DNA of 64,000 bases, from contig NZ_SSXU01000004.1 of NCBI RefSeq assembly GCF_009469605.1, positions 62,001 to 126,000 on the forward strand, given 5' to 3'. Source of the DNA: Zoogloea sp. 1C4 (GTDB lineage Bacteria > Pseudomonadota > Gammaproteobacteria > Burkholderiales > Rhodocyclaceae). The notes beneath the pieces were generated by a model. It was not told the origin of the DNA, searched no databases, and saw nothing but the letters and a program-made list of their open reading frames with translations. Below are positions 1 through 64,000 of the stretch, in pieces; within the stretch, counting starts at the first letter, position 1; each line of letters starts with the position of its first letter. Position numbers and translations under genes: made by a program.

Positions 1-905
1 TCGAGGCCGCTGCGGGGCGGATCGACGAACAGGGTCGAGAACCGGTAGCCGGCCAGATCGACGCCCTGCATGCGCCGGTATTCGCGGCCGCCGGCCAGCG
101 CGTCGCTGATCTCCTGGCTGGCCATGCGCACCATGGTCACGTTGGCCACGCCGTTGGCCTCGAGGTTGAAGTGGGCGGCCTGCACCGAGGGCTTGCTCAT
201 CTCGGTGGCCAGCACGCGGCCGAACAGCGGCGCCAGGGCGATGGTGAAGTTGCCGTTGCCGCAGTAGAGCTCCAGCAGGTCGCCGCCGATGCCGGCCACC
301 TGGGCGCGGGCCCAGCCGAGCATCTGGCGGTTCACGCCGCCGTTGGGCTGGGTGAAGCTGCCTTCGATCTGCTTGTACTTGAGCTGGCGGCCATCAAGCT
401 CGAACTCCTCCAGCAGCCAGTCGCGGCCGATGACGATCTTCTGCTTGCGGCTGCGGCCGATGAGCTGCACGCCCATGTCGGCGGCAAGCTCGGTGGCGGC
501 GGCCTGCCAGGCGTCGTCGAGGGGACGGTGATAGACCAGGCTGATCATCAGCTCGCCCGACAGCGTGGCGAGGAACTCCACCTGGAAGATCTTGCGCTTG
601 AGCGGCTCGCTGGCCATCAGCCGGTCGCGCAGCACCGGCATCGCGGCGGCGATGGGGCCGGCAGCGGGCGCGAAGGCGTCGAGCACGATGGCCTGCTTGG
701 GGTCGGCCGGGTCGAACATGGCGTAGTCGACCCGCGGGCCCTCGTGCCACATGCGGAACTCGGCACGCAGGCGATAGGCCTCGCGCGCGGATTCGAAGAC
801 CGCCGGCTCGGGCAGCCCGAAGGCGGCAAAATCAGCCTTGTAGCGCGCCACCTTGTCGGCAAGCTGGGCGGGGTAGTCGGCGGGGTTGAAACTGGGCAGG
901 GGCAT
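1..905 (-). CDS. trmA: tRNA (uracil-5-)-methyltransferase TrmA, 3' end beyond window
   Basis: This gene starts with ATG at 905 and runs off the left edge, so about 301 N-terminal residues are visible. TrmA methylates U54 of tRNA to ribothymidine using S-adenosylmethionine. The SAM-binding motif is visible as LLELYCGNGNFTIALA. Also present are the family signatures GSFTQPN (substrate and SAM region) and, close to the edge, the FVDPPRSGL motif. The catalytic cysteine region lies outside the window. The N-terminal sequence (MPLPSFNPADYPAQL) matches the short TrmA form without a TRAM domain. The family call is firm. Confidence 0.95.
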   Translation of the reverse strand, partial: MPLPSFNPADYPAQLADKVARYKADFAAFGLPEPAVFESAREAYRLRAEFRMWHEGPRVDYAMFDPADPKQAIVLDAFAPAAGPIAAAMPVLRDRLMASEPLKRKIFQVEFLATLSGELMISLVYHRPLDDAWQAAATELAADMGVQLIGRSRKQKIVIGRDWLLEEFELDGRQLKYKQIEGSFTQPNGGVNRQMLGWARAQVAGIGGDLLELYCGNGNFTIALAPLFGRVLATEMSKPSVQAAHFNLEANGVANVTMVRMASQEISDALAGGREYRRMQGVDLAGYRFSTLFVDPPRSGL

Positions 906-1022
906 GTCACGCACGGAACGGCCGACGGGGCCGGTCCGATCAGAAATATGGGTGGGGGCGAGGGGCGGAATATACGCCTGTCGGCCGGACAAGGGAAAAC
1001 ACCGCCCCCGGCCGGGCCCGCG

Positions 1023-1499
1023 TCACACCAGCCGGACCTGCCAGCGATACCACCGGGCGGACAGCCGTTCGGCCAGGGCGCCGGCCATCGCGTCGAGCTG
1101 GGCGTCGAAGCTGCCGTCCTTGCCCCCCGCCAGGAAGGCGATCTTGTTGCTCCAGCCCACCTTCACACCGGGGCAGAGCCGGCCATCCACATCGACCGCT
1201 TCGTACTCGAAATCGGCCCGCCCCCACTGCTCGATGTTGAAGATGCGCGCCATCTCGCCGCTCTGCACGGCGATCACGTAGGTTTCGACGTAGGCGGCAA
1301 AATCCTGCTCGTCGGCGTATTCGCGCACATCCGCTTCGGGCGGGCGTTCGACGGCGTTGCAGGGGCCGAGGGCGATGACGAGGCAGGCGTCCTTGTAGAG
1401 CGCCTGCATGCGCTGCATGAGATTTTCGCTGGGGCCGTTCTCGGCCAGCGCCTTGAGCAGGGCGTCCTGCTCGATCTTGAACTGTTCGTACTTGTCCAT
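1023..1499 (-). CDS. hypothetical protein, 158 aa
   Basis: A 158-residue soluble protein starting with ATG at 1499 (MDKYEQFKIEQDALLKAL). It has no signal peptide or membrane segment. The N-terminal third is helical and charged. The middle is rich in acidic and aromatic residues, and the C-terminus (ALAERLSARWYRWQVRLV) looks like an amphipathic helix. I do not recognise the family. It lies on the same strand as trmA, about 117 bp upstream of it, so co-transcription is possible. Codon use is normal for the window, which supports a real gene. Confidence 0.75.
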   Translation of the reverse strand: MDKYEQFKIEQDALLKALAENGPSENLMQRMQALYKDACLVIALGPCNAVERPPEADVREYADEQDFAAYVETYVIAVQSGEMARIFNIEQWGRADFEYEAVDVDGRLCPGVKVGWSNKIAFLAGGKDGSFDAQLDAMAGALAERLSARWYRWQVRLV

Positions 1500-1613
1500 G
1501 CGTGGTCGGGTGCGCCGCGATCCGGGATGGCCCGCGTCCGCGCCCGTCGATAAGAAAACCGGCGGAGACTAGCAGGTTGTCGCCCATCCTGCAGGCCTGC
1601 CCCGAAAACAGGA

Positions 1614-1633
1614 CGGGCGCCCGAAGGCGCCCG
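1614..1633 (-). terminator. hairpin terminator after amtB
   Basis: An 8-bp perfect GC stem (CGGGCGCC / GGCGCCCG) with a CGAA loop lies 28 bp past the amtB stop codon. On the minus strand a short T-run (TGTTTTC) follows. It is the likely end of the nitrogen operon. Confidence 0.65.
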
Positions 1634-1660
1634 CTCTGCTTGCTACCGGAGGAAAGCCGC

Positions 1661-3217
<1,557 letters not shown>

Positions 3218-3231
3218 GATGGCACGCTCCC

Positions 3232-4369
<1,138 letters not shown>

Positions 4370-4410
4370 GATGAGAATCTCCAGGTGGTCAAAGTTGGTG
4401 AGCACACATA

Positions 4411-4427
4411 AGCAACCGGTGTGCCAG
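4411..4427 (-). promoter_or_regulatory. sigma-54 promoter of the torF-like/glnK/amtB operon
   Basis: Read on the minus strand the sequence is CTGGCACACCGGTTGCT. It matches the -24/-12 consensus TGGCAC-N5-TTGCT at every key position, with correct GG-to-GC spacing. It lies 42 bp upstream of the first start codon of the operon, leaving room for a start site near 4400. Confidence 0.88.
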
Positions 4428-4503
4428 TTTGCAAAACCTTTTAAAAAATATGGACATAACACTGACAAGCGCGTTTTGTTGCAGCGCATGAAATCCCGCC
4501 GAC

Positions 4504-4549
4504 GCACCAGTTTGGAATCATGCACCAATAATGGGCGCTCTTTTGGTGC
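4504..4549 (-). promoter_or_regulatory. candidate NtrC upstream binding half-sites
   Basis: Two GCACCA half-sites (4504-4509 and 4522-4527) and one inverted TGGTGC half-site (4544-4549) lie 100-150 bp upstream of the sigma-54 start. GCACCA/TGGTGC are the halves of the NtrC operator, but the half-site spacing is longer than the usual 17-bp operator. This is a tentative call. Confidence 0.4.
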
Positions 4550-4634
4550 GCCCCGGCCTCGGCGCAGCCACCTCGGGACGGTGCTAAACTCAAAACCATC
4601 CCGACGATCTCAATTGCCAGTGAGGAACGCAGTT

Positions 4635-4892
4635 ATGACCAACCCGAAAATCCTCGACGAAATCGGTGCCAAAGTCTCCGAACTCCTCGCCAACAGCCCC
4701 GCCAAGGACATCGAGAAGAACGCCCGCGCCCTGCTCGCCAGCGGTTTTTCCAAGCTTGATCTGGTGACCCGCGAGGAATTCGAAGTGCAGCGCGAAGTGC
4801 TCACCCGTACCCGCGAGAAGCTCGCCGACCTGGAGCACCGCGTCGCCCGCCTCGAAGCCGAGCTGGCGAGCCGCCCGCCCGCCCAGGACTGA
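4635..4892 (+). CDS. ubiK: ubiquinone biosynthesis accessory factor UbiK (BMFP domain)
   Basis: A short 85-residue protein starting with ATG at 4635 after TGAGGAACGC. It has the BMFP layout: an amphipathic N-terminal helix (ILDEIGAKVSELLANSPAKDIEKNARALL), then a C-terminal coiled coil (REEFEVQREVLTRTREKLADLEHRVARLEAELA). UbiK binds UbiJ and membrane lipid and helps aerobic ubiquinone synthesis. Length and heptads fit the family. It is divergent from the nitrogen operon, and its promoter must lie within the same 265-bp intergenic region. Confidence 0.88.
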   Translation: MTNPKILDEIGAKVSELLANSPAKDIEKNARALLASGFSKLDLVTREEFEVQREVLTRTREKLADLEHRVARLEAELASRPPAQD

Positions 4893-4912
4893 GCCACCAC
4901 CGCCGCAATCCC

Positions 4913-4932
4913 GAGGGCGCCACGGCGCCCTC
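4913..4932 (+). terminator. hairpin terminator after ubiK
   Basis: Inverted repeat GAGGGCGCC / GGCGCCCTC, followed by TTCTTCG, begins 20 bp after the ubiK stop codon. The arms almost touch, so the real loop must open a few central pairs. Confidence 0.55.
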
Positions 4933-4958
4933 TTCTTCGTCCGCCCCACGGAGCCGCC

Positions 4959-5534
4959 ATGAAAACCACCCTCGCCGCCCACCTGCTGCTCGCCCTTGCC
5001 GCCGTCACCGCGCCTGCCCTGGCCGCCCCGGCCGGCTACACCATCGACCCGAACCACACCTTCCCGGTGTTCGAGGTGGATCACCTGGGCTTCTCCACCC
5101 AGCGCGGCCGTTTCAACAAGACGAGCGGCCGGATCACCCTCGACACCGCCGCCCGCCAGGGTTCGGTGGACGTCACCATCGACGCAGCCTCCATCGACAT
5201 GGGCTTCGCCAAGTGGAACGACAACATGCGCGGCGAGAACTACTTCAACACCGACGCGCACCCAACCATCACCTTCAAGGCCGACCGGCTGGTGTTCGAC
5301 GGCGAGCGCCCGGTCTCCGCCGAAGGCAGCCTGACGATGCTCGGCGTCACCAAGCCCGTCACCCTCACCATCAACCGCTTCCGCTGCGCCCCCCACCCCC
5401 TCAACAAGCGCGAGACCTGCGGTGCCGACGTGATGGCCACCCTCAAGCGCTCCGAGTTCGGCATGACCAAGTACATCCCGTCGGTGGGCGACGACGTGCG
5501 CCTGCTGATCGCCGTCGAAGCCTTCCGCGAATAA
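4959..5534 (+). CDS. YceI-family periplasmic lipocalin-like protein
   Basis: A 191-residue secreted protein. It has a signal peptide (MKTTLAAHLLLALAAVTAPALAAP) and then the YceI fold signatures: YTIDPNHTFPVFEVDHLGFSTQRGRF, the acidic strand VDVTIDAASIDMGFAKWNDNMR, TITFKADRLVF, and the C-terminal RSEFGMTKYIPSVGDDVRLLIAVEA. YceI proteins form an eight-stranded barrel that binds long isoprenoid-like molecules such as polyprenyl chains. It lies next to ubiK, a quinone-synthesis gene, which is suggestive but not proof of a link. Confidence 0.9.
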   Translation: MKTTLAAHLLLALAAVTAPALAAPAGYTIDPNHTFPVFEVDHLGFSTQRGRFNKTSGRITLDTAARQGSVDVTIDAASIDMGFAKWNDNMRGENYFNTDAHPTITFKADRLVFDGERPVSAEGSLTMLGVTKPVTLTINRFRCAPHPLNKRETCGADVMATLKRSEFGMTKYIPSVGDDVRLLIAVEAFRE

Positions 5535-5595
5535 CGCGACGCGCCGTCACACGCCCGAGGCAAGCTCTCCGCCCCCATCACCGCCCTCACACGCC

Positions 5596-6846
5596 ATGGC
5601 TCCCCGCATCCGCTCCGGCCTCCTGATCCTCGCCGCTGCCCTCGGCCTCTCCGGCTGCGCCAGCGTCGGCCCCACCGCCCTCGACGACACCCGGCTGCAG
5701 TACAACGAGGTGGTCAAGCGCACCACCGAGCAGCAGCTGCTGCTCAACATCGTGCGCCTGCGCTACACCGACACCCCCAGCAGCCTCGGCGTGTCGGGCA
5801 TCGCCGCGCAGTTCGAGCGCAGCCAGAGCGTCGGTCTGCTGCCCTTCTTCACCGCGGTGGGGGGCGACGCCAGCCGGGGCAGCTTCACCGCAGTGTTGCC
5901 CCAGGCCCAGGTGATGGGCGCCGACCGCCCCACCTTCAGCCTCACCCCGCTGGACGACCAGGAATTCACCCGCAAGCTGTTCACTCCGCTGCCCCTCGAC
6001 GGGGTGATTTACCTCGCCAAGACCACCTGGCCGATCTCCAAGGTCTTCCGGCTCTACCTGGAAAACCTCAACTGGGTGCCCAACGCCCAGACCGCCAGCG
6101 GCCCCACCCCGCGGGAAGCCCCGCCGGTGAGCGACTTCCTGCGCGGCGTGGCGGCCCTGCAGACCCTCCAGGACCGGGGCGCCATCGTCTTCGGCCTCAC
6201 CGAGCAGATCGAACAGGTGGGCGGCACCCTGCCCGCCGGCGCGGTATCGGCCACCGATCTCATCGAGGCCAGCAAGAACGGCCTCGAATACCGCCCGGCA
6301 ACCGGCGGACGTGGCTGGCAACTGGTCCGCCGCGCCAACGTACCGGTGCTGCGCCTCGATCCGGACGCGCTCAGCTCGCCTGAGATGCGCGCCTTCGAAG
6401 AAGCCTTCCACCTGCGCCCGGGGATCACCGAGCTGCGCATCACCCAGGAAGCCCTCACCCCCTTCCGCTCGGCGCTGCCGAAAGACGGCGTCGCCAGCCT
6501 CGACCTGGAAACCCGCTCCCTGCTGCAGGCGCTGTACTACGTGAGCCACGGCGTGGACGTGCCCGCCGAACACCGCGCCCGCGGCCTCGCCACCATCACC
6601 CGCGACGCCGCCGGCCGCGAATACGACTGGAATGAGGTGATGCGCGACCTCTTCCACGTGCGCACCAGCCCCGAGCGCCCCACCCGCGCCCACGTCGCCG
6701 TGCAGTACAAGGGCCAGTGGTTCTACGTGGAAGAATCCGACCAGGACACCAAATCCACCTTCTCGCTGCTGGTCGAGCTATCCCGCCTCGAACTCGCCGG
6801 CAAGACCGGCCCCGGCCCGCAACTCACCCTGCCGATCGGGCGCTGA
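5596..6846 (+). CDS. putative lipoprotein, 416 aa, unknown function
   Basis: This gene encodes a probable lipoprotein: the N-terminus MAPRIRSGLLILAAALGLSGC has a lipobox (LSGC) with Cys at residue 21. The mature protein starts ASVGPTALDDTRLQYNEVVKRTTEQQLLLNIVRLRYTDTP. This resembles conserved hypothetical lipoproteins of proteobacteria in which the RLQYNEV..T..QLLLN..RLRY segment is highly conserved. No catalytic motif is visible. It stands alone between YceI and comM on the same strand. Confidence 0.8.
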   Translation: MAPRIRSGLLILAAALGLSGCASVGPTALDDTRLQYNEVVKRTTEQQLLLNIVRLRYTDTPSSLGVSGIAAQFERSQSVGLLPFFTAVGGDASRGSFTAVLPQAQVMGADRPTFSLTPLDDQEFTRKLFTPLPLDGVIYLAKTTWPISKVFRLYLENLNWVPNAQTASGPTPREAPPVSDFLRGVAALQTLQDRGAIVFGLTEQIEQVGGTLPAGAVSATDLIEASKNGLEYRPATGGRGWQLVRRANVPVLRLDPDALSSPEMRAFEEAFHLRPGITELRITQEALTPFRSALPKDGVASLDLETRSLLQALYYVSHGVDVPAEHRARGLATITRDAAGREYDWNEVMRDLFHVRTSPERPTRAHVAVQYKGQWFYVEESDQDTKSTFSLLVELSRLELAGKTGPGPQLTLPIGR

Positions 6847-6911
6847 GGCCCCACCTGTAGAAATCCACAGCCCCAGGCGATACACTTCGCATTTTTGATG
6901 CGGAAGACATC

Positions 6912-8411
6912 ATGAGCCTGGCTGTTCTTGCCAGCCGCGCCCTCGTCGGCCTGCAGGCACCCGAAGTGTGCGTCGAGGTGCATCTGGCCAACGGCCTGCC
7001 GGCCTTCACGCTGGTGGGCCTGCCCGACGTGGAAGTGCGCGAAGCCCGCGACCGGGTCCGCGCCGCACTCCAGACAGGGCAATTCGAGTTTCCCCAGCGT
7101 CGGATCACCGTCAACCTCGCCCCGGCCGATCTACCCAAGGAAGGCGGCTGCTTCGATCTCCCCATCGCCCTGGGCATCCTCGCCGCCTCCGGGCAGATCC
7201 CCGCCGACAAGCTCGACCACTACGAATTCGCCGGGGAGCTCTCCCTCACCGGCGAGCTGCGCCCGGTGCGTGGCGCGCTGGCGCTCGCCCGACAGGCCGC
7301 CGAGCGCGGGCGCATCCTGATCCTGCCCGCCGCCAACGCCCCCGAAGCCGCGCTGGTGAATGGCGTCACGATCCTCCCGGCCGCCAACCTGCTGGCGGTG
7401 GTCGCCCACCTGTGCGGGCACACGGTCATCGAGCCTTACGCCGGCGCCCCCCTCGTCCAGGCCCCGGACTACCCCGATCTTGCCGACGTGAAAGGCCAGA
7501 GCCAGGCCCGCCGCGCCCTCGAAGTCGCAGCCAGCGGGCAGCATTCGCTGCTGTTCTACGGCCCGCCGGGCACCGGCAAGTCGATGCTCGCCCAGCGCCT
7601 GCCCGGCCTGCTCCCGCCCATGGGCGACGCCGAGGCCCTGGAAAGCGCAGCGGTCCAGTCGGTCGAGGGCAGCTTCCGCCCCGAGCGCTGGCGGCAACGC
7701 CCGATGCGGGCACCGCACCACTCTGCATCCGCGGCGGCTCTGGTGGGCGGTGGCAGCACGCCGCGGCCCGGCGAGATCAGCCTCGCCCACCACGGCGTGT
7801 TGTTCCTCGACGAACTCCCCGAGTTCGACCGACGCGTTCTCGAAGCCCTGCGTGAGCCGCTGGAGACCGGCCACATCACCATCTCCCGGGCCGGCCGGCG
7901 GGCCGATTTTCCGGCCCGTTTTCAGTTGATCGCCTCCATGAATCCATGCCCCTGCGGCTACCACGGCCACCCGGACGGCCGCTGCCGGTGCACGCCGGAC
8001 CAGATCGCCCGCTACCGGGGCAAGCTCTCCGGCCCACTGCTCGACCGCATCGACCTGCTCCTCGAGGTGCCCACGCTGCCGGTGGCCGATCTGCAGGGCG
8101 CACCGGCGGGCGAAAGCTCGGCGGCAGTGCGCGCCCGGGTCGCCAGGAGCCGTGCCATCCAGCATGCCCGGCAAGGCAAACCCAACGCGCTGCTGGCCGG
8201 TGCCGAGATCGACCAGTGGTGCCAACCCGACGAGCGTGGTGTCAAACTGTTGCGAACGGCCATCGATCGCCTGCGTCTCTCGGCGCGCGGTTACCATCGA
8301 ATCCTGAAAGTCGCGCGTACAATCGCAGACATGAGCGAGGCCGAGGTCATCCAGGCCGCCCATGTGGCCGAAGCCATCCAGAGCCGCCGCGGCCTCACCG
8401 CTTTCATCTGA
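6912..8411 (+). CDS. comM: YifB/ComM-family Mg-chelatase-like AAA+ ATPase
   Basis: A 499-residue protein with the full ComM/YifB layout. The N-terminal domain (MSLAVLASRALVGLQAPEVCVEVHL) is followed by an AAA+ core with Walker A GPPGTGKSML and Walker B GVLFLDELPEF. A Cys-rich insert (NPCPCGYHGHPDGRCRC) and the C-terminal Mg-chelatase-like domain (ARGYHRILKVARTIADM) complete it. ComM is a hexameric helicase that promotes branch migration during natural transformation in Vibrio and Acinetobacter. No other competence gene is nearby, so a role in recombination here is inferred from the family. Confidence 0.93.
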   Translation: MSLAVLASRALVGLQAPEVCVEVHLANGLPAFTLVGLPDVEVREARDRVRAALQTGQFEFPQRRITVNLAPADLPKEGGCFDLPIALGILAASGQIPADKLDHYEFAGELSLTGELRPVRGALALARQAAERGRILILPAANAPEAALVNGVTILPAANLLAVVAHLCGHTVIEPYAGAPLVQAPDYPDLADVKGQSQARRALEVAASGQHSLLFYGPPGTGKSMLAQRLPGLLPPMGDAEALESAAVQSVEGSFRPERWRQRPMRAPHHSASAAALVGGGSTPRPGEISLAHHGVLFLDELPEFDRRVLEALREPLETGHITISRAGRRADFPARFQLIASMNPCPCGYHGHPDGRCRCTPDQIARYRGKLSGPLLDRIDLLLEVPTLPVADLQGAPAGESSAAVRARVARSRAIQHARQGKPNALLAGAEIDQWCQPDERGVKLLRTAIDRLRLSARGYHRILKVARTIADMSEAEVIQAAHVAEAIQSRRGLTAFI

Positions 8412-8438
8412 TCAAATCCATCAAGCAGGAGTCTCTCC

Positions 8439-8834
8439 GTGGCATCCACCCCGTCCGCCGGCGCGCCCCGCGCCAAGAACTGGTTTCTGTGGTTCGTCGG
8501 CTTCGTCGTCGCCCTCGTCGCCTTGGCCGCCGCCTACACCTGGCTGGTGCTCAGCTGGAGCTATTCCTCGGGCGAACGCGCCGGTTACGTGCAGAAGTTT
8601 TCCCAGAAGGGCTGGCTGTGCAAGACCTGGGAAGGCGAACTGGCGATCGTCGCGATCCCCGGCAGCATGCCCGAGATCTTCAAGTTCACCGTACGTGACG
8701 ACAAGGTTGCCGCCGAGATCAACACCGTGATGGGCAAGCGCGTCGCCATCAGCTACGACCAGCACCTGGGCATCCCCTCCACCTGTTTCGGCGAGACCGG
8801 CTACTACGTGAGCAAGGTCCACGCCGTCGAGTAG
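8439..8834 (+). CDS. small membrane-anchored hypothetical protein
   Basis: A 131-residue protein that starts with GTG at 8439, 7 bases after a good AGGAG ribosome site. One transmembrane helix follows (WFLWFVGFVVALVALAAAYTWLVL). The rest is probably periplasmic (SYSSGERAGYVQKFSQKGWLCKTWEGELAI). It has two cysteines, in KGWLCKTW and PSTCFGETGYY, which could form a disulfide. Similar betaproteobacterial proteins exist with no tested function; I recall them sometimes being mislabelled as a dehydrogenase, for which I see no domain support here. Confidence 0.78.
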   Translation: MASTPSAGAPRAKNWFLWFVGFVVALVALAAAYTWLVLSWSYSSGERAGYVQKFSQKGWLCKTWEGELAIVAIPGSMPEIFKFTVRDDKVAAEINTVMGKRVAISYDQHLGIPSTCFGETGYYVSKVHAVE

Positions 8835-8859
8835 GAACCCCGCCCCGGAACACCTCTCC

Positions 8860-10056
8860 ATGCCTTATGTCCAGCTGGCGGCGCTGCTTGCAGCGCTCGC
8901 CACCGTCGGTCCATTCTCGATCGACACCTACCTCCCGGCCCTGCACGCCATCGGCGCCGACCTGGGCGCCACCACCGTCCAGACCCAGCAGACCCTCACC
9001 GCCTACATGCTGCCGATGGCGCTGATGGTGCTGTGGCACGGCGCTATCTCCGACGCCTACGGGCGCAAGCGGGTGATCGTGGTGTCGATGCTGCTGTTCA
9101 CCCTGGCCTCGGTGCTATGCGTGTTCGCCGGCAGCATCGAGATGCTGCTGGTGGGCCGGGCGCTGCAGGGCATCAGCGCCGGCGCCGGCATGGTGGTGGG
9201 CCGCGCGGTGGTGCGCGACCTGCACGACGGCCCCGCCGCCCAGCGCCTGATGAGCCACGTGAGCATGGCCTTCGCCCTCGGGCCGGCCATCGCCCCCATC
9301 CTCGGCGGCTGGATCTTCAGCGCCTTCGGCTGGCGCGCGGTGTTCGTCTTCCTCGCCCTGCTGGGCCTCGTGCTGGCGGCGCTCACGGTCTGGAAGCTCG
9401 ACGAGACCCATCCGCCGGAAGCCCGCCACCCGCTGCATCCCGGCCCCCTGGCGCGGCGCTACTGGGGCGTGTTCACCTCGCCCGGCTTCCTGCTCCTCAC
9501 CTTTGCGGTGAGCTACAACTTCAACGGATTCTTCCTGTACGTGCTGTCGGCCCCGGTGTTCCTGATCCAGCACCTGGGGCTGCCTGAAACCGGCTTCGGC
9601 TGGTTCTTCATCCCCACCGTGAGCGGCATGATGGCGGGCTCGGCCCTGTCGGCCCGGCTGGCCGGCGCGCTGTCCCCGGCCCGGACGATCGCCCTGGCGC
9701 TGGGCATCATGATCCTCGCCGCAGCCATCAATCTCGCCGTCACCAGTCTGATGGCGCCGGGCCTGCCCCAGTCGGTGCTGCCCATCATGCTGTACACCTT
9801 CGGCATGGCCATCGGCATGCCCAGCCTGACCCTCCTCGCGCTGGATCACTTCCCCACCCACCGGGGCCTTGCCTCCAGCTGCCAGAGCTTCCTGCAGATG
9901 CTGGTGAGTTCCATCACCGCAGGCCTCGTGGCCCCCGCCCTGTGGGATTCGGTGGGCAGCCTCGCCACCGGCATGCTGGCCAACCTCGCTGTCGGCCTGG
10001 GCTGTGCCGGGCTGTGGTGGGCCCTGTACCACCGCCGCGAAGGCCAGCCCAAATGA
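8860..10056 (+). CDS. Bcr/CflA-family multidrug efflux MFS transporter
   Basis: A 398-residue inner-membrane transporter with 12 predicted helices. The N-terminus (LAALATVGPFSIDTYLPALHAIGADLGATTVQTQQTLT) and motif A (GAISDAYGRKRVIVVS) are typical of the drug:H+ antiporter-1 family, subgroup Bcr/CflA, which exports bicyclomycin, chloramphenicol or sulfonamides in other species. Motif C-like glycine spacing is seen in AFALGPAIAPILGGWI. The gene's stop overlaps the next start (ATGA), so the two are translationally coupled. The substrate cannot be told from sequence. Confidence 0.9.
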   Translation: MPYVQLAALLAALATVGPFSIDTYLPALHAIGADLGATTVQTQQTLTAYMLPMALMVLWHGAISDAYGRKRVIVVSMLLFTLASVLCVFAGSIEMLLVGRALQGISAGAGMVVGRAVVRDLHDGPAAQRLMSHVSMAFALGPAIAPILGGWIFSAFGWRAVFVFLALLGLVLAALTVWKLDETHPPEARHPLHPGPLARRYWGVFTSPGFLLLTFAVSYNFNGFFLYVLSAPVFLIQHLGLPETGFGWFFIPTVSGMMAGSALSARLAGALSPARTIALALGIMILAAAINLAVTSLMAPGLPQSVLPIMLYTFGMAIGMPSLTLLALDHFPTHRGLASSCQSFLQMLVSSITAGLVAPALWDSVGSLATGMLANLAVGLGCAGLWWALYHRREGQPK

Positions 10057-10715
10057 ACTGGGCCGAGAGCATCGACCTGTACTGCGAGCGCACCGGCCCC
10101 GGCCTGTGGGCGGAGCCCTTAAACGCCCTCACCAACCTCGCTTTCCTCGCCGTGGCCGCCATCCTGTGGCGGCGGGCCGGGCGTAACGCGCCCTTCGACC
10201 TGCGCCTGCTGATCGGCCTGATCGCCGCGGTGGGTGTGGGCAGCGGGGGTTTCCACACGGTGGCGACCCGCGGCACCGCGATCCTCGACATCGGCTTCAT
10301 CGCGATCTTCGTGGTGGCCTATTACCAGCGCTTCCAGGTGCGCGTGCTTGGCCGCAGCACCGCCGCCGCCTGGGCCGGCGTCGGCCTCTTCCTGATGCTG
10401 ACCGGTGGCTTCGTCGCCGCCACCCGGCTGCTGCCACCCCTGCCCCTGAACGGCTCCGACGTCTACCTGCCGCCCTTCGTGCTGCTGCTGGCCTGTGCGG
10501 CCCGGGCCCGACCACGGGCACCGGCAGTCGCCCGCTGGCTGACGATGGCCTCCGCCCTCTTCGTGGTGAGCCTCACCTGCCGGGCGGTGGATCAGCTGGT
10601 GTGCGCCGCGTGGCCGGTGGGCACGCATCTGGGCTGGCATCTGGTGAATGCCGCGATGCTCTACTGCTGCATGGCCGGGCTGCTCGCCGCGCCCCGCTAC
10701 CGCCCCTTCGGCTGA
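10053..10715 (+). CDS. ceramidase-like (CREST-type) membrane hydrolase
   Basis: A 220-residue membrane protein starting at ATG 10053, overlapping the exporter stop by 4 bp. It resembles the alkaline ceramidase/PAQR (CREST) superfamily. The motif IDLYCERTGPGLWAEPLNALTNLAFLAVA at the N-terminus and the histidines in GSGGFHTVATR and THLGWHLVNAAM fit the metal-binding layout of these seven-helix hydrolases. A conserved Ser/Asp pattern is less clear. The enzyme may act on an amide- or ester-linked lipid. Coupling to an exporter is unusual. Confidence 0.75.
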   Translation: MNWAESIDLYCERTGPGLWAEPLNALTNLAFLAVAAILWRRAGRNAPFDLRLLIGLIAAVGVGSGGFHTVATRGTAILDIGFIAIFVVAYYQRFQVRVLGRSTAAAWAGVGLFLMLTGGFVAATRLLPPLPLNGSDVYLPPFVLLLACAARARPRAPAVARWLTMASALFVVSLTCRAVDQLVCAAWPVGTHLGWHLVNAAMLYCCMAGLLAAPRYRPFG

Positions 10716-10721
10716 ACGAAA

Positions 10722-10745
10722 ACGGGGCGCCCGAAAGCGCCCCGT
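10722..10745. terminator. bidirectional terminator between convergent genes
   Basis: Stem ACGGGGCGC / GCGCCCCGT with a 6-base loop (CCGAAA) lies between the ceramidase-like gene and the oppositely oriented NUDIX gene. On the minus strand it is followed by a TTTTCGTT run, so it works best for the NUDIX transcript. Confidence 0.7.
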
Positions 10746-10766
10746 CAAAGCAGCCACCGCAGCGAA

Positions 10767-11312
10767 TCAGCCCTTGCCCAGCTCCCGCTCGGCCCAGAAC
10801 AGCGCGGTGATCGTCTTGCCGTCGGTGATGCGGCCGTCGAACACCGCGGCCCGCGCCTCGTCCAGCGTCAGATAGACGATCTCCAGAAACTCCCCCTCAT
10901 CCCAGGCGTGGCCCACGTGCTTGAGGCCGCTGGCGAGGAAGATCTCGATGCGCTCGTCCGAGTAGCCGATGCACGGGTGCATCACGCCCAGATGACGCCA
11001 GTCGTCGCCCTCGTAGCCGGTTTCCTCCTGCAGTTCGCGCCGCGCGCAGGCCAGGATGTCCTCGTCCGGATCGAGCTTGCCGGCCGGCAACTCGAGGAAG
11101 GCCCGGTGCAGCGGATAGCGGAACTGCCGCTCGAAGATCAGCCGGCCGTCGTCACACACCGGGATCACTACCACCGCGCCCGGATGCTTGATGTATTCGC
11201 GCACGCCGCTCTTGCCGTCGGGCAGGCGCACCTCGTCGCGAAAGACGTTCAGCAGACGGCCCTGGAAGACCGGTTCGGAGGTGAGTTGTTCTTCGTGCAG
11301 TGGATCGTTCAT
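10767..11312 (-). CDS. NUDIX hydrolase, ADP-ribose pyrophosphatase type
   Basis: A 181-residue enzyme starting with ATG at 11312. The Nudix box is intact, running from Gly in AGKLDPDEDILACARREL to QEETGY, with all metal-binding glutamates. The region before it (HPGAVVVIPVCDDGRLIFERQFR) and the downstream acidic residues fit NudF-type ADP-sugar pyrophosphatases, which split ADP-ribose into AMP and ribose 5-phosphate. It stands alone, convergent with the ceramidase-like gene and divergent from the next gene. Confidence 0.9.
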   Translation of the reverse strand: MNDPLHEEQLTSEPVFQGRLLNVFRDEVRLPDGKSGVREYIKHPGAVVVIPVCDDGRLIFERQFRYPLHRAFLELPAGKLDPDEDILACARRELQEETGYEGDDWRHLGVMHPCIGYSDERIEIFLASGLKHVGHAWDEGEFLEIVYLTLDEARAAVFDGRITDGKTITALFWAERELGKG

Positions 11313-11408
11313 GCCGGAGGCTCCGGGTAATGGCAAAGGGTGGAAGGATGGCACCCGCCCGCCGCCGTGACCAGCCCCCGGGGCCGTCTCCGGCATAATC
11401 GCGGCATC

Positions 11409-12119
11409 GTGACCGCCACCCTGCCTCCCGCCTTCCCGACGCTGCGCGACCAGCTCCTCGACCCCACCGGCGGGCTGGTCTATCACCTGCGCGCGGCGCG
11501 CCACCGCCGTCGCCTGTGGGCGCCCTTTCATGCCACCGTAGCAGGCTGGCTGGGCAGCTGGCAGCCCGGACGGCAACAACTGGTGATCGTCGGCCCCAAC
11601 GCCGGCTACGCCCTGCCGGAAGGATTTCTCGCCCGCTTTGACCTCGTCACGGCGCTGGAGCCCGACCCCATCGCCCGCTGGCTGCTGGCCCGCCGGCCCG
11701 ACGCTGGCCGGCTCGTCTTCGACCGCCTCGACTGCCTGACGACGTCCGACGGCCTAGCGCGGCTGGCGGCGCGATTTCCGGACGCGGCGGTCCTGTTCTC
11801 CAACGTCCTCGGCCAGCTCGACGCCCCCGGTGAAAGCTGGGCCGATCTGCTGGCCCGCCACCTGCCCGCGCACCCGTGGGCGAGCTACCACGACGTGATC
11901 TCGACCACCACGCCGCCCACCCGCGACACACCCTGCACGGTGACGGATAACGCGACGCTGGCCGATGTGCTGGCGCGGTTCTGGACGGGCGGTGAGCTCG
12001 CGGTGGCCGACCACGCCACCTTCCACCTGGGCGGCGCCGGGCCGCGGCGCTACGCGGTGTGGCCGATCACCCCGCGACGCTGGCATCTGGTGGAGTGGGT
12101 GGAGCACACACCCACCTGA
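11409..12119 (+). CDS. hypothetical protein with SAM-methyltransferase-like N-terminal motif
   Basis: A 236-residue protein that I start at GTG 11409 (VTATLPPAFPTLRDQLL). The segment QQLVIVGPNAGYALPEGFLARFDLVTALEPDPIARWLL looks like motif I and the acidic end of strand 2 of a Rossmann-like methyltransferase. The later segment DAAVLFSNVLGQL would be motif IV. No specific substrate motif is seen. The start is less certain because no strong ribosome site is visible. It is probably a real gene, with only weak evidence for methyltransferase function. Confidence 0.7.
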   Translation: MTATLPPAFPTLRDQLLDPTGGLVYHLRAARHRRRLWAPFHATVAGWLGSWQPGRQQLVIVGPNAGYALPEGFLARFDLVTALEPDPIARWLLARRPDAGRLVFDRLDCLTTSDGLARLAARFPDAAVLFSNVLGQLDAPGESWADLLARHLPAHPWASYHDVISTTTPPTRDTPCTVTDNATLADVLARFWTGGELAVADHATFHLGGAGPRRYAVWPITPRRWHLVEWVEHTPT

Positions 12120-12216
12120 ACCGCCGTTCATAAACTATGCAACGCCACTGCAGATCGGTTTGGTGAAACAATCCGGGGCTGCCTCCACCGCTCTGCTACG
12201 AAGCCCACCCACCGCA

Positions 12217-13167
12217 ATGACCAAGAAAACCGCATTCCTGCGCGCACTGTTCGCGCTCCTGGCCTGTCTCTCCGGGCTCGCCCACGCCGGCGAGTGGATC
12301 GCCGACGCAAACCAGTGCCAGGTCTGGAACCCCTTCCCCGCCCCCGGCGAAACCGTCGTGTGGAGCGGCGAATGCAAGAACGGCCGGATCTCCGGCCCTG
12401 GCTCCCTGACCTGGTCCAGGTACGGCAGGTTCAGCTCGCGGGAAGACGGCAACTTCATCGACGGAAAACTTCAGGGTGAAGGCTCGGACACCCTCGCCAA
12501 CGGCGACAGCTACGAGGGCGATTACGTCGACACCATGTTCCAGGGCTTCGGCGTCTTCAAGAACGCCTGCTGCGGCCCGAACAGCTGTCCCGACAGCTGC
12601 GTGAAGCGGGGCTGGTGGCAGGACGGCAGGCTTCAGCACGCCTGCGCGTCGCGGGAGGCCTGCCAGAAGATCGTGAAGCTGGAAAACCTCGTCCGCAAGG
12701 CCGAACGGGAACTTCGCTGTGACGATGCCCAGAAGCTCGACCAGGAACTCAAGGCCCTCGCCCGCGGCGTGCTGGATTACGCCAGTTGCTCCCGCGAGCG
12801 CCAGTTCAACCAGACCCTGAAAAGCAGCGATCCCCAGGAGATGTACCTGGCTGCCGGCCGCTACGAATCCGACGGCGACCGGGGCCGGGCCAAAGCGGTC
12901 TATCGGCGAATCGTCGATCGTTTTCCGAAGCATGCGATGGCCATCAAGGCCACCGACCGGCTGACCCGCCTGGCCGACGTGGAGTCGGTGGAGGCCTCCA
13001 ACCAGAACGCCATCAACCGGATGGAAGATGCACAGCGCGAAGCCCGCAGCGCCTCCTACAACCAATGCCTGAACCGCTACTCCGCGTGTCAGAGCAGTTG
13101 CGACGGGTTGCGGGATTCGTCCTCGCGGAACAGCTGCCGGAGCGGCTGCGCCGCCTGTTCGCGCTGA
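12217..13167 (+). CDS. secreted Cys-rich protein with MORN-like repeats
   Basis: A 316-residue exported protein. The signal peptide ends near LSGLAHAGEW. Residues about 40-110 hold MORN-like repeats (WSGECKNGRISGPGSL, DGNFIDGKLQGEGSDTLANGDSYEGDYVDTMFQGFGVF). Then come a Cys-rich knot (KNACCGPNSCPDSCVKRG), a helical region with a TPR-like stretch (EMYLAAGRYESDGDRGRAKAVYRRIVDRFPKHAMA), and a final Cys cluster (NQCLNRYSACQSSCDG ... NSCRSGCAACSR). The many cysteines suggest disulfides in the periplasm. I do not know a named family with this arrangement. Confidence 0.8.
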   Translation: MTKKTAFLRALFALLACLSGLAHAGEWIADANQCQVWNPFPAPGETVVWSGECKNGRISGPGSLTWSRYGRFSSREDGNFIDGKLQGEGSDTLANGDSYEGDYVDTMFQGFGVFKNACCGPNSCPDSCVKRGWWQDGRLQHACASREACQKIVKLENLVRKAERELRCDDAQKLDQELKALARGVLDYASCSRERQFNQTLKSSDPQEMYLAAGRYESDGDRGRAKAVYRRIVDRFPKHAMAIKATDRLTRLADVESVEASNQNAINRMEDAQREARSASYNQCLNRYSACQSSCDGLRDSSSRNSCRSGCAACSR

Positions 13168-13206
13168 CGTTACCCGCGCGCTGACGGCACCGGGCCGCGC
13201 GGTCGC

Positions 13207-13746
13207 TCAGGCGTAAGTATCGACGCGGCTGCCGCTGCCCGCACTGGCGCTGGCGATGGCCGCGTAGCTGGCAGCGGGGCCGCTGGCGTTGGCGGAAATT
13301 TCATTGTCCGGCGCATCGCCCGAAGGCTCAGCGGACGACATCTCCATCCGCGCCTCCATCGCCATCCGGTCTGCCTGGCTGGCGACCTGCCGATCCTGCG
13401 CCGACGGGTCGGTCGGCGCGAGGGCGGCGGCGCGGATGCGTTCGGCCCGGGCGAGGGTTTCTTCCGGCGTGCGGCCCTGGGAGACATCGATGCCCACCTC
13501 GCCACCGACGGCGTAGCGCTTGCCGTCCGGGCCGGTCTCGTAGGTAAAGCTGGCACCGTGGGTGATGAGGCCCGAACCGGCCGCCATGTGGGCCGATTCG
13601 TGGGCGCGGACGACCCGGTCACGGGCCTGCAGGCGATTGACGACCTGCTGATCGGACTCGGACAGGGCCGATCCCGCCGCCTGCCCGGCAGCGCCTGGGG
13701 AACGCAAGGTGGGGGCCGCAGCAGCCCCGAGCGCGGAAACCGACAT
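13207..13746 (-). CDS. putative metalloprotease, CJM1_0395/SprA-like family
   Basis: A 179-residue protein with a zinc-protease HExxH motif in RVVRAHESAHMAAGSGL. Next come the strands ASFTYETGPDGKRYAVGGEVGIDVSQ, the conserved core of the SprA/CJM1_0395 family. After that core the sequence falls into a helical, Ala/Met-rich tail. It has no signal peptide. The function of the family is not well established; catalytic activity is inferred from HESAH and the conserved glycine-rich region. It lies convergent with the MORN-like gene. Confidence 0.82.
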   Translation of the reverse strand: MSVSALGAAAAPTLRSPGAAGQAAGSALSESDQQVVNRLQARDRVVRAHESAHMAAGSGLITHGASFTYETGPDGKRYAVGGEVGIDVSQGRTPEETLARAERIRAAALAPTDPSAQDRQVASQADRMAMEARMEMSSAEPSGDAPDNEISANASGPAASYAAIASASAGSGSRVDTYA

Positions 13747-13776
13747 GCGTGGGAAGAAAAAGCGCGTTACTGGCGC

Positions 13777-14430
13777 TTAAAGCCTAGACCGAAAAAAGCC
13801 CTTCGTCAGCTTTGCGCCCGCGATATTTCGCCGGGCACCCGTGCCCATGCGCCGCCGCGACAAGGCCAGCAGCCCCATGCCCAGCAGCAGCAGCGTGCCA
13901 ATCGCCGGCTCGGTGACGGCAACAACCACTGGCGTCTGGGTGCCGGAAAAACGGCCCGCCCCGGTAAAGCCAAGGCCGGTGACAAAGGCGGTCGGGTCGG
14001 CCGGATCAAGCCCGGCGGAGACCTCGATGCCGGTCACCTGGAAGCGATCCACGCCGGCCGCGCCGAAATCGTAGGCCATGCCCCCGGCCAGATTGCCCGC
14101 CAGTAGCTGCAGCGCGCCAGCGGAATCGAAACCGAAGAGGTCATACAGGCCGTCGCCGATGCCGGCGGGCAGCAGCACCGAGCGAAAGTTGGGGTCGCCG
14201 GCGCCGGTGGCGTAGGTGTAGCCCACCGCCACGTAGGGGTCGATGTAGAAGGTTGCGCCGGGAACGACGGCCACATCGAAGCGAAAGCTGCCGTCGGCAA
14301 CGGCCACCGGCAGGTGCACCGCCGGCCCGACCACGACGGACAGCGCCGGCAGCGGGGCCATGAAGACAAGGGCGAGGACCGCCGGACGGAGCAGGCGGAA
14401 GATCGGGTTGAGGGCGTTGAGGAGCGTCAT
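13777..14430 (-). CDS. secreted protein with PEP-CTERM-like sorting end and C-terminal tail
   Basis: A 217-residue protein with a signal peptide (LLRPAVLALVFMAPLPALSV) and a beta-rich body. Near the end it has TEPAIGTLLLLGMGLLALSRRRM, which is laid out like a PEP-CTERM anchor: a short motif, one hydrophobic helix, then an Arg cluster. Two things are odd. The motif is EPA rather than PEP, and about 25 more residues follow the Arg cluster, where standard members end. A frameshift at the very end or a variant anchor could explain this. Exosortase is not in the window. Confidence 0.72.
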   Translation of the reverse strand: MTLLNALNPIFRLLRPAVLALVFMAPLPALSVVVGPAVHLPVAVADGSFRFDVAVVPGATFYIDPYVAVGYTYATGAGDPNFRSVLLPAGIGDGLYDLFGFDSAGALQLLAGNLAGGMAYDFGAAGVDRFQVTGIEVSAGLDPADPTAFVTGLGFTGAGRFSGTQTPVVVAVTEPAIGTLLLLGMGLLALSRRRMGTGARRNIAGAKLTKGFFRSRL

Positions 14431-14499
14431 GCACTGATCCGCTATTGTTGTCGTTTTCTGACATCCGCATGAAAGTTACGGGGGTCAGATCAACATCAA

Positions 14500-14514
14500 G
14501 CAATTTGCGCACCA
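14500..14514 (-). promoter_or_regulatory. weak sigma-54-like promoter before the PEP-CTERM-like gene
   Basis: On the minus strand the sequence is TGGTGCGCAAATTGC. It has the invariant GG and GC and a good TTGCTT -12 box with correct spacing, but TGC replaces CAC at -24. It lies about 70 bp before the start codon, similar in position to the stronger site at 62545. Confidence 0.35.
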
Positions 14515-14548
14515 AAGCGTGAAAAACCTGACACAGCGCGGCATACAG

Positions 14549-14585
14549 TTTTACACCGACACCCAAAATGGGCGTCGGTGTAAAA
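14549..14585. repeat. 37-bp near-perfect palindrome
   Basis: Two 17-base arms, TTTTACACCGACACCCA and its complement with one mismatch, are separated by AAA. T-runs lie outside the arms on the wrong side for an intrinsic terminator in either direction. Short copies of CCTGACA flank it on both sides (14527-14533 and 14589-14595). It lies between livF and the PEP-CTERM-like gene, upstream of the latter. Confidence 0.75.
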
Positions 14586-14640
14586 AATCCTGACAGCATC
14601 CACGGCCATCGGCGAGGCCCACCGGCGGCGCAGAACGGCG

Positions 14641-15356
14641 CTAAACCTCGCCCAGATAGGCGGCGCGCACCTTCGGATCGGCCAGCAGCGCATCGCCCGA
14701 ACCGGTGAGGGTGATGTGGCCGGATTTCATCACGTAGGCCCGCTGGGAGAACTCCAGCGCCAGGTTGGCGTTCTGCTCCACCAGCAGGATGGTCACGCCC
14801 TCGGCAGCCACCGAACTGATCACCTCGAAGATCTTCTCGACCACCAGCGGCGCGAGGCCCATGGACGGTTCGTCGAGGAGCAGCAGCTTTGGCCGCGACA
14901 GCAGCGCCCGGCCGATGGCGACCATCTGCTGCTCGCCGCCCGAGAGCGTGCCCGCCACCTGCTGGAGCCGCTCCTTGACCCGCGGCAGCATGGTGAACAC
15001 ACGCTCCAGATCAGCCTCTACGGCGTCGTCGTCGCGCCGGCAGTAGGCGCCCATGCGCAGGTTTTCTTCGACCGTGAGGCGGGTGAAGATGCCGCGCCCT
15101 TCGGGCACCAGCGCCAGGCCCTGGCGCAGGCGCTTGTGGGCGGGCAGCTTCTCGATGCGCTGGCCGTTGTAGCGCAGCTCGCCGCCCGCGATGGGCAGGG
15201 TGCCGGCGATGGCGTTGAGGGTGGTGGTCTTGCCCGCGCCGTTGGCGCCGATCAGGGAGACGAGCTCGCCCTCGGCGAGTTCCAGGTCGATGCCCTTGAC
15301 CGCTTCGATGGCGCCGTAGGCGATGCGCAGGTCGCGCAGTTGCAGGATGGGAGCAC

Positions 15357-15360
<4 letters not shown>
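14641..15360 (-). CDS. livF: branched-chain amino-acid ABC transporter ATPase LivF
   Basis: A 239-residue ABC ATPase starting with ATG 15360, which overlaps the livG stop by 4 bp. Walker A is GANGAGKTT, the signature is LSGGEQQMVAIGRAL, and Walker B is LLLLDEPSMGLAP. The short LivF-type C-terminus (LADPKVRAAYLGEV) distinguishes it from LivG. It powers uptake of leucine, isoleucine, valine or related amides together with LivG, M and H. It is the last gene of livHMGF. Confidence 0.95.
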
Positions 15361-16141
<781 letters not shown>

Positions 16142-16145
<4 letters not shown>

Positions 16146-17242
16146 GCCTTGCCCTCCTTGCCCACCACGAGCTCGGGCTTCGAGTAGCGGCTGTGGGCGG
16201 GGATCAGGCCCGACGGGCGCAGCAGCATCATGAAGATCATCGCCAGGGACAGCAGCAGCATGCGCAGCACTTCAGGATCGAGGATGACCTTGTCGAACAC
16301 CGCCTGCTGCACCGGCACCGCCACGTAGCGCAGCACCTCGGGCAGCGCGGTAAGCGCCAGCGCCCCGACGATCACGCCGGCCAGGTTGCCCATGCCGCCG
16401 AAGACGATCATCGTGAGCACCGCGATGGATTCCATCAGCGAGAAGCTCTCGGGCGACACGAAGCCCTGAAAGGCCGCGAACAGACCGCCCGACACGCCGC
16501 CGAAGGTGGCGCCCAGCGAGAAGGCAAGCAGCTTCATGTTGCGGGTGTTGATGCCGATGGCCTTGGCGGCCAGTTCGTCGTCTCGGATCGCCGCCCACGC
16601 CCGGCCCACCCGCGACACCTGCAGGCGCTGCACCAGCAGCACCGACAGCGCCACGAAGGCGAGGAACACGTAGTAGTACAGGAACAGCGAGTTGATGGTG
16701 ATCTCGTCGCCCACCTTGAGGGGCTTGGAGATGTCCCAGCCGAACAGCACCAGCGGGTCGATCATGTTGATGCCCTGGGGCCCGTTGGTGATGTTGATCG
16801 GGTGGTTCAGGTTGTTCATGAAGATGCGCACGATCTCGCCGAAGCCCAGAGTGACGATGGCGAGGTAATCGCCCCGCAGGCGCAGCGTGGGCAGGCCGAG
16901 GATGATCCCGGCCAGCGCGGCAAACGCAGCCCCCATCGGCAGCACCAGCCAGAAGGGCAGATGCAGCTCGAAGTGAGGCGAGGCGAGGAAGGCGAAGGTG
17001 TAGGCGCCCACCGCGTAGAAGGCGATGTAGCCCAGGTCGAGCAGGCCGGCAAAGCCCACCACCAGGTTGAGGCCGATCGCCAGCATCACGTAGAGCATGG
17101 CGAAATCGAGGATGCGCACCCAGGTCTTGCCGAACAGCATGGCGATGAGCGGCGCGCCGAAGGCGATGGCGAGCACCACCCAGCGGGCGGCCGCCGGGTT
17201 GCGCTTGCCGAGATACGGAATGGCGAGGGCGAGTTCGTTCAT
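16142..17242 (-). CDS. livM: branched-chain amino-acid ABC transporter permease LivM
   Basis: A 366-residue inner-membrane permease. I start it at ATG 17242 (MNELALAIPYLGKRNPAA); the open frame continues further upstream but there it overlaps livH in another frame. The LivM signatures are present: GLLDLGYIAFYAVGAYTFAFL, RLRGDYLAIVTLGFGEIVRIFMNN, and the EAA-like coupling loop RVGRAWAAIRDDELAAKAIGIN. It pairs with LivH to form the channel. Confidence 0.95.
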
Positions 17243-17256
17243 GGTGACAGTGCTCC

Positions 17257-18189
17257 TCAGGCGCGGTCGGCCACGCGTTCGCCAAGCAGGCCGGTGGGCC
17301 GGAAGATCAGCACGATGCCGAGGATGATGAAGGCGAAGATGTCCTGGTAGCTGGAGTTGAGGAAGCCGAAGCTCATGTCCTCGATGTAGCCGGCGCCGAT
17401 GGATTCCACCAGCCCCAGCACGATGCCGCCCAGCATCGCCCCGGCCAGGTTGCCGATACCGCCCAGCACCGCCGCGGTGAAGGCCTTGAGGCCGGGCATG
17501 AAGCCCATCGCATAGTGGGCGATGCCGTAGTTGGACGAGTACATCACCCCGGCCACAGCGGCCAGCGCCGAGCCGATCACGAAGGTGGCGGCGATGATCT
17601 TGTTGGTGTCGACGCCCATCAGGCTGGCGACCCGGTGGTTCTCGGCGGTGGCGCGCATGGCGCGGCCGAGGCGCGTCTTGTTGACCAGCAGCACCAGCCC
17701 GATCATCAGCACCGCCGACACCACCAGGATGACGATCTGCACCGGGGTGATGAACACGCCGGCCACCGGCTCGATGGGCGTGGTGGAAACCAGCTGCGGG
17801 AAGGTGTGGTAGTTGCGGCCCCAGATGATCATCGCGAGGGTCTGGAGGAGGAAGGAGACGCCGATGGCGGTGATCAGCGGAGCCAGCCGCGGCGCGTTGC
17901 GCAGGCGACGGTAGGCGGTGCGCTCGATGGTGTAGCCGAGGATCATGCACACCACGACGGAGACGCCGAGGCCGGCGAGTAGCGTGGGCACCAGGCCGAG
18001 CTCCGGGTAGTGGGTCTGGAGCAGGCTGATGGCTTCAAGGGCGACAAGCGCGCCGACCATCAGCACGTCGCCGTGGGCGAAGTTGATGAGCCCGAGGATG
18101 CCGTAGACCATCGTGTAGCCGAGGGCGATCAGCGCATACACGCTGCCGACCACGAGGCCGTTCACGGTTTGTTGGAGGAGGGTTTCCAT
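17257..18189 (-). CDS. livH: branched-chain amino-acid ABC transporter permease LivH
   Basis: A 310-residue permease, full length, starting with ATG 18189 after GGAGGAGGGTTTCC. Typical motifs are NGLVVGSVYALIALGYTMVYGILGLINFAHGD at the N-terminus and the coupling loop TRLGRAMRATAENHRVASLMGVD. It is first in the livHMGF order and follows the two binding-protein genes, which lie upstream on the same strand. Confidence 0.95.
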   Translation of the reverse strand: METLLQQTVNGLVVGSVYALIALGYTMVYGILGLINFAHGDVLMVGALVALEAISLLQTHYPELGLVPTLLAGLGVSVVVCMILGYTIERTAYRRLRNAPRLAPLITAIGVSFLLQTLAMIIWGRNYHTFPQLVSTTPIEPVAGVFITPVQIVILVVSAVLMIGLVLLVNKTRLGRAMRATAENHRVASLMGVDTNKIIAATFVIGSALAAVAGVMYSSNYGIAHYAMGFMPGLKAFTAAVLGGIGNLAGAMLGGIVLGLVESIGAGYIEDMSFGFLNSSYQDIFAFIILGIVLIFRPTGLLGERVADRA

Positions 18190-18264
18190 GGATGACGCAA
18201 CCCGGAGAGGGTGGAGAAGCGGGAGGGCGATTGTAGTCCGGCGGCCATCAGGCGATGCCGCCGG

Positions 18265-18291
18265 GCCGGAGCGCGCCGAGGCCGCTCCGGC
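18265..18291 (-). terminator. GC-rich hairpin after the first liv binding-protein gene
   Basis: Perfect 9-bp arms GCCGGAGCG / CGCTCCGGC with a 9-base loop lie between the binding-protein gene and livH. No T-run follows on the minus strand. It may dampen read-through into livHMGF or protect the 3' end of the binding-protein mRNA. Confidence 0.4.
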
Positions 18292-18303
18292 AGGGGGCAG
18301 GTC

Positions 18304-19416
18304 TTACTGCACCGGCTCCCACTTGCCGCCCTTGAACTGATAGACGGTGACGGCGCCGTCCTTGATGTCGCCCTTGGCGTCGAAAGCGACGGTGCCGATC
18401 ACGCCGGGGAAGTTGACCTTGCCGATGGCCGGAGCGTATTTGGCCGGGTCGGACGAGTTGGCGGCCTTCATGGCCTCGATGATCGCCGAGGCGGCGTCGT
18501 AGGCGTAGGGCGCGTAGATCTGCACGTCGGCGTTGAAGCGCTTCTTGAAGCGGGCGTTGAAATCCTTGCCGCCCGGCATCTTGTCCAGCGGCAGGCCCGG
18601 CTGGGTGCAATAGGCGTTGGGGCCGATCGCGTCGCCGGCCAGCTTGATGATCTCGCCGGTACAGCCGCCGTCGCCGGTGATGAACTTGGCGCCAATGCCC
18701 AGTTGCTTGATCTGCTTGAGCATCGGGCCGCCCTGGGTGTCCATGCCGCTGTAGACGATCACGTCCGGCGTCTTGCCCTTGATGCGGGTGAGGATGGCGA
18801 GGAAGTCGGTGGCCTTGTCGCTGGTGAATTCGCGGGTCACCACGGTGCCGCCGCTGGCCTTGACGGCCTTCTCGACCTCGTCGGCGAGGCCCTGGCCGTA
18901 GGCGGTGCGGTCGTCGATGATGGCGACCTTCTTGCCCAGGGTGGTGGCCGCGTACTTGCCGATGCCCAGGCCCTGCTGCACGTCGTTGGCGATGGTGCGG
19001 AAGGTGGACTTGAAGTTCTGCTGGGTGAGCCGGGGGTTGGTGGAGGCCGGCGAGACCTGCGGGACGCCGCCTTCGTTGTAGATGCGCGAGGCGGGGATGG
19101 AGGCGCCGGAGTTGAGGTGGCCGACCACGCCCTTCACGCCCGCATCCACCAGACGCTGGGCCACGGTGGTGGCGGTCTTCGGGTCGGCCGCGTCGTCTTC
19201 GGCCATCACTTCGAACTTCACCTTCTTGCCGCCCAGGGTCACGCCCTTGGCGTTGTATTCCTCGACGGCGAGGCGCACGCCGTTCTCGATGTCCTTGCCC
19301 AGGTGCGACTGGGTGCCGGTGAGCGGCGCGGCGGTGCCGAGCTTGACGACTTCCTGGGCCTGCACGGCGGATGCACCAAGACCGAGCACGGCAAGGGCGA
19401 CAAGGGTGATTTTCAT
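18304..19416 (-). CDS. livK: branched-chain amino-acid ABC transporter substrate-binding protein (copy 1)
   Basis: A 370-residue periplasmic binding protein of the Peripla_BP_6 (Leu/Ile/Val) family. The start is ATG 19416, supported by AGAGGAG and the signal peptide MKITLVALAVLGLGASAVQAQE. Family motifs are KLGTAAPLTGTQSHLGKDIENGVRLAVEEYNAKG, GVVGHLNSGASIPASRIYNEGGVPQVSPAST, and AIIDDRTAYGQGLADEVEKAVKASGGTVV. It captures the amino acid in the periplasm and delivers it to LivHM. It is related to the neighbouring copy 2. Confidence 0.93.
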   Translation of the reverse strand: MKITLVALAVLGLGASAVQAQEVVKLGTAAPLTGTQSHLGKDIENGVRLAVEEYNAKGVTLGGKKVKFEVMAEDDAADPKTATTVAQRLVDAGVKGVVGHLNSGASIPASRIYNEGGVPQVSPASTNPRLTQQNFKSTFRTIANDVQQGLGIGKYAATTLGKKVAIIDDRTAYGQGLADEVEKAVKASGGTVVTREFTSDKATDFLAILTRIKGKTPDVIVYSGMDTQGGPMLKQIKQLGIGAKFITGDGGCTGEIIKLAGDAIGPNAYCTQPGLPLDKMPGGKDFNARFKKRFNADVQIYAPYAYDAASAIIEAMKAANSSDPAKYAPAIGKVNFPGVIGTVAFDAKGDIKDGAVTVYQFKGGKWEPVQ

Positions 19417-19509
19417 GCGGTTTTCTCCTCTGGAGGGTTCAGGCAAGGCGTTTCAAGCAAATTTGGCGCCACGCGCGCGGCGCCGTGTCGATCGTTTCGG
19501 CACCGGACG

Positions 19510-20634
19510 TCAGGGCCGGACTTCCCACTTGCCGGCATTGAACTGGTAGAGCGCCACGCCGCCTTCACGCACGTCGCCGTTGGCGTCGAAGGCGATGTTG
19601 CCGGTGACGCCCTTGAAGGCCACCTTCTGCATCAGCGGCAGGTATTTGGCGGGCTCGGCCGAGTTGGCGAGCTTCATGGCCTCGATGAGGGCGCTGGCGG
19701 CGTCGTAGCTGTAGGGCGCATAGAGCTGCACCGGCACGTTGAAGCGCTTGGTGAAGCGCTCGTTGAAGGCCTTGCCGGCGGGCATCTTGTCCATCGGGAT
19801 GCCGGCCTGGGTGCAATACACGTCGGGGCTCATCGCCGCGCCGGCGATCTTGATCATCTCGGCGGTGCACGCCCCGTCGCCGCCCAGATACTTGGCGGTG
19901 ATGCCCAGCTGCTTCATCTGCTTGAGGAGCGGCGCGCCCTGGGCGTCCATGCCGCCGTAGAAGATGGCGTCGGGCTTGGCGGCCTTGAGCTTGGTGAGGA
20001 TGGCCGCGAAGTCGGTGGCCTTGTCGTTGGTGAATTCACGCCCCACCGGCTTCACGCCGCGCTGCTTGAGGCTGTCCACCAGCGCGTCGGCGAGGCCCTG
20101 GCCGTAGGCGGTGCGGTCGTCGATCACCGCGATGCGCTCGGCCTTCAGCACATCAACGGCAAAGCGGGCCATCGCGTTGCCCTGCTGGAGATCGTTGGCG
20201 ATGACCCGGTAGGTGGTCTTGAAGCCCTGGCGGGTCAGCTTGGGGGTGGTGGACGATGGCGTCACCGACGGCACGCCGCCCTGTTCGTAGATGCGCGAGG
20301 CGGGGATTGCGGCGCCGGAGGTCACGTGGCCGACCACACCCTTCACGCCGGCATCCACCAGACGCTGGGCGACGGTGGTGGCGGTGCGCGGATCGGCCTG
20401 GTCGTCCTCGGCCATCAGCTCGAACCGGGCTTTCTGGCCGCCGAGGGTCACCCCCTTCGCGTTGGCATCCTCCAGCGCCAGCTGGGCGCCGAACTGCTCG
20501 TCCTTGCCCACATGGGAAATGGGGCCGGTGAGGGGGCCGGCAAAACCGATCTTCACCACCACGTCGGCGAGCGCCGCGGTGCTCGCGACCATCGTCACGC
20601 CGGCCACGGCCAGCATCGTCACGGAGCGTTTCAC
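19510..20634 (-). CDS. branched-chain amino-acid ABC transporter substrate-binding protein (copy 2)
   Basis: A 374-residue paralogue of the next binding protein. I choose GTG 20634 (VKRSVTMLAVAGVTMVASTAALA) because a GGAGG ribosome site lies 8 bases upstream; the longer in-frame GTG at 20649 would place that site inside the gene. The same motifs occur, for example VGHVTSGAAIPASRIYEQGGVPSVTP and AVIDDRTAYGQGLADALVDSL. Two binding proteins for one permease set usually widen the substrate range. It is divergent from the BamE-like lipoprotein gene. Confidence 0.92.
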   Translation of the reverse strand: MKRSVTMLAVAGVTMVASTAALADVVVKIGFAGPLTGPISHVGKDEQFGAQLALEDANAKGVTLGGQKARFELMAEDDQADPRTATTVAQRLVDAGVKGVVGHVTSGAAIPASRIYEQGGVPSVTPSSTTPKLTRQGFKTTYRVIANDLQQGNAMARFAVDVLKAERIAVIDDRTAYGQGLADALVDSLKQRGVKPVGREFTNDKATDFAAILTKLKAAKPDAIFYGGMDAQGAPLLKQMKQLGITAKYLGGDGACTAEMIKIAGAAMSPDVYCTQAGIPMDKMPAGKAFNERFTKRFNVPVQLYAPYSYDAASALIEAMKLANSAEPAKYLPLMQKVAFKGVTGNIAFDANGDVREGGVALYQFNAGKWEVRP

Positions 20635-20740
20635 CTGTTCATCCTCCACAAAGGGTGTTCATGCCAGAATGGGCTGATTGTAACCAAGCCCGGCCATTTT
20701 GGCGGGTTGCCGCCACCTCGATACCGCTGGAGACCCTCCG

Positions 20741-21226
20741 ATGCGTAAACTGCTGTCTTTCCTTCTTGGCGCCCTGGCCCTCGTGGGGCTCGCGGGCTGC
20801 GACGCGGTCAACATGAAAGACCTCAAACCCGGCGTTTCCACCGGCTACGACGTGCGCGACAAGTTCGGCACGCCCGGCATCGAATGGCGGAACAACGACG
20901 GCAGCGTGACCTGGGAATACACCCGCCAGCCCCAGGGCACCGAATGCTTCATGATCACCGTGGGGCCAGACAACCTCCTGCGCAGCATCGAGAACGTGCT
21001 CACCCCCGCCAACTTCGCCCGCATCCAGCCCGGCTGGACCAAGGATCAGGTTCGCCGCCTGCTGGGCAAGCCGCGCTCGGTGCAGAAGTTCGCCCTCAAG
21101 AAGGAAGAAGTGTGGGACTGGCGCCTGCCGCCGGAAATCAGCGTCGACGTCTTCTTCAACGTCCACTTCGACGAGGTCGGCGTGGTCACCGGCACCAGCC
21201 GCTCGACGGAACAAAAGAGCAGTTGA
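20741..21226 (+). CDS. BamE/SmpA-OmlA-like outer-membrane lipoprotein
   Basis: A 161-residue lipoprotein. The signal sequence MRKLLSFLLGALALVGLAGC ends in a lipobox (LAGC). The start is ATG 20741; an upstream in-frame ATG has no signal peptide. The body contains two SmpA/OmlA-like repeats: LKPGVSTGYDVRDKFGTPGIEWRNNDGSVTWEY and IQPGWTKDQVRRLLGKPRSVQKFALKKEEVWDWRL. This is the (K/Q)PG-x5-V-x4-G-P pattern found in BamE. It could be a minor BamE paralogue in outer-membrane protein assembly. Confidence 0.82.
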   Translation: MRKLLSFLLGALALVGLAGCDAVNMKDLKPGVSTGYDVRDKFGTPGIEWRNNDGSVTWEYTRQPQGTECFMITVGPDNLLRSIENVLTPANFARIQPGWTKDQVRRLLGKPRSVQKFALKKEEVWDWRLPPEISVDVFFNVHFDEVGVVTGTSRSTEQKSS

Positions 21227-21233
21227 ACCCGGG

Positions 21234-21269
21234 CAGGTGCTCCAGCGTGCACATGGCATGGAGCACCTG
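21234..21269 (+). terminator. long inverted repeat after the BamE-like gene
   Basis: Perfect 11-bp arms CAGGTGCTCCA / TGGAGCACCTG with a 14-base loop begin 8 bp after the BamE-like stop. There is no proper T-run. It could end that gene's transcript or form part of the exaC upstream region. Confidence 0.45.
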
Positions 21270-21284
21270 TTCAGATACTGGACA
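21268..21284 (+). promoter_or_regulatory. candidate activator site upstream of acetaldehyde dehydrogenase gene
   Basis: Near-perfect dyad TGTTCAG-ATA-CTGGACA (one mismatch). It lies roughly 130 bp upstream of the start expected from the sigma-54 promoter at 21385. That is the usual place for an enhancer-binding activator such as an AcoR-type regulator. Confidence 0.45.
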
Positions 21285-21384
21285 CCCTGATGCACAGTTC
21301 GCGGCGCTGCAGCATTTTTCCGCCTTTCACCCAAGCGGCTGATAAACAAGACTTTTGACCGCATAGGCCGACTTGATTGCCTGC

Positions 21385-21400
21385 TGGCACGCGCCCTGCT
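21385..21400 (+). promoter_or_regulatory. sigma-54 promoter of the acetaldehyde dehydrogenase gene
   Basis: The sequence TGGCACGCGCCCTGCT matches TGGCACG-N4-TTGCT with a single change (C for the first T of the -12 box). GG and GC are correctly spaced. It is 57 bp before the start codon at 21457, a fitting leader length. Confidence 0.78.
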
Positions 21401-21456
21401 GAATAGACGTCAACGCTGCACGAAGCGTTTTCGATCAAATTCAGGAGGAGACTTCC

Positions 21457-22977
<1,521 letters not shown>

Positions 22978-23017
22978 TGTGTTTGTGTCGTCCCTGTTGT
23001 AAGTAAGGCAAGGTGTT

Positions 23018-23049
23018 GCGGGGCGGGAGGAATCCCGTCCCGCTTTTTT
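23018..23049 (+). terminator. intrinsic terminator between exaC and the DUF779 gene
   Basis: An 11-bp GC stem (23018-23028 with 23033-23043, one G-U pair), a GGAA loop and six T residues. It ends only about 14 bases before the DUF779 start codon, so it probably limits how much of the exaC message includes DUF779. Confidence 0.85.
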
Positions 23050-23063
23050 CTTGGAGGAGCCCC

Positions 23064-23432
23064 ATGACACCGAGAATCATTGCCACCGACGCCGCCCTCG
23101 CCTTCATCAACGAGCTGCGCGGCGAGTTCGGCCCCCTGATGTTCGTGCTCTCCGGCGGCTGCTGCGACGGCAGCGTGCCCAACTGCTACAAGCTCGGCGA
23201 GGTCATCCCCGGCCAGACCATGCTCCTGCTCGGCGAAGTGGGCGGCGCCCCCTTCTACCTGGGCCACCAGGAGTTCGCCTACTACGGTTCGTCCCAGCTC
23301 ACCCTCGACGTGCAGCCCGGCGGCGGCGGGGATTTCTCCCTCGACTGCGGCAAGGGGCGTGCCTTCGTCACCCGCTCGCGGCTGTTCAGCGACGAGGAGC
23401 TTGCCGCCGCGGCACCGGTTTCGGGCGGATAA
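23064..23432 (+). CDS. DUF779 protein, partner of acetaldehyde dehydrogenase
   Basis: A 122-residue soluble protein starting with ATG 23064 after TTGGAGGAG. It has the DUF779 core LMFVLSGGCCDGSVPNCYKLGE and the C-terminal DFSLDCGKGRAFVTRSRLFSDEE. The conserved Cys residues (GGCCDG, PNCYK) suggest metal or redox chemistry. DUF779 genes are very often next to exaC-type aldehyde dehydrogenases, but their role is not known to me. Expression may depend on read-through of the terminator just upstream. Confidence 0.88.
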   Translation: MTPRIIATDAALAFINELRGEFGPLMFVLSGGCCDGSVPNCYKLGEVIPGQTMLLLGEVGGAPFYLGHQEFAYYGSSQLTLDVQPGGGGDFSLDCGKGRAFVTRSRLFSDEELAAAAPVSGG

Positions 23433-23608
23433 ACCACGCCCGACGTTGCCCGGCGCCCGCTTCGCGTATATCTTTTTATATAGACAACCTAAAGCTGCAG
23501 CGATTGGCTGACGTAACAAACGTCGAGCCCGGCCGTTGCAATCCGAAGGTCGGCTCGTCCGCGACCATCCCGGCGCGGGCAACACTCCAGCCCCGGCGGA
23601 ACTCGACG
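23433..23608 (+). other. promoter-bearing intergenic region before the hydrogenase operon
   Basis: An AT-rich patch (TATATCTTTTTATATAGAC, 23467-23485) stands out from the GC-rich background and probably holds the promoter. I found no sigma-54 -24/-12 match here, although many hydrogenase operons have one. Confidence 0.45.
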
Positions 23609-24550
23609 ATGGCAACCCTTCTCTGGCTTCAGACTGGCGCCTGCAGTGGCGACACCATGTCGCTCCTGAACGCCGACAGCCCATCGGTCGAGAGCCTTGT
23701 CCGTGGCGGCAGCCTCGACATCCTGTGGCACCCGTCCCTCAGCGCCAAGCCGGCCGGCGCCCTGGGCGAGCTGATCGCCGCCATCGAGGCCGGCACCCAG
23801 CCCCTCGACATCCTGTGCGTCGAAGGCAGCATGATCACCGGCCCCTACGGCACCGGCATGTTCGACAGCTACCGGGGTCGCGCCAAGATCGACATCACCC
23901 GCGCGCTGGCCGCGCGGGCGCGCCACGTGGTGGCGGTGGGAACCTGCTCGGCCTTCGGCGGCATCCCCGCCGCGCCGCCCAACCCCACCGACTGCACCGG
24001 CCTGCAGTTCGACCGCGAACAGCCCGGCGGAATGCTCCCGCCCGAATGGCGATCTGCGTCGGGCAACCCGGTCATCAACCTGGCCGGCTGCCCGGTGCAT
24101 CCCAACACCATCACCCGCAGCCTCGCACTGCTGGCCCAGGACCAGCCCCTCGAGCTGGATTTCCTCAACCGCCCGCGCGCCTTTTTCAACAGCACGGTGC
24201 ACCAGGGCTGCACCCGCAACGAATACCACGAGTACGACATCGAGGAAAAAGACTTCGGCGGCCGCGGCTGCCTGTTCTTCAACCTCGGCTGCCAGGGCCC
24301 CAACACCCTCGCCAACTGCAACAGTGATCTATGGAACCGGCGCAGCAGCAAGACCCGCGCCGGCGTGCCCTGCTTCGGCTGCACCTCACCGGGCTTCCCG
24401 CGGGATGGCGACCTGTTCCGCACCGAAAAGATCGGCGCCGTGCCGGTGGCCCTGCCCCTGGGCGTCTCCCGCGCCCACTACATGGCCTACAAGAACCTCG
24501 CCCACGCCGCTGCGCCGCTGCGCATCAAGAACCGGGACATGGAGACCTGA
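23609..24550 (+). CDS. cytosolic group-2-type [NiFe] hydrogenase small subunit
   Basis: A 313-residue iron-sulfur subunit. It starts MATLLWLQTGACSGDTMSLLNAD with no twin-arginine signal, so the enzyme should stay in the cytosol, as in group 2 (HupSL, HupUV). The proximal-cluster motif is Cys12-x2-Asp15 instead of the usual Cys-x2-Cys. Other cluster ligands appear in VAVGTCSAFGG, NLAGCPVHPNT, HQGCTRNEYHEYD, GRGCLFFNLGCQGPNT and GVPCFGCTSPGFP. It passes electrons from the NiFe site outward. Its downstream partners are the large subunit, a protease and the Rieske kinase, so a sensory role is likely. Confidence 0.9.
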   Translation: MATLLWLQTGACSGDTMSLLNADSPSVESLVRGGSLDILWHPSLSAKPAGALGELIAAIEAGTQPLDILCVEGSMITGPYGTGMFDSYRGRAKIDITRALAARARHVVAVGTCSAFGGIPAAPPNPTDCTGLQFDREQPGGMLPPEWRSASGNPVINLAGCPVHPNTITRSLALLAQDQPLELDFLNRPRAFFNSTVHQGCTRNEYHEYDIEEKDFGGRGCLFFNLGCQGPNTLANCNSDLWNRRSSKTRAGVPCFGCTSPGFPRDGDLFRTEKIGAVPVALPLGVSRAHYMAYKNLAHAAAPLRIKNRDMET

Positions 24551-24557
24551 CCCCACC

Positions 24558-26093
24558 ATGGCCCGCACCACCCTCAACGTCGATCTCAACCGCGTCGAAG
24601 GCGACCTGGAGTTCCAGGTGGACCTGGACGGCAACCGCATCGTCGACGCCCGCTGCGTCGGCACCCTGTTCCGCGGCTTCGAGCAGCTCCTGATCGGCCG
24701 CGCGCCCAAGGACGGCCTCGTCATCACCCCACGGGTGTGCGGCATCTGCGGCACGGCCCACCTGTACACCGCGGCCCTCGCGCTGGAGCGCCTCGCCCAG
24801 CTGCCCGTGCCGCCCCAGGCCACGCTGATCCGCAACCTGTGCCTGATGGCCGAGAACATCCAGAGCGACCTGCGCCAGAGCTTCCTGTTCTTCACGCCGG
24901 ATTTCATCCACCCCCGCTACGCCGGCCAGCGCCTCTACCCGGACATCGAAGCCGCCTTCGCGCCCCTCAAGGGCAAGGTGGTGCGCTCCACCCTGGCGGT
25001 GTCCCGCAAGGTGGTCGAGCTGGTGGCGATCTTCGGCGGCCAGTGGCCCCACTCGTCGTACATGCTGCCGGGCGGCGTCACCCGCGGCGCCTCCGCCCGC
25101 GACCTGATCGACTGCCAGGACATCGTCGATCAGGCCATCGAGTGGTACGAGCAGGACGCCATCGGCGACAGCCTCGACAACTGGCTGGCCCTCGACAGCA
25201 GCGACGCCTTCTTCAGCTGGCTCGAAGCCGACGCCCACGCCGCCAGCGCCATCGGCCTCCTCACCCGCTTCGCCCGCGCCATCGGCCTGCAGAAGATCGG
25301 CGGCGGCGCCCGCCACTTCCTGTCGGCTGGCGCCTGGCACGACCCGCAGCGCTGGGCCCCGCCCTACACCGACGGCGCCACCCTGATGCCCGCCGGCATC
25401 TACCACGCCGACGGGGCCCGCCTCGAAGCCTTCGACCAGGCCCTCGTCAACGAGCACGTCCGCCACGCCTGGTATCGCCCCTACCCCGGCGGCCGCCACC
25501 CCTTTGCCGGCGAGACGGTGCCCGACTACCAGCCCGACACCGACCGTTACACCTGGGCCAAGGCCCCGCGTTACGGCGATCTGGTCGTCGAGACCGGTCC
25601 GCTGGCCGAGCTCCTCGCCGGCGGCGACGCCCTGGTGGCCAGCCTGCTCGCCCTCGAAGGCCCCAACACCTGGCTGCGCCAGTTCGCCCGCCTGCGCCGC
25701 ACCGCCCACACCCTGCACTGGATGAAGCACCATCTGGCCGAGCTTGCCGGCCTGATCGGCACGCCCCACTACCTGCCGCCCCCCGCCGACGCCTTCCAGC
25801 ATGGCGAAGGCTACGGCTTCGTGCAGGCCGCCCGCGGCACCCTCGGCCACTGGCTGCAGATCGAAGACGGCCGCATCAGCCGCTACCAGATCGTCACCCC
25901 CACCGCCTGGAACGCCTCGCCGAAAGACAGCACCGGCCGCCACGGGCACTGGGAGGAGAGCGTGATCGGCGTCGAGCTGGCCGACCCGGCCGACCCGATC
26001 GAGATCGGCCACATCGTCCGCTCCCACGACCCGTGCCTGGTGTGCACGGTGCATTTCGTCGGCAGCGGGGAGCGCCATCGCTATGGCGTCTGA
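24558..26093 (+). CDS. cytosolic group-2-type [NiFe] hydrogenase large subunit
   Basis: A 511-residue catalytic subunit that splits or makes H2 at a NiFe(CN)2CO centre. Both active-site motifs are complete: L1 RVCGICGTAH (Cys61, Cys64, His68) and L2 HDPCLVCTVH (Cys493, Cys496, His499). After His499 there are 12 more residues (FVGSGERHRYGV), the extension that a maturation endopeptidase removes after nickel insertion. Canonical sensory HupV/HoxC lacks this tail, so this is a group 2 enzyme other than the classical HupUV. It begins 7 bp after the small-subunit stop. Confidence 0.93.
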   Translation: MARTTLNVDLNRVEGDLEFQVDLDGNRIVDARCVGTLFRGFEQLLIGRAPKDGLVITPRVCGICGTAHLYTAALALERLAQLPVPPQATLIRNLCLMAENIQSDLRQSFLFFTPDFIHPRYAGQRLYPDIEAAFAPLKGKVVRSTLAVSRKVVELVAIFGGQWPHSSYMLPGGVTRGASARDLIDCQDIVDQAIEWYEQDAIGDSLDNWLALDSSDAFFSWLEADAHAASAIGLLTRFARAIGLQKIGGGARHFLSAGAWHDPQRWAPPYTDGATLMPAGIYHADGARLEAFDQALVNEHVRHAWYRPYPGGRHPFAGETVPDYQPDTDRYTWAKAPRYGDLVVETGPLAELLAGGDALVASLLALEGPNTWLRQFARLRRTAHTLHWMKHHLAELAGLIGTPHYLPPPADAFQHGEGYGFVQAARGTLGHWLQIEDGRISRYQIVTPTAWNASPKDSTGRHGHWEESVIGVELADPADPIEIGHIVRSHDPCLVCTVHFVGSGERHRYGV

Positions 26094-26583
26094 CCTCCCC
26101 CGAGAGGGACGGGGCCTTGCGCCCCGCTCCATTCACGTCATCTGCTTCGGCAACGAGCTGCACGGCGACGACGGCTTCGGCCCCGCGGTGCACGCCCGCC
26201 TCGCCGCCTGGCCGCTCCCGGCCGGGGTGCGCCTGATGCGCGCCGACCTGGCCGGGCTGGCCGCCATCGGGTGCTTTGAGGGCTGCGCCGAAGCCATCAT
26301 CGTCGACGCCGTCGCCGGCTTCGGCCCGCCGGGCTCGCTGCACGAACTCGACGCCGAAGGCTTCGCCGACGCCGCCGCCCGCGACGAAGCCCCGGCCGGC
26401 TTCCACGGCGCCGGGGTTGGCGGGCTGCTCCGGCTGCTGCCCGCCGCCCTCGACCACCTGCCGGCGATCCGTCTGGTGGGCGCCGAGGCCGGCCACATCG
26501 CGGCCTTCTCGCCGGGGCTGTCGGCCCCCGTGGCCGACGCGGTGGACGCCGCCGCCACCCGCATCCGGGCGCTGTGGTCATGA
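26083..26583 (+). CDS. hydrogenase maturation endopeptidase (HupD/HycI family)
   Basis: A 166-residue protease that clips the C-terminal tail of the large subunit after nickel loading. The three nickel-sensing residues of the family are visible: Glu in CFGNELHGDDGFG, Asp in AIIVDAVAGFG and His in AGFHGAGVGGLL. The gene overlaps the end of the large-subunit gene by 11 bp and its own stop overlaps the next start (ATGA), so it is translationally coupled to both. This supports specificity for the adjacent hydrogenase, which carries a matching tail. Confidence 0.9.
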   Translation: MASDLPREGRGLAPRSIHVICFGNELHGDDGFGPAVHARLAAWPLPAGVRLMRADLAGLAAIGCFEGCAEAIIVDAVAGFGPPGSLHELDAEGFADAAARDEAPAGFHGAGVGGLLRLLPAALDHLPAIRLVGAEAGHIAAFSPGLSAPVADAVDAAATRIRALWS

Positions 26584-28655
26584 CCCACACCGACGCCATC
26601 CCGATCCGCAACCTGCGCGAGGTCGTCGGCCGGCCGGACCGCCTGTGCGGCGTCGTCGCCCTGCCCGGGCACAACGCGCCGCTGCACATCCTGGTCGTCC
26701 AGCGCAACGATGGCTGGGTGGCGCTGCCCGCCGCCTGCCCCCACGAAGGCCACCGCCTCGACCACAGCCCCGAAGACAGCGACGGCCGCCTGATCTGCCC
26801 GGCCCACGGCCTGCAGATCGAGACCGCCGACGAGAACGCCATCCTCCAGGTGCGTCAGGTGGGCGACGACTTCTGCATCGTGACGACCGACAGCAGCGCC
26901 ATCACGCACCCCACCCGGGGCGAGGTCGCCCGCCTGCGCATGGAGGTCGAAGCCCTCCGCCAGGCCAACGCCACCCTCGAACAGCAGATCACGGCCGTCA
27001 CCGGCATGATGGACACCATGGTGGACGAGGTCAGCGCCAAGTCCCGCCTGCTCGAACAGCAGAGCGCCGAGCAGGTGCGCCTGAGCAGCTTCATCACCAA
27101 CGTGATGGACACCATGGACAGTCTGCTGCTGGTAATCGACCGCTTCGGGCTCATCAGCCGCGCCAACGCCGCCGTCCGCCGCAGCCTGGGCATCAACCCG
27201 ACCAAGCTCATCGGCGTCTCGCCCGACACCCTGCTCGCCGACGAGACCCTGGCCGGGCTGCGCGCAGCGTCCCCCAGCTTCGGCCCCGGCACGGTACTGT
27301 TCCGCACCATCCTGCAGCAGGGCAGCGTCGAGATGGAGACCTGCCTCGAGAGCCGGCTGCCCGGCATGGGCACGCGCCACTACATCCTGCGTGCCGCGCC
27401 CCTCCACGACCGCAGTGGCAAGCTCGAAGGCGTGGTCATCGTCGGTTCCGACATCACCACCCTGCGCCTGCGCGAGCAGGCCCTGAAGGACAGCGAGCAG
27501 CGCTTCCGCGACTACTCCGAAGTCTCATCCGACTGGTACTGGGAAACCGACGCCGACATGCGCTTCACCGGCTACATCGGCCGCGGCCCCGAGGGCCACA
27601 CCATGATCGATCTGGTGCGCGGCCGCCGGCGCGAGGAGTTCGCCGCTCCGGAAGATCTGGCCGACACCGAAAAGTGGGCCCGCTTCCACGCCGCGATCGC
27701 CGCCCGGCAGGAGTTCCGTGATTTCGAGTACCGCGTCCACCACCCGGTGAAGCTCATCAGCTGGCTGAGCCTGTCCGGCCTGCCGGTCATCTCGCCGGAA
27801 GGCGAGTTCCTGGGCTATCGGGGCACCTCCAAGGACATCTCGGCGCGCAAGGCCATCGAGGCCGAGCTGCGCAGCCACCGGGACCACCTCTCCGAACTGG
27901 TCGCTGCCCAGACGGCCGATCTCGTCTCCGCCAAGGAAGCCGCCGAGCGGGCCAGCCAGCTCAAGAGCGAGTTCCTGGCCAACATGTCCCACGAGTTCCG
28001 CACCCCGCTCCACGGCATCATGTCCTACGCGCGGCTGGGCGAAACCCGCACCGGCCAGGTGCCCAACGAGAAGCTCATCAACTATTTCCAGCGCATCCAC
28101 CAGAGCGGCTCGCGCCTCGCCGATCTGGTAAACGACCTCCTCGACCTGGCCAAGCTCGAAGCCCGCCGGATCAACTTTGCGCTGCACCCGGGCGACATTA
28201 CGGTGGTCGTCGATCGGGTCCATGCCGATCTGGCGGCGCTGTTCAAGCAGCACGGGCTCAATTTCGCCATCGACCGCCAGACCCGCAACACCGTCGCCCG
28301 CATCGACCCCCAGCAACTCCACCACGCGGTGCAGAACCTGCTCTCCAACGCCATCAAGTTCTCGCCGCCGGGCGGCACCATCACCGTCACCTACCGGGAT
28401 TGCATGCTCGGCAAGCGCGAGGCGGTCGCCTTCAGCGTGCGCGATCAGGGCGTCGGCATTCCGGTCGGCGAAGAGCAGCAGATCTTCGAGAAGTTCGTCC
28501 AGAGCAGCGCCACCAAGACCGGCGCCGGCGGCACCGGGCTCGGGCTGGCGATCACCAGCGAGATCGTCCGCGGCCACGAGGGCAGCATCAACGCCCGCAA
28601 CCACCCGGACGGCGGCGCGGTGTTCGAGATCCGCATCCCGCGCAGCGCCGAATAA
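26580..28655 (+). CDS. Rieske-domain PAS histidine kinase, probable H2/redox sensor
   Basis: A 691-residue soluble histidine kinase with no signal or membrane helix. An N-terminal Rieske [2Fe-2S] domain (residues about 5-105) has Cys53-x-His55 and Cys73-x2-His76 as ligands. Next come a coiled coil (about 115-165, [19 protein letters not shown]), two PAS domains (about 175-425), HisKA with His471 in [15 protein letters not shown], and HATPase_c ([24 protein letters not shown]). There is no receiver. Its ATG overlaps the protease stop. I infer that hydrogenase electrons reduce the Rieske cluster and set kinase activity. No cognate regulator gene is adjacent. Confidence 0.92.
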
Positions 28656-28663
28656 GCCCGGCG

Positions 28664-28987
28664 CTACTCCGGCACGTACACCAGCCCGCCGTCGGGCATC
28701 CGGTAGGCGCTGCCGGCGCGCACCCCGCCCGCCGCCGACTGGCTCGCCCCGTCGCCGCGGAAGTGCTCGATCTTCCGGCCCTCCTTCACCACCACCTCCA
28801 TGCCCGGCGTGCCCGGGTTGCGCACCACCGTCACCCGCTCGTCGGTGAAGGGGTTGAGCGGGTTCTTCGCCACCGCCAGCAACAGCGCCGCGATGAGCAC
28901 CAGAAACACGTCGATCAGGTTCACCACCGACAGCAGCGGGTCGTCCCCGTCGGCATCCTCCGTCAGCCGGCGCCGCAGGCCGCTCAT
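28664..28987 (-). CDS. DUF2149 protein (ExbD-like partner)
   Basis: A 107-residue protein with one N-terminal transmembrane helix (SVVNLIDVFLVLIAALLLAVA) and a small soluble domain (VRNPGTPGMEVVVKEGRKIEHFRGDG). This is the DUF2149 pattern. Its position after an ExbB-type gene, with a 4-bp ATGA overlap, and the NLIDVFLVL helix suggest that it plays the ExbD/TolR role in a proton-driven complex. DUF2149 genes are, to my knowledge, also found beside cobN-type loci, which are absent here. Confidence 0.8.
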   Translation of the reverse strand: MSGLRRRLTEDADGDDPLLSVVNLIDVFLVLIAALLLAVAKNPLNPFTDERVTVVRNPGTPGMEVVVKEGRKIEHFRGDGASQSAAGGVRAGSAYRMPDGGLVYVPE

Positions 28988-29502
28988 CGCGCCACCTCGG
29001 CGGCCATGGCGGACGGGCGCAACGCCAGATCGCCCTTCTCGATGGCCAGCAGGTCGTCGGCATACCAGCGCCGGCGCACGTGGCCGACCCAGTAGGTCAG
29101 CGCCGCCGCGATCAACGCCAGGATCACCGCCGAGAAGGCCACCGTCAGGCTGCGCGACACGTCACCCAGATCGCCCTCACCCAGCGCCTTGAGGGCCGGG
29201 CCCATGGGGATCATCGTCGCCACCAGCCCCAGCATCGGCGCCATCCGGGTGGCGATGCGCACCAGCTCCAGCCGGGCCACGGCGATGGACTCCAGCTCGG
29301 CCGGCTGCAGGCGCGGGTCAGCCCGGCGGGCCAGGGCCAGCTCGAAGCCCGCCGCCACGCCCGCCCGGCGCTGGACCATCTGCCACAGAAAGGCGCCCAG
29401 CGCGTAGAAGGCGTACAGGAAGAGCAAGCCGATGGCGGCCAGCACCGGGATCAGGAACAGCTGGCTGGCCTCGTACATCAGGCCGTCGATGGAAGGGGGC
29501 AT
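28984..29502 (-). CDS. MotA/TolQ/ExbB-family proton channel protein
   Basis: A 172-residue membrane protein with three helices, starting MPPSIDGLMYEASQLFLIPVLAAIGLLFLYAFYALGAFLW. The conserved channel region is RIATRMAPMLGLVATMIPMGPALKALGEGDLGDVSRSLTVAFSAVILALIAAALTYWVG. These proteins use the proton gradient to drive TonB-like or motor-like work. With the DUF2149 protein it probably forms an ExbBD-like unit. The Sel1-type gene upstream ends 3 bp away, so the three genes form one operon. Confidence 0.87.
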   Translation of the reverse strand: MPPSIDGLMYEASQLFLIPVLAAIGLLFLYAFYALGAFLWQMVQRRAGVAAGFELALARRADPRLQPAELESIAVARLELVRIATRMAPMLGLVATMIPMGPALKALGEGDLGDVSRSLTVAFSAVILALIAAALTYWVGHVRRRWYADDLLAIEKGDLALRPSAMAAEVAR

Positions 29503-29505
29503 GGT

Positions 29506-30447
29506 TCAGGCTCCGGAAAGGACAGGGGAAGGGGCGACGCGCCGGCCCCGCAGGGCCTGGCCGAGGGCGCCGGCGGCAAAGGCGGCGAGCAGCACCGCCA
29601 GCAGGCCGGCGGCGGGTTGCGATGGGGCGGGCACGGCGGGCGAAGCCACCGGCTCGAGGCGCAGGCCGGCGGGTAGAGGCGGCGGGGCCGGATCGACGAC
29701 AGGCCGGGCTTGGTCAGGCGCATCCGCCGGCGGCAGCGCTGGCGCGGCAACGGGGGGCAAGGCCGGCGTCTGGCTGAGCCGACGGGCCAGCGGCGCCGCC
29801 GGGCCCATGCGCTCCACCGGCCGCGCGGCCTGCTCCTGCAGTTCGCCCGGCAAGGGGCTGGCTTGCACCGGCGGCGGCACGCCCACGCCGCGGGTCGAGC
29901 CGTCCCGGTCGCCCACGTGGTAGCCGGTACGCAGGAATTCGATGGCGTCGGGGTTGCCCTCCGCCGCAGCGGCCTCGAACCACCGGCGGGCTGCGGCCTC
30001 GTCCTTCGGCACGCCCTTGCCCTCGTGGAGGGCGCTGGCGTAGTGGAGCTTGCCCAGCACCGCGTAGGGCGAATCGCCGGATTCGGCTGCGCGACGCATC
30101 AGCTCGGCCGCGCCGGCCAGATCGCGGGGGATTTCGGCGCCGTCCTGGAGCATCAGCGCCTTCCAGATCATTGCGCCGATGTAGCCGGCGGCGATGCAGC
30201 GGTCGAAGATCTTCATCGCCGTCGCGTGGTCGCCGCACTTCTCAAACAGGTAGCCCTTGCTGCACACCATCAGGCTGGCGGGCTGGTCGGCGAGGTATTC
30301 CAGGGTCTGGTCGCCCACCACATGGGCGAGGTCGGTGGGCTCGCCGGTCTGAGGCACCGGGCCGCCGCAGAACAGGTTGCCCGCCGCGGCCGCCGCGCCA
30401 GAGGCACACATCAGGGCCACAACAGCGGCCCTCTTCAGATCGAGCAT
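29506..30447 (-). CDS. secreted Sel1-repeat protein with Pro-rich region and C-terminal helix
   Basis: A 313-residue exported protein starting with ATG 30447 and a signal peptide (MLDLKRAAVVALMCASGAAAAAG). Residues about 60-165 contain Sel1/TPR-like repeats (YLFEKCGDHATAMKIFDRCIAAGYIGA; LHYASALHEGKGVPKDEAAARRWFEAAAAEGNPDA). A Pro/Ala-rich linker follows, then a C-terminal hydrophobic helix (AGLLAVLLAAFAAGALGQAL) with a basic tail. It may scaffold the ExbB/DUF2149 complex in the periplasm; this is inference from the operon only. Confidence 0.8.
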   Translation of the reverse strand: MLDLKRAAVVALMCASGAAAAAGNLFCGGPVPQTGEPTDLAHVVGDQTLEYLADQPASLMVCSKGYLFEKCGDHATAMKIFDRCIAAGYIGAMIWKALMLQDGAEIPRDLAGAAELMRRAAESGDSPYAVLGKLHYASALHEGKGVPKDEAAARRWFEAAAAEGNPDAIEFLRTGYHVGDRDGSTRGVGVPPPVQASPLPGELQEQAARPVERMGPAAPLARRLSQTPALPPVAAPALPPADAPDQARPVVDPAPPPLPAGLRLEPVASPAVPAPSQPAAGLLAVLLAAFAAGALGQALRGRRVAPSPVLSGA

Positions 30448-30550
30448 GGTGGTTTCCGTCGGTTGCGGACAGGGCCACCGGGCACCCGTCTCCCGACCCA
30501 CTCTAGGGCCGCGCCGGCGGGCGGTCTGCGGCATCCTGCCCTGGATCAAA

Positions 30551-30565
30551 CGGGCAATTTGCCCG
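30551..30565. promoter_or_regulatory. 15-bp palindrome, candidate operator (copy A)
   Basis: CGGGCAATTTGCCCG is a perfect dyad around a central T. The identical 15-mer occurs at 33260-33274 in front of the NarX-type kinase gene. It lies in the divergent region between the Sel1-repeat and cupin genes. Confidence 0.65.
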
Positions 30566-30586
30566 ACCCCGGCCGCCCGCCAAGAA

Positions 30587-30601
30587 CGGGCGCAATGCCC
30601 G
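30587..30601. promoter_or_regulatory. degenerate copy of the 15-bp palindrome (copy B)
   Basis: CGGGCGCAATGCCCG keeps the outer arms CGGGC / GCCCG with the same 5-base gap as copy A. Centre-to-centre distance from copy A is 36 bp, between three and four helix turns. Confidence 0.45.
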
Positions 30602-30694
30602 GCGCCCGGCGGGCAGATTGACCTCGGCGAGCCCGCACCGAGCGGGGTTTACTGGCAGCCGCCAACCGGCCATACCCTCACCCCAGGAGACCCC

Positions 30695-31147
30695 ATGCCC
30701 CACGCCTTCGACACCGACGCCATCCGCTGGCAGCCCTTCGGCGACTTTCCCCACTTTGCGTATTCGATCCTGCAGGTGGACCTGCCGCGCCGCATCGCCG
30801 ACGTGCTGTTCCGCTTCGACGCCGGCCAGCAGATCGTCCTGCACCGCCACAAGGCCCTCAACCACACCTTCGTGATCCGCGGCGAGCACCGGCTCTACGA
30901 GATGGACGGCCGCCTGCGCGAGGTGCGCCCCACCGGCAGCTACACCGTCTCGCCCGCCAGCGAAGCGCCCCACCGGGAAGGCGGCGGCGCGGAGGACGCG
31001 ATCGTGCTGTTCAGCATGCGGCCGCTGCCGGGCGAGATCCTCTACGAGATCCTCGACGACGCCGGCCAGACCATCGCCGAGCTGACGCTGGAAACCCTGC
31101 AGGCGCTGTTCGAGGCCCAGCAGGCCGCCGAGGCCGCGCCCGCCTGA
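30695..31147 (+). CDS. cupin-fold protein
   Basis: A 150-residue soluble protein with cupin motifs: motif 1 around QQIVLHRHKALNHTFVIRGEHRLYE (His, His and a later Glu) and a second strand set at PTGSYTVSPASEAPHREGGG. A metal site is likely from the two His plus His of APHRE. The start is ATG 30695 after CCCAGGAGACCCC. It is divergent from the Sel1-repeat gene, with the palindromes between them. The function is unknown: small cupins may be enzymes, ligand binders or anti-sigma-like sensors. Confidence 0.8.
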   Translation: MPHAFDTDAIRWQPFGDFPHFAYSILQVDLPRRIADVLFRFDAGQQIVLHRHKALNHTFVIRGEHRLYEMDGRLREVRPTGSYTVSPASEAPHREGGGAEDAIVLFSMRPLPGEILYEILDDAGQTIAELTLETLQALFEAQQAAEAAPA

Positions 31148-31153
31148 ACCGCC

Positions 31154-31792
31154 TCAGATCAGCCCGAGGCGCAGCGCCAGCCGGGTCAGCTCGATGTCGC
31201 TGCGCACGCCCAGCTTGCTCTTGATCTGGTAGTGGCAGTTCTGCACCGTCTTGGCCGAGATCGACAGGCGCGTGCCGATCTCCTCCGGCCCCAGCCCATC
31301 GAGCAAGAGGCGCAGGATCTCGAACTCCCGCGGGGCCAGCTCGGCGAGCGGCTCCCGCGGGCGGTCGATGAGGGCCAGGGCCAGCTCCGGCGCGATGTCC
31401 GGGCTGATCACCTGACGTCGCGCTGCCACCTGATACACCGCGTTCACCAGCACCTCGGGCGGGCTGCTCTTGGTCACGTAGCCCAGCGCGCCGGCCCGCA
31501 GGGCCTGGGTGGCGAAGAGCGGCTCCCGGTGCATCGAGAACACCAGGATGCGGGCGCCGGCGTCCCGCTGGAGCAGACGCCGGATCAGCTCGACCCCGCC
31601 CATGTCGGGCAGGCTCAGGTCGAGCACCACCACGTCGGGCCCGTGGATGCGGAAGCAGTCCATCGCCTCCCGGGCGGTGGCCGCCTCGGCCACGATGGCC
31701 AGATCGGGCCGGGTTTCCAGCAGGCGGCGGTAGCCCTCGCGCACCACCGCGTGGTCGTCCACCAGCAGCAGGCGGGTCTGTTCAAGCATCAT
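31154..31792 (-). CDS. NarL/FixJ-family response regulator
   Basis: A 212-residue two-component regulator. The receiver domain is MLEQTRLLLVDDHAVVREGYRRLLE with phospho-acceptor Asp in PDVVVLDLSLPDMGG and Lys in GYVTKSS. The C-terminal LuxR-type HTH is LAPREFEILRLLLDGLGPEEIGTRLSISAKTVQNCHYQIKSKLGV. Two neighbouring ATGs are possible (31792 or 31789). The gene overlaps the kinase gene upstream, so they form a pair. The DNA target may be the palindrome CGGGCAATTTGCCCG. Confidence 0.92.
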   Translation of the reverse strand: MMLEQTRLLLVDDHAVVREGYRRLLETRPDLAIVAEAATAREAMDCFRIHGPDVVVLDLSLPDMGGVELIRRLLQRDAGARILVFSMHREPLFATQALRAGALGYVTKSSPPEVLVNAVYQVAARRQVISPDIAPELALALIDRPREPLAELAPREFEILRLLLDGLGPEEIGTRLSISAKTVQNCHYQIKSKLGVRSDIELTRLALRLGLI

Positions 31793-33179
31793 CGTGCTCC
31801 GTGACCAGCAGCGCCTCGGGCGGAAAATCCGCCCGCACCCGCATGCCGCGGGGCGCCAGGGGTTCGAGGGCGAAGCGCCCGCCGAGGGCTTCGACGCGCT
31901 CGCGCATGCCCAGCACGCCCAGGCCGCTGCCCGGGCTGGGCGGGGCGTCGCCGTCGCCATCGTCCTCCACCCGCAGCCGGCAGCCGGCGCCGTCGCGCTC
32001 AAGGCTCACCGCCACCCGGCCGGGCGTGCCGTGGCGCAGGGCGTTGGTGAGGCTCTCCTGCACGATGCGGTACAGGCTCACGGTCAGATCAGCGGGCAGC
32101 GCGTCGATCTCGCCTTCCACCACCAGCGCAAAATCGCAGCCGGGCTGACGCCGCCGCCAGCCGGCCACCAGCTGATCCAGCGCGGCAGCGAGGCCGAACT
32201 CCTCCAGCCCCACCGGCCGCAGCTGGTGCAGGATGCCCTGCAGGCTCTCCATCATGTGGCCGGTCACCGCAGACACCGCCCGGGCCGCTGGCAGCAGCGT
32301 GGGGTCGGTCGATTCGGCCCGCGCGGCGATGAAGGCCGCCTCGGCCCCCACCGACGCCAGGCACTGGCCGAACTCGTCGTGCAGCTCGCGGGCCAGCCGG
32401 CGGCGCTCCTCCTCGCGCACCGCCAGCAGGCGCTGGGCCAGCTGGCGCTGGGCGGCGAGGGTCTTCTGGAGCTGCTCGGCCAGGTGGTCGAAGCCGGCGG
32501 CGATGCGGCGCAGCTCGATCAGCCGCGGGCGCGGCATCCGCGCCGACAGGTCGCCGGCCTCCATCCGCCCGAGCACCGCCAGGATCTGGTCCGCCGGCCG
32601 CAGCGCGCGGCGCACCGGGCGGTAGATCAGCAGGTTGAGGAGCAGGATCGCCAGGCTCATGCCCAGCACGGTGCGGATCTGCACCCACGCGGCGTGGCCC
32701 TCGCTGTCCAGATCCGGCGTGACGACGAACTCGCCCACCTTGACGCCCGGGTACTGGCCGATCACCCCGCGATAGGCGAGCTCCGGGCCAATCAAGCGCT
32801 CCAGCAGCCAGCGCACCGGGGCCGGCGCCGCGCCGTCTTCGTGGAAGCAGCGATTCACCACCGGACGTTTGTAAAGGTCTTCCACCGCCACGCAGATGCC
32901 CAGCAGCGGGCCGATGCCATCCAGCGTCGAGAGGGTCAGGCCGTCCAGGCTGCGCCGGAAGGCGTCACGCAGCTGGTCGGCCTCGCCGGCGATCAGCCGC
33001 TCGACGGTGACGCCGGAGCGGGAGATATGGCCCCGGATGCGCTCCCGCGTCTGGTGGAGCACCACCACCGTGGCCAGCACGCCGATGGCCAGCGCAAAGA
33101 GGCTCACCCGCAGGAGCAGGTGGTGCTTGAGATCCACCGCGGCCGGGGCGGCGGGCGGTGCGGGCGGGCGATCAGTCAT
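31782..33179 (-). CDS. NarX/UhpB-type sensor histidine kinase
   Basis: A 465-residue membrane kinase starting with ATG 33179. Two transmembrane helices (HLLLRVSLFALAIGVLATVVVL and VLGMSLAILLLNLLIY) frame a periplasmic sensing part of about 140 residues with GICVAVEDLYKRPVVNRCFHEDG. A HAMP-like region, a HisKA_3 domain with the phospho-His in RRRLARELHDEFGQCLASVG, and an HATPase follow. It pairs with the downstream NarL-type regulator. The ligand is unknown. An identical 15-bp palindrome lies just upstream. Confidence 0.92.
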   Translation of the reverse strand: MTDRPPAPPAAPAAVDLKHHLLLRVSLFALAIGVLATVVVLHQTRERIRGHISRSGVTVERLIAGEADQLRDAFRRSLDGLTLSTLDGIGPLLGICVAVEDLYKRPVVNRCFHEDGAAPAPVRWLLERLIGPELAYRGVIGQYPGVKVGEFVVTPDLDSEGHAAWVQIRTVLGMSLAILLLNLLIYRPVRRALRPADQILAVLGRMEAGDLSARMPRPRLIELRRIAAGFDHLAEQLQKTLAAQRQLAQRLLAVREEERRRLARELHDEFGQCLASVGAEAAFIAARAESTDPTLLPAARAVSAVTGHMMESLQGILHQLRPVGLEEFGLAAALDQLVAGWRRRQPGCDFALVVEGEIDALPADLTVSLYRIVQESLTNALRHGTPGRVAVSLERDGAGCRLRVEDDGDGDAPPSPGSGLGVLGMRERVEALGGRFALEPLAPRGMRVRADFPPEALLVTEHDDA

Positions 33180-33259
33180 GCAGGCAGAAGGGGGATGAGG
33201 ACAAAGCCCCGCCACAGGCGGCAGGGCGCGGTGCGCCCCGCAGATTACCCCATCCTCGC

Positions 33260-33274
33260 CGGGCAATTTGCCCG
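33260..33274. promoter_or_regulatory. 15-bp palindrome, candidate operator (copy C)
   Basis: CGGGCAATTTGCCCG, identical to 30551-30565, lies 80 bp upstream of the NarX-type kinase start. Presence at both places suggests autoregulation by the response regulator of this pair. Confidence 0.65.
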
Positions 33275-33315
33275 CAGCGCCACGGCCGCGCGGAGCTGCC
33301 GTGGCGTGACTGCGC

Positions 33316-34338
33316 TCAGCGGCGGCGCAGCAGGCCGCCCACGCCCAGCGCGCCCAGCAGTAGCGCCAGGCTGCCGGGCTCCGGCGCCTCATGCACCGAG
33401 AAGGCGGTGGCGTCGGGGCTGGAGAAGTTGAGCGCAAACGGGTCGCCGTTGTACAGCGACACGCCGGCCAGATGGAAGGTGGCCTTGTCGTCGGCCAGAC
33501 ACAGCCAGCCGTTGTCGCGGTTGGTGCCAGGATCGCCGCAGCGCACGCCCACGGTGTAGGAGACGAAGGGATCGATGTTCAGCAGAAAGTCGTTGTCGAA
33601 AGTTTTCACCAGCTTGATGTCGGTGAAATCAAAGCTCCAGTCGCCCCGTGACGGCAGGAACAACCCGACTTCGAGCGGTGTGCCGTTTACATCGAAATAG
33701 ACATTTTCCGACACGACCGAGCCGTGCTTGCTGGTCGCCTTGAGCACCGCGGAAACCGCCAGCGGAGCGAATTTCAGGTTCTCCTGGATCTTCAGGTCCA
33801 CCCCGGCCTTCACGGTGCCGATGCCGATGTTGGCGCCCACGCCGGGCGAGGCAAAGGTCATCACGTCACTGGCGGAGGTGACCTGATCGAGGGCTGGCCC
33901 GGTAGCCAGCATGCCGCTGAGGGAATAATTGGCACAGATGATGCATACATCTCCGCCCAGAGCGTGGGCGATCACGTTGATGCGGGCCCCGATTGCAGAC
34001 GTGAGCGACTGCCCGGCCGTACCGCTGAAGGCAAAGGTGCCGCGCCACATCTCGCTGTCGCCACCCACCCAGTCCATGTACGAACCGCTGATGGTGCCGG
34101 CGTAGGCGCCGGAGATCGTGCCGGTGCTGGCCGACACCGCGTACGAGATGCCCAGCCCTTCCGAGCCGAACATGCGCGACGAACTGAAGCTCGCCGACGA
34201 ACCGCCGGGCCCCCAGAAGCTCTGGGTGGCCGCGTTGAAGAGGAGATTCTGGCTGTAGCTGACGACGGTGGCGTGGGCAGCCGGCGTGAAGGCAGCGCCG
34301 GCCAGCAGCGCGGCTGCCGTCCAGGATTTGAAAGACAT
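33316..34338 (-). CDS. PEP-CTERM exosortase substrate protein, 340 aa
   Basis: A secreted 340-residue protein with a signal peptide (MSFKSWTAAALLAGAAFTPAAHATV) and a classic C-terminal PEP-CTERM signal: EAPEPGSLALLLGALGVGGLLRRR, which is the final segment. The body is beta-rich with Gly/Ser/Thr, typical of extracellular polysaccharide-associated proteins. Two Cys are close together in GGDVCIICANYS, and two more in GVRCGDPGTNRDNGWLCLAD. Exosortase would remove the signal and release or anchor the protein. The start ATG 34338 follows GGGGGTC. Confidence 0.9.
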   Translation of the reverse strand: MSFKSWTAAALLAGAAFTPAAHATVVSYSQNLLFNAATQSFWGPGGSSASFSSSRMFGSEGLGISYAVSASTGTISGAYAGTISGSYMDWVGGDSEMWRGTFAFSGTAGQSLTSAIGARINVIAHALGGDVCIICANYSLSGMLATGPALDQVTSASDVMTFASPGVGANIGIGTVKAGVDLKIQENLKFAPLAVSAVLKATSKHGSVVSENVYFDVNGTPLEVGLFLPSRGDWSFDFTDIKLVKTFDNDFLLNIDPFVSYTVGVRCGDPGTNRDNGWLCLADDKATFHLAGVSLYNGDPFALNFSSPDATAFSVHEAPEPGSLALLLGALGVGGLLRRR

Positions 34339-34535
34339 GGTGAGACCCCCTGAAGCGTGTTGTTTTATCGACATGACAGGCCGCGACGCAAGCGCAGCCT
34401 GCGAAGCCCAGCCTATCCGACAAAAGGTTCCAGATCAGTTACACCCGGCTACCATCCGCCCCGGGCGGAACAAAGCCCCGGGCGCGCCAGTCCGACCCGC
34501 AGACTTCAAATAACAATCATTCCCCCAACACGATC

Positions 34536-36020
34536 ATGCCGACCCTCGAAACCCTGCCCTTCGACAACGCCTTCGCCCGGCTGCCGGACGCCTTCTACAC
34601 CCGGCTGCCGCCCACCCCGTTGCCCGATCCCTACCTCGTCGCCGCCAGCCCCGCCGCCGCCGCGCTGATCCAGCTCGACCCCGCCGAGTTCGCCCGGCCC
34701 GAGTTTGCCCACGTCTTTGCCGGCAACCAGCTGCTGCCGGGCAGCGAGCCCCTTGCCGCGGTGTATTCCGGCCACCAGTTCGGGATGTGGGCCGGCCAGC
34801 TGGGCGACGGCCGCGCCCACCTGCTAGGCGAAGTCGCCGGCGCAGGCAGCGGCTGGGAGATCCAGCTGAAGGGCGCCGGCCAGACACCCTACTCGCGCTT
34901 CGCCGACGGCCGCGCGGTGCTGCGCTCGAGCATCCGCGAGTTCCTGTGCTCCGAGGCGATGGCCGCGCTGGGCATCCCCACCACCCGCGCCCTGTGCGTG
35001 GTGGGCTCCAACGAGCCGGTGCGCCGCGAGACCATCGAGACCGCCGCGGTGGTCACCCGCCTCGCGCCGAGCTTCATCCGCTTCGGCTCCTTCGAGCACT
35101 GGGCCGCCCGCAAGCGCACCGACGAACTCCGCCAGCTGGCCGACTACGTGATCGACCGCTTCCGCCCCGAATGCCGCGACGCCGCCAACCCCTACGCCGC
35201 GCTGCTGGCCGATGTGGCCCGGCGCACCGCCAGCCTGATGGCCCAGTGGCAGACCGTGGGCTTCATGCACGGGGTGATGAACACCGACAACATGTCCATC
35301 CTCGGCCTCACCCTCGACTACGGCCCCTTCGGCTTCATGGACGCTTTCGACGCCGGCCACATCTGCAACCACTCCGACGACCACGGCCGCTACAGCTACC
35401 GCGCCCAGCCCCAGATCGGCCACTGGAACCTCTACGCCCTGGGCCACGCCCTGTCGTCGCTGGTGGGCGAGCGGGCCGACGTGCAGGCCGCCATCGAGGA
35501 CAACTACACCACCACCTTCGAGGCCACCTTCATGGCCCGGGTGCGTGCCAAGCTGGGCTTTGCCGATGCGTTGCCCGGCGACGAGGATTTCGTCGGCGAG
35601 ACCTTCGGCCTGCTCCAGCGCCTGCGCATCGACTTCACCCAGTTCTTCCGCTTCCTGTCGGCCCTGCCGGCCGAGGTGGACGACGCCCACCGCGCCGCCA
35701 CCGACGCCCCGCTGCGCGACATCGTGGTCGACCGCTTCGCGCTGGACGCGTGGATCGACCTGTGGCGCGCGCGACTCAAGGCCGAAGGCCGGCCCGACGC
35801 CGAACGCCAGGCCGCCATGCGCGCCGTCAATCCCAAGTACGTGCTGCGCAACTGGATCGCCGAATCCGCCATCCGCGCCGCCCAGGCGGGGGATTTCAGC
35901 GAGACGGCCACGGTGCTCGCCTGCCTGTCGAAACCCTTCGACGAGCAGCCCGAGTTCGAGCGCTTCGCCGCCCCGCCGCCGGATTGGGCGGGGAGCCTGT
36001 CGGTGAGCTGTTCGAGCTGA
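34536..36020 (+). CDS. selO: SelO-family protein AMPylase (YdiU)
   Basis: A 494-residue pseudokinase-fold enzyme that transfers AMP from ATP to Ser/Thr/Tyr of proteins, linked to redox stress in other bacteria. Family motifs are AVYSGHQFGMWAGQLGDGRAHLLGE, WEIQLKGAGQTPYSRFADGRAVLRSSIREFL, VGFMHGVMNTDNMSILGLTLDYGPFGFMDAF and VNPKYVLRNWIAE. The C-terminal SVSCSS has Cys where the eukaryotic form has selenocysteine. It is full length and stands alone, divergent from the PEP-CTERM gene. Confidence 0.95.
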   Translation: MPTLETLPFDNAFARLPDAFYTRLPPTPLPDPYLVAASPAAAALIQLDPAEFARPEFAHVFAGNQLLPGSEPLAAVYSGHQFGMWAGQLGDGRAHLLGEVAGAGSGWEIQLKGAGQTPYSRFADGRAVLRSSIREFLCSEAMAALGIPTTRALCVVGSNEPVRRETIETAAVVTRLAPSFIRFGSFEHWAARKRTDELRQLADYVIDRFRPECRDAANPYAALLADVARRTASLMAQWQTVGFMHGVMNTDNMSILGLTLDYGPFGFMDAFDAGHICNHSDDHGRYSYRAQPQIGHWNLYALGHALSSLVGERADVQAAIEDNYTTTFEATFMARVRAKLGFADALPGDEDFVGETFGLLQRLRIDFTQFFRFLSALPAEVDDAHRAATDAPLRDIVVDRFALDAWIDLWRARLKAEGRPDAERQAAMRAVNPKYVLRNWIAESAIRAAQAGDFSETATVLACLSKPFDEQPEFERFAAPPPDWAGSLSVSCSS

Positions 36021-36165
36021 ACCCGGGCCTCGGCGCAGGCGGCCGGCCGACGGCCAGGCGGGGCTCGGATCGAGGACGGAGCAAAGCTGCACGAATCGTC
36101 AAATTTCGTGTCAGATTTGAACCTGCCGTGCCGTAAAGTCCTGCTGGCCCCACCGGAGTCCGTCC

Positions 36166-38520
36166 ATGCCCTTTTCGCCGCCGGCCCACATTGCGTCGGC
36201 CCTTTTCGTTCACAGCCCGGAGGCTCTCGTCTGCTGCCGCCGGGACGGCGAGATCGTTGCCGTCAATAAGGCAGCGTGCCGGCTGGTCGGCTACGGGACG
36301 GACGGCCTCCTGGGGCACAACTTCGCCGGGCTGTGCGAGACGCAGCCCCTGCCCGGATTCGACACCGCCGCCGCAGCCGACCACTGGCAGGGCGATTTCC
36401 ACTGCCGGCGGGCCAACGGCCACACCTTCATCGCCGAATTCCATGCCAGCGCCTTCCAGACCGACGCCGAGGGGCTGTGGATCTGCCTCGCCCTGCGCGA
36501 CATCACCGGGCAGCGCCTCGCCGAGCAGCGGCTGCGCGCCAGCGACGACCGCCATGCCCGCGTGCTCGAAGGCAGCAACCAGGGTTTCTGGGAATGGAAC
36601 CTCAAGACCGGACTCTTCGAGGTCAGCGCCCGCTTCGAGTCGATGCTCGGCTTCGCGGTGGGCGAGCGCAACCTGTCGGTGGAAGAATGGCCCAAGCTCG
36701 TCCACCCGGACGACTATGCGGCCGCCACGGCATCCATCGAGCGCCATCTCCACGGCCACGCGCCCTTTCATGAAGTCGAGCTGCGCTGCATCACCAAGGA
36801 CGGTAGCTGGAAGTGGGTCCTGACCAAGGGCCGCGTCGTCGAGTGGGACACCGATGGCTCGCCGCTGCTGATGGCCGGCACCCACTCGGACATCTCGGAA
36901 CGCAAGCTCGTCGAGGCCGAGCTGGACCAGCATCGCAACCACCTTGAAGAGCTGGTGCGCCAGGGCAGCGCCGAGATCGACATGCTCTACAACCAGGCGC
37001 CCTGCGGCTACCACTCCGTCGACACCCGCGGCCAGTTCGTCGCCATCAACGACACCGAACTGCGGATGCTCGGCTACAGCCGCGACGAGGTGGTGGGCAA
37101 GCTCAACATCCGCGACGTGCTGGCCCCTTACGAAATCGCCCGCTTCGAGCGGCAGTTTGTGGAGTTCCTCCAGACCGGGCGGATCACCGACGTGGAGTTC
37201 GACGTCCTGCGCAAGGATCGCAGCGTGCTGCCGGTGCGGGTCAGCGCCGAACTGATCCGCGCCCCTGGCAGCAGTCTCGCCTTCAGCAGCACGACGATGA
37301 CCGACAACCGCGAGCGCAAGGCGATGGACGCCCGCATCGCCGCGCTCCACACCGAACTGGAGCGGCGCGCCATCGACGCCGAGGCCGCCAGCCGCGCCAA
37401 GAGCGCCTTCCTGGCCAACATGAGCCACGAAATCCGCACCCCGCTCAACGCCATCATCGGCATCACCCACCTGCTCCACCGCACCCCGCTCGACGCCCGT
37501 CAGGCGGCCCAGCTCGACAAGATCGACGCCGCCGGCCACCACCTGCTGCAGGTCATCAACGACATCCTCGACATCTCCAAGATCGAGGCAGACCGGCTCC
37601 AGCTCGAGCAGATCCCGCTGAACCCCACCGCGCTGCTCAATGAAGCCGCCGCGCTGGTGGGAAACCGCGCGGCCGAGAAAGCCCTGCGCCTCGTCGTGGA
37701 ATCCCCGCCGGCACCGCCGTACCTCGTCGGCGACCCGACGCGCCTGCGCCAGGCGCTGCTCAACTACGCCAGCAACGCGATCAAGTTCACCGAACGGGGC
37801 ACGGTCACCCTGCGCCTGTCCATCGCCGACGAAAGCACCGACGATGCGCTGCTGCGCTTTGAGGTGGAGGACACCGGCCCCGGGATCACGCCGGCGGTGC
37901 TGGCCAGCCTGTTCTCCACCTTCGCGCAGGGCGACAACTCCACCACCCGCAAGCACGGCGGCACCGGCCTCGGTCTCGTCATCGCGCGCCGCCTGGCCCA
38001 GCTGATGGGGGGCGACGCCGGCGCCACATCGACGCCTGGTGTAGGCAGCGTATTCTGGTTCACCGCCCGGCTGGACAAGGCGTCCGGCCCGATGGCGGCC
38101 CCCGACCCCGAAGCCGACAACCTGGAGGCGCTGCTGGTGGGCGCCCTTCACGGGGCGCGCGTGCTGCTTGCCGAGGATGAGCCGGTGAATCAGGAAATCG
38201 CCCGCGAACTGCTGGGCGAACTGGGGCTGTCGGTCGATGTCGCCAACAATGGCGCCGAGGCCGTGGCGATGGCCTCACAGGGCGGCTATGCGCTGATCCT
38301 GATGGACATCCAGATGCCGCACACGGACGGCCTCGCGGCCACCCGCGAGATCCGCGCGACACCCTGGGGCCGCGACGTGCCGATCATCGCAATGACCGCC
38401 AACGCCTTCTCGGAGGATCGCCAGCGCTGCACCGCGGCCGGGATGAACGACTTCCTCTCCAAGCCCGTCGAACCGACGCTGCTCTACGCCACGGTGATCC
38501 GCTGGCTGCGCCAGCACTGA
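36166..38520 (+). CDS. cytosolic triple-PAS hybrid histidine kinase with receiver
   Basis: A 784-residue protein without clear membrane helices. Three PAS domains are visible (about 15-120, 125-255 with WEWNLKTGLFEVSARFESMLGF, and 270-390 with YHSVDTRGQFVAINDTELRMLGYS). HisKA follows with His420 ([14 protein letters not shown]), then HATPase_c (NYASNAIKF, DTGPGITPAV, GTGLGLVIARRLAQLMGG), and a C-terminal receiver with Asp714 (LILMDIQMPHTDG). The phosphotransfer partner (Hpt) and final regulator are not adjacent. The signal is unknown. Confidence 0.92.
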   Translation: MPFSPPAHIASALFVHSPEALVCCRRDGEIVAVNKAACRLVGYGTDGLLGHNFAGLCETQPLPGFDTAAAADHWQGDFHCRRANGHTFIAEFHASAFQTDAEGLWICLALRDITGQRLAEQRLRASDDRHARVLEGSNQGFWEWNLKTGLFEVSARFESMLGFAVGERNLSVEEWPKLVHPDDYAAATASIERHLHGHAPFHEVELRCITKDGSWKWVLTKGRVVEWDTDGSPLLMAGTHSDISERKLVEAELDQHRNHLEELVRQGSAEIDMLYNQAPCGYHSVDTRGQFVAINDTELRMLGYSRDEVVGKLNIRDVLAPYEIARFERQFVEFLQTGRITDVEFDVLRKDRSVLPVRVSAELIRAPGSSLAFSSTTMTDNRERKAMDARIAALHTELERRAIDAEAASRAKSAFLANMSHEIRTPLNAIIGITHLLHRTPLDARQAAQLDKIDAAGHHLLQVINDILDISKIEADRLQLEQIPLNPTALLNEAAALVGNRAAEKALRLVVESPPAPPYLVGDPTRLRQALLNYASNAIKFTERGTVTLRLSIADESTDDALLRFEVEDTGPGITPAVLASLFSTFAQGDNSTTRKHGGTGLGLVIARRLAQLMGGDAGATSTPGVGSVFWFTARLDKASGPMAAPDPEADNLEALLVGALHGARVLLAEDEPVNQEIARELLGELGLSVDVANNGAEAVAMASQGGYALILMDIQMPHTDGLAATREIRATPWGRDVPIIAMTANAFSEDRQRCTAAGMNDFLSKPVEPTLLYATVIRWLRQH

Positions 38521-38529
38521 AACCGGCGC

Positions 38530-39018
38530 TCAGAACACCCAGCCGCCGTGGCTCCCTGCCACGGCGCCGACCACCACGATCAGGCTGACGGTCAGCAGCA
38601 CCACATGCACGCGCTGGATGCGCGCCATCGTGCCCAGCGGGTCGCGCCGGGCGTGGGCCTGAAAGAGCTTGTGAAGCACGAAGGGCTCCAGCACGAAGAG
38701 CATCAGCGCGAAGATCGTCCACACCGCCACCATCCCGTGCATCCACCACCAGCCGGCGAAGTCGGCAAAGCGGCTCCAGGCATCCAGCCGCCACACCAGC
38801 CACAGGCCCGATGCGCCCGCCAGCAGCACGCTCCAGCGGGCGATGGCGGCGAAGCGGTGCTCCAGGCGCTCGAAGAGCTCCAGCTGGCTGGCCGCCTCGG
38901 CCTGGGCCCGGCAAGCGGGGATCAGCACCATCGTCACAAAGGCCACGCCGCCAATCCACAGCAGCACCGCCAGCACGTGCAGCGCCCGGGCGATGGCAAA
39001 GTCGTTGAAGCCAGTCAC
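38530..39018 (-). CDS. CopD-like four-helix membrane protein
   Basis: A 162-residue inner-membrane protein starting at GTG 39018, which overlaps the preceding stop (GTGA). It has four helices, with histidines in ARALHVLAVLLWIGGVAFVTM, ERLEHRFAAIARW, WWWMHGMVAVWTIFALMLF and RIQRVHVVLLTVSLIVVVGAVAGSHGG. This spacing resembles CopD/cytochrome-b-type proteins that bind haem or copper. It is the third gene of an operon with an iron-sulfur membrane protein. A redox or metal role is inferred. Confidence 0.8.
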   Translation of the reverse strand: MTGFNDFAIARALHVLAVLLWIGGVAFVTMVLIPACRAQAEAASQLELFERLEHRFAAIARWSVLLAGASGLWLVWRLDAWSRFADFAGWWWMHGMVAVWTIFALMLFVLEPFVLHKLFQAHARRDPLGTMARIQRVHVVLLTVSLIVVVGAVAGSHGGWVF

Positions 39019-40010
39019 TGGGATTTCCTCTCCGGTTTCGGTGCGGCAAACGCCGCCTCGTTGTGACGCGCCGCCTCGCCCGCCACCCACTGCAGCAGCG
39101 GGCCGCGGGGGTTGTCCTGCTGGGTGGTCTCGCAGGCGCTCACGCACTGGGCGCACTGGGTGCAGGTGAACATCGTGCGCTTGATGTTGCGCGGCTTGAG
39201 GCGCATCGGGCAGACGTGATCGCAGGCGCTGTAGCAGCTGGCGCAGTCGGCCGCCCGGTCGCGCTCGAAGCCGACCACCATCGCCTCCCGGTTACCCATC
39301 CACGCCAGGCTCTGGAACATCCCCACCGCGCAGGCGTAGCGGCAGAACAGGTGGCGGGCGAACAGGAACTCCGCCGACAGCACCACGGTGCCGGCGGTGA
39401 TGAAGATGAACTCGTTGCGCGTCGGCGTGCCGGCCAGCAGGTGGCCATACACCTGGAAGGGCGGCAGCAGGTAGGTGAGCAGCACCACCGCCCACACGAA
39501 GGCAAAGCCCACCGCCAGCGGCACGGTGATGAACCACCAGCGGCTGTCGTAGCGCACCGGGCGGCCATCGGGCTCGCGGGGCGGGAGCTGGCGCGACTCC
39601 CACACGCTGGGCTTGCCGGTGGCCCGGCGCATGTAGGCGTTGATCGTCTCGACCACCGAGAAATGCGGGCACAGCCAGCCGCAGTACAGCCGCCCCCACT
39701 TCCACGACACCCAGATCAGCACCCCGCCGGCGACGAGGATGGGCAGCAGCACCCGGCCGATCACCCGCCCCACGGCGCCCAAAGCGTCGATGCGCCCGGC
39801 GGAGAAATCCTCCAGCCCGGCGTGCCATTCAAAGCCCAGCAGCCAGGCGTGGCCGGCTACAAGGTCGTAGCGCAGCAGGTTGAACACCGGCGCCAGGACG
39901 AACAGCACGAAGAACCCGGCCTGGGCCCAGCGCCGCAGCCGCTGACGGCCACCGTCGGGCGGCGCGGCGGCGGTGCCGACCAACTTGATGGGGATCACCC
40001 GCGCGTTCAT
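39015..40010 (-). CDS. polyferredoxin membrane protein, NapH/CcoG-like
   Basis: A 331-residue membrane iron-sulfur protein, started at ATG 40010 where it overlaps the previous stop (ATGA). Motifs are YCGWLCPHFSVVE and FCRYACAVGMFQS (CxxxC-type membrane ligands), then two ferredoxin-like clusters: CASCYSACDHVCPMRL and CTQCAQCVSACE. Four or five helices frame these. Relatives pass electrons across the membrane (NapH) or assist cytochrome cbb3 copper insertion (CcoG). Its exact role here is open; the neighbours suggest electron transfer to a small membrane cytochrome-like partner. Confidence 0.87.
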   Translation of the reverse strand: MNARVIPIKLVGTAAAPPDGGRQRLRRWAQAGFFVLFVLAPVFNLLRYDLVAGHAWLLGFEWHAGLEDFSAGRIDALGAVGRVIGRVLLPILVAGGVLIWVSWKWGRLYCGWLCPHFSVVETINAYMRRATGKPSVWESRQLPPREPDGRPVRYDSRWWFITVPLAVGFAFVWAVVLLTYLLPPFQVYGHLLAGTPTRNEFIFITAGTVVLSAEFLFARHLFCRYACAVGMFQSLAWMGNREAMVVGFERDRAADCASCYSACDHVCPMRLKPRNIKRTMFTCTQCAQCVSACETTQQDNPRGPLLQWVAGEAARHNEAAFAAPKPERKSQ

Positions 40011-40399
40011 GCCTTCGGCCCGATAAGCGGAAAGCGGAAGGGCTTGCCCGCCAGCGCCTTGGCGAGTCCGATGGCGCCGCAGAAGATCAGCGAGGAATGG
40101 CAGGTGGTGAAATACAGGATCACGATGATCCAGGTGTGGGGTGAGTCGTAGCCACCCGCCAGGATGATGGCGGCGTTGGCGATCACCAGCAGCGCGCCGG
40201 CCCACAGGCTGGCCGCCACCGTCTGGCGCAGGTGGTTGCGGGCCAGTTCCGGCGCCCGCTGGCGCTCCCGGAACCACAGCACCAGCAGCGCCACGAAGGC
40301 GATGCCCGGGATGATCATCAGGTTGGCCAGGTAAAGCGCCTCCGCGGCGACGGCGATCTCGCGGCCGGGGGTGTTGAAATCAAGGCTGGGATCATCCAT
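40007..40399 (-). CDS. small membrane protein, first gene of the iron-sulfur operon
   Basis: A 130-residue protein with three helices (LYLANLMIIPGIAFVALLVLWF, TVAASLWAGALLVIANAAIIL, WIIVILYFTTCHSSLIFCGAIGLAKAL). The order resembles DUF4870-type membrane proteins. The Cys-His pair in FTTCHSSLIFC is notable. It starts with ATG 40399 and is translationally coupled to the polyferredoxin gene. The function is unknown, but it is probably a subunit or assembly partner of the same complex. Confidence 0.78.
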   Translation of the reverse strand: MDDPSLDFNTPGREIAVAAEALYLANLMIIPGIAFVALLVLWFRERQRAPELARNHLRQTVAASLWAGALLVIANAAIILAGGYDSPHTWIIVILYFTTCHSSLIFCGAIGLAKALAGKPFRFPLIGPKA

Positions 40400-40471
40400 G
40401 GCAGGCCCAGCTTAGTGCGCGGCGGCCGGCGCGTAATTGATGCACCGCAAGACCGGCCAGCACGCCGGCGC

Positions 40472-40981
40472 TCAGATCACCTCGAGCAGCTTGCCGCGCA
40501 GGTGCTCGGCCTCGCGGCGGCCGTCGCGGGAGCTGACGATGGCGTAGTACCACTCGTCGAAGAGGGCGCGCAGGTCGGCCTGGTTGCGGGCGGCCTCGAT
40601 GCGATCCTGGAGGGAGCTCGTGCCCAGGGCGCCGACGAAGGCGTTGAGGGTGTTGAGCATGAAGTTGCGGGCCTTCTGCAGGCGCACCGGATCGTCGCCC
40701 GGCGGATGCAGCCGGAAGGTCGTCATCGACGGCATGGGGGCCGGTGCCTCGTGGGCCCGTCCGCCAGGCCCGGCCACGCCGGCCATCTCGATGTAGCCCT
40801 CTTCTTCGAGCAGGCCCAGGGTGTGCTGGAGGTCGTCGTACTGAAGCATGTCGCGCAGCTCGGCAACCGTGCGTTTGCCATCCACGAATATCAGCACCCG
40901 ACGCACGCGCGGACTGAGCCCCCCGGCCCGGCTTGTGATCTCGGCGTGCCCACGCTCGGTCTTGGTAAAAATGACGGCCAT
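40472..40981 (-). CDS. hypothetical protein with winged-helix-like N-terminus
   Basis: A 169-residue soluble protein starting at ATG 40981. The N-terminal part (LSPRVRRVLIFVDGKRTVAELRDMLQYDDLQHTLGLLEEEGYIEM) looks like a winged-helix unit that may bind DNA or protein. The C-terminal helices (DPVRLQKARNFMLNTLNAFVGALGTSSLQDRIEAARNQADLRALFDEWYYAIVSS) form a probable helical domain. Similar proteins of unknown role occur in Rhodocyclales. It is monocistronic. Confidence 0.75.
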   Translation of the reverse strand: MAVIFTKTERGHAEITSRAGGLSPRVRRVLIFVDGKRTVAELRDMLQYDDLQHTLGLLEEEGYIEMAGVAGPGGRAHEAPAPMPSMTTFRLHPPGDDPVRLQKARNFMLNTLNAFVGALGTSSLQDRIEAARNQADLRALFDEWYYAIVSSRDGRREAEHLRGKLLEVI

Positions 40982-41150
40982 GCTGTCTGTCTCCCCGTGT
41001 CCCGTGGTGCCGGGTGGTGATTGCTTTTTTCGGGACATTGTAACGATGTCATGCCGATGCGGGCAGCCGCCCATTCAGATTGTCGTCACCGGGCAGAACC
41101 GCCCGCCGGGCCGTATAGTCGGGGGGTCTTCCTCATCCTGCGAGCTGCTC

Positions 41151-41447
41151 ATGCGTCCGATCCTCTGTCTGCCCTTGCTGCTTGTCGCCACGCTGGCTGC
41201 TGCGCCAGCCTCGGCCATCGACGTCGACCTGTCGATCCGCGCCCCAGGCGTGTCGCTCTACATCGGCGACCGCAACCGGGACGGCCGCTACTGGGACGGC
41301 GACCGCTGGCGCGACGCGGCCTGGTGGCAGGACAACTGCCATCGTTACGAGGGCCGCAAGAACTTCCGCGGCCGCTGCGAACCCCACCCGGGCCGCGGCA
41401 ACGAAGGCCACTGCCCGCCGGGCCAGGCCAAGAAGGGCCGCTGCTAG
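41151..41447 (+). CDS. small secreted DUF2502 protein
   Basis: A 98-residue secreted protein starting with ATG 41151. The signal peptide ends at PASAID. The DUF2502 core is SLYIGDRNRDGRYWDGDRWRDAAWWQDN, like E. coli YpeC. The tail is rich in Arg, Gly, His and Cys (RGRCEPHPGRGNEGHCPPGQAKKGRC). Its last bases overlap the convergent ADP-ribosylglycohydrolase gene by 4 bp. The function is unknown; the tail may bind metal or nucleic acid. Confidence 0.82.
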   Translation: MRPILCLPLLLVATLAAAPASAIDVDLSIRAPGVSLYIGDRNRDGRYWDGDRWRDAAWWQDNCHRYEGRKNFRGRCEPHPGRGNEGHCPPGQAKKGRC

Positions 41448-42511
41448 ACCGCCAGGGCCAGCCGCTCGGCGAGCCCCACCAGCTCGTCCGAGCGGGCAAG
41501 GCCGGTCACAAAGCGCCGGGGAATCCCCGACAGCCCCGCCTGGGCGCCCGCCAGCGCTCCGGCGAGCATCGCCCGGGCGAGGTTCTGCCCGCCGCCATTG
41601 ACCGCGTGGAGCACCGTCGATTCAAAGTCGCCCGCAAAGCGCGCCGCCAGGTAATACGCCGCCGGAAACTGGTGATACACCGCGCAGGGCATGCCATACA
41701 CCAGCGAGGCCTTCCACGCGGGCTCGATGCGCACGCCGGGGTCGAGCGCAGCGCGGGCGATGTTGGACGGGCCCAGCAGCGCGTCCGGCGACGGGAAGCG
41801 CCCCAGGGTGGGGGCTTCGGCGCCGGTCGGGGCCTGCAGGTTGCCGCTGGTCACCGCATGAAAGGGCAGCTCGCCGGATTTGACTCGCGCCATCAGCTTG
41901 CCCGACAGCTCGCCGTCGAGGGTGTGGCCTTCCACCAGCATCCCGAGCACCGCGCCGAAGGCGACGGTCATCGCCAGCACCGTGCCGTCGGTCTGGGTGA
42001 GCGCCGTGTTGCGGGTGACCGCCGACGCCAGTTCGGCCGGCTGGCGGGCGTAGCGCACCGCGATGGCGAGGATGCGCTCGGCGGCTTCGGTGGTGTCGGC
42101 GTTGCCGCCGCAGGCGCCCCACGGCTGGCCATCGACAACGCGCTTGCGCCAGGCTTCGCGGATCGACTGGCTGGTGTAGCCGCCGGGGCCGGCCATAGGC
42201 GTGCCGTCGATCTGCGGAAAGAATTCGGTGTCGAGGCGCTGGCAGAAATCCGCCTCGTCGTAGCCGCCGCGCTCCACCAGCGAGCGCAGGGTGAGCTCCA
42301 GCAGGATGCCGGCCTGGGACGGGTCGCCGGCCTTGAGTCCGGCGTGGTAGCGGCCGGGTTTCGGGTCGGTGTAGCCGGTGATCCACTCCCCGTAGTCGGC
42401 GCGCAGCTCGTCGAGGTTGTAATACCAGTGGGGCCCGAGGGCGAGGGCATCGCCGATGAAGGCGCCCAGCAGGGCACCGGCGGCGCGGTCTTGGAGGCGG
42501 TCGGCGGGCAT
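41444..42511 (-). CDS. ADP-ribosylglycohydrolase-family protein
   Basis: A 355-residue enzyme of the DraG/ARH family, which removes ADP-ribose from proteins or other targets. The first metal-binding motif region is AAGALLGAFIGDALALGPHWYYNL, and a second Asp/Thr-rich region is GNADTTEAAERIL. The C-terminal metal motif seen in DraG (GDxDT) is replaced by an altered segment (HAVNGGGQNLARAMLAGALAGAQAG). This change suggests a subfamily with a different substrate or lost activity. The gene stands alone. Confidence 0.82.
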   Translation of the reverse strand: MPADRLQDRAAGALLGAFIGDALALGPHWYYNLDELRADYGEWITGYTDPKPGRYHAGLKAGDPSQAGILLELTLRSLVERGGYDEADFCQRLDTEFFPQIDGTPMAGPGGYTSQSIREAWRKRVVDGQPWGACGGNADTTEAAERILAIAVRYARQPAELASAVTRNTALTQTDGTVLAMTVAFGAVLGMLVEGHTLDGELSGKLMARVKSGELPFHAVTSGNLQAPTGAEAPTLGRFPSPDALLGPSNIARAALDPGVRIEPAWKASLVYGMPCAVYHQFPAAYYLAARFAGDFESTVLHAVNGGGQNLARAMLAGALAGAQAGLSGIPRRFVTGLARSDELVGLAERLALAV

Positions 42512-42533
42512 GGCGGTCTCCGGTTAAAAAGGG

Positions 42534-43610
42534 TCAGAGCCGCGGCGCAGCCCCTTGTTCCATCCTAGCCGCGAAAAACGTCCATGCCAGACGCAAGGCG
42601 TCGGGCCCGGTGGGGTCGGAAAACGCCTGCCCGGACGCCCCGCCGCTCCAGGCGTGGCCCAGGCCGCGCACCCGCAACAGGCGCAGGTAGGGCTGGCGAC
42701 CGGCCTTCCAGTCGTGACGGACCAGGGCGCGCCGGGCGCCGCGCTGCACCTCGTCCTCCTGCTCGCGCAGCACGGTGCCATCGGGCAGCAGGTCGAGCCA
42801 CAGCCCGGCGGCGGCGCGGGCGCTCTCGAAGGACACCACCGGGTCCAGGTCGCCGTGGATCAGCACCAGCGGCGGCAGGCGCCGGCCGGCCAGGCGCTGG
42901 GCGATGGCGTCCGCATCGGGCGAGCGCCGCCCGCGCATGGATTGCCCGGCCTGCAGCGGCGTGGCGGCGCTGTGGGGCGCGGCGCCGGAGTGGCTGCCGA
43001 CCGCGGTGAAACGCTCGGGATGGCGCAGCGCGAGGGTCATCGCCATCGCCCCGCCGGCCGACAGCCCAAGGGCGAACAGCGGCCCGGCGATGCGCGGGTT
43101 GGCGGCTACCGCGTGATCGACGATGCTCATCAACAACTGGGTTTCGAGCCCGACCCGGGCTTCGCTGCCAAACCAGTTCCAGCAGCGCTGGGGGTTGGCC
43201 TCCTGGGCCTGCTCGGGCATCAGCACCGCAAAGCCGCGGGACCGGGCGGTGACCGCGGCCCGGGTGACCGCCGCGAAGGCCGCCGTGTCCTGGGCGCAGC
43301 CGTGGAGCAGCAATAGCAGCGGCAGGGGCTTGCGGGCGCTGCCGCCGGTGGGGATGAACAGCCGGTAACGCCGCATCGCCAGCGGCCCGAGGCCCCAGCG
43401 GCCGTCATGCCAGCGTCCGCCGGTGATCGGCCTGGGGTCGTCGGTGGGCGTGGCGACGGCCTTCAGCATCCGCCCGGCCTGCTCGGCCAGCTCGCCGCCG
43501 GACTTCATGCCCTGCTTTGCGGCGGCCTTGCCGATGCGCGTCGATTGGCGCATGCCCGCACGGGTCAGCCTGACCAGCGCGGAAACCAGCGGTGACTTGC
43601 GACGACCCAT
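42534..43610 (-). CDS. PHB-depolymerase-family esterase
   Basis: A 358-residue alpha/beta hydrolase of the LpqC/esterase-PHB family. Visible motifs are LLLLLHGCAQDTAAFAA (oxyanion-hole region), the lipase box GLSAGGAMAM with the catalytic Ser, and HGDLDPVVSFE. The catalytic His is probably in RGLGHAWSGG. I start at ATG 43610. It lies just downstream of the phasin gene, separated by a terminator, so a role in polyhydroxyalkanoate turnover is likely. A secretion signal is not visible. Confidence 0.87.
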   Translation of the reverse strand: MGRRKSPLVSALVRLTRAGMRQSTRIGKAAAKQGMKSGGELAEQAGRMLKAVATPTDDPRPITGGRWHDGRWGLGPLAMRRYRLFIPTGGSARKPLPLLLLLHGCAQDTAAFAAVTRAAVTARSRGFAVLMPEQAQEANPQRCWNWFGSEARVGLETQLLMSIVDHAVAANPRIAGPLFALGLSAGGAMAMTLALRHPERFTAVGSHSGAAPHSAATPLQAGQSMRGRRSPDADAIAQRLAGRRLPPLVLIHGDLDPVVSFESARAAAGLWLDLLPDGTVLREQEDEVQRGARRALVRHDWKAGRQPYLRLLRVRGLGHAWSGGASGQAFSDPTGPDALRLAWTFFAARMEQGAAPRL

Positions 43611-43677
43611 CGATGGACTCCCGAAAACTGCACCGGCCCCGCGCCGGTCCGCCATCTTCAACCGGAACCCGCCAATG

Positions 43678-43697
43678 AAAAAGGCCCCGAAGGGCCT
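43678..43697 (-). terminator. intrinsic terminator after the phasin gene
   Basis: Stem AGGCCC / GGGCCT with a 4-base loop, followed on the minus strand by a T-run. It lies between the phasin stop (43767) and the esterase start (43610), so the esterase needs read-through or its own promoter. Confidence 0.8.
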
Positions 43698-43766
43698 CTT
43701 TCATCGACTGCTTTTCAGCTTCATTCCACGCCGCGGCTATGACCCCGCGGCAGACTGGCTTGATGC

Positions 43767-44345
43767 TCAGGCAACCTTCAGCGCGGACACGGCAGCCTTG
43801 GTGCCCTTTTCAACGCTCTCGACGGCCACTTCGGCGGCCTTCTCGACGCTGGCCTGGGCGGCAGCGGCAACCTGCTTGGCGGCCTTGGAGGCGCCTTCGT
43901 AGGCGGAGTTGGCGTTGGCCAGGGCGGTCTTCACGGCCTTGACGGCAGCTTCGGAGCCGGCCGGGGCGTTCTTGAAGAGGCCTTCCAGGGCGGTGTCGAA
44001 GTTCTTGCCCAGGGCAGCGGCTTCGGCTTCGACCAGCTTGGTCAGCTCTTCCTGGGTGTCGCCACCGATCACGGAGAGGCTACGGCCGTAGGCCACGCTC
44101 TTTTCGACAGCCGGGGTCACGGCGCCCAGGTTCAGGGCGGCCAGGGCCTTCGGGTCCTTGGCGGAGATGATGGCCTTGGAGAAGGCGACGCTGTCGTCAA
44201 AGGCGGTGCGGGCGGTGGCCAGGTTCAGGGTGGACACGCGCTCGACGGCGGTGAACACGGCGGCAACGAAAGCGGAAGCGCTGGTCAGGCTGGCTTCGGC
44301 GTTGGTCTTGGCGGCGGCGGCAAGGGTTTCGGGGGTAACGGCCAT
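43767..44345 (-). CDS. phaP: phasin-family granule protein
   Basis: A 192-residue helical protein with the phasin layout (MAVTPETLAAAAKTNAEASLTSASAFVAAVFTAVERVSTLNLATARTAFDDSVAFSKAI). It is low in aromatic residues and free of Cys. Phasins coat polyhydroxyalkanoate granules and control their number and size. The C-terminus (AQASVEKAAEVAVESVEKGTKAAVSALKVA) is Ala/Val/Lys-rich. A long perfect inverted repeat lies upstream, and a PHB-type esterase lies downstream. The call rests on composition, length and context. Confidence 0.88.
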   Translation of the reverse strand: MAVTPETLAAAAKTNAEASLTSASAFVAAVFTAVERVSTLNLATARTAFDDSVAFSKAIISAKDPKALAALNLGAVTPAVEKSVAYGRSLSVIGGDTQEELTKLVEAEAAALGKNFDTALEGLFKNAPAGSEAAVKAVKTALANANSAYEGASKAAKQVAAAAQASVEKAAEVAVESVEKGTKAAVSALKVA

Positions 44346-44409
44346 GATGATCTCCTCAAGTTTGGGTTGGGCTTGCGATCACCGAACTGATTTCGGTATG
44401 GCTTCATGT

Positions 44410-44454
44410 TGCACCGCAGCAAAAACTTTTGCAAGCACTTTTTGCTGCGGTGCA
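44410..44454. promoter_or_regulatory. perfect inverted repeat upstream of the phasin gene
   Basis: Two perfect 16-base arms (TGCACCGCAGCAAAAA and its complement) with a 13-base loop lie 65 bp upstream of the phasin start. No T-run follows, so it is more likely two oppositely oriented operators than a terminator. The half-site resembles the TGC/GCA-rich operators reported for PhaR repressors. Confidence 0.6.
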
Positions 44455-44491
44455 CAAAATATTTTCAGCCGCCCGAAAACCCCCTCATCCG

Positions 44492-44812
44492 CTACTCCGC
44501 CAGCAGATCGTCGCGCAGCTTGCGCAGGCCCTCCGGCATGGTCAGGGTGGTCATGTCCCAGCCCTCGGCAGCCAGTACGTCCACGAGACAGGCTTCCATC
44601 TCGGCGTGGGTGCGCTGCACGGATTCCATGATCCGGGCGTGGACGCCGAAATCCTCGGTGCGCATTGCCCGGCAGCTGGTCTGGTAGCGGAACAGCTCAC
44701 GCAGACCCAGGATGTGCTGGGCCACCTGCCCGGGGCAGGCGCACTGGTAAATCAGCGCCTGGTCGATGATATGGGCGAGTTGTGAATTGTCGAAGACAAC
44801 GGTCAGTTCCAT
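44492..44812 (-). CDS. hypothetical protein, 106 aa
   Basis: A small soluble protein with a conserved-looking start (MELTVVFDNSQLAHIIDQALIYQCACPGQVAQHILGLRELFRYQTSC). It has three Cys residues (two in QCACPG, one in YQTSCRAM) and is mainly helical. It follows the flavin reductase gene by 4 bp on the same strand, so the pair should be co-transcribed. I do not recognise the family. The close Cys pair could bind metal or form a disulfide. Confidence 0.72.
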   Translation of the reverse strand: MELTVVFDNSQLAHIIDQALIYQCACPGQVAQHILGLRELFRYQTSCRAMRTEDFGVHARIMESVQRTHAEMEACLVDVLAAEGWDMTTLTMPEGLRKLRDDLLAE

Positions 44813-44816
44813 CTGC

Positions 44817-45392
44817 TCACTCCTTGGCGTCGAAGGCTTCGCCGGTCGAGAAGAACGCGCCGCCGGCAATGTAGTGCAGGCTGCGCAGCGCATCGCCGCC
44901 GGATTCAAAATGCCAGCGCCCGTCGGAATACACCGCCGGGTCGGCCCAGGCGGCCACCACCTCACCCAGGAAGAGATCGTAGGTGCGCTGGATGTGGGGC
45001 TCGTCGATCACCCGGCATTCGAGCCAGCCGATGCAGCCGGTCGGCAGCGGGGCCGCCACCTTCGAGGCCGGCAGCGTGGCCAGGGCCAGGGCGTCGAACT
45101 TGTCGCCCTCCGGGCAATCCCGGCCCGACTGCGAGCCGGCCGCCACCACCTTGTCGGCGATGGCGCGGGTGGGCACCGCCAGCACGAACTCGCCGGAAGC
45201 GTCGATCAGCTCGCGGCTGAAGGTGCTGCGGTCAATCACCACCGCCACCTTGGGCGGGTCGAAATCCACGGGCATGCTCCACGCCGCCGCCATCACGTTG
45301 CGCTGGCTGCCGTGGGCCGACGACACCAGCACGGTGGGGCCGTGGTTGAGGAGGCGATAGGACTCGGGCAGGGGAACGGGCGTAGGGGTCAT
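44817..45392 (-). CDS. flavin reductase-like domain protein
   Basis: A 191-residue flavoprotein of the flavin reductase (FMN-binding split barrel) family. The core is PTVLVSSAHGSQRNVMAAAWSMPVDFDPPKVAVVIDRSTFSRELIDASGEFVLAVP, and the C-terminal part includes CRVIDEPHIQRTYDLFLGEVV. These enzymes reduce FMN or FAD with NAD(P)H, usually for a partner oxygenase, or act alone. No oxygenase is next to it. The start is ATG 45392. Confidence 0.85.
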   Translation of the reverse strand: MTPTPVPLPESYRLLNHGPTVLVSSAHGSQRNVMAAAWSMPVDFDPPKVAVVIDRSTFSRELIDASGEFVLAVPTRAIADKVVAAGSQSGRDCPEGDKFDALALATLPASKVAAPLPTGCIGWLECRVIDEPHIQRTYDLFLGEVVAAWADPAVYSDGRWHFESGGDALRSLHYIAGGAFFSTGEAFDAKE

Positions 45393-45482
45393 GGGGGCCG
45401 CCTTGCGTTTGGACAGGCGCCCATTCTAAATGAGTCGACGGGCCGTTTCGGCACCGCGCAGCCCATGCGGGCCACCGGCGTA

Positions 45483-45833
45483 TCAGCCCCGCGCCACGTC
45501 CCGTCGCACGCAGCTCGCCGGGGCCAGGGCGGCCTCGATCACGTCCACCGCCAGCTCGGGCCGGGCGCTGCCGCACATGAAGACATCCACCGCCGCAAAG
45601 CCGTGCTCGGGCCAGGTGTGGATGCTGAGGTGGGATTCGGCCAGGAGCAGCACGCCGGTGACGCCGAGGCCCGGGCCGAAGGGGTGGAAGTGGCCGCCGA
45701 GCACGGTGCCGCCGGCGGCTCGGGCGGCGTCGCGGAGCAGGGTTTCGAGGGCGGCGGGGTCGGTGAGGCGCTCGGCGGCGACGCCGGTGAGATCGGCCAG
45801 CAGGTGGCGACCCCGGGGCAGGTGGGCGCTCAC
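45483..45833 (-). CDS. speD: S-adenosylmethionine decarboxylase proenzyme (SpeD)
   Basis: A 116-residue short-form (prokaryotic class 1B-like) AdoMet decarboxylase. It cuts itself between Glu66 and Ser67 in LAESHLSIHTWPE to form the pyruvoyl group, and makes decarboxylated AdoMet for spermidine synthesis. Cys87 in DVFMCGSARP is the conserved catalytic acid residue. The start is GTG 45833, overlapping the stop of the 52-residue gene (GTGA). It closes a five-gene minus-strand unit of membrane-related proteins, with a membrane SpeE divergent to it. Confidence 0.92.
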   Translation of the reverse strand: MSAHLPRGRHLLADLTGVAAERLTDPAALETLLRDAARAAGGTVLGGHFHPFGPGLGVTGVLLLAESHLSIHTWPEHGFAAVDVFMCGSARPELAVDVIEAALAPASCVRRDVARG

Positions 45834-45988
45834 TTGTGGCCGCCTCCACCGGACGACCAGCTGCCGCCGGAGGAGCCGGAGCTGCTGCTCCAGCTCCGGC
45901 CGCTGCTGTTCGACTGGCCGCCAAGGTTGATCATGGTGACCACCACGACCACCAGGATGGCGTAAATCATGTAACCCACCCGCTTCAT
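45830..45988 (-). CDS. tiny membrane protein with Ser/Gly-rich tail, 52 aa
   Basis: A 52-residue protein with one helix (VGYMIYAILVVVVVTMINLGG) and a tail made of Ser and Gly, ending GGSWSSGGGGHK. It overlaps the DUF4178 gene upstream (ATGA) and speD downstream (GTGA), which supports real translation. It is too small for domain searches. Its role in the polyamine/SPFH cluster is unknown; a membrane anchor or small regulator is possible. Confidence 0.72.
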   Translation of the reverse strand: MKRVGYMIYAILVVVVVTMINLGGQSNSSGRSWSSSSGSSGGSWSSGGGGHK

Positions 45989-47469
45989 GAGTCGCCGCCG
46001 AACTTGTCGCTGAACAGGGGCGCCCACAAGAGGACCAGCCCGATCACCACCACGAACATCACGCCGCCGCCGCCCCGGCCGAACATGGCGATGGGCAGGT
46101 TGAGGAGCAGGAGGCCCGCCGAGAAGCTGGCAGCCAGACCGTAAAGCGCCTCGGCGGGGACGTGGGCGGTGTCGGCCTTGCCGGCGCTGGCAACGGCCGC
46201 AGCGGCCAGGGCCGGCTTGCCGAACCACGCGCCGATGCTCGCCGCCGTGACGCGCTGGGAAAGAGACCAGGTGATCTCGGCCGGCGTGCGTTCGCTGGTG
46301 AGGGTGCCGCGGCTGCCGACGTATTCGGTGACGCTGACCTTGTCGCCCACCTTCACCCGCCAGTTGAAGGCGCCGGCGGCGTAGGTGACCTCGGCGGTGT
46401 AGCTGTCCATGCGGGTGTAGGCGGCGTCGGCAAGGCGCACGGCGCTGGCCGAGACGGACTCGGGAAATACGTCAAGCACCTTGACCTTATCCCAGCCGGT
46501 GGCGGATTCCACCAGCCACAGAAAGCCGGCCGTCTCGCTGAAGAGCAGGCATTCCGTCCAGCCCTCGCCGGTGCCGGTGGTCTGCCGGCGCATCAGGCCG
46601 ATGAGGGCGTAGCGGGCACCGTCGATGGTGGCGGCGTCGCCCAGGGCCAGGGTGGTGTGGGCCAGGGCTTCGCGGCGGACGGCCTGCATCACCTCGACGG
46701 TACCGGTGGAGGCGTCGGACACCGTGCCGCAGGCCGGGCAGTTGAGGTGGGCGGCCACCGCCGGGCGCCAGCTGATCGACGCGCCGCACGCCGGGCATTC
46801 GAGGCTGGCCGCCTTGCCGGGCAGCTTGCCGGCGCTGGCGGCGATCTCGGTGGGGCTGCGCAGCAACTGACACTTGAGGTCGGCCACCGTCACCGCCTTG
46901 CCGGCGTAGCGGCGCGGGGTGTCGCCTTCGGAGTAATCCAGGGTGAGGAAGCGGTGGGCCTGGCGGTAGTCGGCCACCTTGGCCTCCCAGCCGGCGCCCA
47001 CGCGGAAGGGCAGCTCGCCCTCGCCGCCGGTGCAGCGGGCGGTGCGCAGATCGGACGCGGTGTAGCTCACGCCATCCCAGCGGTACAGGCCGCCGGGCAC
47101 GATCTGGCCGAAGGGCGGCGCATCGCCGGCGAGGCCGGTGTCGAGGGTGACGGCGTACTGGCCGGAGGCGTCCGACAGCCAGCCGGTGCCGCCGTCGTCG
47201 AAGAGGATGTACCACTCGTTCCAGAAGCCCGCGTCGTAGCGCAGCTGGATGCGCCCCACCACGCCAAAGCGCCGCCCGGCGTAGATGCCGGACGTGGTGA
47301 TGCGGATCGGCGAGTAGTCCTCGAGCGTGGCGGACATCTTGCCGGCGTCACGCACCGCATCGCCGTCGCGCAGCAGGGTGCTGCGGCAGTACTCGCACAC
47401 CGCCATCGCCGAGGTGGGCGAGCGGAACACGACTTCGGCCCCGCAGCTGGGGCAGGCGAGCTTGAACAC
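45985..47469 (-). CDS. DUF4178 zinc-ribbon membrane protein
   Basis: A 494-residue protein starting at GTG 47469. It begins with a zinc ribbon (FKLACPSCGAEVVFRS ... CEYCRSTLL), then a DUF4178 unit (YSPIRITTSGIYAGRRFGVVGRIQLRYDAGFWNEWYILFDDGGTGWL). A second zinc ribbon (LECPACGASISWRP ... LNCPACGTVSD) and a second DUF4178 unit (TLALGDAATIDGARYALIGLMRR) follow. Near the C-terminus are two helices (LYGLAASFSAGLLLLNLPIAMFG, VMFVVVIGLVLLWAPLF). The function is unknown; DUF4178 is often found with DUF350 and spermidine synthase genes, as here. Confidence 0.85.
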   Translation of the reverse strand: MFKLACPSCGAEVVFRSPTSAMAVCEYCRSTLLRDGDAVRDAGKMSATLEDYSPIRITTSGIYAGRRFGVVGRIQLRYDAGFWNEWYILFDDGGTGWLSDASGQYAVTLDTGLAGDAPPFGQIVPGGLYRWDGVSYTASDLRTARCTGGEGELPFRVGAGWEAKVADYRQAHRFLTLDYSEGDTPRRYAGKAVTVADLKCQLLRSPTEIAASAGKLPGKAASLECPACGASISWRPAVAAHLNCPACGTVSDASTGTVEVMQAVRREALAHTTLALGDAATIDGARYALIGLMRRQTTGTGEGWTECLLFSETAGFLWLVESATGWDKVKVLDVFPESVSASAVRLADAAYTRMDSYTAEVTYAAGAFNWRVKVGDKVSVTEYVGSRGTLTSERTPAEITWSLSQRVTAASIGAWFGKPALAAAAVASAGKADTAHVPAEALYGLAASFSAGLLLLNLPIAMFGRGGGGVMFVVVIGLVLLWAPLFSDKFGGDS

Positions 47470-47488
47470 GGTCAGGGCAGGCGGTGGA

Positions 47489-48505
47489 TCAGCCGATCAG
47501 CTTTTTGAGGATCTCGGCCTTCGCCGAATCGTAGTCGGCCTGGGTGACGAGGCCCTTGTCGAGGAGCGCCTTGAGCTTGGCGAGGCGCGCTTCGGGATCG
47601 TCGGCGGCCGGCGCAGCAGCAGGCACCGGAGCAGCAGCCGGCGCCTGGCTGGCGCGCATCGAGTCCATCATCACCTGGCCCATGCCCACGCCCGCAGCCA
47701 GCCCTGCCCCCACGCCAGCGATGCCGCCTTCGTTCTGGGCGGCCAGGGGCATCGACGTGGCCACCTGGTACTGGGTGTACCTGCCCATGTCGCCCACCAT
47801 GCCCATGGAGATGCGGGTGTCGATGGCCTTTTGCAGCTCTTCGGGCAGCGAGATGTTCTCGACCGCGAAGTTGTCGAGCGCGAGGCCGTAGCGCTCGAAG
47901 GTGGGCAGCATCGCCGCGCGCATCTTGTCGGCCAGCAGGATCTGGTTGGCGGCCATGTCGAGGAAGGGCAGCTCCGAGCCGCCGAGGGTGGCGCTCATGG
48001 TGGCAACCACCAGATTGCGCAGCTGCTGCTCGAGCTCGTCGACGGTGTAGCTCGCCCGGGTGCCGCTGATCTCGGTGAAGAAGTGCTTCGGATCGACCAG
48101 CTTGTACGAATACATGCCGAAGGCGCGCAGCCGCACCATCCCGAAATCCTTGTCGCGGATGGTGATGGGCTGCGGCGTGCCCCACTTGCGGCCCAGCTGC
48201 AGGCGGGTGCTGAAGAAGTACACGTCCGACTTGAAGGGCGACTCGAAGAGCTTGTCCCAGTTTTTAAGGTTGGTGAGCAGCGGGATGGTCTGGGTGGTGA
48301 GCGTGTAGCGCCCCGGCCCGAACACATCCGCCACCTTGCCCTCATTGACGAACACCGCCATCTGGGAATCCCGCACGGTGAGGCTGGCGCCGTACTGGAT
48401 CTCGAAATCCTCCATCGGGTAACGCCAGGCCAGCGTGCCGTCGGAATCCTCGTTCCACTGGAGGACGTCGATGAACTGCTTCTTGATGAATGATCCGAGG
48501 CTCAT
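47489..48505 (-). CDS. SPFH-domain (virion-core-like) protein with C-terminal SHOCT-like motif
   Basis: A 338-residue protein. The SPFH-type domain is at residues about 25-260 (DFEIQYGASLTVRDSQMAVFVNEGKVADVFGPGRYTLTTQTIP...; LDNFAVENISLPEELQKAIDTRISMG). A Gly/Met and Ala/Pro-rich stretch (GIAGVGAGLAAGVGMGQVMMDSM) follows. The end is a short SHOCT-like helix pair (DPEARLAKLKALLDKGLVTQADYDSAKAEILKKLIG). Relatives such as YdjI organise membrane domains. It has no transmembrane helix, so it is probably peripheral. It lies upstream of DUF4178 and downstream of DUF350 in the operon. Confidence 0.87.
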   Translation of the reverse strand: MSLGSFIKKQFIDVLQWNEDSDGTLAWRYPMEDFEIQYGASLTVRDSQMAVFVNEGKVADVFGPGRYTLTTQTIPLLTNLKNWDKLFESPFKSDVYFFSTRLQLGRKWGTPQPITIRDKDFGMVRLRAFGMYSYKLVDPKHFFTEISGTRASYTVDELEQQLRNLVVATMSATLGGSELPFLDMAANQILLADKMRAAMLPTFERYGLALDNFAVENISLPEELQKAIDTRISMGMVGDMGRYTQYQVATSMPLAAQNEGGIAGVGAGLAAGVGMGQVMMDSMRASQAPAAAPVPAAAPAADDPEARLAKLKALLDKGLVTQADYDSAKAEILKKLIG

Positions 48506-48533
48506 GGTTTCTCCTGCTGGATGAAAGGCGGTT

Positions 48534-48920
48534 TCAGGACATGCACGCTGCGTTGATGATGCCCACCACCAGCGATACGATGCCGGCGGTGGCGCCGGCG
48601 GCCACGTTGTTGCCGGCAAGTTGATCAGGCAGCCGCGGGAAAGCCCGGGCGAGCACCGCGTAGGTGACGACCTGCACCGTGAGGCCGGCGGCGCACCACA
48701 TCATGAACAGCGGGTAACTGTCGTTGTGGAGGATGCTCGACGCGACGGTGAGCGAGAAGCCGATCACCGCGCCGCCCAGCGACAGGGCCGGCGCCACGAA
48801 GCCCTGGCGGATCAGCACCAGCTCGTGGAAGGGCGTGACCGCCATGTAGATGCCGGCGAACGCGGCAACCATCGCGAGGCCCGAAGTGAGGTGCAGGAAG
48901 TAACTGATCAGCGCGTCCAT
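48534..48920 (-). CDS. DUF350 membrane protein
   Basis: A 128-residue protein with four helices and the DUF350 pattern: LTSGLAMVAAFAGIYMAVTPFHELVLIRQGFVAPALSLGGAVIGFSLTVASSILHN, then VTYAVLARAFPRLPDQLAGNNVAAGATAGIVSLVVGIINAACM. I start at ATG 48920. E. coli YjfL, in an operon with a glutathionylspermidine synthase-like gene, is related, so DUF350 has a known polyamine neighbourhood. It is the first gene of the minus-strand cluster, 82 bp from the divergent speE-like gene. Confidence 0.87.
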   Translation of the reverse strand: MDALISYFLHLTSGLAMVAAFAGIYMAVTPFHELVLIRQGFVAPALSLGGAVIGFSLTVASSILHNDSYPLFMMWCAAGLTVQVVTYAVLARAFPRLPDQLAGNNVAAGATAGIVSLVVGIINAACMS

Positions 48921-49002
48921 GGCCCGAGTCCGAATCTGCAAGCGGGGCATTTAGCCAGCATTTCAGGTGCCCGGCAAGCGCATTCCGGGTAGAGTCCGCG
49001 CC

Positions 49003-50544
49003 ATGCCAGACGCCCGCTCCGCCCCCGCTGCCGCCACCGATCGCCTGCTGATCCTGTCGGTGTTCGTCGTCGCCTCCTGCGGGCTCGCCTACGAGCTGAT
49101 CGCCGGGGCGCTGTCGAGCTATCTGCTGGGCGATTCGGTGCTGCAGTTCTCGTCGATCATCGGCTGCTACCTGTTCGCGATGGGGGTCGGCTCGCACCTT
49201 TCCAAATACGTGCGCGACGAGGACGCGCTGGCCCGCTTCATCGACATCGAGCTCTTGGTGGGCATCGTCGGCGGCGTGTCGGCCACCCTGCTGTTCCTGC
49301 TCTTCGCGTGGATGTCGGCGCCTTTCCGCACGGTGCTGTACGCGCTGGTGTTTGCCCTGGGCGTGCTGGTGGGGATGGAGATTCCGCTGGTGATGCGGGT
49401 GCTCCACAACCGGCAGGCGCAGTTCTCCGAGCTGGTGAGCCGGGTGCTCACCTTTGATTACCTGGGCGCGCTGGTGGTGTCGCTGCTCTTTCCGCTGGTG
49501 CTGGCGCCCAAACTGGGGCTATCGCGCACCGGCTTCCTGTTCGGCATGGCCAACGCCGCGGTGGCGCTGTGGACGCTGTGGCATTACCGCGCCGAGGTGC
49601 CCGGCGCCCGCGGCCGCTTCACCCGCGGCGTGCTGGCGATGGCGTTTCTGGTGATCGGGCTGGCGGCCTCGGAGCACCTCACCCGCTGGGCCGAACGCGG
49701 GCTGTTCGGCGACGAGGTGATCTACGCCACCACCACGCCTTATCAGCGTATCGTCGTCACCCGCTGGAAGGACGACACGCGCCTGCACATCAACGGCAAC
49801 CTGCAGTTTTCCAGCCGCGACGAGCACCGCTACCACGAGGCGCTGGTGCATCCGGCGCTGGCCAGCATGCCGTGGGCGCGGCGGGTGCTGGTGCTGGGCG
49901 GCGGCGATGGGCTGGCGGTGCGCGAGATCCTGCGCTACCCCAACATCGAGCACATCACGCTGGTGGACCTGGACCCGGCGATGACCGATCTCTTCACCCG
50001 CAACGCGTATCTTGCCGGGCTCAACGGCGGCGCACTCTCCGATCCGCGTGTCACGGTCATCAACGCCGACGCCGGCCAGTGGCTGGATGAAAACGCCGAG
50101 GTGTTCGACCTGATCGTCGCGGACTTCCCCGACCCGTCCAACTTCGGCCTCGGCAAGCTCTACTCGGTGCCCATCTACCGGCTGATGGCCAAGCACCTGT
50201 CGGCAAACGGCGCGCTGGTGGTGCAATCCACCTCGCCGTGGTTCGCGCCCAGGAGCTACTGGTGCATCGACGCGACGCTTCGCGAGGCCGGCTTCGTCAC
50301 CCAGCCTTACCACGCCTACGTGCCGTCCTTCGGCGAGTGGGGCTTCAACCTCGCCACCCGCCGGCCGGGCTTCGTGCCGCCGGAGAGCTACCCGGTGCCC
50401 ACCCGCTTCCTCGACGCCGACACCACCCGGGCGATGTTCCGCTTTCCGCCCGACATGCGCCCGCCGGCGGTCGAGCCGAACCACCTCAACAGCCAGACCC
50501 TGGTGCATTACTTCGAGCAGGACTGGCGCAACGTGGTGCGCTGA
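49003..50544 (+). CDS. membrane-anchored spermidine synthase (polyamine aminopropyltransferase)
   Basis: A 513-residue fusion. The N-terminal half (residues about 15-225) has about six helices (LLILSVFVVASCGLAYELIAGALSSYLLG ...). The C-terminal half is a spermidine synthase domain with YQRIVVTRW, HEALVHPALAS, VLVLGGGDGLAVREILRYPNIEHITLVDLDP and LIVADFPDPSNFGLGKLYS. It adds the aminopropyl group of decarboxylated AdoMet to an amine. I start at ATG 49003. Its divergent partner operon contains speD, which would provide the aminopropyl donor. Confidence 0.92.
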   Translation: MPDARSAPAAATDRLLILSVFVVASCGLAYELIAGALSSYLLGDSVLQFSSIIGCYLFAMGVGSHLSKYVRDEDALARFIDIELLVGIVGGVSATLLFLLFAWMSAPFRTVLYALVFALGVLVGMEIPLVMRVLHNRQAQFSELVSRVLTFDYLGALVVSLLFPLVLAPKLGLSRTGFLFGMANAAVALWTLWHYRAEVPGARGRFTRGVLAMAFLVIGLAASEHLTRWAERGLFGDEVIYATTTPYQRIVVTRWKDDTRLHINGNLQFSSRDEHRYHEALVHPALASMPWARRVLVLGGGDGLAVREILRYPNIEHITLVDLDPAMTDLFTRNAYLAGLNGGALSDPRVTVINADAGQWLDENAEVFDLIVADFPDPSNFGLGKLYSVPIYRLMAKHLSANGALVVQSTSPWFAPRSYWCIDATLREAGFVTQPYHAYVPSFGEWGFNLATRRPGFVPPESYPVPTRFLDADTTRAMFRFPPDMRPPAVEPNHLNSQTLVHYFEQDWRNVVR

Positions 50545-52157
50545 TGGACCGCCGCCGGTTGATCCAGGCCGGGCTCGCCGCCGGCGCGCTCCTCGCCCTG
50601 CCCGGCTGCCGGCAGCTGCGCGACTTCGGCATCCCGATCACCGTGCTGCGCCCGGGCATGAGCGAAGGCCACGCCCTGCGCGACGCCACTACTCTCCCCG
50701 CCCCAACACGGGAGATCCGCTGCGGCGTGGCGATCCTCGGTAGCGGTATCGCCGGGCTCAGCGCCGCGTGGCGGCTGGCGAAGGAAGGCGTCGATGACTT
50801 CCTGCTGGTGGAAGGCCCGGAGCCCCTCGGCAACGCCGCCGCCGGCGCGATGATGAGCCCCACCGGCCCCATCCCGCACCCCCGCGGCGCCCACTATCTG
50901 CCGCTGCCGTCGCGGGAATCGGCCACCGTGCGGGAGATCCTCTTCGAGCAGGGCTTGATCGAGGCTGACCCGTTCGCCGAGCGCCCGCGCTTTGCCGAGA
51001 CGGCGCTGGTGCACGCCCCGGACGAGCGCCTGCTGTTTGGCGGGCAGTGGCACGAAGGCCTGCTGCCCACCGACGCCGTCGGGCCGATTGAGGCCGCCCA
51101 GCACCGGCGCTTCCTGGCCTTCGTGGCGGATCTCACCCACCGCCGTGGCCGCGACGGCAAACGCCTGTTCTGCGTGCCAATGGTGGAATCCAGCCGCGAT
51201 GCCGACTGGCGCCGCCTGGATGGCGTGCCCTTCCGCGATTGGCTCATCGCCCAGGGCTACACCTCGCCGACGCTCCACGCCTGGCTCGACTACGTGTGCC
51301 GGGACGAATACGGCGCGGGGTCAGATCGCGTGTCGGCGTGGTTCGGGCTGCATTACTTCGCCAGCCGCGGCGGCCATGCTGCCAACGCGGCCGACGGCGC
51401 GCTGATCACCTGGCCCGACGGCCTCGCCGGGATCGCCCGCGGCCTGCTGGCCCGGGTACCCACCGAGCGCCGGCTGGCCGGCCACGCGCTGCGGGTGGAG
51501 GAAGCCCGCGGCGGGGTGACGATCCTCTGCCACACGCCCGCCGGCGTCGTCCGCATCCACGCCCGCCGCGCCATCTGCGCGATGCCCCTGCACGTGGCGG
51601 CGCATGTCGTGCCGACGATCCGCGCACTGGGCCTCGACCCGGCCCGCCATCTGCCGCCCCAGGCCCCGTGGCTGGTGGCCAACTTTCTGCTGGATGGCTT
51701 TCCGCAAGAATCCGGCGACGAGCCGCTGGCCTGGGACAACGTGATCCACGCCAGCCCGGGCCTGGGCTGGGTGGTCGCCACCCATCAGCTGATCCGCGCC
51801 GCGCGGCCCGCCCACACGGTGTTCACCACCTACCGGGCGCTGGCCGACGCCTCACCCACCGAGGCCCGCCAGCGCCTCGCCACCGCAAGCGCCGACGAGT
51901 TGCTCGACCTCGCCGGCATCGACCTGCGCGCGGCCTATGGCGAGCTGGAACTGTGGCGGCGCACCCGCGCGGTGGAGATCACCGTGCGCGGCCACGGCAT
52001 GTCCACACCGGTGCCGGGCAGCCTCGCCAACGCCGGGCTCGCCGCGCTGCGGGAGGCGGACGGACCGGTGCTGTTCGCCCATGCGGATCTGTCGGGCTTT
52101 TCGGTGTTCGAGGAGGCGGTGTGGTGGGGCGAGCAGGCGGCGCGGAAGGCGCTCTGA
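50544..52157 (+). CDS. Tat-exported FAD-dependent oxidoreductase, lipoprotein-like
   Basis: A 537-residue flavoprotein whose start overlaps the speE-like stop by one base (TGATG). The N-terminus MDRRRLIQAGLAAGALLALPGCRQL combines an RRR twin-arginine-like signal with a lipobox (LPGC), so it may be a Tat-exported lipoprotein. The FAD-binding motif is CGVAILGSGIAGLSAAWRLAKEG. The rest resembles the amine-oxidase/NAD(P)-binding family (FSVFEEAVWWGEQAARKAL at the end). Coupling to SpeE suggests oxidation of a polyamine or its product in the periplasm; this is inference. Confidence 0.85.
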   Translation: MDRRRLIQAGLAAGALLALPGCRQLRDFGIPITVLRPGMSEGHALRDATTLPAPTREIRCGVAILGSGIAGLSAAWRLAKEGVDDFLLVEGPEPLGNAAAGAMMSPTGPIPHPRGAHYLPLPSRESATVREILFEQGLIEADPFAERPRFAETALVHAPDERLLFGGQWHEGLLPTDAVGPIEAAQHRRFLAFVADLTHRRGRDGKRLFCVPMVESSRDADWRRLDGVPFRDWLIAQGYTSPTLHAWLDYVCRDEYGAGSDRVSAWFGLHYFASRGGHAANAADGALITWPDGLAGIARGLLARVPTERRLAGHALRVEEARGGVTILCHTPAGVVRIHARRAICAMPLHVAAHVVPTIRALGLDPARHLPPQAPWLVANFLLDGFPQESGDEPLAWDNVIHASPGLGWVVATHQLIRAARPAHTVFTTYRALADASPTEARQRLATASADELLDLAGIDLRAAYGELELWRRTRAVEITVRGHGMSTPVPGSLANAGLAALREADGPVLFAHADLSGFSVFEEAVWWGEQAARKAL

Positions 52158-52179
52158 CGCCCGGGGCACGACAGCCCCC

Positions 52180-52599
52180 TCAGCGGGCCACCACGTTCAT
52201 GCCGGGCGTCACGTCGGCTTCGTCGATGTAGCCCACAGCGCCGGGCCTGGTGGACACCAGCCGGATCACGTCGGCCGTCGAGGCCACCTCCAGCGGGGGC
52301 ACGCCCTTGCCCACGTAGCGGCGTACCGTCCAGTAGGCGGTGTAGCGGGCCTCGTCGCGGCTCAGCCAGCGGGAGAGAAAGCGGCTGCGCACGGGACTGT
52401 CGGGGGGCAGGTCAAGGGGCATGATGCGCTGGTCGCCCACCTCGACGATCTTGCCGGTGTAGATGCGCTCGACCGCCATCCGGTCGAGGCGCGGCACCGA
52501 CGGATGGCCGATCAGGACCACATTGCCAGCCGCCCGGAGCGGCACCGGGCCAACCCCGGCAAAGAGGCCCACGACAAAGAGCAGGAGTCGTTTCAGCAT
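52180..52599 (-). CDS. small PstS-like periplasmic phosphate-binding-type protein
   Basis: A 139-residue secreted protein. The signal peptide ends near VPLRAAG, and the mature part (NVVLIGHPSVPRLDRMAVERIYTGKIVEVGDQRIMPLDLPPDSPVRSRFLSRWLSRDEARYTAYWTVRRYVGKG) follows the fold of the short phosphate-binding family. GAVGYIDEADV is the typical end. It is about half the size of PstS. It follows the porin-like gene by 9 bp on the same strand, so the two may work together. Confidence 0.82.
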   Translation of the reverse strand: MLKRLLLFVVGLFAGVGPVPLRAAGNVVLIGHPSVPRLDRMAVERIYTGKIVEVGDQRIMPLDLPPDSPVRSRFLSRWLSRDEARYTAYWTVRRYVGKGVPPLEVASTADVIRLVSTRPGAVGYIDEADVTPGMNVVAR

Positions 52600-52608
52600 C
52601 GTCTCCCC

Positions 52609-53892
52609 TCAGAACGAAAAGCTGTAGGAGAGGGAGAAGACATCCAGCTGACGGCTACCTTCGGGCGTGCCCTCCGGCACGTCGAGGAAGGCGGACTTGC
52701 GGCCGACATGGGTGCGCTGCCATTCGGCCTTGAGTACCTGCCCACTGGCGAGCGCGTAGCTCGTGCCCACCGCCCAGGTGCGCTGGTCCGAGAGGATCAC
52801 CGTGTCGGCGCCCCAGATCTGGCTGGCGTTGAGCAGGGCGGCGTCCGGCACGCTGTCGGGAACCCGGCTGCCATTGAGCTTGGCGTAGAGCTTGCGGGCG
52901 CGGGACGACGAACGCAGGCTCGCGGCATAGACGTAGGGCGTCCATGCGCCGGTCGGGCGTAGCAGGGAAAGATAGCCGCCCCAGGCGTCGGTGCCGGCGG
53001 CCAGATCCACCCGCTCGCCCCACCGCAGCACGCCCTCGCCCACCGCCCGGAAGCCCGCAGGCAGTTCGTTCTCGAAGCCGACGCTGACGATCTGGGAGCG
53101 GATGCGGTCGCGCATCACCACACCGGGGCCGGGCAGGGCGTTGCTGGTCTGGTAGTAGCCGGTGCCCGGGGCGATGGGCACGTAGGGGTACTCCTTGCCG
53201 AAGCGCATGGTGTCGAGCCGGGCATCCCAGGCCAGCACGCCCAGGCGGTAGCGGTTGTCGCCCCGGCGGACGGTGAGCACGGTGCCGGCAAGCGCGCCGT
53301 GGATGCCCTCGTACCACGCGACAGGCCCATCCGAGCCCGGCCGGTTACGCACATAGACGCGCGCCGACGTGCGGGACCAGCCGGCAAAGCCATCCAGATC
53401 CACCTCCAGCGCGCCGGGCGTCCAGTGGCCGCTGGCCGAGACACCGTAGAAATCCCAGGAAGGCAGGATCGCGTAGATCTCCACCGGCAGGCGGGCGAAG
53501 GGGAAGGTCGCGCCCACGTCGATGTTCTCGGCGTAGAGCAGCACCGGCAGGCGCATCTTGCCGGCCTGGATGGTGAGCGCGTTGTCGGGCCGCCACGAAA
53601 GGAAGGCCCACGGCAGGCGCAGGTTCACTTCCTCGTCGTTGTTGCCGGCCGGCGCCAGGCGGGCCTGGACGGTGGCGCCGAGCTCGGGGGTCAGCGCGGC
53701 ATCGATCTGCGCGCCGAGCAGGGAGTCGCGCGCCAGCGTGCCATCGTTATCGACGGCACGCTGGTAACGGTGCTCGTCGGTGGATCGGGCGTAGCCGATG
53801 GTTCCGAAGGCCGAGTAGCGTACATCCTGGGCGGCGGACGCCTGGGCCAGCAGGGCCAGGCCGACACACAGGATTCGAAGGAAAAGACTCAT
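52609..53892 (-). CDS. porin-like outer-membrane beta-barrel protein
   Basis: A 427-residue protein with a signal peptide (MSLFLRILCVGLALLAQASAAQ). The body shows alternating short strands and ends in Phe (VFSLSYSFSF), a standard outer-membrane barrel signature. It starts RYSAFGTIGYARSTDE. The start is ATG 53892; the open frame extends upstream without a signal. It is upstream of and co-directional with the PstS-like gene, so substrate entry for that protein is a possibility. Confidence 0.83.
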   Translation of the reverse strand: MSLFLRILCVGLALLAQASAAQDVRYSAFGTIGYARSTDEHRYQRAVDNDGTLARDSLLGAQIDAALTPELGATVQARLAPAGNNDEEVNLRLPWAFLSWRPDNALTIQAGKMRLPVLLYAENIDVGATFPFARLPVEIYAILPSWDFYGVSASGHWTPGALEVDLDGFAGWSRTSARVYVRNRPGSDGPVAWYEGIHGALAGTVLTVRRGDNRYRLGVLAWDARLDTMRFGKEYPYVPIAPGTGYYQTSNALPGPGVVMRDRIRSQIVSVGFENELPAGFRAVGEGVLRWGERVDLAAGTDAWGGYLSLLRPTGAWTPYVYAASLRSSSRARKLYAKLNGSRVPDSVPDAALLNASQIWGADTVILSDQRTWAVGTSYALASGQVLKAEWQRTHVGRKSAFLDVPEGTPEGSRQLDVFSLSYSFSF

Positions 53893-54115
53893 CGCGGAAG
53901 AATGTGGGCATCCCTGGCCAGGCGCCGGGATCGCGGCACATTCTCTCCCGCGCCGCCGGGACGGTTGGCAACAAACTGTCACGAAAAAGCCTCACGGCAT
54001 AAAACGGCACCGTGAGCGGATAGCATGGCCCCGACCTTCGATGAAGCGCGAGCTGGTCACGCGGTGATCGGGCCGGGCAGCCCGGCGCGGGCGGCCGGCA
54101 GCCGCCACGCCCCCG

Positions 54116-57088
<2,973 letters not shown>

Positions 57089-57119
57089 TGGCAAATGCCA
57101 GCTTACACCGCCACCACCC

Positions 57120-57770
57120 TCAGGCAGTTGCAGCAACCCGGCGCCGTCGCACACTTTCACTGAGCAGATCGAGGACGCAATAGAACGCCCCGGCCGCCAG
57201 CGGCGGATTGCTCACCGGCCAGCCCAGCCCGGGCAGCGTCGCCCGCCAGGCCCAGTTGCCGAGCCAGGTGCCCCACAACTCCATGACCAGCGACAGCAGG
57301 AACATCGTCGCGTAAAGCCGCGGCGCCGGCCCCCAGCGCAGACAGGCCAGAAAGATCAGCAGGAGCGGCGGCCCGAGCCAGTCCACGCCGCCCAGCGCCA
57401 GCGCGCTGACGCCCGCCACCGCCAGCCACGCGGTGGCCGTGAGGAGCCGCCCGGGCAGGCGATCGGCGAGGTACAGGCCCAGCCAGTAGAGCAGCACATG
57501 CCCCGGCGGCACGAACAGCGGCAGGTTGCCGAGGCGGTAGTCGTAGAGCCCCCAGACCAGCGACAGCACCACCTCGCCCGCGGTGGCGATCACCAGGCAG
57601 GCCAGCAGACGCGTGCGCTGGGCCGGATGCGCCACCACCAGCAGCGCGCACAGGGCCCACACCCAGACGCTCACCAGCGGCTGGCCCCACGCGCCGCCAA
57701 AGCGATCCGCCACCAGCCCGAAGGCAATGGTGAGCGCGGAGAGCAGCGCAAGGATCGAAGGTTGCGGCAT
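57120..57770 (-). CDS. hypothetical membrane protein, 216 aa
   Basis: A 216-residue inner-membrane protein with about seven helices (SILALLSALTIAFGLVADRF, VSVWVWALCALLVVAHP, LLACLVIATAGEVVLSLVWGLYDY, PPGHVLLYWLGLYLADRL and more). The conserved-looking stretch LVWGLYDYRLGNLPLFVPPGHVLLYWLG and the C-terminal ELWGTWLGNWAWR resemble membrane proteins of the carotenoid-synthesis/DUF422-like kind, but I cannot place it firmly. It begins ATG 57770, ends 31 bp before the hybrid kinase start, and is on the same strand. Confidence 0.75.
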   Translation of the reverse strand: MPQPSILALLSALTIAFGLVADRFGGAWGQPLVSVWVWALCALLVVAHPAQRTRLLACLVIATAGEVVLSLVWGLYDYRLGNLPLFVPPGHVLLYWLGLYLADRLPGRLLTATAWLAVAGVSALALGGVDWLGPPLLLIFLACLRWGPAPRLYATMFLLSLVMELWGTWLGNWAWRATLPGLGWPVSNPPLAAGAFYCVLDLLSESVRRRRVAATA

Positions 57771-57938
57771 GGGGCTTACAGTCGGTGCGGAATGCGCGAT
57801 GATACCGGGCAGGCGCCCATAGAGGCGCCGACAGTCGATCCGCCCGCCCGGCGCCGCCGCAAGGCCCGGGCAGGACACCCGAGGACGCCCCATGCCGATG
57901 TCCGCTCCTGCCTCACCCCGCTGCCGCATGCCCACGCC

Positions 57939-60071
57939 ATGACTGACGCGGACCGCCCCGGCGCGGGTGACCATCCCTGGGCCCCGGCGGTCCGGCGGGG
58001 CTTTCTGCTGACCCTGCCGCTGGTGCTGAGCGGCGCCGTCGCCCTGCTCGTCCTCAACCTGCCGATCCCCGGTTACCAGGCCGCGATGGACGGCTGGTGG
58101 GGGCCCGACTGGCGCGCTGCCGTGCAGTCCGCCTGGCAGGCCAGCCTGGGGCTGCTGTCGATCGCCGTGGTGTTCGCCACCAGCCATGCGCTGGCGGCGC
58201 TTGTCGCGGCCCGGCAGCGCACCGACACAAGCCCGGTGGCGGTGGCCCTGATCGCCCTGTGCTGCTACTTCATCCTGGTCCTGCCGGGCAAGGGCCTGCT
58301 CTCCAGCGAGCTGGCGGTGCCGCGGGGGGTGTTCCTGTCGGTGCTGGTGGGCATCGCCGCCACCGAGCTCTTCCTGCGCCTGCGGCGCGTGCGCGGGCTC
58401 GACCTGTCCATGCTGGCCGAGGCGGACTCGGAACTCCCGGCGGTGCTCAAGTCCGTCCTCCCCGGCATGCTCACCATCGGGCTGTTCTGCGTGATCCAGC
58501 ACGCCCTGATCGCGCCCTACGCCCAGTCGGCCGACGCCATCGGCGACCGGGCGCTGGGCTGGCTGTTCGGGCTGTCGGACAGCGCCCTGCTGCGCACCGT
58601 GCTGTTCACCGTGCTGGCCCACCTGCTGTGGTTCGTCGGCGTGCACGGCAACAACGCGCTGGAGCTGTTCTACCGCGACCACCTCTTCCCGGCCAGCGAA
58701 GCCAACATCCACGCCCTGCAGGCCGGGCAGGTGCCGCCGGAGATCATCACCAACGCCTTCGTGGATGCCTTCGTGCTGCTGGGCGGGTCGGGCGCCACGA
58801 TCGGCCTGCTGATCCCGCTGCTGGCCGTCACCCGCGGCAGCCGTCGGCGCCTGAGCTGGCTGGCGGCACCGACGGCCCTGTTCAACATCAACGAGATCCT
58901 GATCTTCGGCCTGCCCATCGTCTTCAACCCGACGCTGCTGCTGCCCTTCCTGCTGGCGCCGCTGGCGAGCCTGCTGGTCGCCTGGGGTGCGGTGGCCGCC
59001 GGCCTCGTCCCGCCCAACGCCGGCCACGTGCCGTGGGCCACGCCGCTGCTGCTCAACGCCTGGCTCACCGCCGATTCGTGGCGGGGGGTTGCGCTGCAGC
59101 TGGTCAACATCGGGCTCTCGGTGGCGATCTACCTGCCCTTCGTGCGCCGCAACGACCGCCTCCAGCGCGCCCGCACCCGGGCCACCTTCGCGCGGCTGAT
59201 CAGTTCGATGCAGGGTATTCTGGTTCAGCCGGGCCAGCAGCTGCTGGGTCGCACCGACGAGATCGGCAGCCTGGCGCGGAGCCTGGCGGCCCGGCTCGAC
59301 CAGGATCTGCGCAGCGGCCGCATCCATCTGGCCTACCAGCCCAAGCTCGACCAGGCCGGGCGGGTCACCGGCGTCGAGGCCCTGCTGCGCTGGGATCACC
59401 CGCTGCTGGGCGGCGTGCCGGCCCACGTGGCGGTGGCGATCATCGAGGATGCGGGCAAGATCAACGAGGTGGGCGACCGGGTGCTCGAGATGGCCTGCCG
59501 GCAGCTGCAGCAGTGGCGCGAGACCGGCCTTTCCGGCATCGAGATGGCGGTGAATGTCTCGCCCCTGCAGCTCGAAGACCCGGCCTTCGCGGCGCGGGTC
59601 GAGCGCTGCCTCACGCGCCACCGGCTGGCGCCCGGGGCATTGGAGATCGAGATCACCGAAGGCCATCTGGTGAGCAGCACCGAAACCTCGGCGCACAACC
59701 TGTCAGCCCTGGGCGCGCTGGGCGTCAAGCTGGCGATGGACGATTTCGGGATGGGCTACAGCTCGCTGCTGTACATGCGGCGCTTCCGCATCGACGCGAT
59801 CAAGCTGGATGGATCGCTGACGCGGGAGGTGCTGAACAACGCCAGCTGCCGCGAGATCATCGCCAGCGTCGGCCAGCTGTGCCGGAGCCAGGATGTGCGG
59901 CTGGTGGCCGAGTACGTGGAGACCCAGGCCCAGCGCGACCTGCTGGCGAGCCTGGGGTGCGACGGTTTCCAGGGCTGGCTGTACAGCCCGGCGGTGAGCC
60001 CGGAAGCCTGCCGCACCTACATCGAGGCGCAGCGGACGACGACCCGGCCGGAAAGCCGCGCCGTCGTCTGA
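57939..60071 (+). CDS. PTS EIIC membrane domain fused to EAL c-di-GMP phosphodiesterase
   Basis: A 710-residue fusion. Residues 1-410 form a cellobiose/lactose-type EIIC sugar permease with about 10 helices and the conserved WFVGVHGNNALELFY and FNINEILIFGLPIVFNP motifs. Residues about 455-700 are an EAL domain whose residues for c-di-GMP hydrolysis appear present: Glu480 in GVEALLRW, NVSPLQL, EIEITEGHL, MDDFGMGYSSLL, IKLDGSL, AEYVET and GFQGW. EIIA or EIIB domains are absent. I start at ATG 57939. It may sense a sugar and adjust c-di-GMP. Confidence 0.93.
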   Translation: MTDADRPGAGDHPWAPAVRRGFLLTLPLVLSGAVALLVLNLPIPGYQAAMDGWWGPDWRAAVQSAWQASLGLLSIAVVFATSHALAALVAARQRTDTSPVAVALIALCCYFILVLPGKGLLSSELAVPRGVFLSVLVGIAATELFLRLRRVRGLDLSMLAEADSELPAVLKSVLPGMLTIGLFCVIQHALIAPYAQSADAIGDRALGWLFGLSDSALLRTVLFTVLAHLLWFVGVHGNNALELFYRDHLFPASEANIHALQAGQVPPEIITNAFVDAFVLLGGSGATIGLLIPLLAVTRGSRRRLSWLAAPTALFNINEILIFGLPIVFNPTLLLPFLLAPLASLLVAWGAVAAGLVPPNAGHVPWATPLLLNAWLTADSWRGVALQLVNIGLSVAIYLPFVRRNDRLQRARTRATFARLISSMQGILVQPGQQLLGRTDEIGSLARSLAARLDQDLRSGRIHLAYQPKLDQAGRVTGVEALLRWDHPLLGGVPAHVAVAIIEDAGKINEVGDRVLEMACRQLQQWRETGLSGIEMAVNVSPLQLEDPAFAARVERCLTRHRLAPGALEIEITEGHLVSSTETSAHNLSALGALGVKLAMDDFGMGYSSLLYMRRFRIDAIKLDGSLTREVLNNASCREIIASVGQLCRSQDVRLVAEYVETQAQRDLLASLGCDGFQGWLYSPAVSPEACRTYIEAQRTTTRPESRAVV

Positions 60072-60086
60072 AACCTGCCGGCGGGC

Positions 60087-61718
60087 TTACTCGATGCCCT
60101 GGCTGGCGAGGTATTCCTCGTAGGTGCCGCGGTAATCGACGATGTCGCCGGGGCCACGGATCTCGAGGATGCGGGTGGCGATGGACGACACGAACGCCCG
60201 GTCGTGGGAGACGAAGAACAGCGTGCCGCTGAAATCCGCGATGCCCGAGTTGAGGGATTCGATGGATTCCATGTCCATGTGGTTGGTCGGCTCATCCAGC
60301 AGCAGCACGTTCTTGCGCTGGAGCATGAGCTTGCCGAACAGCATCCGGCCCTGTTCGCCGCCCGAGATCACCTTGACCGACTTCTTCACGTCGTCGCCCT
60401 TGAAGAGCAGCCGGCCCAGCGTGCCGCGGATCAGGGTTTCGGCGTCGTCGCCTTCGTAGCCGCCCTCGCGCACGTAGCCGCTGATCCAGTCGGTGAGGTT
60501 TTCGCCGCTGGCGAAGTCATCGGCGTGATCCTGGGCGTAATAGCCGAGCTTGGCCTTCTCGGCCCACTTGACGGTGCCGAACTGGGGCGCCAGGCCGTGC
60601 AGGCCGGGGCCGACCAGCAGCTTGAGCAGGGTCGTCTTGCCGATGCCGTTCTCGCCGATGATCGCGATGCGGTCGTTGGCGTCGGCGGTGAAGGTGAAGT
60701 TCTTGATGATCGGGTTGGCCGGATCGTAGCCGAAGGTGAGGTTTTCGATCTCGACGGCCTGACGGTGCAGCTTTTCCTTCTCGTCGTAGTCGAAGCGGAT
60801 CCACGGGTACTGGCGGGACGACGGCTTGAACTCCTCGATCTTGATCTTCTCGATCTGCTTGGCGCGGCTGGTGGCCTGACGGGCCTTGGACTTGTTGGCC
60901 GAAAAGCGGCGCACGAACTCCTGCAGCTCCTGGACCTTCTCCTTGGCCTTCTGGTTGGCGTTCGACTGGCGCTCGCGGGCCTGGGTGGACGCCTCGATGT
61001 AGTCATCCCACGTGCCCGGCCACACCTGGATACGGCCGTAGTCCAGATCCGCCATGTGGGTACACACCTGGTTCAGGAAGTGGCGGTCGTGGGAGATGAT
61101 GATCATCGTGGAGTTGCGCTGGTTCAGCACGTCCTCCAGCCAGCGGATGGTGTTGATGTCGAGGTTGTTGGTCGGTTCGTCGAGCAGCAGGATGTCCGGG
61201 TTGGCGAACAGCGCCTGGGCCAGCAGCACGCGCAGCTTCCAGCCGGGGGCGACTTCGCGCATCGGGCCGTTGTGCTGTTCGGTGGGGATGCCGACACCGT
61301 GGAGGAGCTCGCCGGCACGGGCCTCGGCGGTATAGCCGTCGTACTCCGCGAAGTGGCCTTCCAGCTCGGCCGCCTTCATGTAGTCCTCTTCGGTGGCTTC
61401 CGGGTTGGCGTAGATGGCGTCCTTCTCCTGCATGCACGCCCACATCTCGGCGTGGCCCTGCATCACCACGTCGAGCACCCGCACGTCTTCGTAGGCGAAC
61501 TGATCCTGCTTCAGGAAGGCCATGCGCTCGCCGCTGTCGAGGGCCACGTTACCGGCGGTGGGTTCCAGCACGCCGGCCAGGATCTTCATGAACGTGGACT
61601 TGCCGGCCCCGTTGGCGCCGATCAGGCCGTAGCGGTTGCCTTCGCCGAACTTGACGGAGACGTTCTCGAAAAGGGGCTTGGCCCCGAACTGCATGGTGAT
61701 GTTGTTGGCGATGAGCAC
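60087..61718 (-). CDS. ybiT: ABC-F family ATPase, YbiT type
   Basis: A 543-residue soluble ABC-F protein with two ATPase domains and no membrane part. The N-terminus [47 protein letters not shown] matches YbiT closely. The first domain has an altered signature ([16 protein letters not shown]), as in YbiT. Walker B motifs are [12 protein letters not shown] and [12 protein letters not shown], and the second signature is [18 protein letters not shown] proteins act at the ribosome exit site. The start is GTG 61718. Confidence 0.94.
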
Positions 61719-61861
61719 GACACGAATTCCTTAAATTCCGGCGGTCGCAGGCGGCGACACGGGCAAAACAAAGGCGCCGGCACGGGGCCGGCGCAGCTTG
61801 TCCGAAATTTATCATGTCTTTCAAGCACCTGAGAAATTTTCTCGGTGCTTGATGCAGCGCA

Positions 61862-62293
61862 TCAGACCAGCGACGGCCCCGATACGATGGACGCCGCGTC
61901 GGACTCGGAGATCCGGATCGTCGCGGTGGAGATGACGTGGAGCGTCAGCCACTCGTGCAGACGGTCGGCCGCATCGCGGGAAAGGGTGACGAAACGGCAG
62001 CCCATCATCCCGCCGTCGGCCCCGAGCACGAAGTTGACGGTCTCGGCCATGCCGCGGATCACGTCGGGGATGCCCTCGAGCTGCATCACGAAAGGAAAGG
62101 CCTCCGGCTCGGCCAGCGGCGAGCCCCACGGCACGCTGAAACCTTCCAGGGACAGATCATTGACCGGCATGCGCTCGCCATCGATCACCACCCAGAAGCA
62201 CACGTTCCCCCAACGCTTGGCCACGAAACGCTGGCGCTTGCGACGCTCACCGCGCGGAACGGCGGGAATGGCAGTCGCGGTCTGAAGCTCCAT
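61862..62293 (-). CDS. PilZ-domain protein
   Basis: A 143-residue c-di-GMP receptor-type protein. The two binding signatures are RGERRKRQRF (RxxxR) and NDLSLEGFSV (D/NxSxxG). I start at ATG 62293, because the longer frame would need a TTG start. It has no other domain, so it is likely a stand-alone adaptor. Its presence close to the EIIC-EAL gene is suggestive of shared c-di-GMP control but is not proof. Confidence 0.87.
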   Translation of the reverse strand: MELQTATAIPAVPRGERRKRQRFVAKRWGNVCFWVVIDGERMPVNDLSLEGFSVPWGSPLAEPEAFPFVMQLEGIPDVIRGMAETVNFVLGADGGMMGCRFVTLSRDAADRLHEWLTLHVISTATIRISESDAASIVSGPSLV

Positions 62294-62631
62294 CACGGCA
62301 AACCCTTTCAAAATCTCTGATCCGACAGCTTTGCTCAAAATACAACAAATTCACAAGCAAAACGATATTTTTTACCTAAAAACTCAAATTCATCGGAGGG
62401 ACGCGGAATTCGATTCGAATTTTCGTGGCACCCATCACGGATACACAGAAATTCACATCAACCTGTCGAGAATTTTTACAAACGAATTTCGGCAAACCAA
62501 TTTATAAACTTAAGTGATTGATTTAACTAAAACGCCCCAAAGCGGGCACGCGTTTTGCTCAGATTGAGCCAGCAGTCGGGATCGCCCCCATTGCAAAATA
62601 TTTTTGACGATTTTCAATCTGGAGTTTTCAT
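62294..62631 (+). other. AT-rich regulatory region between PilZ and PEP-CTERM genes
   Basis: This 338-bp stretch is much richer in A and T than the surrounding DNA and has no gene. It contains the sigma-54 promoter at 62545 and several AT-rich tracts that could bind IHF or an activator. Near 62411-62424 lies the dyad-like GAATTCGATTCGAA. Confidence 0.6.
62545..62559 (+). promoter_or_regulatory. sigma-54 promoter of the PEP-CTERM gene
   Basis: The sequence GGCACG-CGTT-TTGCT matches the -24/-12 consensus at all key positions except the leading T (G here). The predicted start near 62570 leaves a leader of about 60 bases before the gene at 62632. Confidence 0.75.
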
Positions 62632-63297
62632 ATGAAAAAACTGCTCGCCTTCGCAGCAGGCTCGCTCATCTCCCTGAGCGTCGTTGCCGCCCCGCTGCTG
62701 ACCACCCCTGAAACCCTCTCCACCGGCCTGAAGAACACCAACGGGCTCGACAACCCGCTGACCTTCGCCAAGTTCGACACCGCGCTCGGCACCCTGACCA
62801 GCGTTCATATCCAGCTGACCGGCTACGAAGAAACTGGCTACACCGCCACCGACCTGGGCGGCGCCAGCAACACCTTCGTGTTCACCAACGATGTGACCGT
62901 CAACCTGAAGACCCTGGCCGGCGACGCCCTGACCACGGTCCTGCCGACCGTCACCGACACCCAGACTGTTGGCGCGAACGGCACCTATTCGAGCGCCGGC
63001 TTCCCCGCCCGCGCCCTGACCAACACCGTCATCGGTCCTGAGGCTGTCTTCCTGGACGCCGCCACCCTGGCGCTGTTCGTTGGCCCAGGGTCCATCACCC
63101 TCAACACCTCCGCCACCTCCGCGAACTCGGTCATCGGCACGGGTGACATCACCTCGACCATCCTGACCCGCTACAACGCGACCGCCAGCGTCTGGTACGA
63201 CTACGAAGTCCCGACCACCCCGGTTCCGGAACCCACCTCCATGGCCCTGGTTGGCCTTGGCGCTCTGGGCCTGGCCGCTGCCCGTCGCCGCAAGTAA
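62632..63297 (+). CDS. PEP-CTERM exosortase substrate protein, 221 aa
   Basis: A 221-residue secreted protein. The signal peptide is MKKLLAFAAGSLISLSVVAAP. The end has the standard anchor: PVPEPTSMALVGLGALGLAAARRRK. The body is Thr/Ala/Asn-rich and beta-structured, of the choice-of-anchor-E kind (TPETLSTGLKNTNGLDNPLTFAKFDTALGTLTSVHIQLTG). It has no Cys. Start ATG 62632 follows CTGGAG. A sigma-54 promoter upstream fits the RpoN-linked PrsK/PrsR control reported for PEP-CTERM genes. Confidence 0.9.
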   Translation: MKKLLAFAAGSLISLSVVAAPLLTTPETLSTGLKNTNGLDNPLTFAKFDTALGTLTSVHIQLTGYEETGYTATDLGGASNTFVFTNDVTVNLKTLAGDALTTVLPTVTDTQTVGANGTYSSAGFPARALTNTVIGPEAVFLDAATLALFVGPGSITLNTSATSANSVIGTGDITSTILTRYNATASVWYDYEVPTTPVPEPTSMALVGLGALGLAAARRRK

Positions 63298-63339
63298 TTT
63301 GCCTTGCCTCCCGGCTTAGTCCGGGATGCGCTGCAAAGC

Positions 63340-63367
63340 AAAAAAGCCACCGCAAGGTGGCTTTTTT
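63340..63367. terminator. bidirectional intrinsic terminator
   Basis: A 12-bp perfect stem (AAAAAAGCCACC / GGTGGCTTTTTT) with a GCAA loop and T-runs on both strands. It ends the PEP-CTERM gene on the plus strand and the YebC-family gene on the minus strand. Confidence 0.93.
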
Positions 63368-63398
63368 GTATCCGGCTTCCGCTTAGCGAAAGAACCAA

Positions 63399-64000
63399 TC
63401 AGGCATCGTCCATCGCGGCAGAGGTGTACACCGCCTGCACGTCGTCGAGGGATTCCAGCGCGTCGAGCAGCTTCTGCATGCGCACCGCGTCGTCGCCGGC
63501 GAGTTCGGTGTCGTTGAGCGGCTTCATGGTCACTTCGCCAAACTCCGCCACAAAACCGGCCCTCTCGAGCGCTTCCTTCACTTCACCAAACTGGTACGGA
63601 TCGGTCATCACCTCGATGGAGCCGTCGTCGTTGGGCACCACGTCGTCGGCACCGGCTTCGAGAGCGGCTTCCATCAGCGCGTCTTCCGACGTGCCCGGCG
63701 CAAACAGGATCTGGCCACAGTGCTTGAACTGGAAGGCCACGCAGCCGTCGGTGCCCATGTTGCCGCCGTACTTGTTGAAGGCGTGACGCACATCGGCCAC
63801 GGTGCGGGTCTTGTTGTCGGTGAGGCAATCGACCATCACCGCCGCGCCGCCGATGCCGTAACCCTCGTAGCGGGCTTCCTCGTAGGTGACGCCTTCCAGC
63901 TCGCCGGTGCCCTTCTTGACGGCCCGGTCGATGTTGTCGGCCGGCATGTTCACCGCCTTGGCGCGATCCACCGCCAGGCGCAGGCGCGGATTGAAGGCGG
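63399..64000 (-). CDS. YebC/PmpR-family protein, 5' end beyond window
   Basis: The visible C-terminal part (about 200 residues) reads [33 protein letters not shown] at the right edge, then [53 protein letters not shown]. These are YebC/TACO1-family signatures. Such proteins act in translation of proline-rich stretches or as regulators, depending on the species. The start codon lies to the right of 64000. It is convergent with the PEP-CTERM gene. Confidence 0.94.

Follow-up and report, generated by a model that had tools for sequence, protein, structure and literature searches.

The window, a 64,000-nucleotide stretch of Zoogloea DNA, carries on its forward strand an operon of four genes (23609-28655). 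These encode the small subunit of a [NiFe] hydrogenase (23609-24550, ATG start, 313 aa beginning MATLLWLQ; Pfam PF01058 and PF14720), its large subunit (24558-26093, ATG start, 511 aa; PF00374), a maturation protease of the HycI type (26083-26583; PF01750 with 24.6 bits at a cut-off of 23, TIGR00072 with 86.6 bits at a cut-off of 47.45), and a soluble histidine kinase with the order Rieske-coil-PAS-PAS-HisKA-HATPase (26580-28655, ATG start, 691 aa). The large subunit was taken from the ATG at 24558, as the longer mechanical ORF from GTG 24324 was unnecessary. The protease gene overlaps the large subunit gene by 11 nt, and the kinase start overlaps the protease stop through ATGA. No leader or signal peptide was seen on inspection of the small subunit start. 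Pfam recognized NiFeSe_Hases, Oxidored_q6 with NiFe_hyd_SSU_C, and HycI in the first three products, and HATPase_c, HisKA, PAS_4/PAS and Rieske in the kinase. Coordinates, overlaps and Pfam matches bear out the first-pass annotation, which had described four tightly packed genes for a cytosolic hydrogenase, its protease and a soluble kinase. It had also noted that no cognate response regulator is adjacent, and indeed none lies within the operon. The nearest one found (31154-31939, reverse strand) overlaps its own kinase gene; with the opposite strand and a kinase of its own, this pair (31154-33437, reverse strand) is disfavoured as a partner. Its regulator also adjoins the operon in loci L006, L009 and L029.

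The cysteines of a group 2 [NiFe] hydrogenase are present in the large subunit, with intact L1 (RVCGIC) and L4 (DPCLVC) motifs. The small subunit has the ligands for three Fe-S clusters (C12, C113, C161, H198, C201, C221, C228, C237, C255, C258). In the proximal-cluster motif, Cys12-Ser-Gly-Asp15 (23642-23653, forward strand), an acid takes the place of the fourth cysteine. This motif is C-x-G-[DE] in all clade rows shown in the alignments. The six 2a rows read C-x-G-N, and the 12 2b rows with a captured start C-G-G-C; rows without a name were labelled 2a or 2b here from tail, motif and stop position. Past CTVH, the large subunit continues with a 12-residue C-terminal tail (26055-26090, forward strand), presumably removed by the protease of the operon. 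The tail past that His has 5-17 residues in clade members and none in 17 2b rows.

A tree of both subunits (47 rows chosen to span the groups, rooted on 2b by choice) recovered X+Y, the clade of the window hydrogenase, with a support of 100/99, alongside 2a (100/100) and 2b (100/100). A large-subunit tree rooted on group 1 gave 96 for X+Y, 100 for 2a and 99 for 2b; ten of its 77 rows were omitted beforehand, being partial or frame-split (L024, L029, L012), duplicates (L077, L066, L102), or from the 2b side (L048, L051, L053, L054). L012 and L029 are in no tree and were assigned to clade X from identities of 83% and 92%. L143 is likewise in no tree; only its CGGD motif and an identity of 49% put it with clade Y. 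The tree placement proposed by the first-pass annotation puts the large subunit outside 2a and 2b. By phylogeny, the window hydrogenase belongs to a separate clade, which is neither group 2b HupUV/HoxBC nor group 2a Huc.

Like HupUV-HupT and HoxBC-HoxJ, the operon joins a cytosolic group 2 hydrogenase and a soluble PAS kinase in one cluster. A HupUV-type sensor is nevertheless ruled out by the clade, the 12-residue tail and the CSGD motif, as 2b large subunits form a separate clade, have no tail, and go with a CGGC motif. The nearest solved relatives are those of Huc, for both the small subunit (7uur/7utd, 293 bits) and the large subunit (7uus/7utd). Furthermore, the Huc cluster includes a Rieske protein, HucE (PMC6883350, in part), and three of four annotated 2a loci share the order small subunit, large subunit, protease. 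Unlike the window clade with its CxGD, however, 2a has CxGN, and a signalling gene follows the protease in none of the four 2a loci viewed, where some genes are hypothetical. The hydrogenase itself falls outside the 2a clade and has CSGD instead of CxGN. A Huc-type uptake enzyme is disfavoured, since a signalling gene takes the position that other genes occupy in Huc clusters.

The clade resembles the putative HydDB group 2c, "diguanylate cyclase-linked (putative)" (PMC5037454; also PMC4853749), as judged from the tree and the published description. Each branches separately within group 2, close to 2a; both have relatives with a diguanylate cyclase/phosphodiesterase in the operon, and include methanotroph members. 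Because the output in the window is a histidine kinase and not a diguanylate cyclase, we compare the operon with group 2c but do not file it there. The window motif SHDPCLVCTVH differs by one change from SFDxCLVCTVH, given as the L2 motif of 2c (PMC4853749), which the 2a rows fit too; the H of the window also occurs in a Thiomargarita sequence classed as 2c. In the available parts of the 2c descriptions (PMC5037454, PMC4853749), neither a Rieske input domain nor a protease-kinase fusion is mentioned. We found no description of a Rieske-signalling fusion in the literature searched, which did not include the main classification paper.

The catalytic part of the kinase consists of HisKA (27963-28163, forward strand; PF00512, 68.5 bits) with the phospho-acceptor His471, and HATPase_c (28305-28643, forward strand; PF02518, 100.1 bits), which forms the C-terminus; a receiver domain is absent. 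An alignment of ten kinases (A3) shows no variation at S470-H471-E472, N586, N590 and D622-x-G624-x-G626, nor in the GLGLA stretch. With both domains above cut-off and with H-box, N-box and G-boxes, the protein is a HisKA histidine kinase. The domain order read earlier from the letters (coil, two PAS, HisKA, HATPase) is recovered by Pfam for HisKA, HATPase and a PAS domain. The second PAS-like domain (27486-27854, forward strand) rests on homology, because Pfam calls two PAS stretches in the close relatives L010 and L066, but not this one in the window protein.

The coiled coil and PAS1 (residues 108-302; 26901-27485, forward strand) form an input module common to the kinase and its GGDEF-EAL relatives. 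A coil-PAS1 profile built from ten kinases matches all 37 clade-X signalling ORFs of the search set (91-333 bits), the next best being HoxJ (37.8 bits) and HupT (36.8 bits). Within the window's own genome, the kinase itself scores 289.4 and the nearest other protein, the HupT beside HupUV, 45.7. The PAS region of HupT/HoxJ is thus the closest match outside the module's own family. Neither HoxJ nor this HupUV-adjacent kinase, the two proteins checked, has a Rieske domain, in line with what had been said of such sensors.

A signalling gene, encoding a histidine kinase, hybrid kinase, GGDEF or GGDEF-EAL protein, comes next in all 51 evaluable distinct relatives, which were chosen on large-subunit similarity only. 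The pairing of hydrogenase and signalling gene is therefore not due to chance, and the link to hydrogenases on which the earlier reading depended extends to other genomes. GGDEF proteins are also found in relatives inside the window's own hydrogenase clade. A diguanylate cyclase/phosphodiesterase lies in the operons of L078, L031, L095, L103, L104 and L142, while L023 is cut by a contig end. As relatives swap the kinase for c-di-GMP enzymes, the operon looks like a modular bacterial route from hydrogen to signals. In 14 loci (Dechloromonas-type relatives) the kinase carries a fused protease in place of the Rieske domain. The otherwise constant protease was not found in L097, where about 230 nt separate the large subunit and kinase frames. 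A Hyd-1-like uptake hydrogenase adjoins the operon in three relatives.

The Rieske [2Fe-2S] domain covers kinase residues 1-105 (26580-26894, forward strand; PF00355, 27.4 bits at a cut-off of 20.3). Numbered from the ATG at 26580, its ligands are Cys53-x-His55 and Cys73-x2-His76, the same as in the first-pass annotation, which had called the domain complete. They are invariant in 13 aligned domains, themselves selected by that motif, and, as had been expected of homologues, all four are retained in 14 of 16 domain-carrying loci (window counted). The Rieske domain of L103, missed by Pfam at E 0.001, was recognized from its motif, from alignment A4 and with the A4 profile, which counts L103 among its own rows. 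A Rieske-like motif in an L099 ORF does not mark a Rieske gene, since this ORF is the protease gene read in an overlapping frame. Of the 35 clade-X loci, 14 have an intact domain, whereas the 17 clade-Y loci have none.

The database check for Rieske-kinase fusions beside hydrogenase genes returned one Rieske family in three settings: fused to a histidine kinase, fused to GGDEF-EAL (as in the Methylocaldum protein of L031), and as a separate gene, the last only in L017, between protease and kinase. These signalling-Rieske domains form one clade (support 100/98) in a tree with a small comparison set (four HucE and eight domains from the same genome); two of the ten genome stretches taken for this set (L116, L118) were dropped for want of a motif match. 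HucE ancestry is ruled out: the HucE Rieske domains fall outside this clade, and the one HucE checked is a NifU-Rieske protein. In a scan of 150 genomes of the family, a full-length match was present in five genomes. All five are among the seven genomes that have a clade-X hydrogenase, and no score above 36.6 bits came from the remaining 143 (with at most 31 candidates scored per genome). In the phylum scan, genome G312 is the one exception, with a lone Rieske relative and no hydrogenase of this kind. Among solved structures, the closest chains belong to Rieske oxygenases and ferredoxins. The domain shares the C-x-H and C-x2-H ligands with T4moC/CarAc-type ferredoxins (weak profile match, 22-28 bits), but unlike these it is fused to a signalling protein, and no oxygenase gene adjoins the operon within the window. 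Within the kinase, conservation is among the lowest in the Rieske domain and in coil-PAS1. The Rieske domain itself has a dN/dS of 0.53-0.72 in three pairwise comparisons.

The first-pass annotation had seen in the operon a fusion of the HupUV and 2a ideas, in which the hydrogenase would reduce the kinase directly. The tie between signalling protein and hydrogenase stands, whereas the hydrogenase belongs to a separate clade and the Rieske domain is not HucE. The domain is missing from three lineages and decayed, with its ligands gone, in a fourth; all of these keep the hydrogenase, coil-PAS1, and a kinase or cyclase. Three losses probably account for this, one of them where the protease-kinase fusion stands instead, together with a single decay. 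Reduction via the Rieske domain is therefore unsupported as a general rule and cannot be the sole coupling, and going by the comparisons above, the lasting core of the system is the hydrogenase with coil-PAS1.

As the reading with about even chances, we propose that the operon product is a cytosolic H2 sensor. The hydrogenase would oxidize H2 slowly and dock onto the coil-PAS1 module of its kinase, in the manner assumed for HoxBC and HoxJ. In the window lineage, the distal cluster of the small subunit would also pass electrons to the N-terminal Rieske domain, and H2 electrons thus probably reduce the Rieske cluster as well. Redox and docking state would travel along the coil and through the PAS domains, reach the HisKA dimer, and set how phosphate flows to a response regulator whose gene lies elsewhere in the genome. 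Relatives would use this front end to drive c-di-GMP enzymes. The operon, its domains and ligands, the conserved gene order, the single Rieske family across outputs and the common input module are direct observations, whereas H2 as the signal, docking, electron transfer to the Rieske domain, the direction of the kinase response and its target are what we infer. In favour of this reading are the signalling gene in every evaluable relative, the single Rieske family and its near confinement to genomes with a clade-X hydrogenase, the HupT/HoxJ-like input module, the complete Fe-S and NiFe ligands, the dN/dS of the Rieske domain and the uptake hydrogenases beside three relatives. Against it stand the lost and decayed Rieske domains, the low conservation of the domain, the exception G312, and the finding that no hydrogenase column tracks Rieske presence significantly; equally extreme random quartets made up 7.75% (small subunit) and 29.75% (large subunit) of 400. 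Held somewhat more tentatively is the idea that the Rieske domain is an electron-fed switch, directly reduced by the hydrogenase, in which H2 electrons would govern how active a histidine kinase or c-di-GMP enzyme is.

H2 could instead be sensed via docking and conformational change alone, the mode supposed for HoxBC-HoxJ, with the Rieske domain as a separate redox or O2 gate that reads the electron carriers of the cell and takes no hydrogenase electrons. Coil-PAS1 in every clade-X signalling ORF and the missing or decayed Rieske domains speak for this, as does the kinship to oxygenase- and ferredoxin-type domains, which receive electrons from reductases. However, the restriction of the Rieske family to genomes with a clade-X hydrogenase in the family scan (apart from the phylum-scan exception), and its place as a separate gene inside the L017 operon, make this reading rather unlikely. 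Still less credible is that the Rieske domain, like the fused protease of the Dechloromonas-type relatives, merely aids maturation assembly or docking for the kinase and carries no signal. It would fit the protease in the Rieske position, and assembly or scaffold roles are left open for HucE too (PMC6883350, in part), but a pure scaffold would have no need of the four ligands so widely kept. That the kinase senses a cue other than H2, regulates hydrogenase or other genes, and sits in the operon only to be co-expressed is similarly improbable, as hydrogenase, protease and input module remain linked across changing outputs, and this module is closest to HupT/HoxJ.

In the operon, the electron acceptor sits inside the signalling protein itself. 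If the electron-fed switch holds true, one- and two-component signalling would include a modular, electron-wired class that exchanges its output but keeps the hydrogenase and the Rieske-coil-PAS front end. Nature provides matched variants, with the Rieske domain intact, broken in its ligands, absent, or as a separate gene, and with kinase or c-di-GMP output. Electron transfer and docking can therefore be tested directly against each other with pairs of near relatives; Rieske-less kinases occur within Zoogloea, in Z. ramigera (L007) and in L012. For example, the window kinase and the Rieske-less Zoogloea kinase of L012 are 72% identical in coil and PAS1, 64% in PAS2 and 75% in the catalytic part.

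The operon on the forward strand of the window (23609-28655) encodes a hydrogenase small subunit (23609-24550), a large subunit (24558-26093), a protease (26083-26583) and a histidine kinase (26580-28655), in which the Rieske domain scores 27.4 bits against a Pfam cut-off of 20.3. Pfam backs every gene, and a 7-nt gap followed by overlaps of 11 and 4 nt bears out the tight packing described in the first-pass annotation. The Rieske ligand positions named there are correct, given the kinase start at ATG 26580; as for the two PAS domains, the first was recovered and the second stands by homology only. Ligands of three Fe-S clusters are present in the small subunit, where Asp15 replaces the fourth proximal cysteine, and the large subunit retains L1 and L4 and carries a 12-residue tail. 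The genome is of Zoogloea type (5.0 Mb), and six of the seven named loci with an 83-92% identical large subunit are labelled Zoogloea, the seventh being a MAG contig labelled Thiobacillus (L024).

A signalling gene accompanies the hydrogenase throughout its relatives. From 52 loci examined we removed three repeats (L077, L066, L102) and two loci too short to reach the fourth gene (L011, L024); adding four others gave 51 distinct evaluable relatives, and all 51 encode a signalling protein after the protease position. In L017, a Rieske gene sits between the protease position and the signalling gene, and L026 and L023 are truncated within the signalling gene by the end of the contig; the protease of L097 was looked for and not found. 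Pfam was run on 28 signalling ORFs (L066 repeating L025) and also on an additional L105 kinase and a lone Rieske protein; signalling ORFs outside this set were assigned by profile matches or motifs. No signalling gene is annotated downstream of the protease in any of the four annotated loci of group 2a.

The nearest solved relative of the window hydrogenase is Huc, of group 2a, but the window hydrogenase shares 36-40% identity with the four annotated 2a proteins compared and 38% with C. necator HoxC. In a quick large-subunit tree (67 rows) and a careful two-subunit tree (47 rows), the window hydrogenase falls in a clade X (support 99 and 100/100, respectively), with clade Y as its sister (99 and 100/99). 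Together they form a single clade adjoining 2a, away from 2b (96 and 100/99), and this placement removes the window hydrogenase from the HupUV/HoxBC type (2b) with which it had been compared. X and Y share a C-x-G-[DE] motif and end their large subunit in a tail 5-17 residues long, whereas 2a rows have C-x-G-N, and 2b rows have C-G-G-C and no tail. The joint clade fits the published description of group 2c, presented in the relevant part of the HydDB paper as diguanylate cyclase-linked and of undetermined role (PMC5037454); the likeness is one of description, the window itself having no cyclase. Passages of two further papers apply the 2c label to methanotroph members (PMC4853749, PMC12810054). 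An extra small-subunit Cys70 was seen in every one of the 20 clade-X and 10 2b rows and in no 2a or clade-Y row, and an extra Cys129 in 16/20 clade-X rows.

The input module of the kinase, its coiled coil and first PAS domain (coil-PAS1, residues 108-302), is constant across clade X. A profile made from ten kinases matched 37/37 clade-X signalling ORFs of the search set at 91-333 bits; the 37 include three duplicate ORFs and the ten kinases behind the profile, and L142 lay outside the set. The next matches were C. necator HoxJ (37.8, profile positions 30-130) and HupT, as we call the kinase beside HupUV in the window's genome (36.8, positions 31-190), and the remaining ORFs of the loci scored at most 22.2. 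Throughout that genome, 29 matches reached E 0.1 or better, led by the kinase itself (289.4) and HupT (45.7), with a partial third match at 34.2. This constancy, with HoxJ and HupT as next matches, points to a role of coil-PAS1 in docking to the hydrogenase. Contact of HoxBC/HupUV with their kinases is presumed or believed in passages of the literature (PMC6978683, PMC12319191). Both HoxJ and HupT carry PAS and kinase domains and no Rieske domain, and for these two proteins the earlier statement on such kinases was right. Clade-Y proteins were mostly missed by the profile, so their input module is either different or too far diverged.

An intact Rieske domain occurs in 14 of the 35 evaluable clade-X loci (window counted), as eight Rieske-kinases, five Rieske-GGDEF-EAL proteins (L023, L031, L095, L103, L142) and one stand-alone Rieske gene ahead of a hybrid kinase (L017, SAR324). 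The expected conservation of the Rieske ligands holds in these 14 and fails in two loci where the ligands are lost (L013, L065). The others encode a protease-kinase fusion (14 loci), a kinase without Rieske (L007, L008, L012) or a GGDEF-EAL protein without Rieske (L078, L104). Among the proteins given to Pfam, seven exceeded the Rieske cut-off (window, L031, L023, L095, L017, L010, L066) and L103 was missed. A profile of 13 Rieske domains found none in any of the 17 loci of clade Y, nor in the 19 of clade X that are classed without the domain; it scored 38-48 bits in the two decayed domains and 90.9 bits in L142, outside its training rows. Fourteen Dechloromonas-type loci, L032 (7301-10633) among them, join the protease to a PAS-kinase, the protease standing where Zoogloea has the Rieske domain; the L032 protein has two receivers and an Hpt domain (Pfam).

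L095 and L017 are early branches of X (weak support, 80/58), and from this the ancestor of clade X probably had a Rieske domain. The tree within X requires two changes of output type and three of Rieske presence, which we read as losses. Irrespective of output, the signalling Rieske domains group together in a single clade with 100/98 support (15 rows); HucE, the NifU-Rieske protein of Huc clusters, and other Rieske proteins of the same genome lie outside it. Among 150 genomes, with at most 31 candidates scored in each, five gave full-length Rieske matches, four of them at 131-143 bits and the decayed G060 at 53. These five belong to the seven with a clade-X hydrogenase, and the best score in the remaining genomes was a partial 36.6 bits. 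Among 398 genomes, with at most 12 candidates per genome scored, three exceeded 50 bits: the window's, G163, which has a clade-X operon, and G312, where a lone 110-residue relative precedes a RidA-like gene. G312 has no clade-X hydrogenase and is a true exception to the pairing. Past these two genes, its locus (L131, 386-3850) holds a receiver protein (Pfam) and an ORF resembling an Hpt protein by eye.

For the Rieske domain, dN/dS was 0.53 against L029, 0.72 against L006 and 0.58 against L009; it was 0.26-0.63 for coil-PAS1 and 0.10-0.34 for the catalytic part. By these ratios the Rieske domain is under selection, yet loosely, as coil-PAS1 is. No hydrogenase residue tracked Rieske presence significantly.

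Most likely, the hydrogenase would be an H2 sensor docking on coil-PAS1 that, in lineages with a Rieske domain, would additionally hand electrons to the Rieske cluster. We consider it highly probable that the hydrogenase-signalling link means H2 sensing, and hold the full model including electron transfer to be evenly balanced. Coupling through the Rieske domain is not supported as a general rule, some lineages having lost the domain and kept the operon; these losses show that it refines or replaces coupling, which can do without it. Consumption of H2 by Huc depends on HucE, a Rieske protein of another kind with an electron-acceptor role proposed, not proven, and its Rieske type has E above -150 mV, according to sections of one study (PMC6883350). 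By analogy, HucE-like redox chemistry would suit the kinase's Rieske domain. Among the papers listed by full-text literature searches, none was seen to describe a Rieske-kinase or Rieske-cyclase adjoining a hydrogenase; an earlier mention in Greening 2016 is possible. As noted before for the window, phmmer found no response regulator in its operon, nor in those of the other Rieske-kinase loci searched.

In the family scan, 14/150 genomes encode a large subunit that reaches E 6e-130 or lower, followed by a gap to E 4e-102 and worse. The hydrogenase clade is rare in wider scans. It was found in 7/398 phylum and 7/399 order genomes (at most three candidates per genome scored), the window's genome being counted in all three scans, and, counting the genome of the starting locus, in 3/38 genomes of the Methylocaldum family and 3/52 of the SAR324 phylum.

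A Hyd-1-like uptake hydrogenase adjoins the operon in L142 (X), L069 and L070 (both Y), divergently in the first two and downstream on the same strand in L070. All three small subunits exceed the TIGR00391 cut-off, and the large subunits, divided between two frames in L070, match PRK10170 best, under its equivalog cut-off. The window differs, the group 1 and HupUV genes of its genome lying on another contig (C20). Aldehyde dehydrogenase and DUF779 genes lie directly upstream of the operon (21457-23432, forward strand), as in L006, L009, L012, L024 and L029; in L012 and L029 the large subunit is split between two frames, through either faulty assembly or gene decay. On the reverse strand, the window also encodes a protein ending in what we take by eye to be a PEP-CTERM-like sorting signal (33316-34374), and two tandem branched-chain amino-acid binding proteins (18304-20649), by eye a recent duplication.
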